Both the position numbers and the translations under genes were made by a program. Below are positions 1 to 64,000 of a stretch of DNA of 64,000 bases, one piece after another; positions within the stretch are counted from its first letter, which is position 1; every line of letters begins with the position of its first letter. This stretch comes from Sphingorhabdus sp. 109. GTDB taxonomy: Bacteria; Pseudomonadota; Alphaproteobacteria; Sphingomonadales; Sphingomonadaceae. The notes below the pieces were generated by a model. The model was not told where the DNA came from. It worked only from the letters and a program-made list of their open reading frames with translations, and made no database searches. The DNA is taken from assembly GCF_902506555.1 (NCBI RefSeq), contig NZ_LR732707.1:334001-398000 (forward strand), given 5' to 3'.

Positions 1-86
1 GGCCGAATCGAAAACTTGCCATGGTGCAGTGCAGCGGCTAAGGGCGGCGCAACTTTTGACTATCCCTACATTTATGGAGCTTTATC

Positions 87-509
87 ATGGCCGTGACACG
101 GACATTCTCGATCATCAAACCCGATGCGACCCGTCGCAACATCACCGGCGCTGTCACCAAGATGCTGGAAGAAGCCGGTCTGCGCGTCGTCGCGTCCAAG
201 CGCATCCACATGACTCGCGAACAGGCCGAAGGCTTTTACGCGGTGCACAAGGACCGTCCTTTCTTCGGCGAGCTGGTCGATTTCATGATCAGCGGCCCGT
301 GCGTCGTACAGGTGCTCGAAGGCGAAAATGCGATGCAGGCGAACCGCGACATCATGGGCGCGACCAATCCTGCAGACGCCGCTCCGGGCACGATCCGCAA
401 GGAACTGGCCGAAAGCCTCGAAGCCAACACCGTCCACGGTTCGGACAGCGAAGAAAATGCAGCGATTGAAATCGCCTATTTTTTCAACGAAGACGAAATC
501 GTCGGCTAG
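87..509 (+). CDS. ndk: Nucleoside diphosphate kinase
   Basis: Transfers the gamma-phosphate of ATP to other nucleoside diphosphates through a phosphohistidine, balancing NTP and dNTP pools in the cytoplasm. The 140-residue protein has the usual length of the family. The opening TFSIIKPDA and the active-site segment NTVHGSDS, with catalytic His117, are both present. The ATG at 87 follows a GGAG at 75-78, which supports this start over the longer frame beginning at 29. It is a single-gene unit: a strong intrinsic terminator follows 27 bases after the stop. Identification is secure. Confidence 0.97.
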
Positions 510-535
510 GCCTCTCGTCTGGTTCTAGCGTTTTA

Positions 536-570
536 AACGCCCGGTTGCAGAAATGCAGCCGGGCGTTTTT
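536..570 (+). terminator. Intrinsic terminator of ndk
   Basis: CGCCCGG at 538-544 pairs with CCGGGCG at 559-565, with GCA/TGC pairing inside the loop, and a run of T at 566-570 follows. It sits directly behind ndk and isolates it from the TonB receptor downstream. Confidence 0.9.
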
Positions 571-697
571 CATTGGCTTGGCCGAGCCCTGTCACAAAAG
601 GTTTTTATAAGATTCTCAGAGCAGTCACCAAGCCGAAGCACAGGTGACGCGGACCACTCCTATCGGGGCGACCAACGCATCGAAACGGGGACTGAAA

Positions 698-3322
698 ATG
701 ACAAGAAATTCTGCTGGCCTATCCTTCAAACACAAGTTGATCATCGGAACGGCGCTGCTATCGCCTGCGACGCTGGCGGGCCCGGCTTCTGCCCAGACCG
801 GTACAGATGATATCGAAGAAGGGGATGTGATCGTCGTTACCGGCTCCATTCTCGAAGCCCAGCAGGCCGCGATTGCAGAGAAACGCGAAGCAAAAAATGT
901 CGTCGACGTCGCTTCCGCCGATTCTGTTGGCCGTTTTCCCGATGAAAATATTGCAGCCGCACTGACCCGACTGCCCGGTGTCGCGGTGCAGCGCGACCAG
1001 GGGCAGGCGCGCTACATTCAGGTGCGCGGCGCACCCAACCGCTGGACCTCGGTCAGCATCAACGGCATCCCGCAGACCGGGACCGACGAAGGCAGCGCCG
1101 GCCGCGCCTATCGTTTCGACGCTGTCCCCGCCGTGCTCTTGTCTGAATTGCGCGTCAACAAGTCGCTGACCCCGAATATTACCGCCGAGGCGGTGACCGC
1201 CAATGTTGACCTGCTGACCTATTCCGCGCTCGGCAACGAAGGTTTTACCGCGAGCGGCGACGTCGGCTACGGCATGATGGATCTCGGAGATGGCGAGCAG
1301 CGTCAGGGTTCGCTTCGCCTTGGCTGGTCGGATGGCACCTGGGGTATCGTACTCGGCGGATCGCATTACAAGCGTGAGCAGGTCACGGATAACCGGGAAT
1401 ATGGCTATTCGACCGGCACCGACGGCACAATCGCGCCCACCGATATCGACGTGCGCAGCTATCTGCTCGACCGCGAAACCAACGGTCTGTACGGCGATAT
1501 CGAGTTTCAGCCGGTGGACGGTCAAGTGTTCCATGTTCGCGGAATCTATACCGAGTTCAAGGACGACGAGCAGCGCAATGCCTATCAGTTCGAACTTGAC
1601 GAAGCTTCGTCAGGAACCCGCACATCTACCGGCGGAGACCTGGTCAACGTACCGGTTGATGGTGCCTTCAATGACGCCAAATATCGCAACCGTAACCTGA
1701 TCCTGTCCACCGGAGCGGATCTGGAATTTGACGATTGGGGCTTGAGTGCGCAATTGGGCTATACGCGGACCGAGAACAGCACCTATTTGCCGTTGACGCT
1801 TGCTACCACCGGCGGCGCCAATAACGTCTCCTTGACCTACGACCGCAGCGATCCCAATTTCCCGGTCATCACCGGACTCTACGCGACCGACTTCGATGTC
1901 GACCCGATCACCGGCGATCTGATCAACCCTCGACGGGGCGCCGCCATCGACCGGTTCGACCCGACCTCGTTCAACGGTTTCAACTTCATCCTGCCGATCG
2001 TCACCGAGACTGTATCGGATTCGATGACGGCCAAGGTCGACCTGTACAAACAATGGGATGATTTTACCGTTCGTTTCGGCGGCCTGTTCCAGCAGCGCGA
2101 TATTTCCGGCAACATTTTCAATGACGCCGGTATCGTCCCGCTCGCCGTTATCGGCCAGAATGTGAATGATTATGCGGGTAGCGCGCCTTGGGACACCGGC
2201 TTTCCGCTCGGTGTTTCGTTCACCTATACCGATAACGAAGCGCTCGACGATGATCAGCAACGCCTGCTCGAACAGGCCGGGATTGATCTCAGCGATCTCA
2301 ATCCGCCGCAGGATTTCTTCGATCAGAAGGAAACGATTTTTGCACCCTATCTGATGGGGGAATTCGAACTGGGTGATCTGCAGATCATCGCCGGCGCGCG
2401 GGCGGAATATTACAAGGTCCGCAATTCGGGCACGGCCTCGACCGGCGGTATCTTGACCCCGCTGACCTTCGAGGATGACTATTTCGATCTCTTCCCGAGC
2501 GTAAATCTGCGCTATAATGTCAGCGACGATATCGTGTTGCGCCTTGCCGGCCTCCGCGGGACGGCGCGTCCGGCCTATGCGGCGGTGCGGATTGGCTCGG
2601 CAATCAACGATGTAAGCGAAGTGATCGAATCCGGCAATCCGGCGCTGAAGCCGGAATATACCTGGGGCGTGGACGCCAGTTTCGAATGGTATCTGCCTGG
2701 CAACGGCATCTTTTCGGTTGCCGCTTTCCACCGCTGGGTTGACGATGTCCTCTATACCGGCACGCAGCGGGTCAACAGCGATGCCTTTGACAGTGACGGC
2801 ATAGACCGCTCCAACTATCTGTTGAGCGCCAATTTCAATGGCCAGAGTGGGACTGTATCCGGGGTCGAGTTCAACGTCCAGCACCAGTTCGACTTCCTGC
2901 CGGGTGCGCTGGGCGGCTTCGGTGTGCAGGGCGGGCTGACCCTGCTCGACGGCGAATTTGACGCGCTGGATGCAGGCGGCATGGTCGTCACATCAGACTT
3001 CCCTGGCCTCTCCGACACGATCGTGAATGCTTCGGTTTTCTATGAGAAATACGGCATATCGGCGCGGGTATCCTACCAATGGCGATCGGACTATATCGAT
3101 ACGGTGGGCGGTCTCGGCATCGGCGATGGCGAGTTCCGCGGCGCCTATGAAAATCTCGATGTGACCCTGCGGTACAAGATCAATGACAATTTTACCGTCT
3201 ATGCCGATCTGGCCAACCTGACCGATGAAATCTATACCGCCTTTGACGGCACGTCGGATTTCCCGGTCGAGGTTGAGCAGATTGGCGCGCGCTACATGTT
3301 CGGGCTACGCTTCGATTTCTAG
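698..3322 (+). CDS. TonB-dependent outer-membrane receptor
   Basis: Predicted outer-membrane active transporter driven by TonB-ExbBD. From the ATG at 698 the protein has 874 residues. An ATG at 644 is in frame, but 698 has a GGGGAC ribosome site at 687-692 and puts a signal peptide (about residues 1-32, ending PASA) at the N-terminus. A TonB-box-like stretch (GDVIVVTG) follows, then a plug domain with the segments VGRFPDENIAAAL and LPGVAVQRDQG typical of the Caulobacter/Xanthomonas-type receptors, then a beta-barrel ending in the aromatic terminus GLRFDF. The stop lies 28 bases before an exported SurE-family nucleotidase, so the pair is probably one operon. Substrate unknown; a nucleotide or phosphoester is an inference from the neighbour only. 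Confidence 0.9.
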   Translation: MTRNSAGLSFKHKLIIGTALLSPATLAGPASAQTGTDDIEEGDVIVVTGSILEAQQAAIAEKREAKNVVDVASADSVGRFPDENIAAALTRLPGVAVQRDQGQARYIQVRGAPNRWTSVSINGIPQTGTDEGSAGRAYRFDAVPAVLLSELRVNKSLTPNITAEAVTANVDLLTYSALGNEGFTASGDVGYGMMDLGDGEQRQGSLRLGWSDGTWGIVLGGSHYKREQVTDNREYGYSTGTDGTIAPTDIDVRSYLLDRETNGLYGDIEFQPVDGQVFHVRGIYTEFKDDEQRNAYQFELDEASSGTRTSTGGDLVNVPVDGAFNDAKYRNRNLILSTGADLEFDDWGLSAQLGYTRTENSTYLPLTLATTGGANNVSLTYDRSDPNFPVITGLYATDFDVDPITGDLINPRRGAAIDRFDPTSFNGFNFILPIVTETVSDSMTAKVDLYKQWDDFTVRFGGLFQQRDISGNIFNDAGIVPLAVIGQNVNDYAGSAPWDTGFPLGVSFTYTDNEALDDDQQRLLEQAGIDLSDLNPPQDFFDQKETIFAPYLMGEFELGDLQIIAGARAEYYKVRNSGTASTGGILTPLTFEDDYFDLFPSVNLRYNVSDDIVLRLAGLRGTARPAYAAVRIGSAINDVSEVIESGNPALKPEYTWGVDASFEWYLPGNGIFSVAAFHRWVDDVLYTGTQRVNSDAFDSDGIDRSNYLLSANFNGQSGTVSGVEFNVQHQFDFLPGALGGFGVQGGLTLLDGEFDALDAGGMVVTSDFPGLSDTIVNASVFYEKYGISARVSYQWRSDYIDTVGGLGIGDGEFRGAYENLDVTLRYKINDNFTVYADLANLTDEIYTAFDGTSDFPVEVEQIGARYMFGLRFDF

Positions 3323-3350
3323 CGGCAATGATTTGAGAGAGGATGTTTTC

Positions 3351-4343
3351 ATGCGCAAACTAACCATCGCCCTGGTCGCGGCATCGCTAACCTGTATCGC
3401 GACGGCCGCGCAGGCCCGCAACATCGTGATCACCAATGATGACGGGCTGACCAGCAATGTGGTGGCGCTCTACGACGCGCTGAAAAAGGACGGTCACGAC
3501 GTGATCGTGTCTGTGCCGTGCAAAAACCAGAGCGGCATGGGAGCGGCAATATTGATCGCTCGTCCGCTCGCGCCGCTGGCCGATGCGTGCCTGAACGCAG
3601 CGGCCGAAGCGGGTGATGCAGGTGCCGGATCGATGACTCGCAAGGGCATGGATGCGGATTTCTACTATGTCGACGGTACACCGGTGATGGCGCTGGTTTA
3701 CGGGCTGGATATCGTCGCCGCACAGCGCTGGGGCAAGGAGCCTGATCTGGTGCTGTCCGGTCCCAATGAAGGACAGAATGTCGGCGCGATCATCCTCAGC
3801 TCCGGTACAGTGAGCGCGGCACAATATGCCGCCGTGAGCGGCTTGCCGGCCATCGCGCTCAGCGCCGGGCCAGCAACGGAAGACGATGAACTGGACGGTC
3901 CGCAGTCGGCCAAGGTCGGCACGCTGACGGCGCAGCTGGTATCGGTGCTGGACAAGCGGGCTGACGGGGGAGCCATGCTGCCGGACGGCTTTGCGCTCAA
4001 CGTGAATTTTCCGGACAATCTGGACAATCCGGTGTGGAGAGTTTCGCGGATCGGAACCTACAACGCCTACAAAATGGGCTTCGTACAGAGCATGGTCAAA
4101 GAGGCGTCCCCGACGATGGCAGCGATGGCCAAGGCACGCGGCATGGAATTACCCGACTTGCCGGGCATCTCTTTCGGGTTCAACGATGCCAAACCGTCGC
4201 CGGATCAAATGTTGGACGAATCGGTTGTCTACAAGACTGCCATTGCGGTCAGCCCGATGCAGGCCGGCTATGAATATAGGTCGCACCCGAAAGCTGACTG
4301 GCTGGCGGGCTATCTGAAAGGCCTGACCGCCCCGGCGGAATAG
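3351..4343 (+). CDS. Exported SurE-family 5'/3'-nucleotidase
   Basis: Member of the SurE nucleotidase/acid phosphatase family, which hydrolyses nucleoside monophosphates with a divalent metal. The metal motif ITNDDG directly follows a 22-residue signal peptide (MRKLTIAL...AQA), and the family segment SGPNEGQNVG occurs near residue 140. Classical SurE is cytoplasmic and about 250 residues; this one has 330 and appears exported, so it probably acts in the periplasm. ATG 3351 is preceded by GAGAGGA at 3336-3342; an upstream in-frame start at 3225 lies inside the receptor gene and is rejected. It follows a TonB receptor by 28 bases, which suggests that the two cooperate in scavenging phosphorylated nucleosides. 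The family is clear, the substrate is not. Confidence 0.87.
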   Translation: MRKLTIALVAASLTCIATAAQARNIVITNDDGLTSNVVALYDALKKDGHDVIVSVPCKNQSGMGAAILIARPLAPLADACLNAAAEAGDAGAGSMTRKGMDADFYYVDGTPVMALVYGLDIVAAQRWGKEPDLVLSGPNEGQNVGAIILSSGTVSAAQYAAVSGLPAIALSAGPATEDDELDGPQSAKVGTLTAQLVSVLDKRADGGAMLPDGFALNVNFPDNLDNPVWRVSRIGTYNAYKMGFVQSMVKEASPTMAAMAKARGMELPDLPGISFGFNDAKPSPDQMLDESVVYKTAIAVSPMQAGYEYRSHPKADWLAGYLKGLTAPAE

Positions 4344-4353
4344 GGCATTGCGA

Positions 4354-4845
4354 TTACAATGCGTGATGCCCTTCGGTGATCGCAGCGGCGGTTGCCTCTT
4401 CCGAGCGTTCCCAGTCGTGGACCGCGCTCCGGCGGACAATGATCCAGGCACCATCGCGCTTTTCCAGTGTATCGCAATAGCGGCCGGCGACGATCCAGTC
4501 GATGGCTTTGCTGCTGCCGTGGCATGCATGGAAGTCCGGATTGCCGGGCTCGATATAGTGATAGGCGACAAAATTGGCTTCGGTGGTGGCGCTTTTGCCG
4601 TCGTCGGACAGGGTGATATGGACATTCGAGATCGAATGATGGGTGCCGGGAATATTTTTCAGCGTCTCGCTGGCAAATCCGATAAACTCGTCCGGGGACC
4701 CCTCATAATCACCATGTTTGTGGACATGGTCATCAGCAAAGCAGGAGCGGACCAGCGCCCAGTCGCGACGATCGATTCCCTTGCAATAGCGGTGCAGGAC
4801 ATCCCGGATTTCTTCGCGTGCCGAAAGCTGTTCCAAATTGTACAT
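4354..4845 (-). CDS. SnoaL-like (NTF2-fold) protein
   Basis: A 163-residue protein of the SnoaL-like/NTF2 superfamily, a fold used by small polyketide cyclases, dehydratases and ring-hydroxylating dioxygenase beta subunits. The opening EIRDVLHRYCKGIDRRDWALVRSCFADD and the later HSISNVHI and YHYIEPGNPDFHACHG segments fit that family. A TAGGAG ribosome site (4855-4860, reverse strand) lies 9 bases before the start. It is divergent from a short-chain dehydrogenase with 83 bases between them, and in many sphingomonads such pairs act in catabolism of aromatic or terpenoid compounds; that link is inference. The gene ends 10 bases from the convergent SurE-family gene. No enzymatic activity can be assigned. 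Confidence 0.78.
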   Translation of the reverse strand: MYNLEQLSAREEIRDVLHRYCKGIDRRDWALVRSCFADDHVHKHGDYEGSPDEFIGFASETLKNIPGTHHSISNVHITLSDDGKSATTEANFVAYHYIEPGNPDFHACHGSSKAIDWIVAGRYCDTLEKRDGAWIIVRRSAVHDWERSEEATAAAITEGHHAL

Positions 4846-4880
4846 TCCTGATATCTCCTAATTTTGCCAGTCGTTATAAT

Positions 4881-4909
4881 TTGACTCTGGCCCTAGCTTT
4901 CCTTGCAAT
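4881..4909 (+). promoter_or_regulatory. Possible sigma-70-like promoter of the dehydrogenase gene
   Basis: TTGACT at 4881-4886 and TGCAAT at 4904-4909 are 17 bases apart and stand 20 bases before the start codon of the short-chain dehydrogenase. The -35 is good and the -10 matches four of six positions. The transcript leader would be very short, so this is a weak call. Confidence 0.35.
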
Positions 4910-4928
4910 GTCGTTGAGGAGATAAAGC

Positions 4929-5702
4929 ATGGGCAGACTGCAAGGCAAAGTGGCAATAATAACAGGTGCGGCCAAGGGACTGGGTGAAGCCGATGCACGA
5001 ATATTCGCACGCGAGGGCGCAACCGTCATCCTGACCGACATGGACGAGGAAAACGGAAAGCGGGTTGCCGGTGAAATCGGGGACGCGGCGGAGTTCCAGT
5101 TGCAGGATGTTCGCGATGAACAGGGCTGGGAAGACCTTATCGCCGATGTCGTCTCGCGTCATGGCCGGCTTGACATACTGGTCAACAATGCCGGTGTGGT
5201 CGAACTAGGCACGATCGAGACGCAGACTGCGGAAGAATATAGTTTCGTGATGGCGGTCAGCGCGGACGGTGCCTTCTACGGCTGCAAATATGCGGTGCCG
5301 GCGATGAAAGCTTCCGGCGGCGGTGCGATCATCAACATGTGCTCTATCGCTTCGATCATCGGCGAACCGATTGTCGTCGCCTATTCGATGGCCAAGGGCG
5401 CGATCGAAAGTCTGACGCGCAGCGTCGCAGTCCACTGCGCAAACAACAAATACAACATCCGCTGCAACAGCGTCCATCCGGCCGGCATATTGACACCGAT
5501 GGTCGAGGGGATCGGCCCCAAGGTCATGGGCCGTGACGATCTCCGCCCTTCCAGCGAAGGCCCGGCACCAAGCGCGCTCGGCGAACCGGATGATATTGCG
5601 AACACCGTGCTGTTCTTGGCCTCCGACGAAAGCAAGTTCATCAACGGTGCGGCCATCCGCGTCGATAATGCGAAGTCGGTGGTGGAGGGCGTGGTTCCCT
5701 GA
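4929..5702 (+). CDS. Short-chain dehydrogenase/reductase
   Basis: Classical SDR oxidoreductase of 257 residues using NAD(P)(H). The cofactor motif TGAAKGLG is at residues 12-19, the structural NNAG at 86-89, and the catalytic residues are Ser139, Tyr152 and Lys156 (YSMAK). The acidic residue after beta-2 (LTDMDEENG, Asp37) favours NAD(H) over NADP(H), an inference from the family rule. GAGGAGA at 4916-4922 precedes the ATG. A hairpin terminator follows 12 bases after the stop. The gene is divergent from a SnoaL-like protein. It resembles hydroxysteroid or cyclohexanol-type dehydrogenases, but the substrate cannot be read from sequence. Confidence 0.9.
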   Translation: MGRLQGKVAIITGAAKGLGEADARIFAREGATVILTDMDEENGKRVAGEIGDAAEFQLQDVRDEQGWEDLIADVVSRHGRLDILVNNAGVVELGTIETQTAEEYSFVMAVSADGAFYGCKYAVPAMKASGGGAIINMCSIASIIGEPIVVAYSMAKGAIESLTRSVAVHCANNKYNIRCNSVHPAGILTPMVEGIGPKVMGRDDLRPSSEGPAPSALGEPDDIANTVLFLASDESKFINGAAIRVDNAKSVVEGVVP

Positions 5703-5713
5703 CCGTTTCGGGA

Positions 5714-5746
5714 GCGCTTTTATGTTACGCGAAAAGCGCATTTTCT
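5714..5746 (+). terminator. Intrinsic terminator after the dehydrogenase gene
   Basis: GCGCTTTT at 5714-5721 pairs perfectly with AAAAGCGC at 5732-5739 across a 10-base loop, followed by ATTTTCT. It lies 12 bases after the dehydrogenase stop codon. Confidence 0.75.
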
Positions 5747-6254
5747 GAACCTGTGCTGCACCGGACAAGCGGTCTGCGTGCCTCAGGGCTGGACCCAGCG
5801 CGTTGTCACCATGCAATCTTGCGTTTTGCAGTAGGCGGACCTTTCCTACACATTTGCCAATCGTTTATCCTCTCCATCGGCTTTCCACGAAATGCGGGCT
5901 GGGCTCTTTGACAATCTGGATATGACGAAAACCCCTCCGCACACCCCCGGAATTGAAGGGGACCGATTGTCGCGCTAAATCGAAAGGTTACAGTCGATGT
6001 ACTGTCGCTGGAGCGAGAAGCCAGTAAATCTGGGGCTTCGGGACAAGGTTGGCAAAAAATAAAAGTGGAAGTTTGTGTAAGGTTCGCTCCGGCCATTTCA
6101 CAAAGGTTGCGTTTGCAACCGGAAGTGAGATATTCGGTGCCACCCGGCCGAACCGATCAACACGATCATGTGATCGTTCGCTGTCCGGCCTCACAATGAC
6201 ATTGTTCCCCCGATCGAAAACATATCGCCACAATTATTAGGAAGCCGTTGCCCC
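5747..6254. other. Long non-coding region upstream of putA
   Basis: About 500 bases without a convincing gene. The open frames here (for example 5806-6096 and 5988-6233 on the reverse strand) have no recognisable motif and no ribosome site. The right half holds two short inverted repeats described separately, so it is most likely the putA control region. Confidence 0.6.
6105..6177. promoter_or_regulatory. Candidate operator region of putA (two inverted repeats)
   Basis: GGTTGC (6105-6110) and GCAACC (6115-6120) form a 6-4-6 inverted repeat. ACGATCA (6162-6168) and TGATCGT (6171-6177) form a 7-2-7 inverted repeat, with another CGATCA half-site at 6154-6159 and CGATCG at 6211-6216. The second palindrome ends 77 bases before the putA start. 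The putA product here lacks the N-terminal ribbon-helix-helix domain that lets some PutA proteins repress themselves, so a separate regulator is expected. Alphaproteobacteria often use an Lrp-type PutR; that this DNA is its site is inference. Confidence 0.4.
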
Positions 6255-9200
6255 ATGAACACCCTGATGGACTACCGGGAAAAGATCCGTACGCATCACC
6301 GCAGCGATGAAGATGCGGTGCTGGATTATCTGATTTCCAACTATGCGCCAGACAAGCAGACCCGCAAGCGGATTCAGGAGCGGGCGATTCAGGTCGTACG
6401 CGATGTGCGGAGCGCTTCGGGGCCGACGCTTACGGAAAGTTTTCTGGGTGAATATGGGCTGTCGACCGACGAGGGTCTGGCGCTGATGACACTGGCAGAA
6501 GCTCTGTTGCGGGTACCGGACAACCAGACGATTGACGCGCTGATCGAGGACAAGATCGGGCCATCCAACTGGCGCGAACATGTCGGCCAGTCGGAAAGCT
6601 CGCTGGTCAATGCATCGACCTATGCGCTGGAGATGACGCGTAGCGTGATCAACAAGCCGGAAAGCCGCGGGCCGCTCGATGCTCTGCGCGGCGCAATTAA
6701 ACGCCTGGGCGAGCCGGTGATCCGGGTGGCCGTGCGGCAAGCGATGAAGGAACTCGGTAACCAGTTCGTGCTCGGCGAGGACATGAAGCTGGCGCTGAAG
6801 CGGGCGGAGAAATGGAAAGCCAAGGGTGCGACTTACTCTTATGATATGCTGGGAGAGGCCGCGATCACACAGGAAGGGGCGGATGAGTATTTCGCCGCTT
6901 ATGCCGACGCGATTCAGGAAATTGCCAAGGTAGCCGTGTCTGATGACTTGCGGGAAAATCCGGGACTTTCGATCAAATTGTCAGCGCTTTACCCGCGCTA
7001 CGAGATGAGCCAGCAGGCCAAGGCAGTCCCGGAGCTTGCCGATCGTGTCGGTGAACTGGCACGGGCCGCACGGGATGCCAATATCGGCCTGAACATTGAT
7101 GCCGAGGAAGCCTATCGTCTGGGGCTCTCACTCGACATGATCGAAATGGTGCTCAGCGATCCCCGCCTGACCGGCTGGGACGGCTTCGGCGTTGTCGTTC
7201 AGGCTTTCGGCAAGCGCGCGAGCTTCGTGATCGACTGGCTCTATTCGCTGGCGACGCAGCTGGACCGAAAGATCATGGTTCGCCTGGTCAAGGGCGCCTA
7301 TTGGGACAGCGAGATTAAGCGCGCACAGATGGACGGGGTGCCTGACTTTCCGGTATTCACGACCAAGTCGGCGACCGATATCAGCTATATCTGCTGTGCC
7401 TCACAGCTGCTGAAGATGACCGACCGAATCTATCCGCAATTTGCCACGCATAATGCGCACAGCGTCGCCGCCATTCTTGAAATGGCGGGCAATCAGCAGG
7501 ACTTCGAATTCCAGCGGTTGCATGGCATGGGGGAAGCCTTGCACGAAGCCTTGCTGCGAAATGAAAAAGTGCGTTCGCGGATCTACGCTCCGGTTGGCAA
7601 GCACCGCGAACTGCTCGCCTATCTGGTCCGGCGATTACTGGAAAATGGGGCAAACTCGTCCTTTGTCAACCAGTTGGCCAATCATGCGGTAGCGGCCGAA
7701 ATGATCGCTACCGATCCATTCGATACGCTGAAAGCCGATCAGCAATCCAGCCAGACCAAAATCGTCAAGCCCGCGGATCTTTATCAGCCGGAACGCGTCA
7801 ACTCGCGTGGCTGGGACTTGGCCAATCGCACCGATATGAACGAATATGTCGGCGAACGCGCACCCTTTGCCGAGAAACTGTGGCGCTCCTCGCCGCTCAC
7901 CGTACGGCCGGTCACCAGCGGAACCACCCGCAAGATATTCAATCCGGCGCGTGTGGACAGTCAGGTTGGCGAAGTGATCGAGGCGGACGAGAGCCAGGCG
8001 CTACAGGCGATAGAAGATGCCCGTGCCTGGGATGCTCCGGTATCCGAGCGGGCCGCGATCCTGCGCCGTGCTGCCGATCTCTATGAGCACCATCACGGCG
8101 AAATTTTCGCGCTGCTGGCGCGGGAGGCGGGCAAGACCCAGTTCGATACGATCGCGGAGCTGCGCGAGGCGGTCGATTTCCTGCGCTATTATGCTAAGGA
8201 GGCGGAAAAATATCCTGACGGCAAGCCCCGTGGCATAATCAGCTGCATCTCGCCCTGGAATTTCCCGCTGGCGATCTTTACCGGCCAGGTGGCGGCGGCC
8301 CTCGCTGCCGGCAATGCTGTGTTGGCTAAGCCGGCCGACCAGACACCCCTGATTGCGGCGCTGGCCACCAACTTGTTGCACGAAGCCGGCGTTCCCATGG
8401 AGTCGCTTCAGTTGCTGCCAGGCGCCGGGGCGACCGTGGGATCAACAATAAGCGGGGATGCCCGGATCCAGGGTGTCTGTTTTACCGGTTCGACCGCAAC
8501 GGCGCAGACGATAAACCGGAATATCGCCGACAATGGGCAGGCGGACTCACTGCTGATCGCCGAGACGGGCGGCCTGAATTGCATGATCGTGGATTCAACC
8601 GCTTTGCCGGAACAATCGGTTCGCGATATCATAACATCGGCATTCCAGTCCGCCGGCCAGCGTTGTTCGGCCTTGCGTGTGCTCTATCTGCATGAAGATG
8701 TCGCCGAGCCGTTTCTGAACATGCTCTACGGTGCCATGGACGCGACCGAAATGGGCAATCCTTGGTGGCTGTCCACCGACATCGGGCCGGTCATTGATCA
8801 GGCGGCCCATGACAAGATCAGCAACCATATCGCGACCGCCAGAATGGAGCGCCGGTTGCTGAAGCAGCTGGATTGCCCGGATGACGGCTATTTTGTCGGA
8901 CCGGCGGTCATCAGGGTCGATGGAATTAACGACCTAGAAGAGGAAATCTTCGGTCCTGTTCTGCATGTAGCGACATTCAAAAATAACGAACTCGACGATA
9001 TCATCGGGGATATCAACAATCGCGGATACGGGTTGACGTTCGGCCTGCAGACCAGGATCGAGCGCCGCATCGACAAGCTGACCAGTGCGTTGAAAGTCGG
9101 GAATATCTATGTAAACCGTAACCAGGTCGGTGCGGTAGTCGGTTCGCAACCCTTCGGTGGAGAAGGCCTTTCCGGCACCGGCCCCAAGGCCGGTGGTCCG

Positions 9201-9734
9201 CATTATCTGCCGCGCTTTCACGCCGGTTCCAGGCCGGTCTCTCCATTGGAGAGCGGCAATGCCCTGACCATCGAAAAGGTCCAGGCGGCACTAGATAATC
9301 TCCCGGAAGGCGATATGCGACCGCGCGGTTCCGAGGTCATGCCCGGACCCACCGGGGAATCAAACGAGCTGTTCACCTATGCGCGGGGAACGATATTATG
9401 CCTCGGCCCAACACCGGAAGCCGCTGGAAGGCAGGCCGAGACGGCGCGTCAGCAGGGCTGTGTGGCCTTGATCTGTGTCCCGGGCGCGGCCGGAGAACAG
9501 GCGATTGACGGATTTGTCCCGCGCGAAGCACTGGCTCGGCTGACCGGGTTCGATGCCGTTGTTTGTTGGAGTGAAGGCGAGGACATCCGCGCCATTCGCA
9601 AGGCTCTTGCAAAACGTGACGGGCGGTTGATCCCGATCATCACGGAAGAGAATTTCGGCCAGCAGTGTCTGGTCGAACGGCATGTGTGTATCGATACAAC
9701 CGCTGCGGGAGGCAATGTCTCGCTGCTAACCTGA
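6255..9734 (+). CDS. putA: Bifunctional proline dehydrogenase / P5C dehydrogenase
   Basis: Oxidises proline to glutamate in two steps: FAD-dependent proline dehydrogenase, then NAD-dependent delta-1-pyrroline-5-carboxylate dehydrogenase, with substrate channelling. The protein has 1159 residues. The proline dehydrogenase barrel spans about 150-470 (SIKLSALYPRYE, LVKGAYWDSEIKRAQ, FATHNAHS). The aldehyde dehydrogenase part spans about 530-1010 with the catalytic Glu770 (AETGG) and Cys804 (SAGQRCSALR). A further C-terminal domain of roughly 140 residues follows SGTGPKAGGPHYLPRF, as in longer PutA types. The N-terminus lacks the DNA-binding ribbon-helix-helix of E. coli PutA, so it is unlikely to be its own repressor. 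A weak AGGA at 6239-6242 precedes the ATG. The gene is monocistronic by layout, with a long upstream control region. Confidence 0.96.
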   Translation: MNTLMDYREKIRTHHRSDEDAVLDYLISNYAPDKQTRKRIQERAIQVVRDVRSASGPTLTESFLGEYGLSTDEGLALMTLAEALLRVPDNQTIDALIEDKIGPSNWREHVGQSESSLVNASTYALEMTRSVINKPESRGPLDALRGAIKRLGEPVIRVAVRQAMKELGNQFVLGEDMKLALKRAEKWKAKGATYSYDMLGEAAITQEGADEYFAAYADAIQEIAKVAVSDDLRENPGLSIKLSALYPRYEMSQQAKAVPELADRVGELARAARDANIGLNIDAEEAYRLGLSLDMIEMVLSDPRLTGWDGFGVVVQAFGKRASFVIDWLYSLATQLDRKIMVRLVKGAYWDSEIKRAQMDGVPDFPVFTTKSATDISYICCASQLLKMTDRIYPQFATHNAHSVAAILEMAGNQQDFEFQRLHGMGEALHEALLRNEKVRSRIYAPVGKHRELLAYLVRRLLENGANSSFVNQLANHAVAAEMIATDPFDTLKADQQSSQTKIVKPADLYQPERVNSRGWDLANRTDMNEYVGERAPFAEKLWRSSPLTVRPVTSGTTRKIFNPARVDSQVGEVIEADESQALQAIEDARAWDAPVSERAAILRRAADLYEHHHGEIFALLAREAGKTQFDTIAELREAVDFLRYYAKEAEKYPDGKPRGIISCISPWNFPLAIFTGQVAAALAAGNAVLAKPADQTPLIAALATNLLHEAGVPMESLQLLPGAGATVGSTISGDARIQGVCFTGSTATAQTINRNIADNGQADSLLIAETGGLNCMIVDSTALPEQSVRDIITSAFQSAGQRCSALRVLYLHEDVAEPFLNMLYGAMDATEMGNPWWLSTDIGPVIDQAAHDKISNHIATARMERRLLKQLDCPDDGYFVGPAVIRVDGINDLEEEIFGPVLHVATFKNNELDDIIGDINNRGYGLTFGLQTRIERRIDKLTSALKVGNIYVNRNQVGAVVGSQPFGGEGLSGTGPKAGGPHYLPRFHAGSRPVSPLESGNALTIEKVQAALDNLPEGDMRPRGSEVMPGPTGESNELFTYARGTILCLGPTPEAAGRQAETARQQGCVALICVPGAAGEQAIDGFVPREALARLTGFDAVVCWSEGEDIRAIRKALAKRDGRLIPIITEENFGQQCLVERHVCIDTTAAGGNVSLLT

Positions 9735-9893
9735 TTAAGTCGGACGGTCTGGATATGGGTGCAAACCGCTAGCAGCACGTTAGAGCTGTCGGATGGAATA
9801 TCGGGCAGGGCGGAATTGGTCGCGGCCTGCGGTATAAGCGAGAGCTGCGCTCTGCGCTTGCCTTGGACCATATATGTAGAGTAGCCTGAAGCG

Positions 9894-10550
9894 ATGGAGC
9901 GCCAAGAGAATTCCAGCATGAAAAAGCAGATCGAGATTTCCCGATCCGATCTGCCAACGGCCTCGGTCATGGGGCTGATCGAAAAAAGTCCGATTGCCTC
10001 GGTGGTCAGCAATCCGCGTTTGCCAGACAACCCGCTTGTGGCGGTCAACGATGCGTTCGTGGAACTGACCGGCTATGACCGGGATTTCATTATCGGTCGA
10101 AACTGCCGCTTTCTGTCGGGGGAAGAAACGAAACCATGGCTGACCGAGGAGATCCGGCGTGGTGTGCGGCAGCAAAAGTCCGTGCTGGTTGAAATACTCA
10201 ATTACAAGAAAGACGGTACGCCGTTCCAGAATGCGGTGCTGGTCGCGCCGCTGTTTGATGAAGAAGGCGAACTGGAATATTTTCTGGGATCGCAGGTGGA
10301 AATCGATGCCGATGTCCCTACCTTGGCAAAAGCACGCCGGATGCGAGCGGTCGAGATTGTCAAAGGCCTGTCAAAGCGGCAGCGGGAAGTGCTTCAGTTC
10401 ATTGCCAAGGGCCTGCTCAACAAGCAGATCGCCCACGAGTTGAACCTGAGCGAGCGGACTGTGAAAATGCATCGGTCGATCCTGATGAAACGGCTCGACG
10501 TACCGAGTGCGGCGGACATGGTCCGGCTGGCTGTAGAAGCGGGAATGTAG
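9894..10550 (+). CDS. LOV blue-light receptor with LuxR-type HTH (EL222-like)
   Basis: A 218-residue one-component photoreceptor regulator. Residues about 25-145 form a LOV/PAS domain with the flavin-binding signature GRNCRFLSG; Cys71 is the residue that forms the light-driven adduct with FMN in LOV proteins. Residues about 155-218 are a LuxR/GerE helix-turn-helix ([34 protein letters not shown]). Size and domain order match EL222 of Erythrobacter litoralis, which dimerises and binds DNA in blue light. Two starts are possible, 9894 and 9918; neither has a strong ribosome site. It stands alone behind putA and is followed by a hairpin and a structured inverted-repeat element. Its target genes are not known. 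Confidence 0.92.
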
Positions 10551-10560
10551 GTGGATGGAG

Positions 10561-10580
10561 ATACGGTCCAAGGGCCGTAT
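10561..10580 (+). terminator. Hairpin after the LOV-HTH gene
   Basis: ATACGGTC (10561-10568) pairs with GGCCGTAT (10573-10580), one G-U pair included, across a CAAG loop, 10 bases after the stop codon. Only CGATTTC follows, so termination is likely to be weak. Confidence 0.35.
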
Positions 10581-10614
10581 CGATTTCAAAGCTGGCACAA
10601 TCTATTCCTAACTA

Positions 10615-10718
10615 TGCATCGCGGGCTGAAATCTTTATTTCCCTTCGGGTCGCAAATCATTTTTGGATAACAGTTCTCCCTCCTCCTAGTTATCCGAAGA
10701 TATTCAGCCCGCGATGCA
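10615..10718 (+). ncRNA. Candidate structured RNA: three-way junction with CU-rich loop
   Basis: TGCATCGCGGGCTGAA (10615-10630) is perfectly repeated inverted at 10703-10718. The stem continues by five more pairs (ATCTT 10631-10635 with AAGAT 10697-10701) past one bulged A. Inside are two hairpins. One spans 10637-10657: ATTT/AAAT ends and a C-UUCG-G tetraloop at 10643-10648. The other has stem GGATAAC (10665-10671) with GTTATCC (10689-10695) and a 17-base loop containing CTCCCTCCTCCT (10676-10687). That loop is complementary to Shine-Dalgarno sequences, as in the CCUCCUCCC-loop sRNAs of Alphaproteobacteria (SuhB/alpha-r14, CcsR 'cuckoo' RNAs). The strand is inferred from the UUCG and CU-rich loops. 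There is no clear terminator. It lies between two convergent genes, so a bidirectional termination structure is the main alternative. Confidence 0.5.
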
Positions 10719-10725
10719 GACTGGT

Positions 10726-11691
10726 TTAAAATTGGTCGGCGATTGCAATCATCTTGGTGAGCCGCTTTGGCGCGACTTGGCGCCAGCTAGCGTACAGCCG
10801 ATCGGAAATATGGTCCCAGTCGGTGCGGCCCGTATCCAGCCGAATGGCGATCCAGCCGGATTTTCCGTAGAATTTGGGTATATAATACAGGTCGGGGTCG
10901 GCGTCGATCAGCGCGGCCTGTTCGTCCAGCCCGGTGGTCTTGACGAGCAGAGCAATACTGGCTTCTCCATGATGGCTCTGCGCAAAATAGGCGAAATATT
11001 TCCCTGTCGTTTTGCTGCCCACGCGCCAGCCCGGGGCGCCGAAGCTGGGGCGTTCGTGGGTTTCTGCAAGTGCCAGCGCCCGTTGACGTACCTGTCCAAG
11101 AATCCAGTCAGGATCCGCTTCGCGAGTGACATATTTGGCCAGGGTGGAGGGGTAGAGCTGATGTTCCGCGATCAGTATCCGGCTGGCCAGACTGTCGGCA
11201 TCATCATCGGGCAGAATGGCAACGTCCGTTTGCGCCAGAATGGGACCATCATCCAGTTCGGCAGTGACCAGATGGACGCTGCATCCAGCGACAACGTCGC
11301 CCGCATCAATCGCGCGCTGATAAGTGTCGAGACCCTTGTACTTGGGCAGCAGGCTGGGATGAATGTTGAGCATATGATCTGCCCATTTCCTGACAAAACC
11401 GTCGCTCAGAATGCGCATATAGCCGGCTAGTACCACATATTCGGCGCCGGATCGGACGATGGCATCGTGCATGATTATATCATGGGCCTCGCGCGTCAGT
11501 CCCTTGTGCGAATGGGCGAAGGTTGCGATGCTTTCTGCTTCTGCCAGTTTCAGGCCCGGCGCCTTCAGATCATTGGACGCTACCAGAACGATCTCAAAGG
11601 GACAGTCGGGTGATTTTGCGGCATAAACCATCGCCGCCATATTCGACCCGCGCCCGGAAAGCAGTATAGCGATTTTGGCTTTGTCAGCCAT
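10726..11691 (-). CDS. purN: GAR transformylase PurN fused to a YjbR-like domain
   Basis: Phosphoribosylglycinamide formyltransferase, which adds a formyl group from 10-formyl-THF to GAR in purine synthesis. Residues about 1-200 carry the PurN motifs [18 protein letters not shown], and the catalytic [18 protein letters not shown] with Asn, His and Asp in place. PurN is normally about 200-215 residues; this protein has 321. The extra C-terminus (about 205-321: [40 protein letters not shown]) resembles the MmcQ/YjbR double-wing DNA-binding-like family. The start at 11691 is chosen because its ATG overlaps the purM stop codon by 8 bases, giving translational coupling. An in-frame start at 11712 is the alternative. 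The gene ends 8 bases from the inverted-repeat element. Confidence 0.93.
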
Positions 11692-12790
11692 TGTGCGTGG
11701 CGGTCCAGTCATCCGTAGCTGACCATATGCCGCGCGCAGCGCTTACCGTACAGCCTCTGGTGCCGGTGCGAACGTCGCCAATTTTGTGGACTGTCTCGCC
11801 CGCGGCTTCCAGGTCAGATGTAATGGAAGGAACTTCTTCGGGGGAAACCGCCAGCACCATTCCGATTCCGCAATTGAATGTCCGCGCCATTTCTTCCGGT
11901 TCGATATTGCCTTGTGCCTGCAGAAACGCCATCAAGCGGGGCTGATCCCAGTTCGAAGCATTGACGTGGGCGTGCGTACCATCGGGCAACACGCGAGGAA
12001 TATTTTCCAGTAATCCGCCGCCGGTGATATGGGCAAGCGCCTTGATCCGGCCGGACTGCATCAGTGGCAGCAGCGACTTCACATAGATTCGGGTGGGCGC
12101 AATCAAAGCCTCAATCAGCAATATGTCTGGATTGAATAGGGCGGGGCGGTCCAATTTCCAGCCTTTGTCGGCAGCCAGACGCCGGACCAGAGAAAATCCG
12201 TTGGAATGCACGCCCGAGGATTCGAGACCGAGAAGCACATCACCCGGCGCGATCGTCATTCCGGTCACGGCCTTTTCGCGTTCCACCGCGCCGACGCAGA
12301 AGCCAGCAAGATCATAGTCACCGTCAGCATACATGCCCGGCATTTCCGCGGTCTCTCCGCCGATCAAGGCGCAGCCGGACATTTTGCAGCCCTCGGCGAT
12401 GCCCGCCACAACCCGTTCGGCAATGCCGTTCTCGAGCTTGCCGGTAGCAAAATAGTCGAGGAAAAACAGGGGCTCTGCTCCCTGCACGATCAGATCATTG
12501 ACGCACATGGCAACAAGGTCAATGCCGACCGTGTCATGACGGTTATAATCGATCGCGAGTTTGAGTTTCGTACCGACGCCGTCATTGGCCGCGACCAGCA
12601 ACGGATCCTGATAGCCTGCCGCTTTCAGATCAAAAAATCCGCCGAACCCGCCTAGTTCGGCGTTTGCACCCGCACGTGCAGTGGCTTTTGCCAGCGGTGC
12701 GATTGCTTTGATCAGGGCATTGCCCGCTTCGATAGACACACCGGCTTTCGCATAGGTGTAAGAATCCGGCTCATTTTGCTTTTCACTCAT
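11684..12790 (-). CDS. purM: Phosphoribosylformylglycinamidine cyclo-ligase (AIR synthetase)
   Basis: Closes the imidazole ring in purine synthesis, making AIR from FGAM with ATP. The 368-residue protein has the usual family length. Typical segments include [51 protein letters not shown] and [11 protein letters not shown]. It precedes purN and overlaps it by 8 bases. No good ribosome site is seen before the start at 12790. It is divergent from the gene at 12853 with only 62 bases between starts, so the two promoters must be close or overlapping. Confidence 0.96.
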
Positions 12791-12852
12791 AGATTGAGCG
12801 ATTAGACAAGTCGCGGCTGGATTTCCACGCCATAATCGTCAAAAGGGCGCAA

Positions 12853-14139
12853 ATGAGTTTTTTGAGTGACTTCCGAACCAAGATAGCCGCCGCCATTGCC
12901 CTCGTGACTGTGCTCGCGGGAACGGTCGTCTATGCCCAGCTTGAAGGTACCCAGCGCGGTGTGGCACCGCTCGCCAGCACCGGTGATTTCGAAGTGATGG
13001 GGGTGGAAGTCGACGTCCATGGCGACAATGCTTTCGATGCGCGGAAAAAAGGCTGGGAAGAGGCCCAGCGCAAGGCATGGAAGATGCTGTACAAGCGGAC
13101 GCAGGGGGGCGAGACCTCCGGTCTGCCTGACGGTACGCTCAACACGATCGTCTCGGCTATCATTGTCGAGCAAGAGCAGATCGGCCCCAAACGCTATATT
13201 GCCACGCTCGGCGTTATGTTCGATCGTGCAAGAACAGGCTCGATTCTCGGTGTAGGTGGTCGGCGATTGCGATCTCCGCCCTTGCTGGTGCTGCCGATTA
13301 TGTGGAGCGGAGGATCTCCCCAGGTATTCGAGAATCGGACCGAATGGCAAAAAGCCTGGGCGCGATTCCGGTCCGGTGACAGCGCCATCGACTATGTGCG
13401 GCCTTATGGGTCGGACAGCGAATCGCTGGTGCTGACAGCAGGGCAGGCCAATCGTCCGAGTCGGCGCTGGTGGCGCAATATTCTTGACCAGTTTGGCGCA
13501 GCGGATGTTATCGTTCCGATCGTCAGGCTCACCTATAAATATCCCGGCGGTCCTGTCACCGCCCGGTTTACCGCGCGCTATGGTCCGGATAATCGCTATA
13601 TCGACAGCTTTACCCTGAAAGTGGACCGCAGCGAAGATATCCCCAAAATGATGGACCAAGGTATCGTTCGCCTGGACAATATTTATTCGAGTGCTTTGTC
13701 GCGCGGCATATTGAAAACCGACAAGTCGCTTATCATTGAAGATCCGTTCAATCTCGATGATCTTGATCTTGATGATTTCGATCTAGATGTCGAACTGGCA
13801 GACGAGACGGATACGGGCGATAATAGTTCAGCCCCGGCAAATGCCGAATCATCAGAGTCGGCCGCAGAAGCGCAGGTAGCCGCACCGGTGGCAGCTACCA
13901 GTATCTCGCTGCAATTCGACACGCCGGATGTTGGCGCTGTCGGCCGCGGCGAAGCATCGGTACGTGCGATACCGGGCGTCACATCCGCTTCCACGTCCAG
14001 CCTCGCGCTGGGTGGTGTGTCTGTCATGAGCGTGACTTACAAAGGCGATATTTCCACACTGGCCCAAGCCCTTCGGGCGCAAGGCTGGCAAGTGCAGCAA
14101 GGAGCGGGCGCCTTGCGTATCAGTCGCTCCGGACAGTAA
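12853..14139 (+). CDS. Exported protein of unknown function, DUF2066-like with HMA-like C-terminus
   Basis: A 428-residue protein, first in a run with hdaA, ppk1 and ppx. Residues about 10-28 are a signal peptide or membrane anchor. Residues about 45-290 look like a DUF2066-type domain (DARKKGWEEAQRKAW and a long mixed region with FGAADVIVPIVRL). An acidic, Asp-rich linker follows (repeated DDLDLDDFDLD) and then an Ala/Ser-rich stretch. The last 75 residues (IPGVTSASTSSLALGGVSVMSVTYKGD, LAQALRAQGWQV) have the pattern of a ferredoxin-like heavy-metal-associated fold but lack its CxxC pair, so metal binding is not expected. Sphingomonads commonly keep a gene of this kind upstream of hdaA. Function unknown. 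Confidence 0.72.
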   Translation: MSFLSDFRTKIAAAIALVTVLAGTVVYAQLEGTQRGVAPLASTGDFEVMGVEVDVHGDNAFDARKKGWEEAQRKAWKMLYKRTQGGETSGLPDGTLNTIVSAIIVEQEQIGPKRYIATLGVMFDRARTGSILGVGGRRLRSPPLLVLPIMWSGGSPQVFENRTEWQKAWARFRSGDSAIDYVRPYGSDSESLVLTAGQANRPSRRWWRNILDQFGAADVIVPIVRLTYKYPGGPVTARFTARYGPDNRYIDSFTLKVDRSEDIPKMMDQGIVRLDNIYSSALSRGILKTDKSLIIEDPFNLDDLDLDDFDLDVELADETDTGDNSSAPANAESSESAAEAQVAAPVAATSISLQFDTPDVGAVGRGEASVRAIPGVTSASTSSLALGGVSVMSVTYKGDISTLAQALRAQGWQVQQGAGALRISRSGQ

Positions 14140-14151
14140 CGAAGCGAGACC

Positions 14152-14769
14152 GTGAGTCAGATAGCCCTTCCTCTTGAACAGAAGCCGTCGTCAGAACAGC
14201 GAGGGTATCTGGTGACTGCTGCCAATGCCGAAGTGCATCGACATCTGCAAAACTGGCAGGACTGGGCGCATAACACGTTAATTCTAACCGGCCCCGAAGC
14301 CTCCGGTAAAACCACGATGGCTGCAGCGTTTGAAGCGGAAAGCGGCGGGTTCTGCGTCGATGATGCTGCAAACTACGAAGATACTGAAATATTCCATTTA
14401 TGGAATCGCGCCAATGAAGAGCAAAAACCGCTTCTGCTCTTGGCCGCGAAACCGGTTGCGGATTGGGGAATTTTGCTTCCAGATCTGAAATCCCGCCTTG
14501 CCGCGTCGCTGCATCTGGAAATTGGAACGCCCGATCAGGCGATGATCGACGGCCTGTTCCAGAAATATTTCGCGATACGCGGCCTGACAATTTCCGAAGA
14601 TGCCTTGCGCTATCTGGAAAAGAGGATGGTCCGCACCTATGCTATGGTACGTCAACTGGCACAGAAAATGGACTCGCTAGCGATTGAAACCAGAAAGCCG
14701 ATAAATCTGGCTATAGCGAAATCGGCGCTTGGTTTGTTCGATGCCGGTGATGAAAAAATGGATACCTAG
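14152..14769 (+). CDS. hdaA: HdaA, regulatory inactivator of DnaA
   Basis: A DnaA-related AAA+ protein of 205 residues, the size of Hda/HdaA, which with the beta clamp stimulates ATP hydrolysis by DnaA and prevents over-initiation. The N-terminal QIALPLEQ looks like the short clamp-binding motif of Hda proteins. The P-loop is GPEASGKTT (about residues 47-55), followed by FCVDDAANYEDTE in the Walker B position and a C-terminal AAA+ lid (LTISEDALRYLEKRMVRTYAMVRQL). It starts with GTG at 14152, 12 bases after the upstream stop, and ends just before ppk1. Distinct from full DnaA because the DNA-binding domain IV is absent. Confidence 0.85.
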   Translation: MSQIALPLEQKPSSEQRGYLVTAANAEVHRHLQNWQDWAHNTLILTGPEASGKTTMAAAFEAESGGFCVDDAANYEDTEIFHLWNRANEEQKPLLLLAAKPVADWGILLPDLKSRLAASLHLEIGTPDQAMIDGLFQKYFAIRGLTISEDALRYLEKRMVRTYAMVRQLAQKMDSLAIETRKPINLAIAKSALGLFDAGDEKMDT

Positions 14770-14772
14770 CCC

Positions 14773-16962
14773 ATGGAAAACTCTGCTGTAGAATCGCGGG
14801 AAGGGGATATCTCGGCCGTAGATACTGTCACCGGCGCATTGCCTGAGGATAACGGCAAACGATATTTCAATCGAGAAATCAGTTGGCTGGGCTTTAACGA
14901 ACGGGTGATCGAGGAGGCCGAGAACAGCGCGCATCCATTGCTCGAGCGGCTGCGCTTTCTGTCGATATCCGGCAGCAACCTTGACGAATTTTTCATGGTT
15001 CGTTTCGCCGGACTGGTCGGGCAATATCGTCAGAATATCGAGGAACGATCGGCCGATGGCCTGACCGCGACACAGCAACTGGAAGCCATAGCAGCTCGCA
15101 CGGATTCGCTTATTGAACATCAGCAACGGGTCTGGGCAGCTCTATCCCGGACGCTCGCCGACGAAGACATTATTGTGTCGGCTGTGAATGATCTCACCGA
15201 GCCGTCGAAAACCTGGTTGAGACAGCATTTCATTGACCAGATATTCCCGGTGCTGACTCCGCAGGCGCTTGATCCGGCGCATCCCTTCCCGTTCATTCCC
15301 AACAAGGGATTGAGTCTCGTGTTTGATCTGGTCCGGGAATCGGACAATCAGGGCATCAGGGAACTGGTAATGATCCCGTCTGGTTTGCCCCGATTTATCC
15401 GCTTGCCCGGTGAGTCGGCGATCTATGTTTCGGTCGAGACGGTCATTCAGGAGTTTTCCGATATTCTGTTCCCCGGTTATGCGGTGAAAAATAGCGGACT
15501 GTTCCGGATCATCCGCGATAGCGATATCGAGGTGGAAGAAGAAGCGGAAGATCTGGTGCGCTATTTCCGCAGCGCCATCAAACGGCGCCGTCGCGGAGAC
15601 GTGATCCGGCTCGAAATGGGGCCGAATCTTGCCGAACCCGTGACTGCATTGCTGCGCGAAAATCTGCTTGATGACGGTGCTACGGAAAGCCGGATCAACG
15701 GCTTGGTCGGTGTCGGTGATCTCGATATTCTGGTCGATGAAGATCGTCCAGATCTTAAGTTCACGCCCTATAGTCCGCGTTTTCCAGAGCGTATTCGCGA
15801 TCATGGCGGTGACTGTTTCGCGGCGATCCGCGATAAGGACATTCTGGTTCATCACCCCTATGAGTCTTTCGAGGTGGTTATTGAATTCCTGCGTCAGGCG
15901 GCTGCCGATCCCGATGTGGTGGCGATCAAGCAGACTTTATATCGCGCCGGCAAGCAGTCCGCTGTTATCCGGGCGCTGATTGATGCTGCTGAAGCGGGCA
16001 AATCGGTCACCGCAATCGTCGAACTCAAGGCGCGTTTTGACGAGGAGCAGAATCTGCTCTGGGCGAGTGCGCTCGAACGCGCCGGTGTGCAGGTCGTCTA
16101 CGGGTTTATCGAATGGAAAACCCATGCAAAAATATCGATGGTCGTGCGCAAGGAGCAGGAAGGCTATCGCACATATTGCCATTTCGGAACCGGTAATTAT
16201 CATCCGATAACCGCCAAAATCTACACTGATCTCAGTTTCTTCACTGCTGATCCGAGGGCCGCACGCGATGCGGCGCAACTGTTCAACTATATCACCGGCT
16301 ATGTCGAACCCAAGGCGCTGGAGCTTATTTCCATGTCACCGCGCGATATGCGTAACGACCTGATGGGACTGATAGATCAGGAAATTGCAAATGTCCGCGC
16401 CGGCAATCCGGGAATGATTTGGGCCAAGATGAATTCACTGGTGGATCCGGCATTGATCGAGAAACTGTATCAGGCGAGCAATGCCGGTGTGGAAATAGAT
16501 CTGGTGGTCCGCGGAATCTGCTGTCTCCGGCCTGATGTACCGGGCATGTCCGATCATATTCGCGTGAAATCGGTGGTGGGCCGGTTTCTTGAACATAGCC
16601 GTATCTGGGCTTTCGGCAACGGCAGGGAATTACCGAATGACGGTGCGAAACTCTATATTTCATCGGCGGACTGGATGCCGCGCAACCTGGACCGGCGGGT
16701 GGAATATATGATGCCGATTACAAATCCCACCGTTCATGACCAGATATTGGATCAGGTTATGGTGGCCAATCTGATCGATGACGAGCAAAGCTGGGAACTC
16801 AACGCCGATGGCAGTTACACCCGTGTAAAGCCATCCAGCAAACCGTTCAATCTGCACCGCTATTTCATGACGAATCCCTCACTCTCCGGACGCGGCAAGG
16901 CGCTGAAGAAGAGCAACGCGGTGCCGCGGCTCAGCTTGCGACGTCGGAAGAAAAGGGTGTGA
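14773..16962 (+). CDS. ppk1: Polyphosphate kinase 1
   Basis: Reversibly makes inorganic polyphosphate from ATP. At 729 residues it has the usual PPK1 length. Visible family segments are RYFNREISWLGFNERV at the N-terminus, LTPQALDPAHPFPFI, and DILVHHPYESFEVVIEFL, then the two phospholipase-D-like domains. His470 in YCHFGTGNYH is the expected phosphohistidine. The ATG lies 3 bases after the hdaA stop and the end overlaps the ppx start by 4 bases (GTGA), so kinase and phosphatase are translated as a coupled pair. The C-terminus is rich in Lys and Arg. Confidence 0.97.
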   Translation: MENSAVESREGDISAVDTVTGALPEDNGKRYFNREISWLGFNERVIEEAENSAHPLLERLRFLSISGSNLDEFFMVRFAGLVGQYRQNIEERSADGLTATQQLEAIAARTDSLIEHQQRVWAALSRTLADEDIIVSAVNDLTEPSKTWLRQHFIDQIFPVLTPQALDPAHPFPFIPNKGLSLVFDLVRESDNQGIRELVMIPSGLPRFIRLPGESAIYVSVETVIQEFSDILFPGYAVKNSGLFRIIRDSDIEVEEEAEDLVRYFRSAIKRRRRGDVIRLEMGPNLAEPVTALLRENLLDDGATESRINGLVGVGDLDILVDEDRPDLKFTPYSPRFPERIRDHGGDCFAAIRDKDILVHHPYESFEVVIEFLRQAAADPDVVAIKQTLYRAGKQSAVIRALIDAAEAGKSVTAIVELKARFDEEQNLLWASALERAGVQVVYGFIEWKTHAKISMVVRKEQEGYRTYCHFGTGNYHPITAKIYTDLSFFTADPRAARDAAQLFNYITGYVEPKALELISMSPRDMRNDLMGLIDQEIANVRAGNPGMIWAKMNSLVDPALIEKLYQASNAGVEIDLVVRGICCLRPDVPGMSDHIRVKSVVGRFLEHSRIWAFGNGRELPNDGAKLYISSADWMPRNLDRRVEYMMPITNPTVHDQILDQVMVANLIDDEQSWELNADGSYTRVKPSSKPFNLHRYFMTNPSLSGRGKALKKSNAVPRLSLRRRKKRV

Positions 16963-18479
16963 GCGGGTTGCCGGGAGACAAAAATAGCGCGTCCGGACTG
17001 GCGCAGAAGAAAAAGCGGGGATCTGGTCGGCGTACGGCAATTGTTGATATCGGCTCCAATTCCATCCGGCTGGTTGTCTATCAGGGGCCTGCGAGAGTTC
17101 CCGCAATTCTGTTCAATGAAAAGGTCATGGCCGGACTCGGTAAAGAATTGTCGACGACCGGCGCAATCGGCAAGGATTCAATTGCGCTTGCTACGCGTGG
17201 AATGAAGCGATTTTACCGACTTTGCATCGAAATGGACGTCGACAATGTACAGAGTTTTGCCACCGCAGCGGTCCGGGACGCCAGCAACGGCAAGGATTTG
17301 CTGAATATTGCCAGCGAGATCGGCTATGATGTTGCGGTGCTTCAAGGCGAAGAAGAAGCGGAGCTGGCAGCGCTCGGAGTGATCTCCGGAATTCCCGACG
17401 CTAGTGGAATAGTCGGCGATCTTGGCGGAGGCAGTCTGGAGCTGGCCATGGTCGATCAGGGCAGGGTGCTGGAGCGGTTTTCCTTTCCTCTAGGCGTACT
17501 GAGGGTGGCTGACCTGCGCGCCAAGGGGCAGGATGCGCTAAAAAGCAAAGTGCGCAAGATGCTAAAGAAAACCGGATGGGATAAGCAGGGGCAAGACCTC
17601 CCTTTCTATCTCGTCGGCGGTTCGTGGCGTTCGCTGGCCCGTCTGGACATGTTTGACAGTCAGTATCCGCTGCCGGTCATCCACAATTACGAGATGGAAC
17701 CCAGACGCGCGCGCCGGCTCGTCAGTCGCCTGGCCCAACTGAACAGGGACAAGTTGAAAAATGTCCCTGGATTATCAACCTCTCGGATACCAACGCTTAA
17801 GGACGCCGCATGGCTGTTGTCGCTGCTGGTCCGCTATCTGAATAGCAGCAAAATGGTGGTGTCCGCTTATGGCGTGCGGGAAGGCATGCTGTTCCACACT
17901 GTCAGCAAGCAGGAAGCCGCGCGCGATCCGCTTTTACTGGCAACCGAAGATACCGGTGCGGCTCAGGCTCGGTTCCCGGCAAATAGCAAGTTGCTGGGTA
18001 AATGGATTGCCGATATTTTCTCGGATGATCCGGTTGAATGGCACCGCATCCGTCAGGCTGCCTGTAATCTCGGTGATGTCGCCTGGCGCGCCAATCCCAA
18101 TTTTCGCGCGGAGCGAGGACTGGAAGTCGGATTGCATGGCAATTGGGTCGGCATTACCGGGCCGGAAAGGGAGATGCTGGGACAAGCGCTGTTTACCAGT
18201 TTCGGAGGCGGCAACGACGTCTTTCCTGGCGGCGGTAAACTGGCTAGCGCTGCGGCGACACGGCGGGCCATCGCCTGGGGTCTTGCGATGCGGCTGGGGC
18301 AACGGCTTAGTGGCGGTACCCGAACCCCGCTGGAGCAGACGCAAATCCGCAAGTCCGGAAAGAAGCTTGAACTCACGATCGCGGGTGATCTGGTTCATCT
18401 CTATGGCGATGTGGTTGCCAAGCGGCACGGGCATCTGGCAAATATGCTGGGGCTTGAGCCGGTGATGACTGCGGTTTAG
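16959..18479 (+). CDS. ppx: Exopolyphosphatase / pppGpp phosphohydrolase family protein
   Basis: Member of the Ppx/GppA branch of the actin-like ATPase superfamily, which removes terminal phosphate from polyphosphate or hydrolyses pppGpp. The two phosphate-binding loops are clear: IVDIGSNSIRLVVY (about residues 29-42) and GDLGGGSLELAMV (about 153-165). A C-terminal HD-like helical part extends the protein to 506 residues. The GTG start overlaps the ppk1 stop (GTGA), and the N-terminal 25 residues are basic and low in complexity, so a later start is conceivable. It ends immediately against the convergent rnd gene with no space between the stop codons. Preference between polyphosphate and pppGpp cannot be told by eye; the ppk1 neighbour favours polyphosphate. 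Confidence 0.93.
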   Translation: MSGLPGDKNSASGLAQKKKRGSGRRTAIVDIGSNSIRLVVYQGPARVPAILFNEKVMAGLGKELSTTGAIGKDSIALATRGMKRFYRLCIEMDVDNVQSFATAAVRDASNGKDLLNIASEIGYDVAVLQGEEEAELAALGVISGIPDASGIVGDLGGGSLELAMVDQGRVLERFSFPLGVLRVADLRAKGQDALKSKVRKMLKKTGWDKQGQDLPFYLVGGSWRSLARLDMFDSQYPLPVIHNYEMEPRRARRLVSRLAQLNRDKLKNVPGLSTSRIPTLKDAAWLLSLLVRYLNSSKMVVSAYGVREGMLFHTVSKQEAARDPLLLATEDTGAAQARFPANSKLLGKWIADIFSDDPVEWHRIRQAACNLGDVAWRANPNFRAERGLEVGLHGNWVGITGPEREMLGQALFTSFGGGNDVFPGGGKLASAAATRRAIAWGLAMRLGQRLSGGTRTPLEQTQIRKSGKKLELTIAGDLVHLYGDVVAKRHGHLANMLGLEPVMTAV

Positions 18480-19661
18480 CTATTCCGCATCGCCTTCCTG
18501 CTGGTGCGTCATCTTCAATTTTCCGTCCTTCACCGTGAAGCTGACGCGGCCTTCGATTAAATCCAGTGCGTCACGGCCGAATTCCTCATAGCGCCACCCC
18601 TCGAGCAGCGGCACATTTTCGCGTTCTCCGGCCACGATCCGTTCCAGATCATCGGCCCGTGCCAGCAGTCGCGATGCAACATTCATCTCTGCCGACCGGA
18701 TTTTTAGCAATAATTTGAGCAAATCCGTAACCAGTGCGTTGGATTTCCCGTTTTTGGGACGCCGGCCAACCTTCAGTGGGAGATCATCGCGTGACAGCGG
18801 TTCCGCCTGTTCGATTACTTCCATCAATCGTGCGCCGATATCATTATTCTTCCAGCCTGCCGACAGTCCGCGGACCTGTCCCAGCTTGGACTGATCCTTG
18901 GGAGGATGCGCTGCGATATCTGCCAGCGTTTCGTCGCGCATGATCCGGCCGCGTGGTAAATCCTTGGATTGGGCTTCGCGCTCCCGCCATGCGGCCAGCG
19001 CCTTCAGCCTGCCGAGCATCTCCAGATTACGGCCCTGCGATTTGACCCGCAGCCAGGACCTTTCCGGATCATTGACATAATTGTCGGGATCAGCGAGCTT
19101 TTCCATCTCGGCATTGATCCACATGCCCCGGCCGGTTTCGCGCAATTTGTCCAGCATCATCGGGAAGATCTTGGCGAGATGGGTAACATCGGCCACCGCA
19201 TATTCCAGTTGGCGCGCGTTGAGCGGACGGCGTGACCAGTCGGTAAAGCGGGCGCCCTTGTCCAGGGTGATGCCCAGCCAGCTATCCACGAGATTGGCAT
19301 AGCCGATCTGCTCGCTCTGTCCGATTGCCATGGCTGCAATCTGGGTATCAAAAATCGGGTGCGGGGTCTTGCCCGTCATATTGTGGATGATTTCGACATC
19401 CTGCCCGCCGGCATGGAAAATCTTGAGTACATTCTCATTCTCAACCAGCAATTCCATCAGCGGTCCGAGATCAATATCTTTGGCCAATGGATCAATTGCG
19501 GCGGCTTCCTTGCCATCGGAAATCTGGATGAGACAGAGGATAGGCCAATAGGTGTTCTCCCGCATGAACTCTGTATCGACTGCCACAAAGTCGGCAGTAG
19601 CAAAGCGGGCGCAAATATCGGCGATGTCCTGATTGGTCGTCAGCAAATTATGGATGTGCAT
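18480..19661 (-). CDS. rnd: Ribonuclease D
   Basis: A 3'-5' exoribonuclease of the DEDD family that trims tRNA precursors. The 393-residue protein shows ExoI motif VAVDTEFMRENTYWP (Asp29, Glu31), ExoII IFHAGGQDVEI and the ExoIII segment YAVADVTHLAKIF. Two HRDC-like helical regions follow (ALAAWREREAQSKDLPRGRIMRDETL and a more divergent second copy). Length and order match bacterial RNase D. It is convergent with ppx, with adjacent stop codons, and divergent from the small gene at 19734 with 72 bases between. Confidence 0.95.
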   Translation of the reverse strand: MHIHNLLTTNQDIADICARFATADFVAVDTEFMRENTYWPILCLIQISDGKEAAAIDPLAKDIDLGPLMELLVENENVLKIFHAGGQDVEIIHNMTGKTPHPIFDTQIAAMAIGQSEQIGYANLVDSWLGITLDKGARFTDWSRRPLNARQLEYAVADVTHLAKIFPMMLDKLRETGRGMWINAEMEKLADPDNYVNDPERSWLRVKSQGRNLEMLGRLKALAAWREREAQSKDLPRGRIMRDETLADIAAHPPKDQSKLGQVRGLSAGWKNNDIGARLMEVIEQAEPLSRDDLPLKVGRRPKNGKSNALVTDLLKLLLKIRSAEMNVASRLLARADDLERIVAGERENVPLLEGWRYEEFGRDALDLIEGRVSFTVKDGKLKMTHQQEGDAE

Positions 19662-19733
19662 TTTTATGCTATACAGCGGGTGGCTCGTCCCGCAAACAAT
19701 TCGTGGGCGCAGGATTAAAATTTGGGGGAAATC

Positions 19734-20066
19734 ATGACATTTTGGTCACTGGCTTTGATCAGCTTATTGGTATTGCTGTTGCTGGGGCAGATTATGGCAC
19801 AGTGGGGTGACGCCTGTCTGGCGGTAGCCGATCCCCGGCCGATTGGCGGCAAGACAATCGAGATTACGATCTTGGCCTGGGGCCTTGCTGCGCGGCGAGG
19901 GCGGTCTCTGCAGGTGGATGACTGCTATCAGCTCGGTATCAACGACATGCGTTTCTTCATGACTGGCAAAGCGGTTCTGGTCTGCCTGTTTACCTTCGGG
20001 TTTGTCCGAAAGGTCAGCATCGCCTATCGCTGCTATGCTGGCGATCATGGCGTCGGAGAAGCCTGA
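19734..20066 (+). CDS. Small membrane protein of unknown function
   Basis: A 110-residue protein. The ATG at 19734 has GGGGGAA at 19724-19730, better than the TTG at 19722. Residues about 3-23 form a hydrophobic helix and about 78-94 a second, shorter one, with a soluble part between (GLAARRGRSLQVDDCYQLG). The stop codon shares one base with the start of the flavin oxidase gene (TGATG), so the two are translationally coupled and may work together, perhaps as anchor or partner. I recognise no family. Confidence 0.6.
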   Translation: MTFWSLALISLLVLLLLGQIMAQWGDACLAVADPRPIGGKTIEITILAWGLAARRGRSLQVDDCYQLGINDMRFFMTGKAVLVCLFTFGFVRKVSIAYRCYAGDHGVGEA

Positions 20067-21580
20067 TGGCGCGGATCGTGAATCTCGGACAACAGGTCTG
20101 GACCAATTATCACCAGACCGCAGAATGCAACCTCAAGAGCCGGATCGAGCTGGTCAATAGCGACGAGAAAAACGGCCGGGCGCATCTGAAAGGCGTGGCC
20201 GAAACTGTCCGGGATTTGCTCGGGGAGGCGAGGCAGTATCAGATCCCGGTGCGACCGATCGGGGCGGGCTGGTCACCGTCGCCGATCAACGTGGTGGAAG
20301 ACGGCTGGCTGGTCGAGACCTTGCGGCTGAACCGGACCTATACAGTGGCGGCGAAAGATTTGCATGAAGATTGCGAAGTTGCCGCGGAAGCGCTGTTGCT
20401 GGTGCAGGCCGGCGCGACCGTCGACGAAGTTTACGAAAGTGCCGAAGAAATCGGCCGGTCGCTGCGAACCGGCGGGGCGAGCAACGGACAGAGCTTTGCC
20501 GGCGCCTGCGCCACCGGAACCCATGGCAGCGTTTGGCAGGCGGGCGGTATCCAGGACCATGTCCGGGCGGTGCAAATGGTGACACCCGAGCGGATATTGT
20601 GGATTTCGCCTGAAAAGCCCGTGCTGTCGGACGCGTTCATCGCCCAGACCGGTTCCGAAATCATTCGCGACGACCGGGTATTTGCCGCAGCCCAGTTGCA
20701 CATCGGCGCGATGGGCTTTGTCACCGCGATGCTTATCGAGACGGATCCGATCTATATGGTGCAGAATATCCAGAAAGCGACGAAGATAAGGCGCGAGCAT
20801 ATCGACTGGCTGTCGCGCGGCGAGTTCCGGAAATTTTCATGCGAATTCGGACTGAATGAAAATCCCTATTTTCAGCAGCTTATTATCAATCCTTTTGATC
20901 CTTTCGACAAGAAATGCCTGCTCCGCTTCCTCTACAAGCGCCCCTTTGATCCCAATATCCCGCCGCCGCCCCCGCGTGACATGGGAGCCGGCTATGACGC
21001 GCTGACCTTGCTCGGCAAGGCGATGGCGCACAGCGATCTGTTCAAGGGCGCGATCATGCAATTTGCGATGGAGCAGGGCTATCCCGACAACCGCGATGTC
21101 GATGATCCGCCGGCCATCGCCACCTGGGGGCATACCACCGAAGAGCATGCGCCGATCGCCAGTCTGTTCAACGGATCGGTTACACTTGATCGTAACAGGC
21201 TGGGAGAGGTCTTTGATCTGGTTATAGATAATTTCAAACGAGGCGGTGGTGGCACGGTCGTCACCCTGCGGTTCGTCCGGCAGGCCGCCGGTCTGCTCGC
21301 CCCCGCGCACTGGCCCGACAATGTCGTGATCGACTTTGACGGCCCCAATGTCGAATCCAGCCACAAGGGTTACAAGAAGGTGATCGAGGCGCTCGACGAG
21401 GCCGGGATTCCCTTCACCCGCCACTGGGGCAAGACCAACAATCTCGACGAGCAGCGGGTGAAGCGCGACTATGGCCAGAATTTCGCCGACTGGAAATGGG
21501 TCCAGGCACAGGTCATGCCGGACCCGGCGGACCGACAGGTTTTTGCCAATGAGGAACTTCGCAAGCTGGGTTTGATATAG
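20066..21580 (+). CDS. FAD-linked oxidase of the VAO/aldonolactone-oxidase type
   Basis: A 504-residue flavoprotein with a PCMH-type FAD-binding domain at about residues 35-220: VRPIGAGWSPSPIN, LLLVQAGATVDEVYESAEE, and SLRTGGASNGQSFAGACATGTHG, the last being the typical pyrophosphate and flavin loop. The C-terminal half resembles aldonolactone oxidases (gulonolactone/arabinonolactone type) only loosely; a Pro-rich turn (NIPPPPPRDMG) lies near residue 300. There is no histidine in the normal covalent-flavin position that I can point to with certainty. It is coupled to the small membrane protein upstream. Substrate unknown; an alcohol or lactone oxidase is the best guess. Confidence 0.8.
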   Translation: MARIVNLGQQVWTNYHQTAECNLKSRIELVNSDEKNGRAHLKGVAETVRDLLGEARQYQIPVRPIGAGWSPSPINVVEDGWLVETLRLNRTYTVAAKDLHEDCEVAAEALLLVQAGATVDEVYESAEEIGRSLRTGGASNGQSFAGACATGTHGSVWQAGGIQDHVRAVQMVTPERILWISPEKPVLSDAFIAQTGSEIIRDDRVFAAAQLHIGAMGFVTAMLIETDPIYMVQNIQKATKIRREHIDWLSRGEFRKFSCEFGLNENPYFQQLIINPFDPFDKKCLLRFLYKRPFDPNIPPPPPRDMGAGYDALTLLGKAMAHSDLFKGAIMQFAMEQGYPDNRDVDDPPAIATWGHTTEEHAPIASLFNGSVTLDRNRLGEVFDLVIDNFKRGGGGTVVTLRFVRQAAGLLAPAHWPDNVVIDFDGPNVESSHKGYKKVIEALDEAGIPFTRHWGKTNNLDEQRVKRDYGQNFADWKWVQAQVMPDPADRQVFANEELRKLGLI

Positions 21581-21883
21581 GCGGTTTGCGGGATCAGCGT
21601 TGAGATTGTGAGGGTTGGAGTGAGGTATCGGACAAGGCGGGGTATCGACGGCTTGAATGATCGCAGATTCCGATAGAAAATATGTGAAGGCGTTGAAATG
21701 GTTCTGGCTGTTATCCGTTGACCGCCTTATTTGCGGTCTCGCAGCTTAGCCAGATTCAATATCAGCTTAGCGCCCGATCTCGGTCATTCGGATAATATCC
21801 CGACTTGCTTGAGCGGAGGCATGCTGCATCAGGGCCAGAGGCAATCAGTCTCCACTTGCCCATTGCCATCGCAACAACATTCA
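21581..21883. other. Intergenic region between convergent genes
   Basis: About 300 bases between the flavin oxidase and the convergent TonB receptor. GACCGC (21720-21725) and GCGGTC (21733-21738) form a small hairpin with a 7-base loop but no T-run on either side. I see no gene in the rest. Confidence 0.5.
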
Positions 21884-23878
21884 TCATTCTCCACCGAACC
21901 GAAGCCTGATTCCTCCATTCAGGGTAAATCCGTCGAGCGGCGCCCATGCATCCACCGTCCATTGTCCACTTGCATCGCGCTGCGGCCGTAATAGCGGATC
22001 ATAGCGAGTCTGCCGCACATTGAGCAGATTTTCCGCATTGGCGAACAGACTGATCCGGCCCAAGACGATTTCGCCCAATATACCCAAATGCACATAGGGG
22101 CGGCTGCGCGTGCGAAAGGGATTGTCTTCAAGCGACTGCGCGCCGGTGTAATAGGCTTCAACCCCGATGCGTCCCTTGCCATGTTCTTCCCACATGCCGA
22201 CCAACCCTGCGGTATGCCGCGGTGTCAGCGGAACTTCGCGCCGTCCTAGGCCGGAAGCATCGGGTTCAGTGGCGTCGACATAGACGTAGCTGCCCGTCAC
22301 AGTAAAACCGTTTTGCTTATAGCGGACAAGCAGTTCCGATCCACGCACTTTGGTCGTTCCGTCGACATTGACAAGGCGTACCCGGTCCGGCGCAATTTCC
22401 TGCAGTCGCGTTGCGTTGTCTATGTCGGCACCGAACAATGTCACGCTGGCTTCAAATGGTCCGCTGGCATAGCCGACATCGAGTGATGCTGTCGCGGCGG
22501 TTTCAGCTTCGAGATCCCCGAGGGGTTCGAGCTGAGAAAGCCCGGCTGCCTCAATTTCGTCGACAAAGGGATTGGGCGCAAAAAAGCCGCCTCCGAGCGA
22601 TCCCCGGATGGTCCAGTTACCCGGACGGTAAAGCGCCGACAGGCGCGGGCTGAACTGGGTTCCGAACTCATCGTGAAAATCCACACGTCCGCTCCCCGCC
22701 AGAGTGAGTTCAGCACTTATCTCATGTTCCACTTGCGCAAATATGCCCGGCACGTCGTAGCTGTAATTAAACGCCGGGAAGCTTTCCGAACGGAAGGCGT
22801 CAGACTGGAAGGCGATCCCGCCAACCCAAGTGGTGGCCCCGCTCCCGCCCGAGACGGATGCTTCAGCGAACACGCTTTGGTGCCGGTCATCCTCCAATGT
22901 GGTGCCGAAACGGTGCAGATGGTCTTGCTGCATGGCGGAAGCGCGAAAATGCAAGATCATGCTATCGTCTATCGGTGTTTCGCCGACGAGGCCGGCATCG
23001 AAACGCTCCGTATCCTGCGTTTGTGGAAAGAATGTGCCATCGGGCACGGTTTGGCCGGTCAGCGTGCCGCCAACCCGTTCTTCCGTCATCGCGCCGAGCG
23101 TCAGATATAGGGAACTGCCGCTGCCATCGTCCCATTGAAAGCGAGGGCGCGCGGTGAAACGATCATATGAGGCTATATCATACCAACCGTCGCCATCGAT
23201 ATCCTGCCCGGTTTGGCGATGCGCGCCAGCGGTTAGCGACACACCGAGGCTGTCGCTTAACGGGGCAGATATATATCCGGTCAGGTCCTGCCCGTCGCGC
23301 GTAGTTGCGTTCGCCAGTATCTCGGCTTCAAACGCATCACCGGGGTTTTTGGAGATAAGGTTGATGACGCCCCCGAGCGCGGACGGACCATATAATGCGG
23401 AAGCCGCGCCCTTGATGATTTCGACTTGCCCGAGATCAGTTGGAGGAATCTGCAGCAAGCCGAGCGATGCGGCCTGGCCGCCGTAAAGCGGCAGGCCGTC
23501 AGCCAGCAGCTGGGTGTATCGCCCTTCCAGACCCTGAATCCGGATATTTGCAGCACCCAGCGCAGGCGAGGTGACTTGCACCCGAACACCGCCGGTTTCC
23601 GCAACCAGCATGGCAATATTGCCGGGGCGCATGATCGCCTTCTCTTCGATCTCTTCCCCCACAATCACTTCGACGCGGATCGGTTCATCCTGCACCCGGC
23701 GACGGTTGCGGGTTCCCTGAACGATGATTACTTGTTCAGCTTCCCCGCTGTGATGATCGTCCGCGTGGTTCGCCTCCGGGTGGTCAGCGGCGGGAGAATC
23801 CTGAGCGAATGCCGGAGCCGCAAGGACGATAGGGACGGCAGTGGCGATAAGCCGCCAATGCAGTAGGGAGCGGGTCAT
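21884..23878 (-). CDS. TonB-dependent receptor with His-rich N-terminus
   Basis: A 664-residue outer-membrane receptor. The start at 23878 gives a clean signal peptide (MTRSLLHW... ending AAPAFA); the frame is open further upstream but those residues overlap the next gene. After cleavage comes a His/Asp-rich stretch with His33, 38, 42 and 43, then the TonB box EQVIIVQGTR, a plug domain (GGVRVQVTSPALGAANIRIQGL, GAASALYGPSALGGVINLISK) and a barrel ending GIRLRFGGE. Plug sequences of this type occur in ferric-siderophore, cobalamin and metal receptors. The His-rich head and the CDF transporter just upstream on the same strand suggest a transition metal such as zinc, copper or cobalt; that is inference. 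The start is 43 bases from the CDF stop, so co-transcription is likely. Confidence 0.88.
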   Translation of the reverse strand: MTRSLLHWRLIATAVPIVLAAPAFAQDSPAADHPEANHADDHHSGEAEQVIIVQGTRNRRRVQDEPIRVEVIVGEEIEEKAIMRPGNIAMLVAETGGVRVQVTSPALGAANIRIQGLEGRYTQLLADGLPLYGGQAASLGLLQIPPTDLGQVEIIKGAASALYGPSALGGVINLISKNPGDAFEAEILANATTRDGQDLTGYISAPLSDSLGVSLTAGAHRQTGQDIDGDGWYDIASYDRFTARPRFQWDDGSGSSLYLTLGAMTEERVGGTLTGQTVPDGTFFPQTQDTERFDAGLVGETPIDDSMILHFRASAMQQDHLHRFGTTLEDDRHQSVFAEASVSGGSGATTWVGGIAFQSDAFRSESFPAFNYSYDVPGIFAQVEHEISAELTLAGSGRVDFHDEFGTQFSPRLSALYRPGNWTIRGSLGGGFFAPNPFVDEIEAAGLSQLEPLGDLEAETAATASLDVGYASGPFEASVTLFGADIDNATRLQEIAPDRVRLVNVDGTTKVRGSELLVRYKQNGFTVTGSYVYVDATEPDASGLGRREVPLTPRHTAGLVGMWEEHGKGRIGVEAYYTGAQSLEDNPFRTRSRPYVHLGILGEIVLGRISLFANAENLLNVRQTRYDPLLRPQRDASGQWTVDAWAPLDGFTLNGGIRLRFGGE

Positions 23879-23921
23879 TAGAATTCTTTCTTGATTGTGG
23901 AGAAAAATTTCGGCGCGTATT

Positions 23922-24542
23922 TCATGTCTGAGCAAGTTCTTTCCGGGCTTGGGAGAACACGTCAATGCTTCCCCATATCGCCAGCCAGGCCATGATAGAT
24001 GCGACCAGCAAATCGGGCCACGCATTGCCTGTGCCAAATACGCCCAGCGCCGCAACGAGGACTGCGATATTTCCGAGCGCGTCATTGCGGGAGCAAATCC
24101 AGGCGGAGCGCATATTGGCATCGCCATTGCGAAACCGAAGTAACATCAGCGCCACAATGATATTAACAACCAGCGCTGCTGCACCGATTATTCCCATCAT
24201 ATGCGGTTCAGGCTCGGACCCGGCGAAAAAACCGTAAATTGCGTAACCGATCACCCACAGGCCAAAGGCAAGCATCGTCGCACCTTTAACCAGCGCCGCG
24301 CGGGCTCGCCAGCTCAGCGCCATACCGGCGACAAACAGGCTGATCGCGTAATTGGCAGTATCGCCAAAAAAATCGAGCGCATCAGCTTGCAATGCGCGCG
24401 AATCCGCTGCCACGCCTGCGGCTATTTCCACCCCGAACATCGTGGCATTCGCGAATAGTGCGAACCACAATATCCGGCGCCACAGCGGGTCGTTGAGGCT
24501 ATTTCCCGAATCGGCGGGAACGTCGCAGCACGACTTTGCCAT
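23922..24542 (-). CDS. Cation diffusion facilitator family transporter (short type)
   Basis: Inner-membrane transporter of the CDF family, which exports divalent metals against protons. The 206-residue protein is nearly all membrane helices and lacks the cytoplasmic C-terminal domain of full-length CDFs (about 300 residues). The TM2 metal motif is ADALDFFGD (Asp54, Asp57, Asp61), with Asp where many Zn transporters have His; the TM5 segment is SRNDALGN. The N-terminus holds a CysCys pair (KSCCDVPA). A MerR-type promoter with a perfect 9-3-9 operator lies 42-62 bases upstream, so metal-inducible expression is likely, and the TonB receptor follows. The MerR gene that should sit divergently is broken. 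The metal is not identifiable by eye. Confidence 0.85.
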   Translation of the reverse strand: MAKSCCDVPADSGNSLNDPLWRRILWFALFANATMFGVEIAAGVAADSRALQADALDFFGDTANYAISLFVAGMALSWRARAALVKGATMLAFGLWVIGYAIYGFFAGSEPEPHMMGIIGAAALVVNIIVALMLLRFRNGDANMRSAWICSRNDALGNIAVLVAALGVFGTGNAWPDLLVASIMAWLAIWGSIDVFSQARKELAQT

Positions 24543-24576
24543 GAGTTGCGTCTCCTGTAGTTTCGAGTCGCAAAAC

Positions 24577-24607
24577 CCTATGCACCCTGTAGCTACTACA
24601 GGGTCAA
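24577..24607 (-). promoter_or_regulatory. MerR-type metal-responsive promoter of the CDF gene
   Basis: On the reverse strand TTGACC (24607-24602) and CATAGG (24582-24577) are separated by 19 bases, the long spacer typical of MerR-controlled promoters. The spacer is filled by a perfect dyad: ACCCTGTAG at 24584-24592, three bases, CTACAGGGT at 24596-24604. This matches operators of the MerR/CadR/PbrR/ZntR group. The CDF start codon is 35 bases below the -10. A MerR pseudogene begins 7 bases beyond the operator on the other strand. Confidence 0.85.
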
Positions 24608-24610
24608 TAT

Positions 24611-25008
24611 CTGCTTATCGGTGAATTGCCGAAGGCGACGAAAATCAAGGTCGAAACCATCTGCAGTTACGAACGCGAAAGCATATTGTCCGCAGTTGAG
24701 CGGACCGATACGAACTAGCGTGATTATTCCATTCGCACATCTGACGAAGCGGATCCTTGTCCGGCGTTTATTCGATCTCGGGTCCGGCATGGCTCAGGGG
24801 GAACTCGTAACTGGATTTGGCGGGCGATGATGACCAGCCATGCGGAGGTGTCGATGCACTGGTCCCCGACCATATGATCTATGCAAACCGCAAAATTGCT
24901 GACCTGACATGGCTGCGCGTAGATTAGTCAAAGCGTCTTGACGCGTGCGATAGCGGACGGATCGGTGAATGCCATATCGCGGAATTGCTTGGTGCGAGGC
25001 AGCGCTGA
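24611..25008 (+). pseudogene. Broken merR-family metal-responsive regulator
   Basis: Three reading frames must be joined to recover a MerR-family protein. Frame one from 24611 reads LLIGELPKATKIKVETICSYER, the family HTH start, but has CTG where ATG is expected and stops at a TAG (24716-24718) exactly where the family has Tyr in NYRDYS. A second frame from 24732 reads FAHLTKRILVRRLFDLG, and a third from 24826 reads DQPCGGVDAL and NRKIADLTWLRVD. Another TAG sits at 24925-24927, followed in frame by RLDACDSGRIGECHIAELLG, the C-terminal family pattern with only one Cys of the usual metal set. The gene faces the CDF gene across an intact MerR operator. It is clearly inactive. Confidence 0.85.
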
Positions 25009-25077
25009 GCGGTGGAAGATCGGTCTAAGCGGCCGCAGTGATATCTCGGTATCAATTCCGATCAGCGCGGACAGTCG

Positions 25078-25380
25078 AGCCAGCCTTTGACCGTTCGCCG
25101 GTTTTGGTCACACCGTATCATTGCTCTATCGATTCTGTGCTTATCGATACGCGAAACTGTCCCGTGATCTTGGTCGGTCAGTCCAGGTTGAGACTACTCG
25201 CCGAAGCAAACAACCAGGTCGGGAACAGTGTTTTGTGGCCGACGAGCAGCACTAATCAATATTTTTCTCCGATGGTGGCGACCAAAGATCCGGGGTTCTG
25301 CGGGTCATATTCCGTGGTCGCGTCGCCGACCTTCCTGCCAAGTCGAGCGGCGGTTTCCATCGTCCGGGAACCATCCGCCA
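25078..25380 (-). pseudogene. Remnant of a histidine-phosphatase (PGAM superfamily) gene
   Basis: Reading the reverse strand, DGSRTMETAARLGRK and TTEYDPQNPGSLVATI lead through an in-frame TGA (25256-25258) into VLLVGH. After a one-base frameshift the reading continues as NTVPDLVVCFGE, a TAG at 25194-25196, then LTDQDHGTVSRIDKHRIDR. Joined, this gives the C-terminal half of SixA-like histidine phosphatases (VGHSNTVPDLV, then HGT near the end). The N-terminal part with the RHAE motif is absent, replaced by the gene at 25427. So it is truncated, frameshifted and has stops: a dead fragment. Confidence 0.7.
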
Positions 25381-25426
25381 ACAACAGCGTAATGCCCTTA
25401 TGACCTCAGACAATGGAGAATCCGCC

Positions 25427-25708
25427 ATGACCACGAGTGACAAGAGAAAAACCGCACATTCCCACGAATATGAACGGCAGAACCCCGGCGCAGCGCCCGG
25501 GACGCCGCACCGGCCGGAGACGTCTTACGGCATGAATACCGGGAAAGCGGGCGGGACTTACGGTGAGGCCGACAGTTTTCCAGAGGATGAAGAAAGTGAC
25601 GGCACGCCCGGAGGGCAATCTCCGGAAGAAGTGGGCGACCGGCCCAATGTCTCGACGGTGCGGCCCGAAGACTACCCGCTGAGGGATCGGAAAGACAGCC
25701 AGGCCTGA
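25427..25708 (+). CDS. Small hydrophilic, probably disordered protein
   Basis: A 93-residue protein with no hydrophobic segment, rich in Gly, Pro, Glu and Asp (for example TSYGMNTGKAGGTYGEADSF and PEDEESDGTPGG). The ATG at 25427 has GGAG at 25415-25418; an upstream in-frame ATG at 25400 is less likely. I do not recognise the family; small acidic proteins of this look are common near stress genes in sphingomonads. It lies between the two pseudogenes and aspS. It may be a real gene, given the ribosome site and sustained codon use. Confidence 0.5.
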   Translation: MTTSDKRKTAHSHEYERQNPGAAPGTPHRPETSYGMNTGKAGGTYGEADSFPEDEESDGTPGGQSPEEVGDRPNVSTVRPEDYPLRDRKDSQA

Positions 25709-25838
25709 GCCTGTCGGGATCCCTGGCCGCGCTGGTGACGCCTTACCGGCGAACCTGGGTTTTGGGTGACTTGGGTCTCTTCCCGGCCGATAGGCCATAT
25801 GCCCTGCGGCCTGCGGTCCGTTCGGACAATCTCAAGCC

Positions 25839-25867
25839 TTGACAAATGGCGCGCAGACCTGTGTTAC
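25839..25867 (+). promoter_or_regulatory. Possible promoter of aspS
   Basis: A consensus TTGACA at 25839-25844 and a weak TGTTAC at 25862-25867 with a 17-base spacer, 49 bases before the aspS start codon. Confidence 0.45.
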
Positions 25868-25915
25868 GCCAGCAATCTTTCCATCTGGGAAAGCACCCAA
25901 TTCCAAAGGCCCATC

Positions 25916-27700
25916 ATGCACGCATATCGCACCCATAATTGTTCCGCGCTCCGCTCTTCGCACGTCGGCGAGGAAGTCCGTTTGTCCGGCTGGATCCATC
26001 GCAAGCGCGATCATGGCAATCTGCTGTTCGTCGATCTGCGCGATCATTTCGGTCTGACCCAGATCGTCAGCGAGACCGGCAGCGAAGCTTTCAAGCTGCT
26101 TGACAGCGCGCGGGTTGAATCGGTTGTGACGGTCACCGGCAAGGTTGTCGCCCGCGATGAGGAAACCGTGAACAAGAATCTGCCGACCGGTGATGTCGAG
26201 CTGGTCGCTGATACGGTGTCCATGCAAGGCCCGGCCGAAGAACTGCCGATGCCGGTGTTTGGCGAACAGGAATATCCCGAGGATATCCGTCTGCGTTACC
26301 GTTTCCTCGACCTGCGCCGTGAAAGCGTTCACGCCAATATGATGCTGCGTTCCAAGGTGATCGCCAGCCTGCGCAACCGGATGACCGAGCAGGGCTTTAC
26401 CGAATTCCAGACGCCGATCCTGACCGCGTCCTCCCCGGAAGGCGCGCGCGATTATCTCGTGCCGAGCCGCGTCCATCCCGGCAAATTCTACGCGCTGCCG
26501 CAGGCACCGCAAATGTTTAAGCAGATGCTGATGGTCGCCGGTTTCGACCGCTATTTCCAGATCGCGCCCTGCTTCCGCGACGAAGACGCCCGCGCCGACC
26601 GCTCGCCGGGGGAATTTTACCAGCTCGACTTTGAAATGAGCTTTGTCACTCAGGAAGACGTATTCCAGACGCTGGAACCGGTTCTGGCCGGCGTGTTCGA
26701 GGAATTTGCCAATGGCCGCTCGGTCACCCCGGCCGGTGAATTTCCGCGCATTCCCTACAAGGAATCGATGCTGAAATATGGCAATGACAAGCCGGATCTT
26801 CGCAACCCGATCATCATCCAGGACGTCAGCGAGCATTTCAAGGGCTCCGGCTTCGGTCTGTTCGACAAGATTACCTCTACGGGCGGCACCGTCCGCGCCT
26901 TTGTCGCGCCGGAAGCGGGCAAGAACAGCCGCAAATTCTTTGACGCGATGAATGACTGGGCGCGCAGCGAAGGGTTCGCGGGCCTCGGTTATATCAACAT
27001 GAAGGAAGGCGCGGCCGGCGGGCCGATTGCCAAGAATCATGGCGAGGAAGGCACGGCCAAGCTGCTCGCCGATCTCGGCTGTGGTCCGGATGACGGCGTG
27101 TTCTTTGCGGCTGGCAAGGAAGCCGAAGCGGCAAGGCTGGCCGGTCTGGCGCGCACACGGGCTGCCGAACAGCTGGGCCTGATCGATGAAAATGCGTTTA
27201 AATTCTGCTGGATCGTCGACTATCCTATGTTCGAATATGACGAAGAGCTGAAGAAGCTGGATTTCTCGCACAACCCGTTCTCGATGCCGCAGGGCGAGCT
27301 GGAAGCGCTGGAAAATCAGGACCCGCTCGATATTCTTGCCTGGCAATATGATATTGTCTGCAACGGCATCGAGCTGTCCTCCGGCGCGATCCGGAACCAC
27401 CGGCCCGACATCATGTACAAGGCGTTTGAAATCGCCGGTTACACCAAGGAGCAGGTCGACACCGAATTTTCCGGCATGATCAACGCGCTGAAATATGGCG
27501 CGCCGCCGCATGGTGGCTCCGCGCCGGGCGTTGACCGGATCGTGATGATGCTGGCGAACGAGCCGAATATCCGCGAGGTCGTCCTCTTCCCGATGAACCA
27601 GAAGGCCGAAGATCTGATGATGAGCGCGCCGAGCGGCGTGTCGCAGAAACAGTTGCGCGAACTGCATATCCGGGTGGTCGAGCCGCCAAAGGAAGGCTAG
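25916..27700 (+). CDS. aspS: Aspartyl-tRNA synthetase (bacterial type)
   Basis: Charges tRNA with aspartate. The 594-residue protein begins [21 protein letters not shown]. An N-terminal OB-fold anticodon domain ([23 protein letters not shown]) is followed by the class II catalytic core: motif 2 [19 protein letters not shown], the GAD insertion typical of bacterial AspRS at about residues 285-420, and motif 3 [14 protein letters not shown]. The start at 25916 is chosen by homology of the N-terminus; frames further upstream are not family-like. Whether it also charges tRNA-Asn cannot be decided here. Confidence 0.96.
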
Positions 27701-27802
27701 CCTCAACATTATAGCCAGTTCCGTTCGTGTTAAGCCTAGTCGAGACACGCTGGGAAGCAGGCCATGTCTTCTGGCTATGCCGGAGACGGACGGAGTTAGG
27801 AA

Positions 27803-28663
27803 TTGACCAGTATCATCCCCGAACAACATCATTTCGCGTCTTCCCATGGTGATATCTGCTATTTTGAATGGGGCCAGCGGGGCGAGGGGGCCTCGGTGCT
27901 GCTGCTTCATGCGACCGGCTTTCATGCACGCTGCTGGGATCAGGTGATCGAGTCCTTCCCCGATGGCACCCATGTCATCGCGGTCGACCAGCTGGGTCAC
28001 GGCCGCAGCGCCGCGCCAATCATCATCGACTGGAACGCTGTCGCGGGAGCAACCGCCGAACTGGTGCAATCGCTCGGCATTCGCTTCGCGGTCGGCGCGG
28101 GACACAGTATGGGCGGTCATTGTCTGGTCCAGGTTGCGGCCAGCCATCCCGATCTGCTGGAACGGCTGGTCCTGATCGATCCGGTCATCATGGACCGGGC
28201 GGTCTATCAGAATCCGCCCGATTATAGTGCGACCAACGAAATGGTCGCCAGACGCCGCAACAGCTGGACCGGACCGGAGGAAATGTTCGAGCGGTTCAAG
28301 GACCGGCACCCCTATAAATTGTGGGACCCGGCGGTGCTGCGCGACTATTGCGCGCATGGCTTGCTGCCGGACGGGCAGGGTGGCTATCGCCTAGCCTGTC
28401 CGCCGCAGACCGAAGCATCGGTCTATGCAACCAGCGGCACGGTGGATCCGTGGCCCCTGATCGACGCAATCACGCAGCCGGTCACTGTTCTGCGGGCGCC
28501 GCAGCTCGCTCGCGATGGCGCGTTTGATTTTGCCAGTTCACCAACACCTCCCGGGCTGGCCGACGCTTTTGCCAAAGGCCGCGATGTCTATCTGCCCCAT
28601 CTGACCCATTTCATGCCGATGCAGGAACCGAAACGGATTGCGGAGCTGATCATCAACGGCTAA
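27803..28663 (+). CDS. Alpha/beta hydrolase
   Basis: A 286-residue alpha/beta-fold hydrolase. Visible elements: the oxyanion strand VLLLHATGFHARCWDQVI, the Asp-rich turn VIAVDQLGHGRS, the nucleophile elbow GAGHSMGGH (Ser97 expected), and a C-terminal HLTHFMPMQEP with the catalytic His. It starts with TTG at 27803, with GGAG at 27792-27795; no ATG exists at a better place. It resembles serine esterases and C-C bond hydrolases, but no substrate can be assigned. It is 102 bases behind aspS. Confidence 0.88.
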   Translation: MTSIIPEQHHFASSHGDICYFEWGQRGEGASVLLLHATGFHARCWDQVIESFPDGTHVIAVDQLGHGRSAAPIIIDWNAVAGATAELVQSLGIRFAVGAGHSMGGHCLVQVAASHPDLLERLVLIDPVIMDRAVYQNPPDYSATNEMVARRRNSWTGPEEMFERFKDRHPYKLWDPAVLRDYCAHGLLPDGQGGYRLACPPQTEASVYATSGTVDPWPLIDAITQPVTVLRAPQLARDGAFDFASSPTPPGLADAFAKGRDVYLPHLTHFMPMQEPKRIAELIING

Positions 28664-28718
28664 TGACCTGTTCATAATAACACCGATATTTGTGAACAGA
28701 TGCAGCGCGGGGATGGAC

Positions 28719-29660
28719 ATGATCAGATTATTGAGCACCACAATGGCCGCTTTGGTGGCGCTATCGGGTCTGTCAGGTGCAGCACAGGCAGAGGTGCTCA
28801 CCATCGAGGGCCTGACACCAGCCAATTCGCCCGATTTTGTGCAAATACAGTCGATCGCCATCGAACGCTTTGGTGGCGGTGACGGCCGGGCTCTGGCCTT
28901 TGAATTGGAGGATCGTCTTTTGGCGGTCACGCTGTTCGGAAAGGCCTATTTCGATATCCTTGACGGACGATCGGCGGTGCGATCGGATGCCTTGCTTACC
29001 GGCAATGTAACCGCCGGCGTCGAGCAATATGAAACGACTGCGAAACGGCGGCGTTGTGTCGAGCGGAACGACAAGGGAAGATGCGTCACTCACAAGAATA
29101 TCAAGACGGACTGCCTGACCCGGACCATTGACTATCGGGCGCAGGTGCGTGTGACACGATATGATGATGGCCGGAGAATCTATACGGAACGCTTTCCGGA
29201 AACGGATGAACAGACGATATGTTTCGGCGATGACGAGGATTTTGCAAGCAGCGAGTCGGTAATCCGAAACATGGTCTCGGCGACGGCCAATGCGGTTCGT
29301 GCTGATCTGGCGCCCAAACAATATCGGCGGGACATTCGTATATTGGAGAGTCGCAAAGGCATGACCAAAACCGAAAGCAATTTCTTCAAGGCTGCGATCA
29401 GGATGACCAAGAGCAATCCGGCCGAAGCCTGCCGGATGTGGGACGAGGCAGCGGCAAACGGACAGGTGCATATCTCGCTCGGCTTCAACCGCGGTCTTTG
29501 CGCGGAACAGCGCGGCGATCTTGAGGCCGCACTGGACCTCTATAATGAGGCGGGCCGGATCTCGCCCGGAAAGTCGGAAGTGACGGAAGCCTTGCGGCGC
29601 GTTAACGATCATCGGCAAGCCTTGGGCGATTGGGAATTGCGTCAGACCGGAGATTTGTGA
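28719..29660 (+). CDS. Exported protein of unknown function with TPR-like C-terminus
   Basis: A 313-residue protein from ATG 28719 (28713 and GTG 28692 are in-frame alternatives; GGGG at 28709-28712 favours 28719). Residues 1-23 are a signal peptide ending GAAQA. The middle has clustered basic and Cys residues (TAKRRRCVERNDKGRCVTHKNIKTDC), which could form disulfides in the periplasm. The last 90 residues read like two tetratricopeptide units (AEACRMWDEAAANGQVHISLGFNRGLC, GDLEAALDLYNEAGRISPG). Upstream, CTGTTCA (28668-28674) and TGAACAG (28693-28699) form an inverted repeat that may be a control site. I do not recognise a named family. Confidence 0.72.
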   Translation: MIRLLSTTMAALVALSGLSGAAQAEVLTIEGLTPANSPDFVQIQSIAIERFGGGDGRALAFELEDRLLAVTLFGKAYFDILDGRSAVRSDALLTGNVTAGVEQYETTAKRRRCVERNDKGRCVTHKNIKTDCLTRTIDYRAQVRVTRYDDGRRIYTERFPETDEQTICFGDDEDFASSESVIRNMVSATANAVRADLAPKQYRRDIRILESRKGMTKTESNFFKAAIRMTKSNPAEACRMWDEAAANGQVHISLGFNRGLCAEQRGDLEAALDLYNEAGRISPGKSEVTEALRRVNDHRQALGDWELRQTGDL

Positions 29661-29824
29661 CATCAGCACCGATGGTTGTGGTTAAGCGAATGGCCCTGTG
29701 GGCGCGTCTGATATAGATTGACCTGCCTGGACCGAGCTTGTCAAAGGCTCTTCAAATGCGAAAGATACCACCGATCGTGCCTCGCCGTCCCGGCTCTGGT
29801 ACATATATGGCGAACGGAGTGAGA

Positions 29825-30610
29825 ATGACCATAGATCTGTCCGACTATGAATCCGACGAGAAGTTTGACGGCGATTATAGCGAGGCGCTGAAAGCGCTGC
29901 AGGACCGGCTGGCGCATGTCCATTTCAAGCATATCATTCACGGCAGCCGCTCGATCCTCGTCTTTGAGGGATGGGACGCAGCGGGCAAGGGCGGTACGAT
30001 CCGCCGGATGACCGGCGAATGGGATCCGCGCTATTATGATGTCTGGCCGATCGGCGCACCGAGCAAGGAAGAAAAAGACCGTCACTTTCTCTGGCGTTTC
30101 TGGCAGAAATTGCCGGGCAGCCGCGAAATCGGCGTGTTTGATCGCAGCTGGTACGGCCGGGTGCTGGTCGAGCGTGTGGAGGGCTTTTGTGATCCGGCCG
30201 ACTGGAAACGCGCCTATGACGAGATCAACGAATTTGAAGCGCAGCAGATCGACGGCGGCACCAATCTGGTGAAGCTGTTCTTCCACACCACGCAGGAAGA
30301 GCAGGACAAGCGTCTGGCCAAAAGGCTCGACACACCGCACAAGCGCTGGAAGATTACCGCCGAGGATTTTCGCAACCGGGAAAGGCGCGACGATTATCTT
30401 GAGGCGATGGACGACATGTTCCAATATACCGACACCCGCTGGGCGCCATGGAAGGTGATTGCCGGAAACGACAAGAAGTCCGCCCGCATTGCAGCCATGA
30501 CCCATGTCGCAGATGCATTGGAAGCGGCGCTGCCGGATCATTTGCCGGAGGCTGATCCGGAGCTGGTCGAACTGGCGCATAAGGCCTTCGGCTACGCGGT
30601 GGAAGAATAA
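29825..30610 (+). CDS. ppk2: Polyphosphate kinase 2 family protein
   Basis: A P-loop enzyme that uses polyphosphate to phosphorylate nucleotides (or the reverse). The Walker A loop is FEGWDAAGKGG at about residues 46-56, and the Walker B/lid segment is DRSWYGRVLVERVEGF, both diagnostic of PPK2; the lid region ends in KRWKITAEDFRNRERRDDY. The ATG at 29825 has GGAGTGAG just upstream and gives 261 residues, close to class I PPK2 one-domain enzymes. In-frame starts at 29738 and 29807 are less favoured. Class (ADP or AMP use) is not resolved by eye. With ppk1 and ppx at 14.8-18.5 kb this makes a third polyphosphate enzyme in the window. Confidence 0.93.
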   Translation: MTIDLSDYESDEKFDGDYSEALKALQDRLAHVHFKHIIHGSRSILVFEGWDAAGKGGTIRRMTGEWDPRYYDVWPIGAPSKEEKDRHFLWRFWQKLPGSREIGVFDRSWYGRVLVERVEGFCDPADWKRAYDEINEFEAQQIDGGTNLVKLFFHTTQEEQDKRLAKRLDTPHKRWKITAEDFRNRERRDDYLEAMDDMFQYTDTRWAPWKVIAGNDKKSARIAAMTHVADALEAALPDHLPEADPELVELAHKAFGYAVEE

Positions 30611-30653
30611 CGATTGTCGCGCCAATTTTCCTTGGACTATGTCGCGACCGGTT

Positions 30654-31259
30654 TCATTCCGCCGCGGGCGCCGACAGCCAGATTGTTCCAGCTGCCAAAA
30701 ATGTCGCAATAGCGCCGCTGGCTCCGGCCAAAGGCACTGCGCCTAGCCCCAGATAGACCGCGGCTATGTTCAGGATGGTTGCGATAGCTCCGGCTGCCAT
30801 TGCGATCAGGCCGACCACCCGAACTTTCGTCTTGTCGCTGCCGAACAGCGTCAGTCCGAAAAGAAACGCCGTCAGTCCGATTATCGCCTTGGCGAGATTG
30901 TAGAACAGGAAAGACCCGGCGAGCAGCGTGCCCATCAGCGGTGCGAACTCGGGACCGGCTTTGGCGGCTGGCAGAAACATCGACAGGCCGATACCGGACT
31001 GGACGATATTTATCATCCCGGCCACGGCAAGAGCGGCCCAGCCCCATTGCATGGATGGCGATCGCACCAGAGCGGCAAGCGAAGCGATCGTAATACCGGT
31101 AAACAGGAGGATTTCCGTGGTCCAGATGGTTGATCGCAGCGGCCAGCCTTCGACAATCCCGACGCCCTTCAGGGTTATGATATAGAGCAATTGCGTTGCT
31201 ACGCTGAGCAGCAGCATGATGGATAGCGATATCGCTATTCCGCGGGACGTCTGGGGCAT
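30654..31259 (-). CDS. Integral membrane protein of unknown function
   Basis: A 201-residue, strongly hydrophobic protein with about five or six predicted membrane helices (for example IAISLSIMLLLSVATQLLYII and SGAIATFLAAGTIWLS). A GGAG ribosome site precedes the ATG at 31259. It is convergent with ppk2. There is no motif I can assign to a transporter or enzyme family. Confidence 0.65.
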   Translation of the reverse strand: MPQTSRGIAISLSIMLLLSVATQLLYIITLKGVGIVEGWPLRSTIWTTEILLFTGITIASLAALVRSPSMQWGWAALAVAGMINIVQSGIGLSMFLPAAKAGPEFAPLMGTLLAGSFLFYNLAKAIIGLTAFLFGLTLFGSDKTKVRVVGLIAMAAGAIATILNIAAVYLGLGAVPLAGASGAIATFLAAGTIWLSAPAAE

Positions 31260-31450
31260 GAATTCTCCAAAATATCTGAACCTGCACTCTATTCGCGAAG
31301 ACAGGCGGGCAGGTTACAGGTGATTCCGAAATTCGCGGGTCCTGCATTCGCGCGATATTCCGAATGTCATGCCGGTGCTGCCTGCCGCATGATCCGATGC
31401 TGGTTTACGGGCCGAATCGGCCATAGAAGCTTGCGAGCGTGCCCGATCGC

Positions 31451-33442
31451 TCAACCCTTGTAATTCTTGCCTATATAGCGTGTCAGTGGCGTGTCGCTGC
31501 GGATCGTCGGGCCTCGAGGGTTTTTCGTGTCGTAAACGACTGCATTTTCCAGCACGCGTTTGACATAGTTGCGGGTCTCGGAAATCGGAATGTCCTCGAT
31601 CCACTCGATCCAGTCGATGCCGCCCGTGCGCGGGTCGCCGTTGGCGCGGAGCCATTTGTTCACATTGCCGGGGCCGGCGTTATAGGCTGCAATCGCGAGC
31701 GGATAGCTGCCGCCGTAATAGTCCATCATCCTCTGGATATAGCCGCTTCCCAACTGGATATTATATTGCGGATCATCGGTCAGCGACGAGAGATTATAGG
31801 ACAGGTTCGCCTTGCCGGATTGTTCGCGGGCGGTACCGGGCATCAGCTGCATCAGGCCGCGCGCGCCGGCATGGCTGATCGCGCCTTCGGCAAACTGGCT
31901 TTCCTGCCGGGTAATCGCGTGAATCAGCGTCCAGGTGCTTTCATGGCCAAACGGCACCGGCATGGTCGGGAAGGATGTCTCGTCGATTGCTCCGACACCG
32001 GCGCTCAGCGCGCTGATGCCCTTGATCACGCCGAGATCTCGGGCCCCGATACGGGTTGAGAGATCGCTGAGCAGCAGATAGTCCTTGGCTGTCTTGGCAT
32101 TATAGGCGAGTGCCCGGTGAAACCGGATCTGCTCTTTCCACGGACCGGTGCGGATCGAAGCCTTGGCCGCGATTACAAGTGGCTCGCTGTCATAGGCCTT
32201 GCGGTCTTCTTCGGTTATTTCGATCGCCGGCTTGCGGTTGAATTCCGGCAGCGGACGTCCGAGCCGTTCCAGCGACAATTGGCCGTAGAAATAGTCCGGA
32301 AAAGCTGCGGCTTTCTCGAAATAGGCATTTGCCTGTTCGGCCTGGCCCGCTTCGGCAGCGGCGCGGCCCGCCCAGTAATAGCCCTTGGAGGTTATATTCG
32401 GCGAGTCATAGGATTGCGCGTACAGATCAAACATCCGTACCGCCATGGCGGGCTGGCGCAGACCGTTCAGCGCCGCTGTGCCAGCAATCCAGGCGAGATC
32501 GGAATATTTGTCCCGCACACGCGAATTCTCGTCAGCGATCCGTGTCGGCACGGCATAGGCATCCTCGATCTTCGAGGCGATATTATAGGCCGTCGACCAT
32601 TGCCGGTCATTGGCAGCGGCTTTGGCATTGATCAGCATTGCCTCGAACCAGGTTTCCGGCGAGGCGGGTTTGACGCGCAGTGGCGGACGGATGGCAAGCA
32701 ATTGGCGCGCCGCCGCGCTTTGTCCCTGATTGCGCAAATAGCGGGCGCGATCGGCCAGATAGCCGGCGTCGTCGCGAGCGATGCCGCCAACCGCGCTGGC
32801 CTGGTCATTGGCATCGTAGGATTCGGTGAGCTGGGCCAGTCTCGCCTGGAACACCGGGCGGCGTGCGGGCGAGGTAAATCCAAGTTGTCGCGCCGCATCG
32901 CGTGTCGCCCTGGCCCATAATAGCGCGTCCATGCGCGCGTCATGATCCTCGATGCTGAACGCCGAACTGAAACGCGAGAGCAGTGCTGCCTCGTCCTCGT
33001 CAGTCAGAGTGCCGCCACGCCAGGCCGTTCTGGCCCATTTTTCGGCAAGCTCCCGCTGACCGGTCGCCTGCAGGGCAACCGCAAATTTGGCCGCGCCGGC
33101 ATTGGTTATCGGTTCGAATCGACTGAAGAAAGCGAGCACGCGGGCAGGGGAAAAGCTGTTGATATTGATTGCCTGTTCGGCGTTACGCTGCATTCTCGTG
33201 TCTTCGGGCCAGCCCGGGAAAGTTACCAGAAAGCCAGCATAATCCTCGAAGGAATAATTGTCGGACTGCGTCAGCACACGCCAACGCTGCAGCCCCAGAA
33301 CCGCATTGCCGCCAGTCGGATCGGACAGGCCCGCACTTTCGTTTTGCCAGCCCATCTGTTCGCCGATATTGTCGGCGGCCATGCAGGTGGCGGGGCTGAA
33401 AAGCAGTGCCGCTATAACAAATCTTGATACCATGCTGGACAT
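31451..33442 (-). CDS. slt: Soluble lytic murein transglycosylase
   Basis: Periplasmic enzyme that cleaves peptidoglycan glycan strands with 1,6-anhydro product formation. The 663-residue protein has a signal peptide of about 22 residues (ending MAA), a long alpha-helical superhelix region rich in Ala pairs (residues about 60-470), and a C-terminal Slt domain: AITRQESQFAEGAISHAGARGLMQLMPGTA, with the catalytic Glu in QES, and later YPLAIAAYNAGPGNVNKWL. Length and order match Slt70-type enzymes. It is divergent from dapA with 114 bases between them. Confidence 0.93.
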   Translation of the reverse strand: MSSMVSRFVIAALLFSPATCMAADNIGEQMGWQNESAGLSDPTGGNAVLGLQRWRVLTQSDNYSFEDYAGFLVTFPGWPEDTRMQRNAEQAININSFSPARVLAFFSRFEPITNAGAAKFAVALQATGQRELAEKWARTAWRGGTLTDEDEAALLSRFSSAFSIEDHDARMDALLWARATRDAARQLGFTSPARRPVFQARLAQLTESYDANDQASAVGGIARDDAGYLADRARYLRNQGQSAAARQLLAIRPPLRVKPASPETWFEAMLINAKAAANDRQWSTAYNIASKIEDAYAVPTRIADENSRVRDKYSDLAWIAGTAALNGLRQPAMAVRMFDLYAQSYDSPNITSKGYYWAGRAAAEAGQAEQANAYFEKAAAFPDYFYGQLSLERLGRPLPEFNRKPAIEITEEDRKAYDSEPLVIAAKASIRTGPWKEQIRFHRALAYNAKTAKDYLLLSDLSTRIGARDLGVIKGISALSAGVGAIDETSFPTMPVPFGHESTWTLIHAITRQESQFAEGAISHAGARGLMQLMPGTAREQSGKANLSYNLSSLTDDPQYNIQLGSGYIQRMMDYYGGSYPLAIAAYNAGPGNVNKWLRANGDPRTGGIDWIEWIEDIPISETRNYVKRVLENAVVYDTKNPRGPTIRSDTPLTRYIGKNYKG

Positions 33443-33556
33443 TTTACGGCTAGGCTCCTTATCAGGCGCTGAACGGCGAACTATATCACCGTTAATAATG
33501 AAAATGACTTGGTGGCAGCTTTGCCCATTTCCAAGGCAAATATAAAGGATTAATAG

Positions 33557-34432
33557 ATGTTCTCGGGTTCAATACCGGCTCTGGCGACTCCCTTTCGCGA
33601 CGGATCGTTTGCCGAAGATCAGTTTCGCGCTCTGGTGGACTGGCAAATCGATCAGGGCAGCAGTGCCCTGGTGCCCTGCGGGACCACCGGAGAGGCTTCT
33701 ACATTGTCCAATGCGGAGCATCACCGGGTGATCGAAATATGTATTGAACAGGCAGCCGGCCGGGTGCCGGTTATCGCCGGCTGCGGTTCCAATGATACGA
33801 CCAACGCACTGCTCCACCTGAATTTTTCGGAGAAATGCGGCGCAACAGCGGGTCTGGTGGTTGCGCCTTATTATAACCGGCCCAATCAGGAGGGCATTAC
33901 CGCGCATTTTACCACGCTGACGCAAAAGACCGATCTGCCTCTGGTGCTCTACAATGTTCCGGCGCGCACCGTGACGGATATCATGCCCGACACGGTCGCG
34001 GCCTTGTCGAAACTGCCCGGTGTGGTGGCGATCAAGGATGCCAGCGGCGATCTGGACCGGGTTACCGCGCACCGGTTAAGCTGTGCCGATGATTTTGTCA
34101 TGCTGTCCGGTGTCGACGAGCTGTCGCTGGCGTTTAACGCCGCCGGCGGTATCGGATGCATATCGGTGACCGCCAATGTCGCGCCGAAATTATGTGCCGA
34201 GTTCCAGGCTGCCTGTGCCGCTGGCGATTATGCCAAGGCGCGCGAGCTCAACGATGTACTCTATCCCCTGCACAAGGCGCTGTTCTCCGATGCTTCGCCT
34301 GGTCCGATCAAATATGCCATGTCGCGGGTGCTCGAGGATTTCTCGACCGATCTGCGTTTGCCGATGACGCCGCCGTCCGAAGCCAGCCGCAACGCTGTCG
34401 ACGCTGCTCTGGAAGGGGCTGGGCTGGTCTGA
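33557..34432 (+). CDS. dapA: 4-Hydroxy-tetrahydrodipicolinate synthase
   Basis: Condenses pyruvate with aspartate semialdehyde at the first committed step to lysine and diaminopimelate. The 291-residue protein has the Schiff-base Lys160 (VAIKDASGD), the catalytic Tyr132 (LYNVPART) and Thr44 in CGTTGE. AAAGGA at 33544-33549 precedes the ATG. The stop overlaps the smpB start by one base (TGATG). Next to slt across a divergent promoter region, it supplies cell-wall precursor. Confidence 0.96.
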
Positions 34433-34914
34433 TGGCAAAACCGCGGCCGGTAGAATTTGACAAGCAGAAGGTCGTCGCCGAGAACCGGCGTGCGCGTTAT
34501 GACTATTTTCTGGAAGACAAGTTCGAGGCCGGGATCATGCTGACCGGTACGGAAGTAAAATCGCTGCGCTTCGGGTCGGGGTCGATTGCCGAAAGCTATG
34601 CTGAGGTGAAGGACGAAGAAGTCTGGCTGGTCAACGCCAATATTCCGGAATGGAGCCATGGCAACCGGCACAATCACACACCGACGCGGCCGCGCAAGTT
34701 GCTGCTCAGCCGACGCGAAATAAACAAGCTGCACGGCGCGGTCATGCGCAAGGGCATGACGATTGTGCCACTGTCCATCTATTTCAACAGCAAGGGACGG
34801 GCGAAGCTGGAACTGGCTCTGGCCAAGGGCAAGAAAGCGCCGGACAAGCGGCAGACCGAAAAGGATCGCGACTGGAAAAGGCAGCAGGGCCGGCTGATGC
34901 GCGATCATGGCTGA
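34432..34914 (+). CDS. smpB: SsrA-binding protein SmpB
   Basis: Binds tmRNA and brings it to stalled ribosomes. The 160-residue protein has the OB-fold core segments [45 protein letters not shown] and [12 protein letters not shown], and the basic C-terminal tail ([23 protein letters not shown]). The start is the ATG overlapping the dapA stop; the longer frame upstream lies inside dapA. The end overlaps the DUF2062 gene by 8 bases. No tmRNA gene was seen in this window. Confidence 0.96.
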
Positions 34915-35521
34915 TCCCAGGCCCAATATCCGAGACAAGGATTTTGCGGCGCGTTTGATCATGTATGTGGTCCATTGGTTCCAGCGCAAGATGCCGACCC
35001 GCGCGGCGATGGAGCGGAACAAATATCTCAAGCCGATTGCCCACCGCTTTTTGCGTTCGGAATTGTGGCGCTTCACCCGTCGCTCGGTACCGCGCGGGGT
35101 TGCCCTCGGAATGCTGGCAGCCTTTCTGGTCCCGGTGGGGCAGATATTTGCGGCGGTCTTTCTGGCGTTGCCCGTGCGCGCCAATGTCCCGATTGCGGCG
35201 ATAACGACATTCATCACCAATCCACTGACCTATCCGTTCTGGATCGCTGCGGCCAACCAGACCGGCAAATTTGCCCTGCAGATAGATGCCCTCACGTCAA
35301 GCCAGCCGATCAACACCCATATCCAGAGCGAGTTCGGCCAATGGCTGAGCTGGCTGGGCCGCGAAGCAGGGGTGACCGCGTTCGGGTTTCTGTTGTTTGC
35401 GATATTTTTTGCTGCTGTCGGCTATCTCGTGAGTTCCTTTGGCTGGCGCTGGTGGATCGGCCGGAAACGGAAAGGGCGGTTGAGCAAGATCATCGCCGAC
35501 GGGACGGATGATGGCGAGTAA
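34907..35521 (+). CDS. DUF2062 family membrane protein
   Basis: A 204-residue protein with the DUF2062 pattern: [49 protein letters not shown] is a membrane region, and a second membrane stretch lies at about 155-180. It starts 8 bases inside smpB and overlaps the cckA start by 14 bases, so all genes from dapA to cckA form a tightly packed unit. This order (smpB-DUF2062-cckA) recurs in sphingomonads. The function of the family is unknown. Confidence 0.8.
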
Positions 35522-37952
35522 GGCGCAGCACAAGTCGGGATTGCTGAACCCCAGCACGCGCAAGATGCAGAATGACGTGCGGATGCGGGCCCTCGTTCTG
35601 GTGATTGCAATATTGGCGTCCGCAGGACTCCTTTACTGGCAGGTACAGAATATCACGCTGCTGATCGCGTTTCTGGCGCTGGTGCTCAGTCTGGCCGGCG
35701 TGGCCTATGTCCTGCGCCCGGAACATGTCGCCACCGATCAGGATCAGGCGGATCCCGACGACTGGGCGGTTACCCGAATGGTCGCCGATCAGTCGGCTAT
35801 TGGCCTGGCGATTACCGACCGGGCCGGCCGGCTGGTCTGTGCCAACGAGCTTTTTACCAAATGGTTCAATGGTGCAGCGATTCCACCCGAACTGCCGTTG
35901 CAGGCGGGGGGCAACGAACTGCTCGCGGCGGCCGGGCGGACGGCCTGGCGCGATGGCCGCGGCTATGCCGAGGGACTGAAGCGCGGCGTGGCGGAATATA
36001 ACGCGAAAGTTGTCCGCGCGGGGCAGGGCGAGGAATATCTGCTCTGGCAGATGATACCGCAAATCCGGGCGGATTTGCTCGACGAGATGATCAGTCTCGT
36101 CAGTGGTGGCGGCGGCCGGGCCTTTTCGGAAGTCGGCATATTGGCCAGCGTGATCGGTGGCGAAGGACGGATCAGGGCCTCCAACCAGGCTTTTGCGTTG
36201 CGCGCAACCGGCCAGGTGGATGCCAATATAACCGGCCGCAATTTTATCAATTTCCTGCGTTCCGATGACAAGGGCACGATCTTTTTCGAGCGCGAGGGAC
36301 GGCATGGCACGCCGGTGCGCCTTTTCCACGTTCCACTAGACCGGGAAAAGGAAAAGGGACCGGCGCTGATCCTGCTGATCGACGACGACGGCGGCATGGT
36401 CGAACGCGGGAAGGCGCTCGAACAGGTGGAATCGATGCTGTCGCTGCTGCCGTTGGGTCTGGCCCTGACCGATCGCGACGGGCGTTTCCTGTTTCTCAAC
36501 GAGGCATTTGCCAAGACCGCCGGTATAGGCGAGAAGGAGCAGCCGCTTTATCCCGGCGACCTGATGATCCGCGATGACAAGTCGGCGGTTTCCGATGCGG
36601 TGCGGCGCTATGCTAGCGGCCCGCCGCTGGCCGGCGATCTGGCGGTACGGCTGCGCAACGGCGGCGAGGAACCCGTGGCGCTGGGTATTGCCGGTGTGCG
36701 GGGGCTTGGCGAAGCGGCGGTGCTGCTCTCGATCCGCGACAATAGCGAGGAATCAAAGCTGAAGAGCCAGGTGGCGCAGGCAACCAAGATGCAGGCAGTT
36801 GGCCAGCTTGCCGGTGGCGTCGCTCATGATTTCAATAATATCCTGACCGCCATCATCGGCCATTGCGACCTGATGCTGCTGCGCCACGCGCCGGGGGACA
36901 GCGACTATGACGATATCCAGCAGGTCAAGAATAACAGCAACCGAGCGGCCGGCCTGACCCGGCAATTGCTCGCTTTTTCGCGCCAGCAGACGCTGCGGCC
37001 GCAGGTGCTGCAACTGCCCGACGTGGTTGCCGATGTCTCCAACCTGCTCAAGCGGCTGCTCGACGAGACGATCGAGCTGGAGGTGCGGCACGGCCGCAAT
37101 CTCGGACTGGTGCGCGCCGATCCGGGACAGCTCGAGCAGGTGATCATCAATCTTGGCGTCAATGCCCGCGACGCTATGCCCAATGGCGGCAAGATCTCGA
37201 TCTCGACCCAGGCAGTGATGGCCACCGATGTCCAGGAGCTGAAAAGCGATATCCTGCCGGTGGGCGACTACACGGCTTTGATCTTCTCCGATTCCGGCAA
37301 CGGTATCCCGCCGCATGTGATCGGCAAGATTTTCGAACCGTTTTTCACCACCAAGGCGGTCGGGAAGGGGACCGGTCTCGGCCTGTCGACAGTGTATGGA
37401 ATCATCAAGCAGTCAGGCGGCTATATATTCGCTGACTCGAAGCCGGGCGAGGGCACTACCTTCTCGATCTATTTCCCGGTTCACAAACCGACGAAGGAAG
37501 GCCTGGACCGGGCAACGCTCGATTCGCAGCCGGTGAAGGCAACGGCGAAAAAGGAATTGTGGGGCAGCGCGCATATATTGCTGGTCGAGGACGAGGATAT
37601 GGTGCGCGCTGTCGCCGAGCGGGCCCTGACGCGTCAAGGCTATACGGTTGTAACCGCCAGCGAGGGTGAAGAAGCCCTCGGCCTGCTTGCGGCGCAGGTT
37701 GACGAGGACGAGCAGTTCGACCTGATCGTTTCCGATGTGGTTATGCCGAATATGGACGGCCCGACGATGGCAAAGCATGTCCGCAGAAATTTCCCGGCGT
37801 TGCCGATCCTGTTCATGTCGGGCTATGCGGAGGAGCAATTGCGCAAATCAATCGATCTCGACAAGGTGAATTTTCTGCCCAAGCCATTTTCGGTGGCACA
37901 AATTGCCGAAGCGGTCGGACAAACATTGGCCGAACATGCCAAACAGGACTAG
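35508..37952 (+). CDS. cckA: Hybrid histidine kinase CckA
   Basis: Membrane sensor kinase that feeds phosphate to ChpT and CtrA in the alphaproteobacterial cell-cycle phosphorelay. From 35508 it has 814 residues: two helices at about 25-68, PAS-like domains at about 85-420, a histidine-kinase core with His440 in GGVAHDFNNILTAI, the ATPase part (EQVIINLGVNARDAM, IFSDSGNGIP, KGTGLGLSTVYGIIKQSGG) and a C-terminal receiver with Asp743 (LIVSDVVMPNMDGP). The ATG at 35508 and one at 35511 are both possible. The sequence around His440 is characteristic of CckA. Confidence 0.94.
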   Translation: MMASKAQHKSGLLNPSTRKMQNDVRMRALVLVIAILASAGLLYWQVQNITLLIAFLALVLSLAGVAYVLRPEHVATDQDQADPDDWAVTRMVADQSAIGLAITDRAGRLVCANELFTKWFNGAAIPPELPLQAGGNELLAAAGRTAWRDGRGYAEGLKRGVAEYNAKVVRAGQGEEYLLWQMIPQIRADLLDEMISLVSGGGGRAFSEVGILASVIGGEGRIRASNQAFALRATGQVDANITGRNFINFLRSDDKGTIFFEREGRHGTPVRLFHVPLDREKEKGPALILLIDDDGGMVERGKALEQVESMLSLLPLGLALTDRDGRFLFLNEAFAKTAGIGEKEQPLYPGDLMIRDDKSAVSDAVRRYASGPPLAGDLAVRLRNGGEEPVALGIAGVRGLGEAAVLLSIRDNSEESKLKSQVAQATKMQAVGQLAGGVAHDFNNILTAIIGHCDLMLLRHAPGDSDYDDIQQVKNNSNRAAGLTRQLLAFSRQQTLRPQVLQLPDVVADVSNLLKRLLDETIELEVRHGRNLGLVRADPGQLEQVIINLGVNARDAMPNGGKISISTQAVMATDVQELKSDILPVGDYTALIFSDSGNGIPPHVIGKIFEPFFTTKAVGKGTGLGLSTVYGIIKQSGGYIFADSKPGEGTTFSIYFPVHKPTKEGLDRATLDSQPVKATAKKELWGSAHILLVEDEDMVRAVAERALTRQGYTVVTASEGEEALGLLAAQVDEDEQFDLIVSDVVMPNMDGPTMAKHVRRNFPALPILFMSGYAEEQLRKSIDLDKVNFLPKPFSVAQIAEAVGQTLAEHAKQD

Positions 37953-38009
37953 AGATCCGGAATATTTTCTAACCTTTTCAGTATATTATTGTTGTCGTTA
38001 AAAATACAT

Positions 38010-38047
38010 GTTCTCTTCTTGTTCTTTAAGAACAAATGCGGTACATA
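38010..38047 (+). promoter_or_regulatory. recA promoter with LexA (SOS) box
   Basis: GTTC (38010-38013), seven bases, GTTC (38021-38024) is the direct-repeat LexA box of Alphaproteobacteria. A -35 TTGTTC at 38019-38024 overlaps it, and a -10 TACATA at 38042-38047 lies 17 bases on. Bound LexA would block RNA polymerase at recA. Confidence 0.9.
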
Positions 38048-38099
38048 ATCTCAATCATTGATTGATGATGGTTAAGCATTTAGCGAAGGGGACAGGCAA

Positions 38100-39188
38100 A
38101 TGGCCGGCAATTTAAAAGTCGTAGAATCGGAAAATCAGTTGAACTCATCAGACAGACAAAAGGCGCTAGACGCAGCATTGGCGCAGATCGACCGCGCTTT
38201 CGGAAAGGGCTCGGCAATGAAGCTGGGCCAGCGCAAGGCATTGGAAGTGGAAGCCATTTCCACGGGCAGTCTGGGACTGGATATCGCGCTGGGCATCGGG
38301 GGATTGCCTAAAGGACGCGTGATTGAGGTTTACGGGCCGGAAAGCTCGGGCAAGACAACGCTGGCTTTGCACGTCATCGCCGAAGCACAGAAGAACGGCG
38401 GCACCGCCGCTTTTGTGGACGCGGAACATGCGCTCGATCCCGTTTATGCCAAGGCGCTCGGCGTCAATACCGACGAACTGATCATCTCCCAGCCAGATAC
38501 CGGTGAGCAGGCGCTGGAAATCACCGATACGCTGGTCCGGTCCAATGCGATTGACATTTTGGTGGTCGACTCGGTTGCCGCGCTGGTACCGCGCGCGGAA
38601 ATCGAAGGTGAAATGGGTGACACCCATGTCGGTCTGCAGGCGCGCCTGATGAGTCAGGCGCTGCGCAAGCTGACCGGCTCGATCAGCCGTTCCAAATGCA
38701 TGGTAATCTTCATCAACCAGATCCGTATGAAAATCGGCGTGATGTACGGCAATCCGGAAACCACCTCGGGCGGCAACGCGCTGAAATTCTATGCATCGGT
38801 CCGGCTGGACATCCGGCGCACCGGCCAGATCAAGGAACGCGACGACATTGTCGGCAACTCGACCCGCGTCAAAATCGTCAAGAACAAGGTTGCGCCGCCG
38901 TTCAAACAGGTCGAATTTGACATCATGTACGGCCAGGGCATTTCCAAGGTTGGCGAGATTATCGATCTTGGCGTGAAAGCCGGTGTGGTTGAAAAATCCG
39001 GTGCATGGTTCTCCTATGACTCGGTCCGCATCGGGCAGGGACGCGAGAATTCAAAGCGCTTCCTTCTGGAGAATCCGGAAATGATGGCGAAGCTGGAAAA
39101 CCAGATTCGCGGCAAACAGGAAGAAGTGGCGGAAGAAATGATGACCGGTCCGATTGGCAAGGCCGATGACGGCGATGATGGAAAATAG
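38100..39188 (+). CDS. recA: Recombinase RecA
   Basis: Forms the nucleoprotein filament for homologous recombination and triggers LexA self-cleavage in the SOS response. The 362-residue protein has the Walker A loop GPESSGKTT, the segment [20 protein letters not shown], and the DNA-binding loops ([28 protein letters not shown]). AAGGGGA lies just upstream of the ATG at 38100. It has its own SOS promoter and is followed by a terminator at 39336. Confidence 0.98.
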
Positions 39189-39335
39189 GTGATTATGCCG
39201 TCAGACCGGGGTCTGTGGCCGCCGATTTGACGGACCTGCCTCTTGTCGTGCCGTCTCCGGTTGATGCCGGCACGAAGAATTAAATTTATCACAGGTTTTG
39301 CCGGATCACTCTCCCCCGAGGCGATCTCTGGCATA

Positions 39336-39378
39336 GGGCCGTCCTTCTGTCCCCCGACTGCTAGGACGGCCCGTTTTT
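39336..39378 (+). terminator. Intrinsic terminator after recA
   Basis: GGGCCGTCC (39336-39344) pairs perfectly with GGACGGCCC (39364-39372) across a 19-base loop, followed by GTTTTT (39373-39378). It sits 148 bases after the recA stop. The rest of the 312-base gap (39189-39500) shows no gene. Confidence 0.85.
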
Positions 39379-39500
39379 ATATTTGGAATGGCCGATACAT
39401 CTACGGGCGCCTCACGGCGAAACGGTTGACATCTCGTCGATAAAGACGCTTCATCGCATTAGCCTAAACAGATGCCAAACCTATCGGAAGGCCATTGCCA

Positions 39501-40127
39501 ATGACCATCATCGTTCACCATCTCGAAAATAGCCGGTCACAGCGAATTCTCTGGCTGCTCGAAGAACTCGGCCTGCCTTATGAAATCAAGCGCTATGAGC
39601 GCGATCCCAAAACCCAAAAAGCACCGGATAGTCTGAAAGCCATTCATCCACTCGGCAAATCCCCGATGATCGAGGATGACGCCGAGGTCATTATCGAGAC
39701 TGCGGTTATCGCCGAATATCTGGTAGAGAAGGCTGGCGGAAAACTAGGCGCTCCTGCTGATAAAAAGGGGGCACGGTTATATAACCAGTATCTCCACTTT
39801 GCTGAAGGATCGATGATGCCGCCGCTCTACGGCTTGCTGGTGGTCGGACGTCTTGGCCTGCTGGGCTTGCCGGCGCGCAAGCCCGTAGGACAGATGGTCA
39901 CCGACATTCTGGTCTGGCTGGAAAGCGAACTGGCGAACCGAGACTATTTCGCAGGTGATCAGTTGACCGCAGCGGATATTATGATGAGCTTCCCGCTCGA
40001 AGCGTGTCAATCGCGGGCCGGGCTGGATCGGCGCTATCCCAATCTGATGGCCTATCTCGAGCGCATACATTCCCGTCCACAATATCAGACGGCACTCGAG
40101 AAGGGCGGGCCTTATGCTTATGCTTGA
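39501..40127 (+). CDS. Glutathione S-transferase
   Basis: A 208-residue cytosolic GST. The N-terminal thioredoxin-like domain (residues about 1-80) shows HHLENSRSQRILWLLEELGLPYE with Ser in the catalytic position, and HPLGKSPMIEDDAEVIIETAVIAEYLVEK with the glutathione-binding Pro and Glu-Thr/Ser. The C-terminal helical domain has LTAADIMMSFPLE, the conserved capping motif. The ATG at 39501 has CGGAAGG at 39485-39491; a TTG at 39495 is less likely. The end overlaps the next gene by 14 bases. Substrate unknown. Confidence 0.92.
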   Translation: MTIIVHHLENSRSQRILWLLEELGLPYEIKRYERDPKTQKAPDSLKAIHPLGKSPMIEDDAEVIIETAVIAEYLVEKAGGKLGAPADKKGARLYNQYLHFAEGSMMPPLYGLLVVGRLGLLGLPARKPVGQMVTDILVWLESELANRDYFAGDQLTAADIMMSFPLEACQSRAGLDRRYPNLMAYLERIHSRPQYQTALEKGGPYAYA

Positions 40128-40605
40128 CGGATTACTGCTTCTGGGTCTCACGTCGCTCGCCGGGACCGGCGCTGAGCCAGTGCCGGACAGCGGAAATATA
40201 TTCCGGGCAGAGCAGATTGGCTTTTCTCCCGATTGTGCGCCGAACAACGGGTTTCAGAAGATCGTCGAGATGATGGCGGGCCAGAATCTGGATCTGTCCA
40301 TCCTGCAAACGGTTTCGGGGAATATCGAACATCATCTGGAACTCGATGTACCGGTCAACTGGCACGGGTTGAAGCTCTCGGGCTTTCATCTCTATTTCGG
40401 GATAGAGCGGGGACCGTATAATTTTTCTCTTGTTTTTCAGGATAGTCCGGAAGAGGTGCGAGCGGTCTGGAACCAGCGGGGGTGGAATTTGCCTCCGATC
40501 GGCGAGGCGAGGGATATCGAGGGTCTCGAAGGATATGCCTCAATCGGTATCAGTCCATCGCCGGCGGACGGAGAGACCACGCGGGTTACCTGCTGGCGCG
40601 ATTAG
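40114..40605 (+). CDS. Small exported protein of unknown function
   Basis: A 163-residue protein with a short hydrophobic N-terminus (MLMLDGLLLLGLTSLAGTGA), probably a signal peptide. The rest is soluble with alternating strands (HHLELDVPVNWHGLKLSGFHLYFGIE). It overlaps the GST gene by 14 bases, so it is likely co-translated. ATG at 40114 or 40120 may be used. I recognise no family. Confidence 0.55.
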   Translation: MLMLDGLLLLGLTSLAGTGAEPVPDSGNIFRAEQIGFSPDCAPNNGFQKIVEMMAGQNLDLSILQTVSGNIEHHLELDVPVNWHGLKLSGFHLYFGIERGPYNFSLVFQDSPEEVRAVWNQRGWNLPPIGEARDIEGLEGYASIGISPSPADGETTRVTCWRD

Positions 40606-40660
40606 CTTTTGATCCATTCTCGGGATTGTCAACGGCACATCGGTCGCCTAAGTCGATTTC

Positions 40661-43309
40661 ATGCAAACAACCAATGATATAAGACGGTCTTTTCTCGACT
40701 ATTTCGCGGCCGCAGGTCACGAGATTGTGCCGTCGTCGCCGCTCATTCCCTATAATGATCCGACGCTGATGTTCATCAATGCCGGGATGGTCCCGTTCAA
40801 GAATATCTTCACCGGCGCAGAGAAGAGTCCTTATGCGACGGCTACGTCCAGCCAGAAATGCGTGCGTGCTGGCGGCAAGCATAACGATCTCGACAATGTC
40901 GGCTATACCGCGCGGCATCACACGTTTTTCGAAATGCTCGGGAATTTTTCCTTCGGCGATTATTTCAAGGAACAGGCGATCATCCATGCCTGGACGCTGG
41001 TCACCAAGATCTGGGGTATATCGCCCGACCGGTTAACCGTGACCGTCTATCACACCGACGACGAAGCCTTCGATCTGTGGAAGAAAATTGCCGGCCTGCC
41101 GGATGAGCGGATCATCCGGATTGCGACCAATGACAATTTCTGGTCGATGGGCGATACCGGCCCGTGCGGTCCGTGCAGCGAAATCTTCTACGACCATGGC
41201 GAGCATATATTCGGTGGTCCTCCGGGCAGTCCCGACGAGGATGGTGATCGCTTTGTCGAGATATGGAATCTCGTGTTCATGCAATATGACCAGCGCGGCG
41301 AGGGTGACCGCGTCGATCTGCCCAAACCGTCGATCGATACCGGCATGGGGCTGGAACGTGTGGCCGCGGTCATGCAGGGCGTGCACGATAATTATGACAT
41401 CGACCTGTTCAAGGCGCTCATCGCCGAATCCGGCGCGCTCACCGGCACCGCCACGACCGGAGAAAACCAGGCCAGCCACCGGGTGATCGCCGATCATCTG
41501 CGCGCCTCGTCCTTTCTGGTCGCTGATGGCGTACTGCCATCCAACGAGGGCCGCGGGTATGTGCTGCGCCGGATCATGCGGCGAGCGATGCGCCATGCCC
41601 ATTTGCTCGGCGCGCAGGATCCGTTGATGCACCGGATGGTCGGGTCGCTGACTGGCGAAATGGGCAATGCCTTCCCTGAACTGATCCGCGCGCAACCGCT
41701 TATCGAGGAGACGTTGCTGCGCGAGGAAACCAATTTTCGACAGACACTGGCCAATGGCCTGAAGCTCCTTGACGCGGAAATCGTCGATATGGGCGAGGGC
41801 GATGTCCTGCCCGGCGCAACGGCGTTCAAGCTCTATGACACTTATGGCTTCCCCTATGATCTGACCGAAGATGCGCTGCGCGCCAAATCGCTGGGCGTCG
41901 ACCGTGAAGGTTTCGACAAGGCGATGGCCGAGCAGAAGGCCGCTGCCCGTGCCGCGTGGAAAGGCTCCGGTGACCAGGCGTCCGACACCGTCTGGTTCGA
42001 CATTGCCGAGCGCGAGGGCAGCACTGAATTTACCGGCTATACAGCCGAGGAAGGCGAGGGCGTTGTTGTCGCTCTGGTCAGGGATGGTGCCGAAATCGAA
42101 AGCGCGCAGAGCGGTGACACAGTCACCCTGCTGACCAACCAGACGCCATTTTACGGCGAAAGCGGCGGCCAGATGGGCGATGCTGGCGAAATATCCGGTG
42201 AAGACGGATTCGCAGCGAACGTGACCGATACGAGAAAACCGCTGGGACGGCTGCACGCCCACCAGATTGAAATCCGTTCGGGCTCGGTGTCGGTCGGTGA
42301 CAGCGTCCATCTGGTTGTTGATAAAGAACGGCGTAGCGCGCTGCGCGCCAATCACAGCGCCACCCATTTGCTGCACAAGGCCCTGCGCCATCATCTGGGT
42401 GATCATGTGACGCAAAAGGGTAGTCTGGTTGCGCCCGATCGCCTGCGCTTCGATTTTTCCCATGTCTCGGCACTGACCGAGGCCGAGATACAGGCCGTGG
42501 AAGCGGATGTGAACGCGCAGATTCGGGGCAACAGTGCGGTGACCACAAGACTGATGAGTCCGGATGATGCGGTGGCGGCGGGCGCACTGGCCCTGTTCGG
42601 CGAAAAATATGGCGACGAGGTTCGCGTGCTGTCGATGGGGCGGGATGTCGATCGCGATTATTCGGTCGAACTTTGCGGCGGCACCCATGTCCAGGCACTG
42701 GGCGATATCGGCCTGATGACCATCATTTCCGAATCCGCGGTCGCTAGCGGTGTGCGCAGAATCGAAGCGCTGACCGGCGAGGCCGCACGGCTGTGGCTGC
42801 TGGATCGCGATGCCAAGCTGAAGTCGATTGCCGGCACATTGAAAGCTTCGCCCGACGAGGCGGTCGAGCGTGTTGCGGCTCTGGTCGACGAACGCAAGAA
42901 GCTGGAACGGGAGCTGACCGAAGCAAAGAAAGCGCTGGCGCTGGCCGGTGATGGCGGCGGCGCGAAGGCAGCGGAAACGGAAACCATTGGTGATATCGCG
43001 TTTGCCGGACAGGTCATTCAGGGTCTAAATCCCAAGGAATTGCGCGGTCTTGTCGATCAGGCGAAGCAGAAACTGTCGAGCGGCGTGAGCGCGCTGGTGG
43101 CGGTGAACGATGGCCGGGCGACGGTCGCGGTCGGCGTAACTGCAGATCTGACCGACCGTTTCAGCGCGGTGGATCTGGTTCAGGCTGGCGTGGTTGCGGT
43201 TGGTGGCAAGGGCGGTGGTGGCCGTCCGGACATGGCGCAGGGCGGTGGTCCCGATGGTGCCAAGGCCGATGACGCGATCGCTGCTATCAGGTCTGTTCTT
43301 GCGGGCTAA
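40661..43309 (+). CDS. alaS: Alanyl-tRNA synthetase
   Basis: Charges tRNA-Ala and edits mischarged Ser and Gly. The 882-residue protein has the normal length. The catalytic domain begins [38 protein letters not shown]; the editing domain has [16 protein letters not shown] and, further on, [15 protein letters not shown] with the metal-binding Cys and His. The C-terminal oligomerisation/C-Ala region ends in a Gly-rich [15 protein letters not shown] tail, as in the family. It overlaps the convergent antiporter gene by 23 bases at the 3' end. Confidence 0.97.
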
Positions 43310-45116
43310 GGCCGTCGGGCACCAGATCGTCGGCGGTCGCCTGGCCGGTTGATGTCGACATAGATTTTAGCTTGGGTTCATATTCCAGGTCACCTTCTTC
43401 CTGAATTCTTTTCCGGTAAATGTCCCGGACTTCATGGATCGAGGCGATAACGGGGCCCATGGCCACGCCATTTTCAACCAGAACCGCCTCCGACAGTTGC
43501 AACGAGCCCTCAAGCGCTTCGGGCACGGCATTGGTTGCGCCGGCCTGATAAAGTTCAGCGGCATGTTCAATGTCCCGCGCTCTTGCGATGATTGGCAGGT
43601 CTGGTACCCAGGCGCGCACCTTCTTGACGATCTGCACCGACAGCACCGGTTCATCCATGGTCAGAACCAGCGCCTTGGCGTGGCCCAGCCGCAACCGGTC
43701 GAGCATTTCGTTGCGCGCCACATTGCCGAACATGATCGGATAGCCCTCGCGCCGTGCTTTCGCGACCGTATCGATATTGGTTTCAACGGCGAGATATTTC
43801 TGGTCATGGGTGGTCAGCAGATCGGCGATCAGCTTGCCGACCCGGCCAAAGCCGATGATGATGGTCTGCTGCGCTTCAACCGGTTTTTCATCGGCCGCTG
43901 CACCGCCGTCGCTGCGCATTTCCATCCGCCGAGCGATGTCGTGGCCAAAGCGGGCGAGCAGCGGGGTGATGGTCAGTCCGATGGCGGTCACGATCTGCCA
44001 GAAGGCGGCGGTCTGTGGCTGGATCAGCTGCGCCTGTGTTGCTGCGGCGAGAACGATCAGGGTCGTTTCGGACGGGCTGGACATCAGGACGCCGGCTTCG
44101 GTTGCAGTGCCCGGTCGCGCGCCGGCAAAACGCAACAGGCTGCTGGTGACGATGGCCTTGATCAACACGACGCCGACAACCGCGATCAGCAGATCCGACC
44201 AGTTGGCCATGATCACCCTTATATCGATCTGCATGCCCACCGTGATCAGGAAGACGCCCAATGCCAGGCCCTTGAAGGGCTGGGTAATGACTTCCACTTC
44301 ACCGTGATATTCGGTTTCCGCAATCAGCAGGCCGGCCAGCAGGGCACCCACGATCGGCGACAATCCGGTTGCACCGGTGGCAAGACTGGCGAGAATGATC
44401 ACCAGCAGGCTCACCGCAAGAAACAGTTCCGGGCTCTTGGTTCGGGCGGCCTGCGCGAATATGCGCGGCAGCAGCAGCCGGCCGAGCACCAGCATGCCGA
44501 TGATCACGGCACCGCCCATCAGCAGCGTGCGCCCCAGATCGTCCCACCCACCATCGGCGGTGATCGCCGGGGAAATGGCGCCGAGCAGGAAGATGATCGG
44601 AACAATGGCGACGTCCTCGAACAGGAGCATGGCCAGAGCGGCCCGTCCGACCGGACTTTTGGTGCCCGACATCGGCAGGACCAATGCGGTCGAGGACAGG
44701 GCAAGGGCCAGCCCGAGGCCCAGTGCGCCCGCAGAATTTTGGCCGAGAAGATATAGAACGGAGCCGATGAGCAGACCGGAAGCCAGCAATTCCGCCGCGC
44801 CTACGCCGAAAACAAGACGGCGCAAGGACCATAGACGCTTGAACGAGAGTTCAAGCCCGATGGAGAAAAGCAATAATATGATCCCCATTTCAGCAAATGG
44901 TTCGATGGTCTCGCGATCGTTGATCGTGACATATTGCAGCCAGCTATATTGATCTCCAAGTGACCCGAGCCCGGAAGGACCGAGCAGAACGCCGACCAGA
45001 ATGAAGCCGATGATCGGGGTGATGCGAAATCGGGCGAAGGCCGGAATAACGATCCCGGCGGCGCCGAGGATTACGATGGCATCGATGAAGGCTGGATTCT
45101 CAAGCGGACTGTGCAT
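43287..45116 (-). CDS. Monovalent cation:proton antiporter (KefB/CPA2 family)
   Basis: A 609-residue inner-membrane protein. The first 400 residues are a Na+/H+-exchanger-type domain with about 12 helices ([44 protein letters not shown]). Then comes an RCK/TrkA-N domain ([31 protein letters not shown]) that binds nucleotide and controls transport, and a short C-terminal tail. The family includes glutathione-gated K+ efflux (KefB/KefC) and pH-regulating antiporters. The ion is not proven. It overlaps the 3' end of alaS convergently and is divergent from the flavin monooxygenase. Confidence 0.9.
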
Positions 45117-45176
45117 GGGGCGACTCTATACGCGAACAATGCTATTTGTCAGCAGCTTACATGACGGAGAAGAAGA

Positions 45177-46403
45177 ATGTCGGAAAATCAGCGCGACATC
45201 GTGATTGTGGGTGGCGGTCCTGCCGGGATGATGGCCGGACTGCTGTTTGCCCGGGCCGGACTGAAAGTGGCCGTACTGGAGAAGCATGCGGACTTTCTCC
45301 GCGATTTTCGGGGCGACACGGTTCATCCTTCAACGCTGGAACTGTTCCATCAACTTGGCATGCTCGCCGATCTGTTGAAGCTGCCGCATAGCAGGATCGA
45401 TCAGGCCTCGATCCATATTGCCGGACAGCAGATGAAAATCCTGGATTTCAGCCATCTGCCTCTGGTGGCACCCTATATTGCGATGATGCCGCAATGGGAT
45501 TTGCTGAATTTTATCGCGACCAGGGCTGGGCAATATCCCGGGTTCGAGCTGTTGATGCAGACCGAGGCGGTCGATCTTGTCTATGACGCAGATGAACGCG
45601 TGTGCGGAGTTCATACCCGGCAGGGCAACATATTGAACGCTCGTCTGGTCGTTGCCGCCGATGGACGGCGATCGGTGTTGCGGGGCAAGGCGGAGCTCCC
45701 GCTGCAGGATATCGGCGCACCCATGGATGTATTCTGGTTCCGCGTCACCAAGCCAAAAAATGCCGGCGGTGACGTCTTCGGGACAGTGCAAGCAGGCCGG
45801 TTCATGGTAATGATCGATCGTCGGGACTATTATCAATGCGCCTATATATTTACCAAGGGGCAGGCTGATGAAGTGAAAGCCGCCGGTCTGGAGGCCTTTC
45901 GCGCCGGTTTGCGATCGCTGGTCCCCGAACTGAGCGAGGCGTTCAATCCGATAAGCAGCTGGGACCGGGTGAAAATACTGGAAGTGGCGCTTGACCGGCT
46001 GGATCGCTGGCATCGACCGGGGCTGCTGGCCATAGTTGATGCGGCTCATGCCATGTCACCAATTGGAGGAGTTGGGATTAATATCGCGGTGCAGGACGCA
46101 GTGACAGCGGCCAATGTTCTGGCTGCTGCCATGCTGAAAGGGGATAATCCCGATTCGCGGCTGGGCCAGGTCCAGGCGCGCAGAATAAAGCCGGTAAGGC
46201 GCATGCAGGCTTTTCAGAAATTGGCACAGGACCGTGTGATTGAACCGTTGCTGCGTCGCAGCAAACCGATTGCAAGGCCGTTTTTTCCGCTGAAGTTGCT
46301 GGACCGGGCGCCGCTGTTGCGCCGCATTCCCGGACGAATCATCGGCATGGGTTTCGGGCGAGAGGATATCCAATCGCCCGAAATGCCCTCTAAACCGTTA
46401 TGA
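45177..46403 (+). CDS. FAD-dependent aromatic monooxygenase
   Basis: A 408-residue class A flavoprotein hydroxylase. It has the GxGxxG dinucleotide motif [15 protein letters not shown], the flavin-binding segment [16 protein letters not shown], and the second FAD motif [40 protein letters not shown] precedes the ATG at 45177. The family includes UbiH-type ubiquinone hydroxylases and p-hydroxybenzoate-type hydroxylases; the single-gene setting next to an antiporter does not settle the substrate. It overlaps the convergent icd by 6 bases. Confidence 0.87.
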
Positions 46404-47624
46404 CTTCTGCCAGTTTTCCATTTCCGCTTCCAGATTGGAGCGAACCGCTTCGAAAAACTGCTCGGTGGTCATCCATGACTGGTCCGGTCCGATAAGGATT
46501 GCGAGATCCTTGGTCATGCTGCCGCTTTCAACCGTCTGGATGCAGACGCGCTCCAGTGTCTCGGCAAAGCGCGTGACGTCCGGCGTATCGTCGAATTTCC
46601 CGCGATAGATAAGGCCGCGGGTCCAGGCAAAGATTGATGCGATAGGATTGGTCGATGTCGCCTTGCCCTGCTGATGCTGGCGATAGTGACGGGTAACCGT
46701 GCCGTGCGCGGCTTCGGCTTCGACGCAATCGCCGGTCGGGGTCATCAGCACCGAGGTCATCAGACCAAGCGAACCAAAGCCTTGTGCAACCGTGTCCGAC
46801 TGAACATCACCGTCATAATTCTTACAGGCCCAGACGAATTTGCCGCTCCACTTCAGCGCAGAGGCGACCATGTCATCAATCAGACGATGTTCATAAGTGA
46901 TGCCGGCCTTGTCAAACTTGGCCTTGAATTCATCCTGGAAGACTTCTTCGAACAGATCCTTGAAGCGGCCATCATAGGCTTTCATGATCGTGTTCTTGGT
47001 CGACAGGTACACCGGCCATTCGCGGTTCAGTCCGTAGTTCATCGACGCACGGGCAAAATCGCGGATCGAATCGTCCAGATTATACATGGCCATGGCAATG
47101 CCGGGGGACGGGAACTGGAACACTTCCTCGTCAATCGAATCGCCATTGTCGCCTTCCCAGACGAGACGGAGCTTGCCGGGGCCGGGAACCTTGAAATCGG
47201 TTGAACGATACTGGTCGCCAAAGGCATGACGGCCAACGACAATGGGGTCGGTCCAGCCCGGAACGAGGCGGGGAACATTGTCGATGACAATCGGTTCACG
47301 GAATACGACGCCGCCCAGAATGTTACGAATCGTGCCGTTCGGCGATTTCCACATCCGCTTCAGACCGAATTCTTCGACCCGGTCCTCGTCCGGCGTGATA
47401 GTGGCGCATTTGACGCCAACGCCGTGTTTCTTGATTGCATTGGCTGCATCGACGGTGATTTTATCGTTAGTGTCGTCGCGGACCTCGATCGAGAGGTCAT
47501 AATAATGCAGATCGATGTCGAGATAAGGTTCAATCAGCCGTTCGCGAATCCATTGCCAGATGATGCGCGTCATTTCGTCGCCATCAATTTCGACGACCGG
47601 GTTTTTGACCTTAATTTTCGACAT
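46398..47624 (-). CDS. icd: NADP-dependent isocitrate dehydrogenase
   Basis: Decarboxylates isocitrate to 2-oxoglutarate in the TCA cycle. The 408-residue length and sequence ([69 protein letters not shown]) match the subfamily II (eukaryote-like) NADP enzymes common in Alphaproteobacteria rather than E. coli Icd. A GGAAAG ribosome site precedes the ATG. It ends convergent with the monooxygenase, with a 6-base overlap. Confidence 0.96.
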
Positions 47625-47816
47625 ATCGTATATTTCTTTCCTGAAACGGGAACAATAGGGAGGAATGATGTTGCGAGCCTCTTAGCAAAGATTGCCATTT
47701 GTTCAACCCAGAGTTGCGGGGGATGATTTGATGTGGCTTGGCTAATCGCGATATAGAATTTCCGATATATCAACGGGAGAGTTGTCAGACCAACGGCCCG
47801 CCACTAAGTAGCGGTC

Positions 47817-48551
47817 ATGGCAATCGAAAAATATTCCAACAAGGGGCTGGGTGAAGCCAAATGGTCTTTCCCGCCGATCCATCCCGAGGGGCGCAAATTT
47901 GCTGTCATCGCCGGAGCGATCACCGCGCTTTTTGCGGTCATGGCATGGGAGACGCTGGCCTGGCCAATGGCTGGTATCACCCTTTGGGTATTGGCATTTT
48001 TCCGCGATCCGAAAAGGGTTACGCCGCTGGGTGAAAATTATATCGTTTCGCCCGCAGACGGGCTGGTGAATCTGATCATGCCGGTCACGCCGCCGGTAGA
48101 GTTGCAGGGCGAGGGGGGCCTCGGTAGCGAAGAGCTGATCCGTGTCTCGATCTTCATGAGCGTTTTCGATGTTCATATCAACCGCACACCGATCGAGGGA
48201 ACGGTTCGGCGTCAGGCCTATATTTCCGGAAAATTTCTCAACGCCGACCTCGACAAGGCGAGTGAAGAAAATGAACGGCAGCATTTCATGGTTGAGCGCA
48301 ATGACGGACTGAAGGTTGGCTTCACCCAGATAGCAGGGCTGATCGCCCGACGGATCATGGCCTTCGTCAAGGAAGGCGATTTTGTCGCCGCCGGACAGCG
48401 AATCGGATTGATCCGCTTCGGTAGCCGGGTGGATATCTACCTGCCAAAGGGAACGGAGCCGAATGTCGTGCTGGGCCAGCGGGCCATTGCCGGCGAAACA
48501 ATTCTTGCCGTGATTGGCCAGACGAAGGAAATTGAGGGTGTAGGGCAATGA
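47817..48551 (+). CDS. psd: Phosphatidylserine decarboxylase proenzyme
   Basis: Makes phosphatidylethanolamine; the proenzyme self-cleaves at a Gly-Ser bond to generate a pyruvoyl group. The 244-residue form is the short type of Alphaproteobacteria. The cleavage site is [13 protein letters not shown] near residue 203, and the family segment [14 protein letters not shown] is present. An N-terminal hydrophobic region (about 33-60) may anchor it in the membrane. pssA follows 37 bases later, so PS synthesis and decarboxylation are co-expressed. Confidence 0.93.
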
Positions 48552-48588
48552 TCTCCGCACTGCCCCCTTGCCTGATGGAGCAACGCTG

Positions 48589-49383
48589 ATGGCCGGAAAA
48601 GGTTCGATGAAGCGTCCCGAACGCGGTATTCCGCTGCGCGCTTTTGTTCCGAACGCGGTGACCGCGCTAGCATTGTGCGTTGGCCTGAGCAGCGTTCGCT
48701 TCGCCTATCTGGATAATTGGGTGCTGGCAGCAGCGGCGATTGTTCTGGCAGGAATATTGGATGGTCTGGATGGCCGGATCGCTCGTTTGCTGAACGCGCA
48801 GAGCCGGTTTGGCGCGGAGCTGGATTCTCTATCCGATGTAATCGCCTTTGGCGTATCGCCTGCGCTTGTCATGTTTCTATGGTCGACCCAATATATGCCA
48901 CAATTTGGCTGGGTGCTGGCGCTGACGATGGTGGTCGGTTGCGCGCTCAGGCTGGCGCGCTTCAATGCGTTGATCGATGACCAGGACCAGCCGCACAAGT
49001 CGGCTGGCTTCCTTACGGGCATTCCGGCGCCGGTGGGTGCAGGGCTGGCGATGTTGCCGCTGTATCTGTGGATGATTACGGGAGAGGAAATTTTCCGTCA
49101 CTATGCGCTTGTGGCACCGTGGATTGTGCTGATCGCGTTTCTGATGATATCGAATACGGCGACTTTCAGCTGGTCATCGCTGCGTTTGCGGAAGAATATC
49201 AGGCTGGAAGGGATTGCCGTGGTGGCGCTGGTCGGTGTTGCCTTGATCAATTCACCCTGGATCATGCTTTCGGCCATAAGCATTGGCTATCTGATACTCA
49301 TTCCGTTCAGCATCAGAAGCTATGCCAAAGTCAAGCGGCAGCGCGCAGCGGAACGGGCCGAATCGGGGAGTGCCGGAGCGTAG
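48589..49383 (+). CDS. pssA: CDP-diacylglycerol--serine O-phosphatidyltransferase
   Basis: Makes phosphatidylserine from CDP-diacylglycerol and serine, the step before Psd. The 264-residue protein is a multi-pass membrane enzyme of the CDP-alcohol phosphotransferase family, with the full signature DGRIAR, eight residues, G, three, D, three, D (Asp at SLSD). The ATG at 48589 with GGAG at 48577-48580 is chosen; a TTG at 48568 is in frame. The 3' end overlaps the convergent small gene at 49331 by 53 bases. Confidence 0.94.
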   Translation: MAGKGSMKRPERGIPLRAFVPNAVTALALCVGLSSVRFAYLDNWVLAAAAIVLAGILDGLDGRIARLLNAQSRFGAELDSLSDVIAFGVSPALVMFLWSTQYMPQFGWVLALTMVVGCALRLARFNALIDDQDQPHKSAGFLTGIPAPVGAGLAMLPLYLWMITGEEIFRHYALVAPWIVLIAFLMISNTATFSWSSLRLRKNIRLEGIAVVALVGVALINSPWIMLSAISIGYLILIPFSIRSYAKVKRQRAAERAESGSAGA

Positions 49384-49573
49384 GCTGCGGCGCCTTGACC
49401 GAACACTGGTGACAGATAGTCGTCCGGATAACGGTGGCGGGGCGCTTGCCACGAAACTCGCTTTGGATGACCCGCGAAATCCTGCCGCGATATTGGGAAA
49501 ACATCATTGCAATGACGGCGACGGCGCCCAGAAAGGCGAGGGCAAAAAAGGTTGAGATGGCGATAGCAAGCAT
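49331..49573 (-). CDS. Small one-helix membrane protein, probable SOS-regulated
   Basis: An 80-residue protein with a single hydrophobic helix at about residues 2-26 (IAISTFFALAFLGAVAVIAMM) and a basic tail, predicted N-out or membrane-anchored. A longer reading frame starts at 49708, but the ATG at 49573 is the only one placed behind the LexA box at 49611-49625. A weak GGGA stands 8 bases before it. It overlaps the end of pssA by 53 bases on the other strand. The pattern of SOS box plus short membrane protein recalls SidA and SulA-type division inhibitors, but sequence does not show a family, so function is open. Confidence 0.6.
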   Translation of the reverse strand: MLAIAISTFFALAFLGAVAVIAMMFSQYRGRISRVIQSEFRGKRPATVIRTTICHQCSVKAPQPTLRHSPIRPVPLRAAA

Positions 49574-49605
49574 GTGACGATCCCGTTTGTTCTTTTGATG
49601 AACCC

Positions 49606-49635
49606 TTAATGTTCCATATTTGTTCTCATTGTCAA
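49606..49635 (-). promoter_or_regulatory. Second LexA box and promoter
   Basis: GTTC (49611-49614), seven bases, GTTC (49622-49625) is again the alphaproteobacterial LexA box, read as GAAC-N7-GAAC on the reverse strand. A consensus -35 TTGACA (49635-49630) and a -10 CATTAA (49611-49606) flank it with 18 bases between. The start at 49573 lies 33 bases below the -10. Confidence 0.75.
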
Positions 49636-49843
49636 CAACAATCTTTGCCTGCGGCACAAATAATGGCAGATCGTTCGGGCAGACTGTCCTCCGCCATGAT
49701 TTTTTCATTGCATTTCCGGAGCGACATCTCTAACGCGCCCGATATTCCACATGGAAAGCGCCCATACCGGTGCTGACAGCGGTCTTTCAGGTCGTTCGAG
49801 GTTCTCAGCTTTCCAGAGGCATAACCGGATAAGGAGAAATATT

Positions 49844-50695
49844 ATGGCGGCCCCTGTCGTCACCCTACAGCAATTGATTGAAGCCGGAGCGCATTTCGGC
49901 CACCAGACCCACCGCTGGAACCCGAAGATGAAACCATATATCTTCGGCGCCCGCAACAGCGTCCATATTCTTGACCTCTCGCAGACCGTGCCTTTGTTCG
50001 CACGGGCGCTCGATTTTATCGCCAATGCCACTTCGGCCGGCGGCAAGGTCCTGTTTGTCGGAACCAAGCGTCAGGCGCAGGAGCCTATCGCTGAAGCAGC
50101 GCGCGCCAGCGGCCAGCATTTCGTAAACCATCGCTGGCTCGGCGGCATGCTGACCAACTGGAAAACGATTTCCAACTCGATCCGCCGGATGAAGACCCTG
50201 GAAGAGCAGCTTGGTGGCGACACCGCTGGTTTTACCAAGAAAGAAGTCCTGCAGATGACCCGCGAACATGCCAAGCTCGAACTGTCGCTTGGCGGTATTC
50301 GCGACATGGGCGGCATTCCAGACGTCATGTTCGTGATCGATGCGAACAAGGAAGAACTCGCGATCAAGGAAGCCAATGTTCTGGGTATTCCGGTTGTCGC
50401 AATTCTCGATTCGAACGTCGATCCCAGCAACATCGCTTTCCCGGTTCCGGGCAATGACGATGCCGCACGGGCCATTCGTCTCTATTGTGAATCCGTTGCT
50501 GCGGCAGCAACCAAGGGCGGCCAGGACGCTTCGGTAGCAGCCGGCGAAGATCTCGGCGCAGCAGTTGCTCCTCCGGTCGAACAGATTGTTTCGAGCGAAG
50601 CCAATGCAAGCGCAATGACGTCCGGTGAAGAAGCGGCAGTTGCCGATATCGCGGAAATCGCGGCAGAAGAACCGAAGGCTGACGAAAAAGCCTGA
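49844..50695 (+). CDS. rpsB: 30S ribosomal protein S2
   Basis: Small-subunit ribosomal protein. The 283-residue protein starts [35 protein letters not shown], with a strong AAGGAGAA at 49831-49838; the earlier frame start at 49751 is rejected. The core ends near residue 235, followed by an Ala/Glu-rich tail of about 45 residues seen in alphaproteobacterial S2 proteins. It precedes tsf across a 108-base spacer with two hairpins. Confidence 0.97.
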
Positions 50696-50713
50696 GCTTG
50701 AAGCTTCTTTCTG

Positions 50714-50764
50714 CGGTCATATATTGACCGTAATAGAATATAAGGGGCGGCATTTTGTCGCCCC
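50714..50764 (+). other. Two hairpins in the rpsB-tsf spacer
   Basis: CGGTCA (50714-50719) pairs with TGACCG (50725-50730), loop TATAT. GGGGCG (50744-50749) pairs with CGCCCC (50759-50764), with GATTTC after it. The second could attenuate readthrough from rpsB into tsf, as is known in the E. coli operon; the mechanism here is inference. Confidence 0.5.
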
Positions 50765-50803
50765 GATTTCAAATTTCCCGATCAAGAAATTGAGGAACGA
50801 ACA

Positions 50804-51727
50804 ATGGCTATTACAGCAGCAGCAGTGAAAGAACTGCGCGAACGCACCGGTGCGGGCATGATGGATTGCAAAAAAGCACTGAACGAAACCAATGGCGACG
50901 TGGAAGCAGCGGTTGACCTGTTGCGGACCAAGGGCCTTGCCGCGGCGCAGAAAAAATCGAGCCGCACGGCTGCCGAAGGTCTTGTCGGCGTCGCCGTCGA
51001 AGGCACTCGCGGCGTTGCCGTCGAAGTGAACAGCGAAACCGACTTCGTTGCGAAAAACGATCAGTTTCAGGATTTTGTCGCCAATGTGACGCAGGTCGCT
51101 CTTGGCATGGACAGCGACGACGTGGAAGCGCTGTCGGCTTCGGCTTACCCTGCCGGCGGCACCGTTCAGGAAGTTCTGACCAACAATATCGCTACCATTG
51201 GCGAAAATCAGGCCATTCGCCGGATGAAGACCGTTGCGGTCTCCAGCGGTCTTGTCGTTCCCTATATCCACAACGCCGTCACCCCTTCGATGGGCAAGAT
51301 CGGTGTTCTGGTTGCCTTGGAAAGCACCGCAGGCGCGGATGTTCTGGAGCCCCTCGGCAAGCAGATCGCCATGCACATCGCTGCGGCATTCCCGCTGGCG
51401 CTGAACGCCGACGGTCTGGATCAGGAGATGCTTGAGCGTGAACGCGCTATCGCTGCTGAAAAGGCTGCTGAATCGGGCAAGCCGGAAAATATCGTCGAGA
51501 AAATGGTCGATGGCGCGATGGCAAAATTTGCCAAGGAAAATGCGCTGCTCAGCCAGATTTTCGTGATGGACAACAAGACACCTGTTGCCCAGGTTGTCGA
51601 GCAGGCCGGCAAAGATGCCGGTGCGGAAATCAAGCTTACGGAATATGTCCGTTTCCAGCTTGGCGAAGGCATCGAGAAGAAAGAAGATGATTTCGCCGCA
51701 GAGGTAGCCGCCGCAGTTGCCGGCTAA
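50804..51727 (+). CDS. tsf: Elongation factor Ts
   Basis: Nucleotide exchange factor for EF-Tu. The 307-residue protein has the N-terminal UBA-like region ([24 protein letters not shown]) and the EF-Tu-contacting motif [10 protein letters not shown]. Core domains carry [31 protein letters not shown] precedes the ATG at 50804. It ends before a strong terminator. Confidence 0.97.
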
Positions 51728-51770
51728 TCGAGCGGTCGATTGAATAATTCAGGCGGTAACGCTTGGCAGC

Positions 51771-51810
51771 ATGGCGCGGACTATCTATGGTCTGCGCCAT
51801 TGTTGTTTTT
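51771..51810 (+). terminator. Intrinsic terminator of the rpsB-tsf unit
   Basis: ATGGCGCGGAC (51771-51781) pairs with GTCTGCGCCAT (51790-51800), one G-U pair, 8-base loop, followed by TGTTGTTTTT (51801-51810). Confidence 0.88.
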
Positions 51811-51846
51811 GGGGCCGGGCATTGATTCCGGCGGGATAGGATTTGC

Positions 51847-52569
51847 ATGAAACGACCCGCCTTCAAGCGTATTTTGCTGAAACTTTCCGGTGAAGTCCTG
51901 ATGGGCTCCAGCGAGTTTGGGATCGACCCGGAGACGGTCAACCGCATCGCCACCGAAGTAAAATCTGCCAAGGAGGCGGGATTCGAGCTTTGTCTGGTCG
52001 TTGGCGGCGGCAATATTTTCCGCGGGCTCGCGGCGGCGGCCAAAGGCTTCGAGCGGACCAGTGCCGATTATATGGGCATGCTGGCCACGGTGATGAATGC
52101 GCTGGCCGTACAGAATGCGCTCGAACAGATGGGTTGCGATACGCGGGTTCTTTCGGCGATCCCGATGGCGAGTGTGTGCGAGCCCTATATCCGCCGGAAG
52201 GCGGTGCGCCATCTCGAAAAAGGGCGGATCGTCATTTTCGCCGCGGGCACCGGAAACCCCTATTTTACCACCGATACCGCCGCTGCACTGCGGGCCGCCG
52301 AGATGGGGTGTGAAGCCCTTTTCAAGGGCACCAGTGTCGACGGTGTTTATAATGCCGATCCGAAGCTTGATCCCGATGCGACGCGCTATGATGAACTGAG
52401 CTTCGACCAGGTCTTGAGCGATAATCTGCAGGTCATGGACGCCAGTGCAGTGGCGCTGTGCCGGGAAAACAAGATACCGATTGTGGTCTTCTCGATCCGC
52501 GAGCAGGGCAATCTCGCAACCGTATTGGGGGGCGGCGGAACCGCGACCATGGTTGGGACAACCAAATAA
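51847..52569 (+). CDS. pyrH: UMP kinase
   Basis: Phosphorylates UMP to UDP with ATP. The 240-residue amino-acid-kinase-fold protein has the typical opening [13 protein letters not shown], the GGGN segment [10 protein letters not shown], and [23 protein letters not shown]. The start follows GGATAGGA. It heads the block pyrH-frr-uppS-cdsA-dxr-rseP-bamA, a classic order. Confidence 0.97.
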
Positions 52570-52587
52570 AATCTAGAGGAAACAGCA

Positions 52588-53145
52588 ATGGCAAAATATG
52601 ACAAAGCCGATCTGGAAAAGAGAATGAATAGCACCCTCGAGGCGCTCAAACATGATTTGAGCGGACTTCGGACGGGCCGGGCCAATATTGCCCTGCTGGA
52701 TACGATTACCGTGGAAGTATATGGATCCAATATGCCTCTGAACCAGGTCGCTACGGTCTCGGTGCCGGAACCGCGCATGCTGTCCGTACAGGTGTGGGAC
52801 AAAAGCAATATCCAGCCCGTAGAGAAAGCGATCCGGTCGGCCAATCTCGGATTGAACCCGATGGTCGATGGCACCAATATCCGGCTTCCAATACCAGATC
52901 TGACGGAAGAGCGTCGTAAGGATCTGGCGAAACTAACCGGTCAGTTTGCCGAGAAAGCCCGTATAGCCATTCGCAATGTCCGGCGAGACGGCATGGATGA
53001 TCTGAAGGCCGACGAGAATAAGAAGGAAATCAGCGAGGACGAGAAAAAGCGGCTCGAGACTGAAGTCCAGAAGCTGACCGATGATATGATTGCCGAGGCC
53101 GACAAATTGTCCGAGGCCAAAGAGCGGGAAATCCTGACCCAGTGA
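52588..53145 (+). CDS. frr: Ribosome recycling factor
   Basis: Splits post-termination ribosomes together with EF-G. The 185-residue protein has the family segments LRTGRANIALLD, SVQVWDKSNIQPVEKAIRSANLGLNP and RKDLAKLTGQFAEKARIAIRNVRRD. It is 18 bases behind pyrH and overlaps the uppS start by 4 bases (GTGA). Confidence 0.97.
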   Translation: MAKYDKADLEKRMNSTLEALKHDLSGLRTGRANIALLDTITVEVYGSNMPLNQVATVSVPEPRMLSVQVWDKSNIQPVEKAIRSANLGLNPMVDGTNIRLPIPDLTEERRKDLAKLTGQFAEKARIAIRNVRRDGMDDLKADENKKEISEDEKKRLETEVQKLTDDMIAEADKLSEAKEREILTQ

Positions 53146-53909
53146 AGCTTTCGCGTTCCAAAATCGGTTCCGGAGCGGCAGTGCAAGGTGCCGCCGGAAA
53201 ATCAGACCCGACCTATGGGGCGCGTCATATTGCCATCATCATGGATGGCAACGGCCGTTGGGCCAAGCGCAAGCATCTTCCCCGTGCTCTGGGCCACAAG
53301 AAGGGCGTCGAAGCGGTTCGCAACATCGTCCGTGTGGCCGGTGAAATGGGAATGGAAGCGATGACGCTCTATGCTTTTTCATCCGAAAACTGGAGCCGTC
53401 CGGAAGAAGAAATCAGCGACCTGATGGGATTGCTGCGGCAATATATCCAGTCGGACATTGACGAATTTGTCAAAAACGGCGTGCGTTTGAAGGTCATCGG
53501 CAATTACCGGGCGCTCGATTCCGATATTGTCACGATGATCGATAATGCGATCCGGAAAACGGCCGGAAATGACAAGATGACGCTGGCCGTTGCGCTCAAC
53601 TATGGCGCGCAGGATGAAATGCGCCGCGCGGTTCAGCATGTCGCGAGCCGGGTAAAGCAGGGCGAACTGGAGCCGGAGGCGATCGGTCTCGAGCATATCG
53701 CGGGGGCCTTGGATACTGTCGATCTGCCGCCACTCGATCTGCTGATCAGAACCTCCGGCGAATTGCGTCTGTCGAACTTTCTGCTATGGCAGGCGGCTTA
53801 TTCGGAATTATATTTTACCGATACGCTCTGGCCCGATTTCGACAAGGCCGAGCTTGAGAAAGCGCTGCAGTCCTTCGGTGAACGCGAACGCCGCTTTGGT
53901 GGGCGCTGA
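53142..53909 (+). CDS. uppS: Undecaprenyl diphosphate synthase
   Basis: Makes the C55 lipid carrier for cell-wall synthesis by cis-prenyl condensation. The 255-residue protein shows the catalytic Asp segment IIMDGNGRWAKRKHLPRALGHKKGVEA, then TLYAFSSENWSRPEEEI and RTSGELRLSNFLLWQAAYSELYF. GTG start overlaps the frr stop. cdsA follows after 2 bases. Confidence 0.96.
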   Translation: MKLSRSKIGSGAAVQGAAGKSDPTYGARHIAIIMDGNGRWAKRKHLPRALGHKKGVEAVRNIVRVAGEMGMEAMTLYAFSSENWSRPEEEISDLMGLLRQYIQSDIDEFVKNGVRLKVIGNYRALDSDIVTMIDNAIRKTAGNDKMTLAVALNYGAQDEMRRAVQHVASRVKQGELEPEAIGLEHIAGALDTVDLPPLDLLIRTSGELRLSNFLLWQAAYSELYFTDTLWPDFDKAELEKALQSFGERERRFGGR

Positions 53910-53911
53910 AC

Positions 53912-54715
53912 ATGAATGATCCCGCTGTACCGGTGCCCGGAAAGGCCAACGAGTTGCAAACCCGCATTATCGTGGGCATCCTCCTGATCGGAGTTGCTTT
54001 GCTGGCGGGCTATTTCGGCGGCATGCTTCTGTGGTTGCTGGCGGTGCTTATGTCGCTGGGGATCATGAGCGAATGGGCAGGGCTGACCGGTCGTCGCGAC
54101 AAACGGTTGCTGGCTATGTATGCGCTGTCGGTTCCACTAGCGATCATGTCTCCCTGGGCAGCGGGGCCATCGTTTCTGGCGCTCGGCCTGATCTTGGGCG
54201 CGGCGATGTTCGTCGCTGTATTTGATCGGTCGATCAAGCTTGCTGCAGGGGTAGTTTACGCTGGCCTTCCAGCTCTTGCGGTTCTCTATTTACGCGAGAT
54301 TGATAAGGGTATTCTTGTCATGCTGTGGACGCTGGCGCTGGTCTGGGCCACGGACATAGGTGCCTATTTCTCCGGCCGCGCGATCGGCGGACCCAAATTG
54401 GCACCACAATATAGTCCGAACAAGACCTGGGCTGGCTTGGTTGGCGGCGTTATCCTGACAGCGGCGCTCAGTTTCGCATTGCATGTCCATTGGGGACTGT
54501 CTTTCTATATGGTGCTGCTCAGCATCCCTCTGGCGGTGCTGGCACAAATGGGCGACCTGTTCGAAAGTTGGCTCAAGCGAAAAGCCGGTGCCAAGGATAG
54601 CGGAACGATATTTCCGGGACATGGCGGTGTAATGGACCGGCTCGACGGCTTGATTCCGGTCGCACCGGTCGTTGCGCTGATCATGCTGGTCGATAGCTGG
54701 TCCACTCTGTCATGA
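53912..54715 (+). CDS. cdsA: Phosphatidate cytidylyltransferase
   Basis: Makes CDP-diacylglycerol, precursor of all phospholipids, using CTP; its product feeds PssA at 48.6 kb. The 267-residue membrane protein has several helices and the C-terminal CdsA signature SGTIFPGHGGVMDRLDGLI. It overlaps the dxr start by 4 bases (ATGA). Confidence 0.95.
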   Translation: MNDPAVPVPGKANELQTRIIVGILLIGVALLAGYFGGMLLWLLAVLMSLGIMSEWAGLTGRRDKRLLAMYALSVPLAIMSPWAAGPSFLALGLILGAAMFVAVFDRSIKLAAGVVYAGLPALAVLYLREIDKGILVMLWTLALVWATDIGAYFSGRAIGGPKLAPQYSPNKTWAGLVGGVILTAALSFALHVHWGLSFYMVLLSIPLAVLAQMGDLFESWLKRKAGAKDSGTIFPGHGGVMDRLDGLIPVAPVVALIMLVDSWSTLS

Positions 54716-55872
54716 CCAGATCCATCTCCATATTCGGTGCGACAGGATCGGTTGGCCTGTCGACTCTGGATCTTGTTCGTCAGCATCGTGATCAATATGA
54801 GGTCTTCGCTCTGACTGCCAACGGAAACGCAGCGGAGCTTGCCGCTCTGGCCAAGGAATTCTCTGCCCGGATCGCTGTGGTGGCAGATGATGCCGCCTAT
54901 CCCGCACTCAAGCAGCAACTGGCGGGGACGTCAATCGAGGCGGCTAGCGGTCCCGATGCGCTGATTGCGGCGGCGGCGCTGGGCGCCGATTGGACAATGG
55001 CAGCGATTGTCGGTTGTGCAGGATTACCGCCAACCCTTGAGGCTCTGCGCTGTGGCAAGACGGTCGCGCTTGCGAATAAGGAGGCGCTGGTTTCCGCCGG
55101 TGCCCTGATGATTGCGGAGGCCCGCATAGCCGGTGCAACCTTGTTGCCAGTCGATTCCGAACATAATGCGATATTTCAGGCCCTGCAGGGCGGACGGATC
55201 GATCAGGTCAGCAAGATTACCCTGACTGCCAGCGGCGGCCCGTTCCGTACATGGACGCACGAACAAATGGCCGGTGTCACACCCGAGCAGGCGGTTGCCC
55301 ATCCCAACTGGGACATGGGTGCCAAAATTTCCGTCGATAGCGCGACGATGATGAATAAGGGGCTGGAACTGATCGAAGCCCATCATCTGTTCCCGGTCGG
55401 TCTCGACAAGATCGAGATATTGGTACATCCGCAGTCGGTCATTCATTCGATGGTCGAATATCACGACCGCTCAACACTGGCGCAACTTGGGTCTCCGGAT
55501 ATGCGGATACCGATCGCCAGCGCGCTGGCCTGGCCTGACCGGATGCACAGCAACTGCGAACCGCTCAATCTGGCAGAAATCGGCCGGCTGGATTTCCAGC
55601 AACCCGATGAAACCCGCTTCCCGGCCACCCGGATTGCGCGGGCTGCTATCGTGGCGGGTGGTGCCAAGCCGGCGATGCTCAATGCGGCCAACGAAGTGGC
55701 CGTCGCGGCATTTCTTAACCGAACGGTTCAGTTTCTGGACATCACAGAGATTGTATCGCGTCTGCTAGACAGTTATAGCCCGCCAGATCCGAGCGAATTG
55801 GCGGATATTTTTGCGATAGACAAGGAAGCCCGCATTCGCACCGAACAGCTGGTTGAGGAATTGAAGGTTTGA
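54712..55872 (+). CDS. dxr: 1-Deoxy-D-xylulose 5-phosphate reductoisomerase
   Basis: Second step of the MEP isoprenoid pathway, NADPH and metal dependent; it leads to the substrates of UppS. The 386-residue protein has the NADPH motif IFGATGSVGLSTLDL, the segment LANKEALVSAG and the metal-binding VDSEHNAIFQALQG, plus SVDSATMMNKGLE. The end overlaps rseP (TTGA). Confidence 0.97.
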   Translation: MTRSISIFGATGSVGLSTLDLVRQHRDQYEVFALTANGNAAELAALAKEFSARIAVVADDAAYPALKQQLAGTSIEAASGPDALIAAAALGADWTMAAIVGCAGLPPTLEALRCGKTVALANKEALVSAGALMIAEARIAGATLLPVDSEHNAIFQALQGGRIDQVSKITLTASGGPFRTWTHEQMAGVTPEQAVAHPNWDMGAKISVDSATMMNKGLELIEAHHLFPVGLDKIEILVHPQSVIHSMVEYHDRSTLAQLGSPDMRIPIASALAWPDRMHSNCEPLNLAEIGRLDFQQPDETRFPATRIARAAIVAGGAKPAMLNAANEVAVAAFLNRTVQFLDITEIVSRLLDSYSPPDPSELADIFAIDKEARIRTEQLVEELKV

Positions 55873-56993
55873 CGGACAATCCCGGTTTTTTGATTTATTT
55901 ATTCTCCTTTCTGATTGTCATCGGCGTGCTCGTATTCGTGCACGAAATGGGACATTATCTGGTCGGGCGCTGGTGTGGCGTCAAGGCGGAGACTTTTTCC
56001 ATCGGTTTTGGCAAGGAAATCGCGGGATGGACCGACAAGCGCGGGACCCGCTGGAAAATCGGCATGTTACCGCTCGGTGGCTATGTCCAGTTCGCCGGAG
56101 ACATGGATCCGGCCGGGACGAAGAGCAAGGAATGGCTCAGCCTGCCGGCGGCGGAGCGCAATCAGACCTTCCAGTCCAAACCCCTCTGGAAGCGCGCCGC
56201 AATCGTGTTTGCCGGGCCGGCGATCAATTTCATCTTTGCAATATTGATCATCATGGGTTTCGTTATCGCTTATGGTACCAGCGCAACCCTCCCGGTTGCC
56301 AGTGCCATCGCGCCTGACTCGACTGCCGCTGCGATCGGTATGGAGCCGGGTGACCGGATCATCTCGGTCGACGGGGACAAGATCGACCTGTTCGAGGATC
56401 TGCGGCAGAAAATGATCATGATCCCGGAAGAGACTGTCGAAATTGTCTATGAACGAGATGGCCGGCAGATCGCCAAGCAGGCCACAATCGGTGTCCATAT
56501 GATGAAAGACCGGTTCGGCAATGAATATCGGCTCGGTATGCTGGGCATGTCATCGAGCAAGGTAGAGTGGCGCGAAGTCACGCCGCTCGAAGCACCTGGC
56601 GTAGCTGTCGAAAAAACAATCGGCATCGTCGACCAGATCATTACCACGCTCGGGCAGGTGATTACCGGCAAGCGTTCGATCAAGGAACTCGGCGGTCCGC
56701 TGAAGATTGCGCAGGCTTCCGGCGAACAGTTCAAGCTGGGTCTGGAAAGTTTCATTCTTTTTGTTGCGCTGATCTCAATTAACTTGGGGTTCATCAACCT
56801 CCTGCCAATTCCGATGCTCGATGGAGGGCATTTGATGTTCTATGCATTGGAAGCGGTTCGGAGGAAGCCTGCCAGCCCGAAAGTACAGGAATGGGCATTC
56901 CGTTCCGGCTTTGCCTTGGTCATGGTGTTCATGCTGGTGGTGACATTCAACGATTTAACGTCATTTGGCCTGTTCCGGGCTATCTCTGGCTGA
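55869..56993 (+). CDS. rseP: Site-2 intramembrane protease RseP
   Basis: Membrane metalloprotease that cuts anti-sigma factors and other membrane substrates. The 374-residue protein has the zinc motif FVHEMGHYLVGRW, the second active-site segment PMLDGGHLMFY and one PDZ-like region at about 140-215 (IGMEPGDRIISVDGDKI). It starts with TTG at 55869, overlapping the dxr stop. It precedes bamA in the conserved envelope order. Confidence 0.94.
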   Translation: MTDNPGFLIYLFSFLIVIGVLVFVHEMGHYLVGRWCGVKAETFSIGFGKEIAGWTDKRGTRWKIGMLPLGGYVQFAGDMDPAGTKSKEWLSLPAAERNQTFQSKPLWKRAAIVFAGPAINFIFAILIIMGFVIAYGTSATLPVASAIAPDSTAAAIGMEPGDRIISVDGDKIDLFEDLRQKMIMIPEETVEIVYERDGRQIAKQATIGVHMMKDRFGNEYRLGMLGMSSSKVEWREVTPLEAPGVAVEKTIGIVDQIITTLGQVITGKRSIKELGGPLKIAQASGEQFKLGLESFILFVALISINLGFINLLPIPMLDGGHLMFYALEAVRRKPASPKVQEWAFRSGFALVMVFMLVVTFNDLTSFGLFRAISG

Positions 56994-57082
56994 TTGGCCA
57001 TTGATTGACAGGCCGCATTGGGGCAGGGGGTTGGCGAAGTTGATGCCTTGGTGTCAGTTTCATTTTTATTTCGGTTTATGGT

Positions 57083-59785
57083 GTGAAAGCGAGTTTGTCT
57101 GTGAATCATAAAAAGCGGCTTTTGCCCTTGTTAATGTGCGGCACGATTTTGAGTGGCGCAGCGGTTTCTTCGCAAGCGCTTGCGCAGGAAGCGGCGCAAG
57201 CCGTTCCGGCGGCCCCCGCCGATAATATTATCCGCTCGATTGCGGTTACCGGCGCCCAGAGACTGGAGCCGACCACGGTCCTGTCCTACATGAAATTGCG
57301 GACCGGCCAGCCCTATACGCAGGAATCTGCCGATCAGGCTTTGAAGGACTTGTTCGAGACCGAATTGTTCAAGGATGTCAGCATCCGGAACAACCAGGGT
57401 GCTGTGGTGATCGAAGTTGTCGAGAATCCGGTGATCAACCGTATCTTGCTGGAAGGCAACAAGCGGATCAAGGAAGACAAGATCTATCCTGAAATCCGGC
57501 TGGCTCCACGACAGATATTCACCCGTTCGAAAGTCCGCGCCGATGTGGCCCGGATTGTCGAGCTGTACAAGCGCAAGGGCCGTTTTGCGGCGAATGTCGA
57601 GCCGAAAATGGTGCAATTGGACCAGAATCGCGTCGATATCGTTTTCGAGATCAACGAAGGACCCAAGTCCAAGGTTCAGCAGATCAACATCATCGGCAAT
57701 GAAGAATTTTCCGACGGCAAGCTGCGCGGAGAAATGGTCACCAAGCAGTCGCGCTTCTACCGTTTCTTCAGCTCCAGCGACACTTATGACCCGGATCGCC
57801 TGGCCTTCGACCAGCAAAAGCTGCGTCAATTCTATCTGACCGAAGGCTATGCGGATTTCCGCGTGATCTCGGCAGTGGCCGAGCTCACACCCGACAAGCG
57901 CGACTTCATCATCACCTATGTGCTTGAAGAAGGCGAACGCTACCAGTTCGGCGATGTGTCGGTTGAAAGCGATATCCGTGATTTCACCCCCGAGTTCCTG
58001 ACTCCACAGCTGCCGATGAAAACCGGAGACTTTTACGACGCCAAGCAGGTCGAAGACACGGTCGAACGCTTGTCGGAAACCGCCGGCCTGTTCGGCTATG
58101 CCTTTGCCGATGTCCGCCCGCAATTCACGCGGAACAAAGAAACGCTAACCATGGACATTCTGTTCCAGGTCGCGGAGAGCGACCGGGTCTATGTCGAGCG
58201 GATTGATATCAACGGCAATACCCTGACCCAGGACAAGGTCGTGCGTCGGGAATTTCGTCTGAACGAAGGCGATGCGTTCAATAGCTTCCAGGTCAAGCGT
58301 TCCGCCAACCGGATCAAGTCGCTCGGGTTCTTCCAGGAAGATCTCGAAATCGAGCAGAAGCAGGGAAGCGCGCCGGACCGCATCATCCTGGAAGCCAATG
58401 TCGAGGAAAAGGCAACCGGCGAACTGCAGCTTTCGGCGGGTTTCTCCAGTGTCGAGAATTTCATTCTCCAGGCATCCGTGCGGCAAAGAAACTTCCGCGG
58501 GAAGGGTCAGGAACTGCGCGCCAGCGTCAGCTATTCGAGCTATTCCCAGTCGATAGAGCTTGGTTTTACCGAACCCTATCTTTTTGACCGGAATATTGCC
58601 GTTGGTGCGGACATCTTCCGGCGCGATCTGAACAGCTTCAACTATGTCAACAGCGACCGGCAAACCACCTTCGAGCAGCTCACCACGGGTTTCCAGATCC
58701 GTGCCGGTGTGCCGATTACCGAGTATCTGTCTGCATCGCTCCGCTATGGCCTCAGCCAGGATGACGTGACGCTGGAGCCAAGCCTGTTTTTCACCGACAG
58801 CAATTCGGACGGCATCCGTGGCAACAGCGAAGCGGATGATTGCGATCCGTTGCTGGCAGGGCGCTACCTGTGTGACGCGCTCGGTACCCGCACGACATCT
58901 TCGCTGGGGGCGTCGCTGATCTATGATGATCGCGACAATCGTATCCGACCGACCCGCGGCCAGACTATCGTTGGCAGCGTCGATTTTGCTGGTCTGGGCG
59001 GTAGCGTGAAATATCTTCGCGGCCGTTTGAATGCTTCCAAACATTGGCGCGTGCTGGGTGACTTCATCTTCACGGCCAAGGCAGAAGGCGGATATATCTA
59101 CCCGCTGGAAAATCGCGGCAGCGCAGCGGACGGCATTGACGATGTGCGGTTGACCGATCGCTTCTTTCTTGGAGAACCGCAGATCCGCGGCTTCGACATC
59201 CGCGGTGTCGGGCCACGCGTCGTGCGTTCAACCACCATTCCGGGACTGGATACCAACGGCAATCCGATCAACGAGATTGTTGAGTTGACCAACGGCACCC
59301 AGACGGACGATGCAATCGGTGGCCGTGCCTATTATCTGGGCCGCGCAGAACTGGAGATTCCGCTCGGTTCCGGTGCCAGCGAACTTGGCTTGCGGCCTTC
59401 GATCTTCGTTGATGTCGGTGCGGTCTTCAATGTAACCCAGCCATTGCTGCTGACCGATGCCCAGACTCAGGCATTCAGCACCGTTGACAGTCAGGGCAAC
59501 GCATCACCGACCGGGGCTTCTGCACCGCTTTACCTCACCACCGATAGTACCGGTGCCGCGGCAACTACATTCGATGCGTCAACCAACGGGGTTGCCAATC
59601 CGATTGCTACCAGCTTCACCGAACGCTTCTTTGGTGATACAATGAGTCCGCGGCTGTCCGTGGGCTTCGGTGTGAACTGGAACTCACCATTCGGTCCCTT
59701 CCGGATCGATATCGCCAAGGCTCTGTTGAAAGAGCCGGGCGACGACACCAAATTATTCACTTTCAACGTAGGAACACAATTCTGA
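57083..59785 (+). CDS. bamA: Outer-membrane protein assembly factor BamA
   Basis: Central barrel of the BAM complex, which inserts outer-membrane proteins. The 900-residue frame has a signal peptide, five POTRA domains (about 45-440; for example GAQRLEPTTVLSYMKLRTGQPYTQESADQALKDLF), and an Omp85 barrel with the motif RFFLGEPQIRGFDIRGVGPR, ending in FNVGTQF. The start is GTG 57083; a GTG at 57101 would also fit the signal peptide. It is about 90 residues longer than E. coli BamA, mainly in the barrel loops near its end (Ala/Thr-rich 790-860). It overlaps skp by one base. Confidence 0.96.
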   Translation: MKASLSVNHKKRLLPLLMCGTILSGAAVSSQALAQEAAQAVPAAPADNIIRSIAVTGAQRLEPTTVLSYMKLRTGQPYTQESADQALKDLFETELFKDVSIRNNQGAVVIEVVENPVINRILLEGNKRIKEDKIYPEIRLAPRQIFTRSKVRADVARIVELYKRKGRFAANVEPKMVQLDQNRVDIVFEINEGPKSKVQQINIIGNEEFSDGKLRGEMVTKQSRFYRFFSSSDTYDPDRLAFDQQKLRQFYLTEGYADFRVISAVAELTPDKRDFIITYVLEEGERYQFGDVSVESDIRDFTPEFLTPQLPMKTGDFYDAKQVEDTVERLSETAGLFGYAFADVRPQFTRNKETLTMDILFQVAESDRVYVERIDINGNTLTQDKVVRREFRLNEGDAFNSFQVKRSANRIKSLGFFQEDLEIEQKQGSAPDRIILEANVEEKATGELQLSAGFSSVENFILQASVRQRNFRGKGQELRASVSYSSYSQSIELGFTEPYLFDRNIAVGADIFRRDLNSFNYVNSDRQTTFEQLTTGFQIRAGVPITEYLSASLRYGLSQDDVTLEPSLFFTDSNSDGIRGNSEADDCDPLLAGRYLCDALGTRTTSSLGASLIYDDRDNRIRPTRGQTIVGSVDFAGLGGSVKYLRGRLNASKHWRVLGDFIFTAKAEGGYIYPLENRGSAADGIDDVRLTDRFFLGEPQIRGFDIRGVGPRVVRSTTIPGLDTNGNPINEIVELTNGTQTDDAIGGRAYYLGRAELEIPLGSGASELGLRPSIFVDVGAVFNVTQPLLLTDAQTQAFSTVDSQGNASPTGASAPLYLTTDSTGAAATTFDASTNGVANPIATSFTERFFGDTMSPRLSVGFGVNWNSPFGPFRIDIAKALLKEPGDDTKLFTFNVGTQF

Positions 59786-60474
59786 TGAAACGTTATTTCA
59801 AAACCGCACTCGCTGTTCTCGCCGTTACCGCTGCGCCATTGGCTTCTGGATCTGTTGCGCAGGCTCAGGTTTCCGGCATTGCAACCGCAAACCCGACCCT
59901 GGCCATTGCGAAATCCAAGGCTTTCTCGACTGCCTATTCGCAGATCGGCACGCAGTTCAAATCCTATTTTGACCAGATTGATGCCCGCAACAAAACCCTG
60001 AACGGATTGCGCGCGCAGCTGGACACCAACAATGACAAGCAACTGACGCAGGAAGAGCTTGATGCTGCGGTAAAAGCGAAAAACCCCGTTTTGCAGAGCA
60101 TCCAGACTGAGGAAACGGAGATCCAGAGACTGCAGACGCCGGCTGTAAAAGCGCAGATGTTTGCAGTGGAAGCTATTTTTGCCGAATATGGCAATGCCCA
60201 GCAGAAAGTGGTTTCGGACAAAAAGATCAGTGTGATTCTCGACCCGGAAGCCTTTCTTTATGCTCCGGCTCAGGCTGACGTTACCAATGACATCACCGCT
60301 GCGCTGGATGCGAGACTTCCGTCGGTCAGCACGACCCCTGGCGCCGACTGGCAACCGCAGCGCAACACCGTGGCGCTTCACCAGCAACTACAGCAACTGC
60401 TGGTTGCCAGTGCCCGTAATCAGGCAGCTCAGCAGCAGCAACAGCCTCCGGCAGCCCAGCCAGCCAGCCGCTAG
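59785..60474 (+). CDS. skp: Periplasmic chaperone of the Skp/OmpH family
   Basis: Predicted chaperone that holds unfolded outer-membrane proteins for BamA. The 229-residue protein has a signal peptide (ending GSVAQAQ), then a long helical region (AKSKAFSTAYSQIGTQFKSYFDQID, TEETEIQRLQTPAVKAQMFAVEA) and a Gln-rich tail of about 20 residues. E. coli Skp is about 160 residues, so this one is longer. ATG overlaps the bamA stop (TGATG). Position between bamA and fabZ supports the call. Confidence 0.88.
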   Translation: MKRYFKTALAVLAVTAAPLASGSVAQAQVSGIATANPTLAIAKSKAFSTAYSQIGTQFKSYFDQIDARNKTLNGLRAQLDTNNDKQLTQEELDAAVKAKNPVLQSIQTEETEIQRLQTPAVKAQMFAVEAIFAEYGNAQQKVVSDKKISVILDPEAFLYAPAQADVTNDITAALDARLPSVSTTPGADWQPQRNTVALHQQLQQLLVASARNQAAQQQQQPPAAQPASR

Positions 60475-60484
60475 TTGACCGCTG

Positions 60485-60943
60485 ATGACCGAGCTTCTCG
60501 ATTATGATGTAACCAAGGTGATGGCGGTGCTTCCGCACCGCTATCCCATGCTTCTGGTTGACCGGGTGGAAGAGCTCGTAAAGGACGAGTCCATTCGTGC
60601 GGTCAAGGCTGTCACGATCAACGAAGGCTTCTTCCAGGGTCATTTCCCGGGGCGGCCAATCATGCCCGGGGTGATGATTGTCGAGGCGCTGGCGCAAGCC
60701 GCCGGCGTTCTCGCCATGGAAAGCTTCGACATGGTGGGGTCGGGCAAGCTGGTTTATTTCATGGCGATTGACGGAGCGAAATTCCGGCAACCGGTGGAAC
60801 CGGGCTGTCTTCTGTCCCTGAACGTGAAATTCGAGCAGAAACGCGCGCGTGTCTGCAAATTTTCAGGACAGGCGATGATTGGTGACAAGCTGGCGGCCGA
60901 AGCAAGCTTTACTGCAATGATAGCCGATCCTCCCGCAGCATAG
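60485..60943 (+). CDS. fabZ: 3-Hydroxyacyl-ACP dehydratase FabZ
   Basis: Dehydrates 3-hydroxyacyl-ACP in fatty-acid synthesis. The 152-residue hot-dog-fold protein has the opening [20 protein letters not shown] with catalytic His, and [26 protein letters not shown] with catalytic Glu. It starts 10 bases after skp. In E. coli lpxD and lpxA lie around fabZ; here lpxD is absent between skp and fabZ and rpmE comes next. Confidence 0.96.
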
Positions 60944-61053
60944 GCTTTTGCAAAAGAATCTTGCCCTTTTGTCCTTCGGCGGTTAATGGGCCGCTTCCGT
61001 TAAATTTATTCGCTTTGGGTCTGGTCGGTAACCAGCCTGTTTAGGAGCCGAAA

Positions 61054-61284
61054 ATGAAATCCGATACGCATCCAGACTATCACATGATCACCGTTCAGAT
61101 GACCGATGGCACGACCTTTGAGACCCGTTCGACATGGGGCAAGGAAGGCGACACGCTGCAACTGGATATCGATCCTACCTCGCATCCTGCATGGACCGGC
61201 GGCAATCAGCGTCTGCTCGATCAGGGCGGCCAGGTGGCGCGCTTCAACAAGCGTTTTGGTGGTCTGTCGCTCAAAAAGAGCTGA
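61054..61284 (+). CDS. rpmE: 50S ribosomal protein L31
   Basis: A 76-residue ribosomal protein: [45 protein letters not shown] and [10 protein letters not shown] are family segments. It contains no Cys, so it belongs to the zinc-free kind. GGAG lies at 61044-61047. A hairpin follows. Confidence 0.95.
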
Positions 61285-61288
61285 TGGC

Positions 61289-61315
61289 TGTCGGGACTAT
61301 CAGATAGTTCCGATA
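61289..61315. terminator. Hairpin between rpmE and pxpC, probably bidirectional
   Basis: TGTCGGGACTAT (61289-61300) pairs over 12 bases with ATAGTTCCGATA (61304-61315), two G-U pairs, 3-base loop. There is no T-run, but the spot between convergent genes fits a terminator. Confidence 0.45.
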
Positions 61316-61317
61316 CC

Positions 61318-62265
61318 TCACCACATTGTAATCTGGCCCAGCCAGGACGTTAGCAGGGATAGCTTTTCCCTGTAGATTTCCGTGGCCCGGTCGGTTGTGA
61401 TCTGCACGAACTGAATGCGGGAACCCGCACGCAGTTGTCCGATCAGGTGCCGGTCGGCCCTGATGACTTGTGCAATCCGGGGATAGCCGCCGGTCGTCTG
61501 CGCATCCGGTCCGAGCAGGTAAGGGTTACCGCTGGGCGGCAGCTGGATTGTGCCTGGGAAAACCGGCGCGCTCGGCATATTTGACGAATCAGATGCGCTC
61601 AGTGGCTCTCCTTCAAGTGCCAGTCCCATGCGGTTGGCCCGCATGCCTACAGCGTAGGGTGCGAGACACAGAGCATCGAGGGCGCTTTCGTTTCTTTCGG
61701 CCGCTTCCGGACCCGGCGTGATCCGCAACATATAGTCATTGCTGAAATGCGGTCGGAGGCTCTCCGGCGTGGTACGCTGCAATGCCGTGACCGGCGAATC
61801 AGGCACGAAGGGCACGCTGTCACCATCTCTCAGAGCCCGACCATGAAAGCCTCCGAGCCCTGCCGGAAGATAGGTAGACTGGCCGTCTAGCAAGCTATCG
61901 GCCTGCAAAGCAGCCGATATTGCCAGATAGGTCCGGCATCCCAGGCGATTCGGGCCGATATCGACCATGTCACCCGCCTTCACTGTGAGGGTCTGATGCC
62001 GGGGCTGTTGCTGATCATTGATCCGGAGATATTCAGCTGCACCGACAAGCGCGATGGAACATGGTCCCTTGAACCGGAAAAGAGCGCCTGAAAGAGTGAT
62101 TTCGAATGCGATGGCACCCGATGGTCTGCCAACGAGGAAATTGGCCAAGGCCAGCGAAAGACAATCAGCAGCGCCAGCAGCGGGCATGCCCAGATGGCGA
62201 TGAGCGGAGAAGGGGGCGCCCTGCAAAGTCGTTTGCAGCCCGGCTTTCAATATCGTGATACTCAT
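61318..62265 (-). CDS. pxpC: 5-Oxoprolinase subunit PxpC
   Basis: Biotin-dependent-carboxyltransferase-like subunit of the ATP-dependent 5-oxoprolinase that opens pyroglutamate to glutamate. The 315-residue protein begins SITILKAGLQTTLQGAPFSAHRHLGMPAAGAADCLSLALAN, the family start, and includes NPYLLGPDAQTTGGYPRIAQVI. The start at 62265 overlaps the pxpB stop by 4 bases; an in-frame ATG at 62286 lies inside pxpB. Last gene of the unit. Confidence 0.92.
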   Translation of the reverse strand: MSITILKAGLQTTLQGAPFSAHRHLGMPAAGAADCLSLALANFLVGRPSGAIAFEITLSGALFRFKGPCSIALVGAAEYLRINDQQQPRHQTLTVKAGDMVDIGPNRLGCRTYLAISAALQADSLLDGQSTYLPAGLGGFHGRALRDGDSVPFVPDSPVTALQRTTPESLRPHFSNDYMLRITPGPEAAERNESALDALCLAPYAVGMRANRMGLALEGEPLSASDSSNMPSAPVFPGTIQLPPSGNPYLLGPDAQTTGGYPRIAQVIRADRHLIGQLRAGSRIQFVQITTDRATEIYREKLSLLTSWLGQITMW

Positions 62266-62933
62266 TTGGTCGCGTCCTGCAGCCAATGGTCGAACGTATC
62301 TTTCGCAATGGCTTCGAAACGGACGATATCTCCGGCGGACAGTATCGCCGGCTGATCTCTGACCGGGTCAAACAGGCGTAGCGGTGTGCGGCCGATAATT
62401 GGCCAACCGCCCGGACTGTCGAAGGAATAGATACAGCTTTGCCGGCCGATGATACCGATCGACCCCGCTCCGACCGACTGCCGCGGATTGGCCAGTCGCC
62501 CGATTTCGTTACATTCTGCCTCGCTTTCGAGATAGGCAAAGCCGGGCATGAAACCGAGCATGGCAACCCGCTGAACCTGGGATGCATGCCAGGCAGGCAA
62601 TGTTTCGACGGCGATCCCGAGTTTCCGGGCGACATGCTCGCCATCCGGAGCAAAGACCGTGTCGTAACAGACGGGAATCACCACCGTTGCGGATGAGGTG
62701 CCACTCGCGCGCTCCAGATTAGCCAGATGTTTGAGGACAATTTGCCCGGCTTGGTCCGGTGTCACAGCGGCAGGGTCGAATTGTAGCGCTATACTATCGC
62801 GACCCGGGACGATTTCCGTCCAGTCATTGCTGGCGCCAAAGACTGTCTGCGCGGCCAGAACCATTTCCCAGTCGGACAATGGTATACTGATCCAGTCATC
62901 ACAGATATGAAGGGATGGTAGTTCGCCTGTCAC
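62262..62933 (-). CDS. pxpB: 5-Oxoprolinase subunit PxpB
   Basis: Allophanate-hydrolase-subunit-1-like part of the 5-oxoprolinase. The 223-residue protein shows VIPVCYDTVFAPD, MLGFMPGFAYLE and RQSVGAGSIGIIGRQSCIYSFDSPGGW, all family motifs. It overlaps both neighbours by 4 bases (ATGA), so the three subunits are translated in step. Confidence 0.92.
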   Translation of the reverse strand: MTGELPSLHICDDWISIPLSDWEMVLAAQTVFGASNDWTEIVPGRDSIALQFDPAAVTPDQAGQIVLKHLANLERASGTSSATVVIPVCYDTVFAPDGEHVARKLGIAVETLPAWHASQVQRVAMLGFMPGFAYLESEAECNEIGRLANPRQSVGAGSIGIIGRQSCIYSFDSPGGWPIIGRTPLRLFDPVRDQPAILSAGDIVRFEAIAKDTFDHWLQDATK

Positions 62934-63688
62934 GACCGGACTGGTCCGATCACGATACCGGCCTGTTCCAGCGCGATGCGCATCCTTTTTGCGGTTTCGA
63001 GGGCACCGTCGCTATCCGAATGGAGGCAGAGGCTTTGCGCATAGACCGTCAGTGATGATCCTTCCTGCGTGGTCAATGCCTTTCCGCTTGCCAGATCGAG
63101 GCCCTGCCGGATCCGCTGCTCTTCTTCCGCGATTACCGCCCCTTCGTCGCTGCGAGGAACCAGTCTGCCCGTATCGGTATACCGTCGGTCAATGAAAGCT
63201 TCTGCGATAAAGCCGATTTTTCTTGCGTAGGCCTTCTGCTGGACAATCGAACCGTCCATGCCGACCAGCGGAAGTCTATATCGTGCCGCGATCTCGGCCA
63301 GCAGGCCGGCAAGCTCCGGATCGTCCTGGGCATCATTATACAATGCGCCGTGCGGCTTGATATGGGTGAGCGAAACGCCGGTCTCTGCCGCTATTGCTGA
63401 AATGGCGTGCAACTGCTCTGTCAGACTGGTTGCCAGATCCGCCAGTGCGATATCGAGAGATTGCCGGCCGAAACCGGCCCTGTCGGGGTACGAGGGATGG
63501 GCACCGGGCGCGATGGCATTGGTCTGCGCAGCCATAAGCATCGTCCGCATGCTTTCCGATGAGCCGGCGTGGCCGCCGGTGGCGATATTGCAGCTGGAGA
63601 CGATATCCATGATCGCGATATCGCGCGCGATACCTGTGGGACTTTCGTCCTCGCCCAGGTCGGCATTCAAATCGATCTTCTGCGTCAT
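62930..63688 (-). CDS. pxpA: 5-Oxoprolinase subunit PxpA (LamB/YcsF family)
   Basis: The polysaccharide-deacetylase-fold subunit. The 252-residue protein begins with the family sequence KIDLNADLGEDES, then IVSSCNIATGGHAG, LTHIKPHGALYND and EAFIDRRYTDTGRLVPR. It overlaps pxpB by 4 bases and its start overlaps the transporter stop by 4 bases. Confidence 0.94.
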   Translation of the reverse strand: MTQKIDLNADLGEDESPTGIARDIAIMDIVSSCNIATGGHAGSSESMRTMLMAAQTNAIAPGAHPSYPDRAGFGRQSLDIALADLATSLTEQLHAISAIAAETGVSLTHIKPHGALYNDAQDDPELAGLLAEIAARYRLPLVGMDGSIVQQKAYARKIGFIAEAFIDRRYTDTGRLVPRSDEGAVIAEEEQRIRQGLDLASGKALTTQEGSSLTVYAQSLCLHSDSDGALETAKRMRIALEQAGIVIGPVRS

Positions 63689-64000
63689 GGCCAGAATCCT
63701 AGCGCGCGGGCAATCAACCGAAAACCCAAAGTGGTTGTGATCAATAAAATTACCACCCCGAGGATATTGGCTTTGAGGCCATTGGCATATGTTCCGAGCA
63801 ACTTGCTGCTATTCGCTAGTCTGAGGAGGAAAATCGCGATGATCGGGAGCAGCAATCCGTTGGCGATCTGGGCAACAAAAATCAGCTCAACCGGGCGATA
63901 GCCGAGCAGGGCTGCGAATGTTCCAGACAGGATCACGATCAGGGCACCAATCCGGAAGGGCCAGCGCGATGCGGGGGCGTTGAAAATTTCCTGTACGATA
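63685..64000 (-). CDS. NRAMP-family divalent metal transporter (C-terminal part)
   Basis: The frame runs off the window edge, so only about 105 C-terminal residues are visible. They contain VQEIFNAPASRWPFRIGALIVILSG, IFVAQIANGLLLPIIAIFLLRL and the final helix NILGVVILLITTTLGFRLI, which fit the last helices of NRAMP transporters. An overlap of 4 bases couples it to pxpA. NRAMP-like proteins are often found beside pxp genes, where a role in metal or pyroglutamate uptake is unsettled. Confidence 0.75.
   Translation of the reverse strand, partial: IVQEIFNAPASRWPFRIGALIVILSGTFAALLGYRPVELIFVAQIANGLLLPIIAIFLLRLANSSKLLGTYANGLKANILGVVILLITTTLGFRLIARALGFWP

Follow-up and report, generated by a model that had tools for sequence, protein, structure and literature searches.

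What a blue-light photoreceptor of the EL222 type controls in its own genome is the question raised by this locus. EL222 is used as an optogenetic tool, and the passages found in the open-licence literature searched do not name its natural target gene. The window, meaning the whole stretch of 64,000 nucleotides of Sphingorhabdus sp. 109 DNA analyzed here, contains a gene for a LOV-HTH transcription factor of this type and a convergent neighbor, separated by a gap of 175 nt. Two inverted repeats lie in the gap: a short palindrome (10561-10580) and a long repeat (10615-10630/10703-10718) enclosing inner hairpins. The two genes are as follows.

9894..10550, plus strand: gene for an EL222-type LOV-HTH transcription factor, 218 aa (matches to EL222 structures; Pfam GerE and PAS_9).
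10726..11712, minus strand: convergent gene for a PurN-type formyltransferase with a fused C-terminal YjbR domain (Pfam PF00551 and PF04237).

The closest solved relatives of the LOV-HTH protein are the EL222 structures 8a5r (E 4.8e-80) and 3p7n (E 9e-80), and it is 62% identical to EL222 from Erythrobacter litoralis HTCC2594 over the PDB fragment. A Pfam scan finds GerE and PAS_9. Proteins of the EL222 type combine a LOV domain containing the motif GXNCRFL, described as a LOV criterion in the relevant part of PMC4428443, with a C-terminal LuxR/GerE HTH, and the LOV-HTH protein shows both. GRNCRFL and TVKMHR are common to the two proteins in the alignment, in which the photoactive cysteine motif and the HTH stretch of EL222 are present.

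The long repeat and the sequence that it encloses are predicted to form a small RNA with the following parts.

10614..10728, plus strand: predicted small RNA of about 105-115 nt (fold z, covariation and covariance model R1; ends predicted).
10615..10630, plus strand: 5' arm of the closing stem P1 (13 modelled pairs, 6 of them with two-sided changes; pairing in 96.0% of cells).
10703..10718, plus strand: 3' arm of P1, complement of the 5' arm (T-rich tail behind it in a number of relatives).
10641..10649, plus strand: small CCC..GGG hairpin, CCCUUCGGG (UUCG in the window only; the loop varies).
10659..10701, plus strand: inner hairpin P3, which presents the loop (fold; two-sided changes in 9/9 modelled pairs, pairing in 92.4% of cells).
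10676..10687, plus strand: anti-Shine-Dalgarno-like loop CTCCCTCCTCCT, 12 nt (TCCCTCC invariant in the 27 genus loci).

A preliminary description of this region had claimed a structure beyond chance, which is confirmed by folding. The fold of 10561-10718 has a z of -6.2 on the plus strand and -4.5 on the minus strand, and that of 10614-10722 on the plus strand has a z of -7.1, with none of 200 shuffles reaching the observed value in each case. The 21-bp stem with one bulge proposed at that time holds in part. The arms 10615-10630 and 10703-10718 are 100% complementary over 16 bp, while the further 5 bp possible past the bulge (10631-10635 with 10697-10701) are only one of two alternative pairings and are used in the minus-strand fold. 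In the plus-strand optimum, the 3' bases 10697-10701 lengthen the inner hairpin, not the outer stem. P3 then pairs 10659-10673 with 10686-10701 in the fold of 10614-10722 and leaves CTCCCTCCTCCT unpaired except for its last two bases. The core of this loop, CUCCCUCCUCCU, matches CCUCCUCCC in 8 of 9 positions.

Conservation was followed in 27 distinct loci of the genus (L001, L008, L010, L015, and L021-L043), collected by a LOV protein search and a DNA search. L009, L011-L014, and L016-L019 were left out because they coincide in position with some of L021-L030, and L020 was left out for lack of a LOV match. In the resulting alignment, A1, standard pairs occupy 94.5% of 550 pair cells, and 15 of the 22 modelled pairs are changed on both sides. 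In 500 shuffles, neither the observed pair coverage nor the two-sided pair number nor the covariation score was ever reached, and shifting the partner by 1-3 columns lowers the pair coverage to 31-49%. The proposal of an RNA with compensatory changes in relatives is therefore borne out. The loop stretch TCCCTCC is invariant in 27/27 loci. Both inner hairpins of the preliminary description, the UUCG hairpin and the anti-Shine-Dalgarno hairpin, are found in the window, but the small hairpin is not general among relatives: its UUCG is replaced there by CCCAATTCGGG, CCCATTCAGGG, and others, and 11 of the 27 loci have no letters at this place in the alignment. This indicates that the three-way junction is not the conserved core.

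The strand of the RNA can be read from the wobble pairs. The stem cells of 25 distinct rows contain 75 G-U combinations versus 7 A-C, counted as totals over de-duplicated rows only. Since G-U on the plus strand would appear as A-C on the minus strand, this ratio points to selection acting on a plus-strand RNA. A functional RNA on the minus strand, which does fold (z -4.5), is disfavored by the same ratio and by the covariance model R1, built from A1 with the copy in the window among its members: in the own genome (G000), the minus strand scores 29.7 bits versus 94 bits for the plus strand from which the model was built. No conserved minus-strand frame is seen by eye either, and a minus-strand RNA is extremely improbable. 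The longest frames per strand differ in length and sequence across the 27 loci, with no conserved reading frame apparent by eye on either strand; a small ORF was rejected for this reason. A REP- or MITE-like repeat, for which many genome copies would have spoken, was likewise rejected, as the own genome contains one full copy of the element. A conserved structured RNA on the plus strand behind the LOV-HTH gene is well supported by these alignments.

R1 further shows how closely the RNA is tied to the photoreceptor gene. The copy in the window scores 94 bits, its sequence being itself part of the model, and strong matches occur in 30/32 genomes of the genus, each of them beside a LOV gene. Together with the invariant TCCCTCC, this upholds the earlier suggestion of an anti-Shine-Dalgarno-type loop tied to a light regulator. 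In the two genomes without an R1 match, G002 (80% complete, 490 contigs) and G017 (97% complete, 240 contigs), no LOV-HTH gene was found by protein search at E <= 1e-30. Both are draft assemblies and the gene and the RNA are neighbors, and a single lost contig piece could therefore explain both absences. In genome G031, R1 also matches weakly (26 bits) at a second place, distant from the LOV gene (C1:1667623-1667684, minus strand). Among 396 genomes of the order, strict filters leave strong R1 matches in the genus only (6/396); outside the genus, the 396 genomes yield four weak matches (E 0.015-0.1), with no LOV match in these loci. A plasmid search with the locus returned seven records, none covering 80% of the query.

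The convergent gene is a less constant companion. A PurN-type gene adjoins the RNA in 29/30 genus loci, and in 26 of the 27 distinct loci, 170-206 nt separate the ends of the LOV and PurN-type matches, the remaining one (L035) having no PurN match. In L158 (genome G008), the LOV gene and the RNA are kept, and a purN match is absent. These loci bear on the reading of the element as nothing more than a bidirectional terminator, or a barrier to transcription, between convergent genes, with no function in trans. The convergent setting would suit such a barrier, as would the T-rich tails seen behind the stem in several relatives (ACTTTTTTT, ACCCTTTTTC, and GAATTTTTC). This reading is disfavored by the persistence of the element at G008 without a purN match and, likewise, behind LOV genes of other genera that show no purN match, by the invariant loop, the covariation of the inner hairpin, and the operator upstream, and by the enclosed stretch of 72 nt, which is unlike a terminator. 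A mere terminator or barrier is therefore very improbable. The 3' tail in the window is poor in T (AGACTGGTTT), and a terminator scan found none behind the element there. A clear terminator is seen by eye only in L102, downstream of the stem.

The short palindrome in front of the RNA, together with the sequence that follows it, provides the second half of the argument.

10561..10580, no strand: probable operator, palindrome ATACGGTCCAAGGGCCGTAT with the core GGTCCAAGGGCC at 10565-10576 (12/12 to the EL222 consensus; fixed spacing).
10602..10607, plus strand: probable -10 element CTATTC (predicted RNA start at about 10614-10616).

The span 10561..10718 of the preliminary description already held this palindrome, the most informative element of the locus, without naming it. 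The EL222 consensus RGNCYWWRGNCY consists of two RGNCY half-sites with two A/T pairs between them, as given in parts of PMC10521638 and PMC4428443, both citing Rivera-Cancel 2012. The core of the palindrome, GGTCC-AA-GGGCC, agrees with it at 12/12 positions and contains both half-sites. From the base composition, about 277 sites of the 12-bp consensus are expected in a genome of this size; the match alone is therefore weak, and the weight lies on position, conservation, and spacing. A second 12/12 site at 50925-50936 of the window, inside a gene judged by eye to be elongation factor Ts-like, is taken as chance. Across the 27 genus loci, the core scores 12/12 in 7, 11/12 in 18, and 9/12 in 2 (L034 and L038). 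The outer dyad is kept in both of the latter, with changes on both sides in L038 (TACGTC/GACGTA). In the 3.6-Mb own genome, the outer dyad TACGG-N8-CCGTA occurs once, compared to six occurrences of the reversed control pattern. The distance from the dyad center to the start of P1 is 44-46 nt in 27/27 genus loci, while that from the LOV stop codon to the dyad varies from 6 to 18 nt.

The alignment for the -10 region covers 59 loci that pass the operator filter (26 of the genus, 18 of the GCATCG type described below, and 15 others). At offsets +31 to +33 from the operator center, C, T, and A each reach at least 70% of the 26 genus loci, and CTA is found at the same offsets in L102, L103, L107, and L125; the -10-like element is poorly conserved in GCATCG-type loci. 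The alphaproteobacterial -10 element is given as CTATAT in the relevant part of PMC10746234. The place and sequence of the CTA agree with such an element, which puts the operator center at about -44 relative to the start predicted from it, just upstream of the core promoter. In a simple scan for sigma-70 promoters, the region gave no hit. Typical LuxR-type activators bind a palindrome centered about 42-44 bp upstream of the start, combined with a poor -35 element, and recruit the polymerase from about this position. The palindrome at 10561-10580 is the probable operator of the LOV-HTH protein, and this predicted operator, like the RNA, is well supported.

This arrangement weighs against two other readings of the palindrome. 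The preliminary description had considered a 3'-UTR-derived RNA, which would be cut from the LOV-HTH mRNA, with the palindrome merely its hairpin or terminator. The RNA does lie close behind the stop codon on the same strand, and the palindrome can be folded as RNA. An origin of this kind is nevertheless disfavored and quite unlikely, as an EL222-type operator and a -10-like element stand before the stem, outside the LOV coding sequence: the EL222 core is kept, its distance to the CTAnnn and the stem is fixed while the distance to the stop codon varies, no U-run follows the palindrome in the window, and the same type of site precedes unrelated stems in other genera. A terminator hairpin of the LOV mRNA is disfavored by the same spacing, fixed to the RNA and free to the stop codon. 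According to the other reading, the LOV-HTH protein represses the RNA, which would then be made in the dark. EL222 represses from a site between the -35 and -10 elements, as described in part of PMC9614035. The site here is centered at about -44, upstream of the core promoter, and the lack of a sigma-70 promoter with a good -35 element in the scan fits an activator-dependent promoter; a dark-on RNA is decidedly unlikely. Activation of the RNA remains the preferred reading.

The relationship of the RNA to known families was assessed with Rfam, as the preliminary description had proposed. No gathering-level match was obtained in the window or in five related loci, and for the element, examined over 10540-10740, RF00519 is absent at E <= 10, with only noise up to that value. 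The own SuhB RNA (RF00519) lies outside the window, at G000:C2:1827703-1827779 on the minus strand, with 51.6 bits, and SuhB exceeds the cutoff (covariance score of at least 41 bits) in 32/32 genus genomes, including the two without LOV gene and RNA. The proposed membership in SuhB/alpha-r14 was rejected on the basis of the unmatched RF00519 and the separate SuhB in 32/32 genomes, and tandem hairpins with the exact sequence CCUCCUCCC are absent. It follows that the RNA behind the LOV gene is an additional small RNA, and with SuhB included, two or more anti-Shine-Dalgarno-type small RNAs seem to be encoded in these genomes.

Loops of the CCUCCUCCC type are a feature of the CcsR1-4 RNAs from Rhodobacter sphaeroides as well. 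These small RNAs have a role in stress defense; an RpoHI/RpoHII promoter drives them together with a DUF1127 gene, and RNase E processes them (part of PMC10253847). The RNA described here has an LOV-HTH operator instead, and a DUF1127 neighbor is absent among the three genes scanned, the neighbors being LOV-HTH and PurN-YjbR. The alpha-r14 RNA NfeR1 and the cuckoo RNAs share the anti-Shine-Dalgarno hairpin loop and an activator site upstream (LsrB for NfeR1; part of PMC10746234). Their CCUCCUCCC loops, termed anti-Shine-Dalgarno, are carried by at least three hairpins each (parts of PMC10746234 and PMC3927594), in contrast to the single loop CUCCCUCCUCCU enclosed by P1 in this RNA. SuhB is likewise a small RNA of Sphingomonadales, known from Sphingopyxis (granuli) to target the thnR 5' UTR (part of PMC6563040), and differs in that RF00519 does not match the element. 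EL222 itself resembles the LOV-HTH protein down to the operator core (12/12). Natural fragments bound by EL222 are published, the passages found name no natural target gene, and the table on EL222 in the review PMC4844311 gives, in the part seen, only "binding to DNA consensus sequences"; for the LOV-HTH protein, the likely target is the adjoining small RNA gene. No report linking a small RNA to EL222 or to LOV-HTH genes was found in the open-licence literature searched.

These observations are probably best explained by a two-gene module, in which the illuminated LOV-HTH dimer activates the adjoining small RNA and the anti-Shine-Dalgarno loop represses translation. Here, the LOV-HTH protein, an EL222 orthologue, would dimerize in blue light and bind the palindrome just past its own stop codon. 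With its LuxR/GerE-type HTH at this palindrome, about 44 bp upstream of the predicted RNA start, it would recruit RNA polymerase, switching on an RNA of roughly 110 nt on the same strand as the LOV gene. In this RNA, the long closing stem would enclose the inner hairpin that exposes CUCCCUCCUCCU, which would pair with strong Shine-Dalgarno sequences (AGGAGG) and lower the translation of the mRNAs carrying them. For EL222, the sequence of blue light, dimerization, and DNA binding is described in parts of PMC4844311 and PMC4428443, and an EL222 operator upstream of the -35 element activates transcription in Escherichia coli (pBLind; part of PMC9614035). From these precedents and the shared cysteine motif and HTH, we infer that light turns on synthesis of the RNA. 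That the protein binds the palindrome, that it activates and does not repress, that the response depends on light in vivo, and that the loop represses translation are likewise inferred.

By analogy, translational repression is the most likely action of the loop. The sequence CCUCCU is the core of the 16S rRNA anti-Shine-Dalgarno, and the loop in the window contains it. The alternative is a C/U-rich loop acting as bait for an RNA-binding protein or the ribosome, rather than as an antisense to mRNAs. Such a bait would accommodate the C/U stretches outside the genus (CTTCCTCCATCCCA and TTCCTTCCCCCTC), which vary more than a fixed antisense would, and the outcome of the own-genome searches with the full complement and with GGAGGAG, neither of which gave a convincing mRNA target. 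The complement of the whole loop, GGAGGAGGGA, recurs at four other places in the own genome. None is closely followed by an ATG; at one (L133), a GTG comes 3 nt after the complement, within a longer mechanical ORF, and one place is tRNA-like by eye. GGAGGAG-N3-9-ATG has 26 occurrences, some at plausible starts, but its reversed control has 14, which makes these sites only leads. One possible lead of this kind is L201 (G000:C2, about 1843490), a regulator judged by eye to be MerR/SoxR-like, with GGAGGAG close before its ATG. The CCUCCU core and the precedent of alphaproteobacterial small RNAs with such loops, described as acting on mRNAs (part of PMC10746234), make the bait unlikely, if a reading of some weight, and leave an action on mRNAs preferred.

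Beyond the genus, 57 LOV-HTH loci of named records (L044-L100) show how far the arrangement extends. A site of 11/12 or better lies within 70 nt behind the stop codon in 20/57 and a 12/12 site in 9/57. Control rates at 12/12 are 0.16% of 4937 same-locus windows and 0.49% of shuffles; at 11/12, the controls are not low (5.3% of windows and 8.7% of shuffles). In the other 37/57 loci, the 70 nt behind the stop codon contain nothing at 11/12 or above, and the arrangement is not universal.

One group of loci, with Erythrobacter-type genomes among its members, has a different closing stem, GCATCG(T/C)AG(C/T)CGG.... A site of at least 10/12 precedes this stem by 43-44 nt in 15/15 loci, and one of at least 11/12 does so in 13/15; L064 and L066, with GCA(T/C)CG strings 133 and 213 nt behind the stop codon, are not among the 15. 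An independent helix search, with duplicates removed by sequence and 105 loci kept, puts a site of 11/12 or better 40-45 nt ahead of the helix in 18/21 GCATCG-type loci, compared to 0-3 per other 6-nt bin. For the collection of GCATCG-type loci, L108, L112-L114, and L118 were dropped as duplicates, L061 was missed by the search pattern, and L127, L129, and L130 were found but left out of alignment A2. The stem covaries (6/14 pairs changed on both sides, 0/500 shuffles). Its interior differs: the 5' half holds the inner hairpin, and stretches rich in C/U, CTTCCTCCATCCCA among them, lie in the loop and next to it; outside the genus, these stretches vary (CTTCCTCCATCCCA and TTCCTTCCCCCTC). The GCATCG-type model R2 gives 25 rows in 19/396 genomes. 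All 11 strong matches lie 63-95 nt behind an EL222 homologue, a linkage with some circularity, as loci of this kind went into the model. The other 14 rows comprise three on the reverse strand of the same places, three 48-nt matches, and eight with E 0.015-0.09. The 48-nt matches (E 0.001-0.0024, 30-32 bits) lie away from LOV genes, at G063:C1:1322155-1322202 (L192), G403:C7:68119-68166, and G421:C2:210147-210194. At L192 there is a plain hairpin; its stem GCACCGCAGCCG is similar to the closing stem of the light-linked RNA, but the interior of that RNA is missing. In the 56 loci with other stems, the peak at 40-45 nt is modest (11 sites at 10/12 or better versus 0-6 elsewhere, and 4 at 11/12 or better versus 0-3 elsewhere), which leaves the case for them suggestive only.

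The closest relatives of EL222 itself present a mixed picture. L102 (91% identical to EL222) and L103 (88%), which belong to these 56 loci, show a 12/12 site behind the stop codon, a CTA at +31, and a stem enclosing TTTCCTCCTGTCCCTCCCG. L104 (81%) has no operator of this kind and no matching stem behind the gene, as is also the case for L064, and the module may have been lost or moved in these two. Two 12/12 sites within about 30 nt behind the LOV stop codon are found in L103, where they overlap by eye, and in L049, where they are in tandem; these pairs are possibly cooperative operators. The natural EL222 binding fragment "peak B" is published (part of PMC10521638) and finds no match above 13 of 21 bases around L102 and L103. 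The fragment thus stems from elsewhere, EL222 is unlikely to have a single site, and it probably has other sites too.

For the family as a whole, the conserved natural output of EL222-type proteins across much of Sphingomonadales may be one adjacent small RNA, not a protein operon: a relay from photon to RNA that would lower the translation of mRNAs with strong Shine-Dalgarno sequences, its stems and interior evolving fast while operator and spacing stay fixed. The peak B result lowers the probability of this single-output reading, which is put forward tentatively, at slightly less than even confidence. The operator and small RNA behind the orthologues make the question of the natural target of EL222 testable, and the locus supplies native promoters of the EL222 type, with their spacing from operator to -10 element. 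If true, the module would join a photoreceptor and a small RNA as a dedicated pair.
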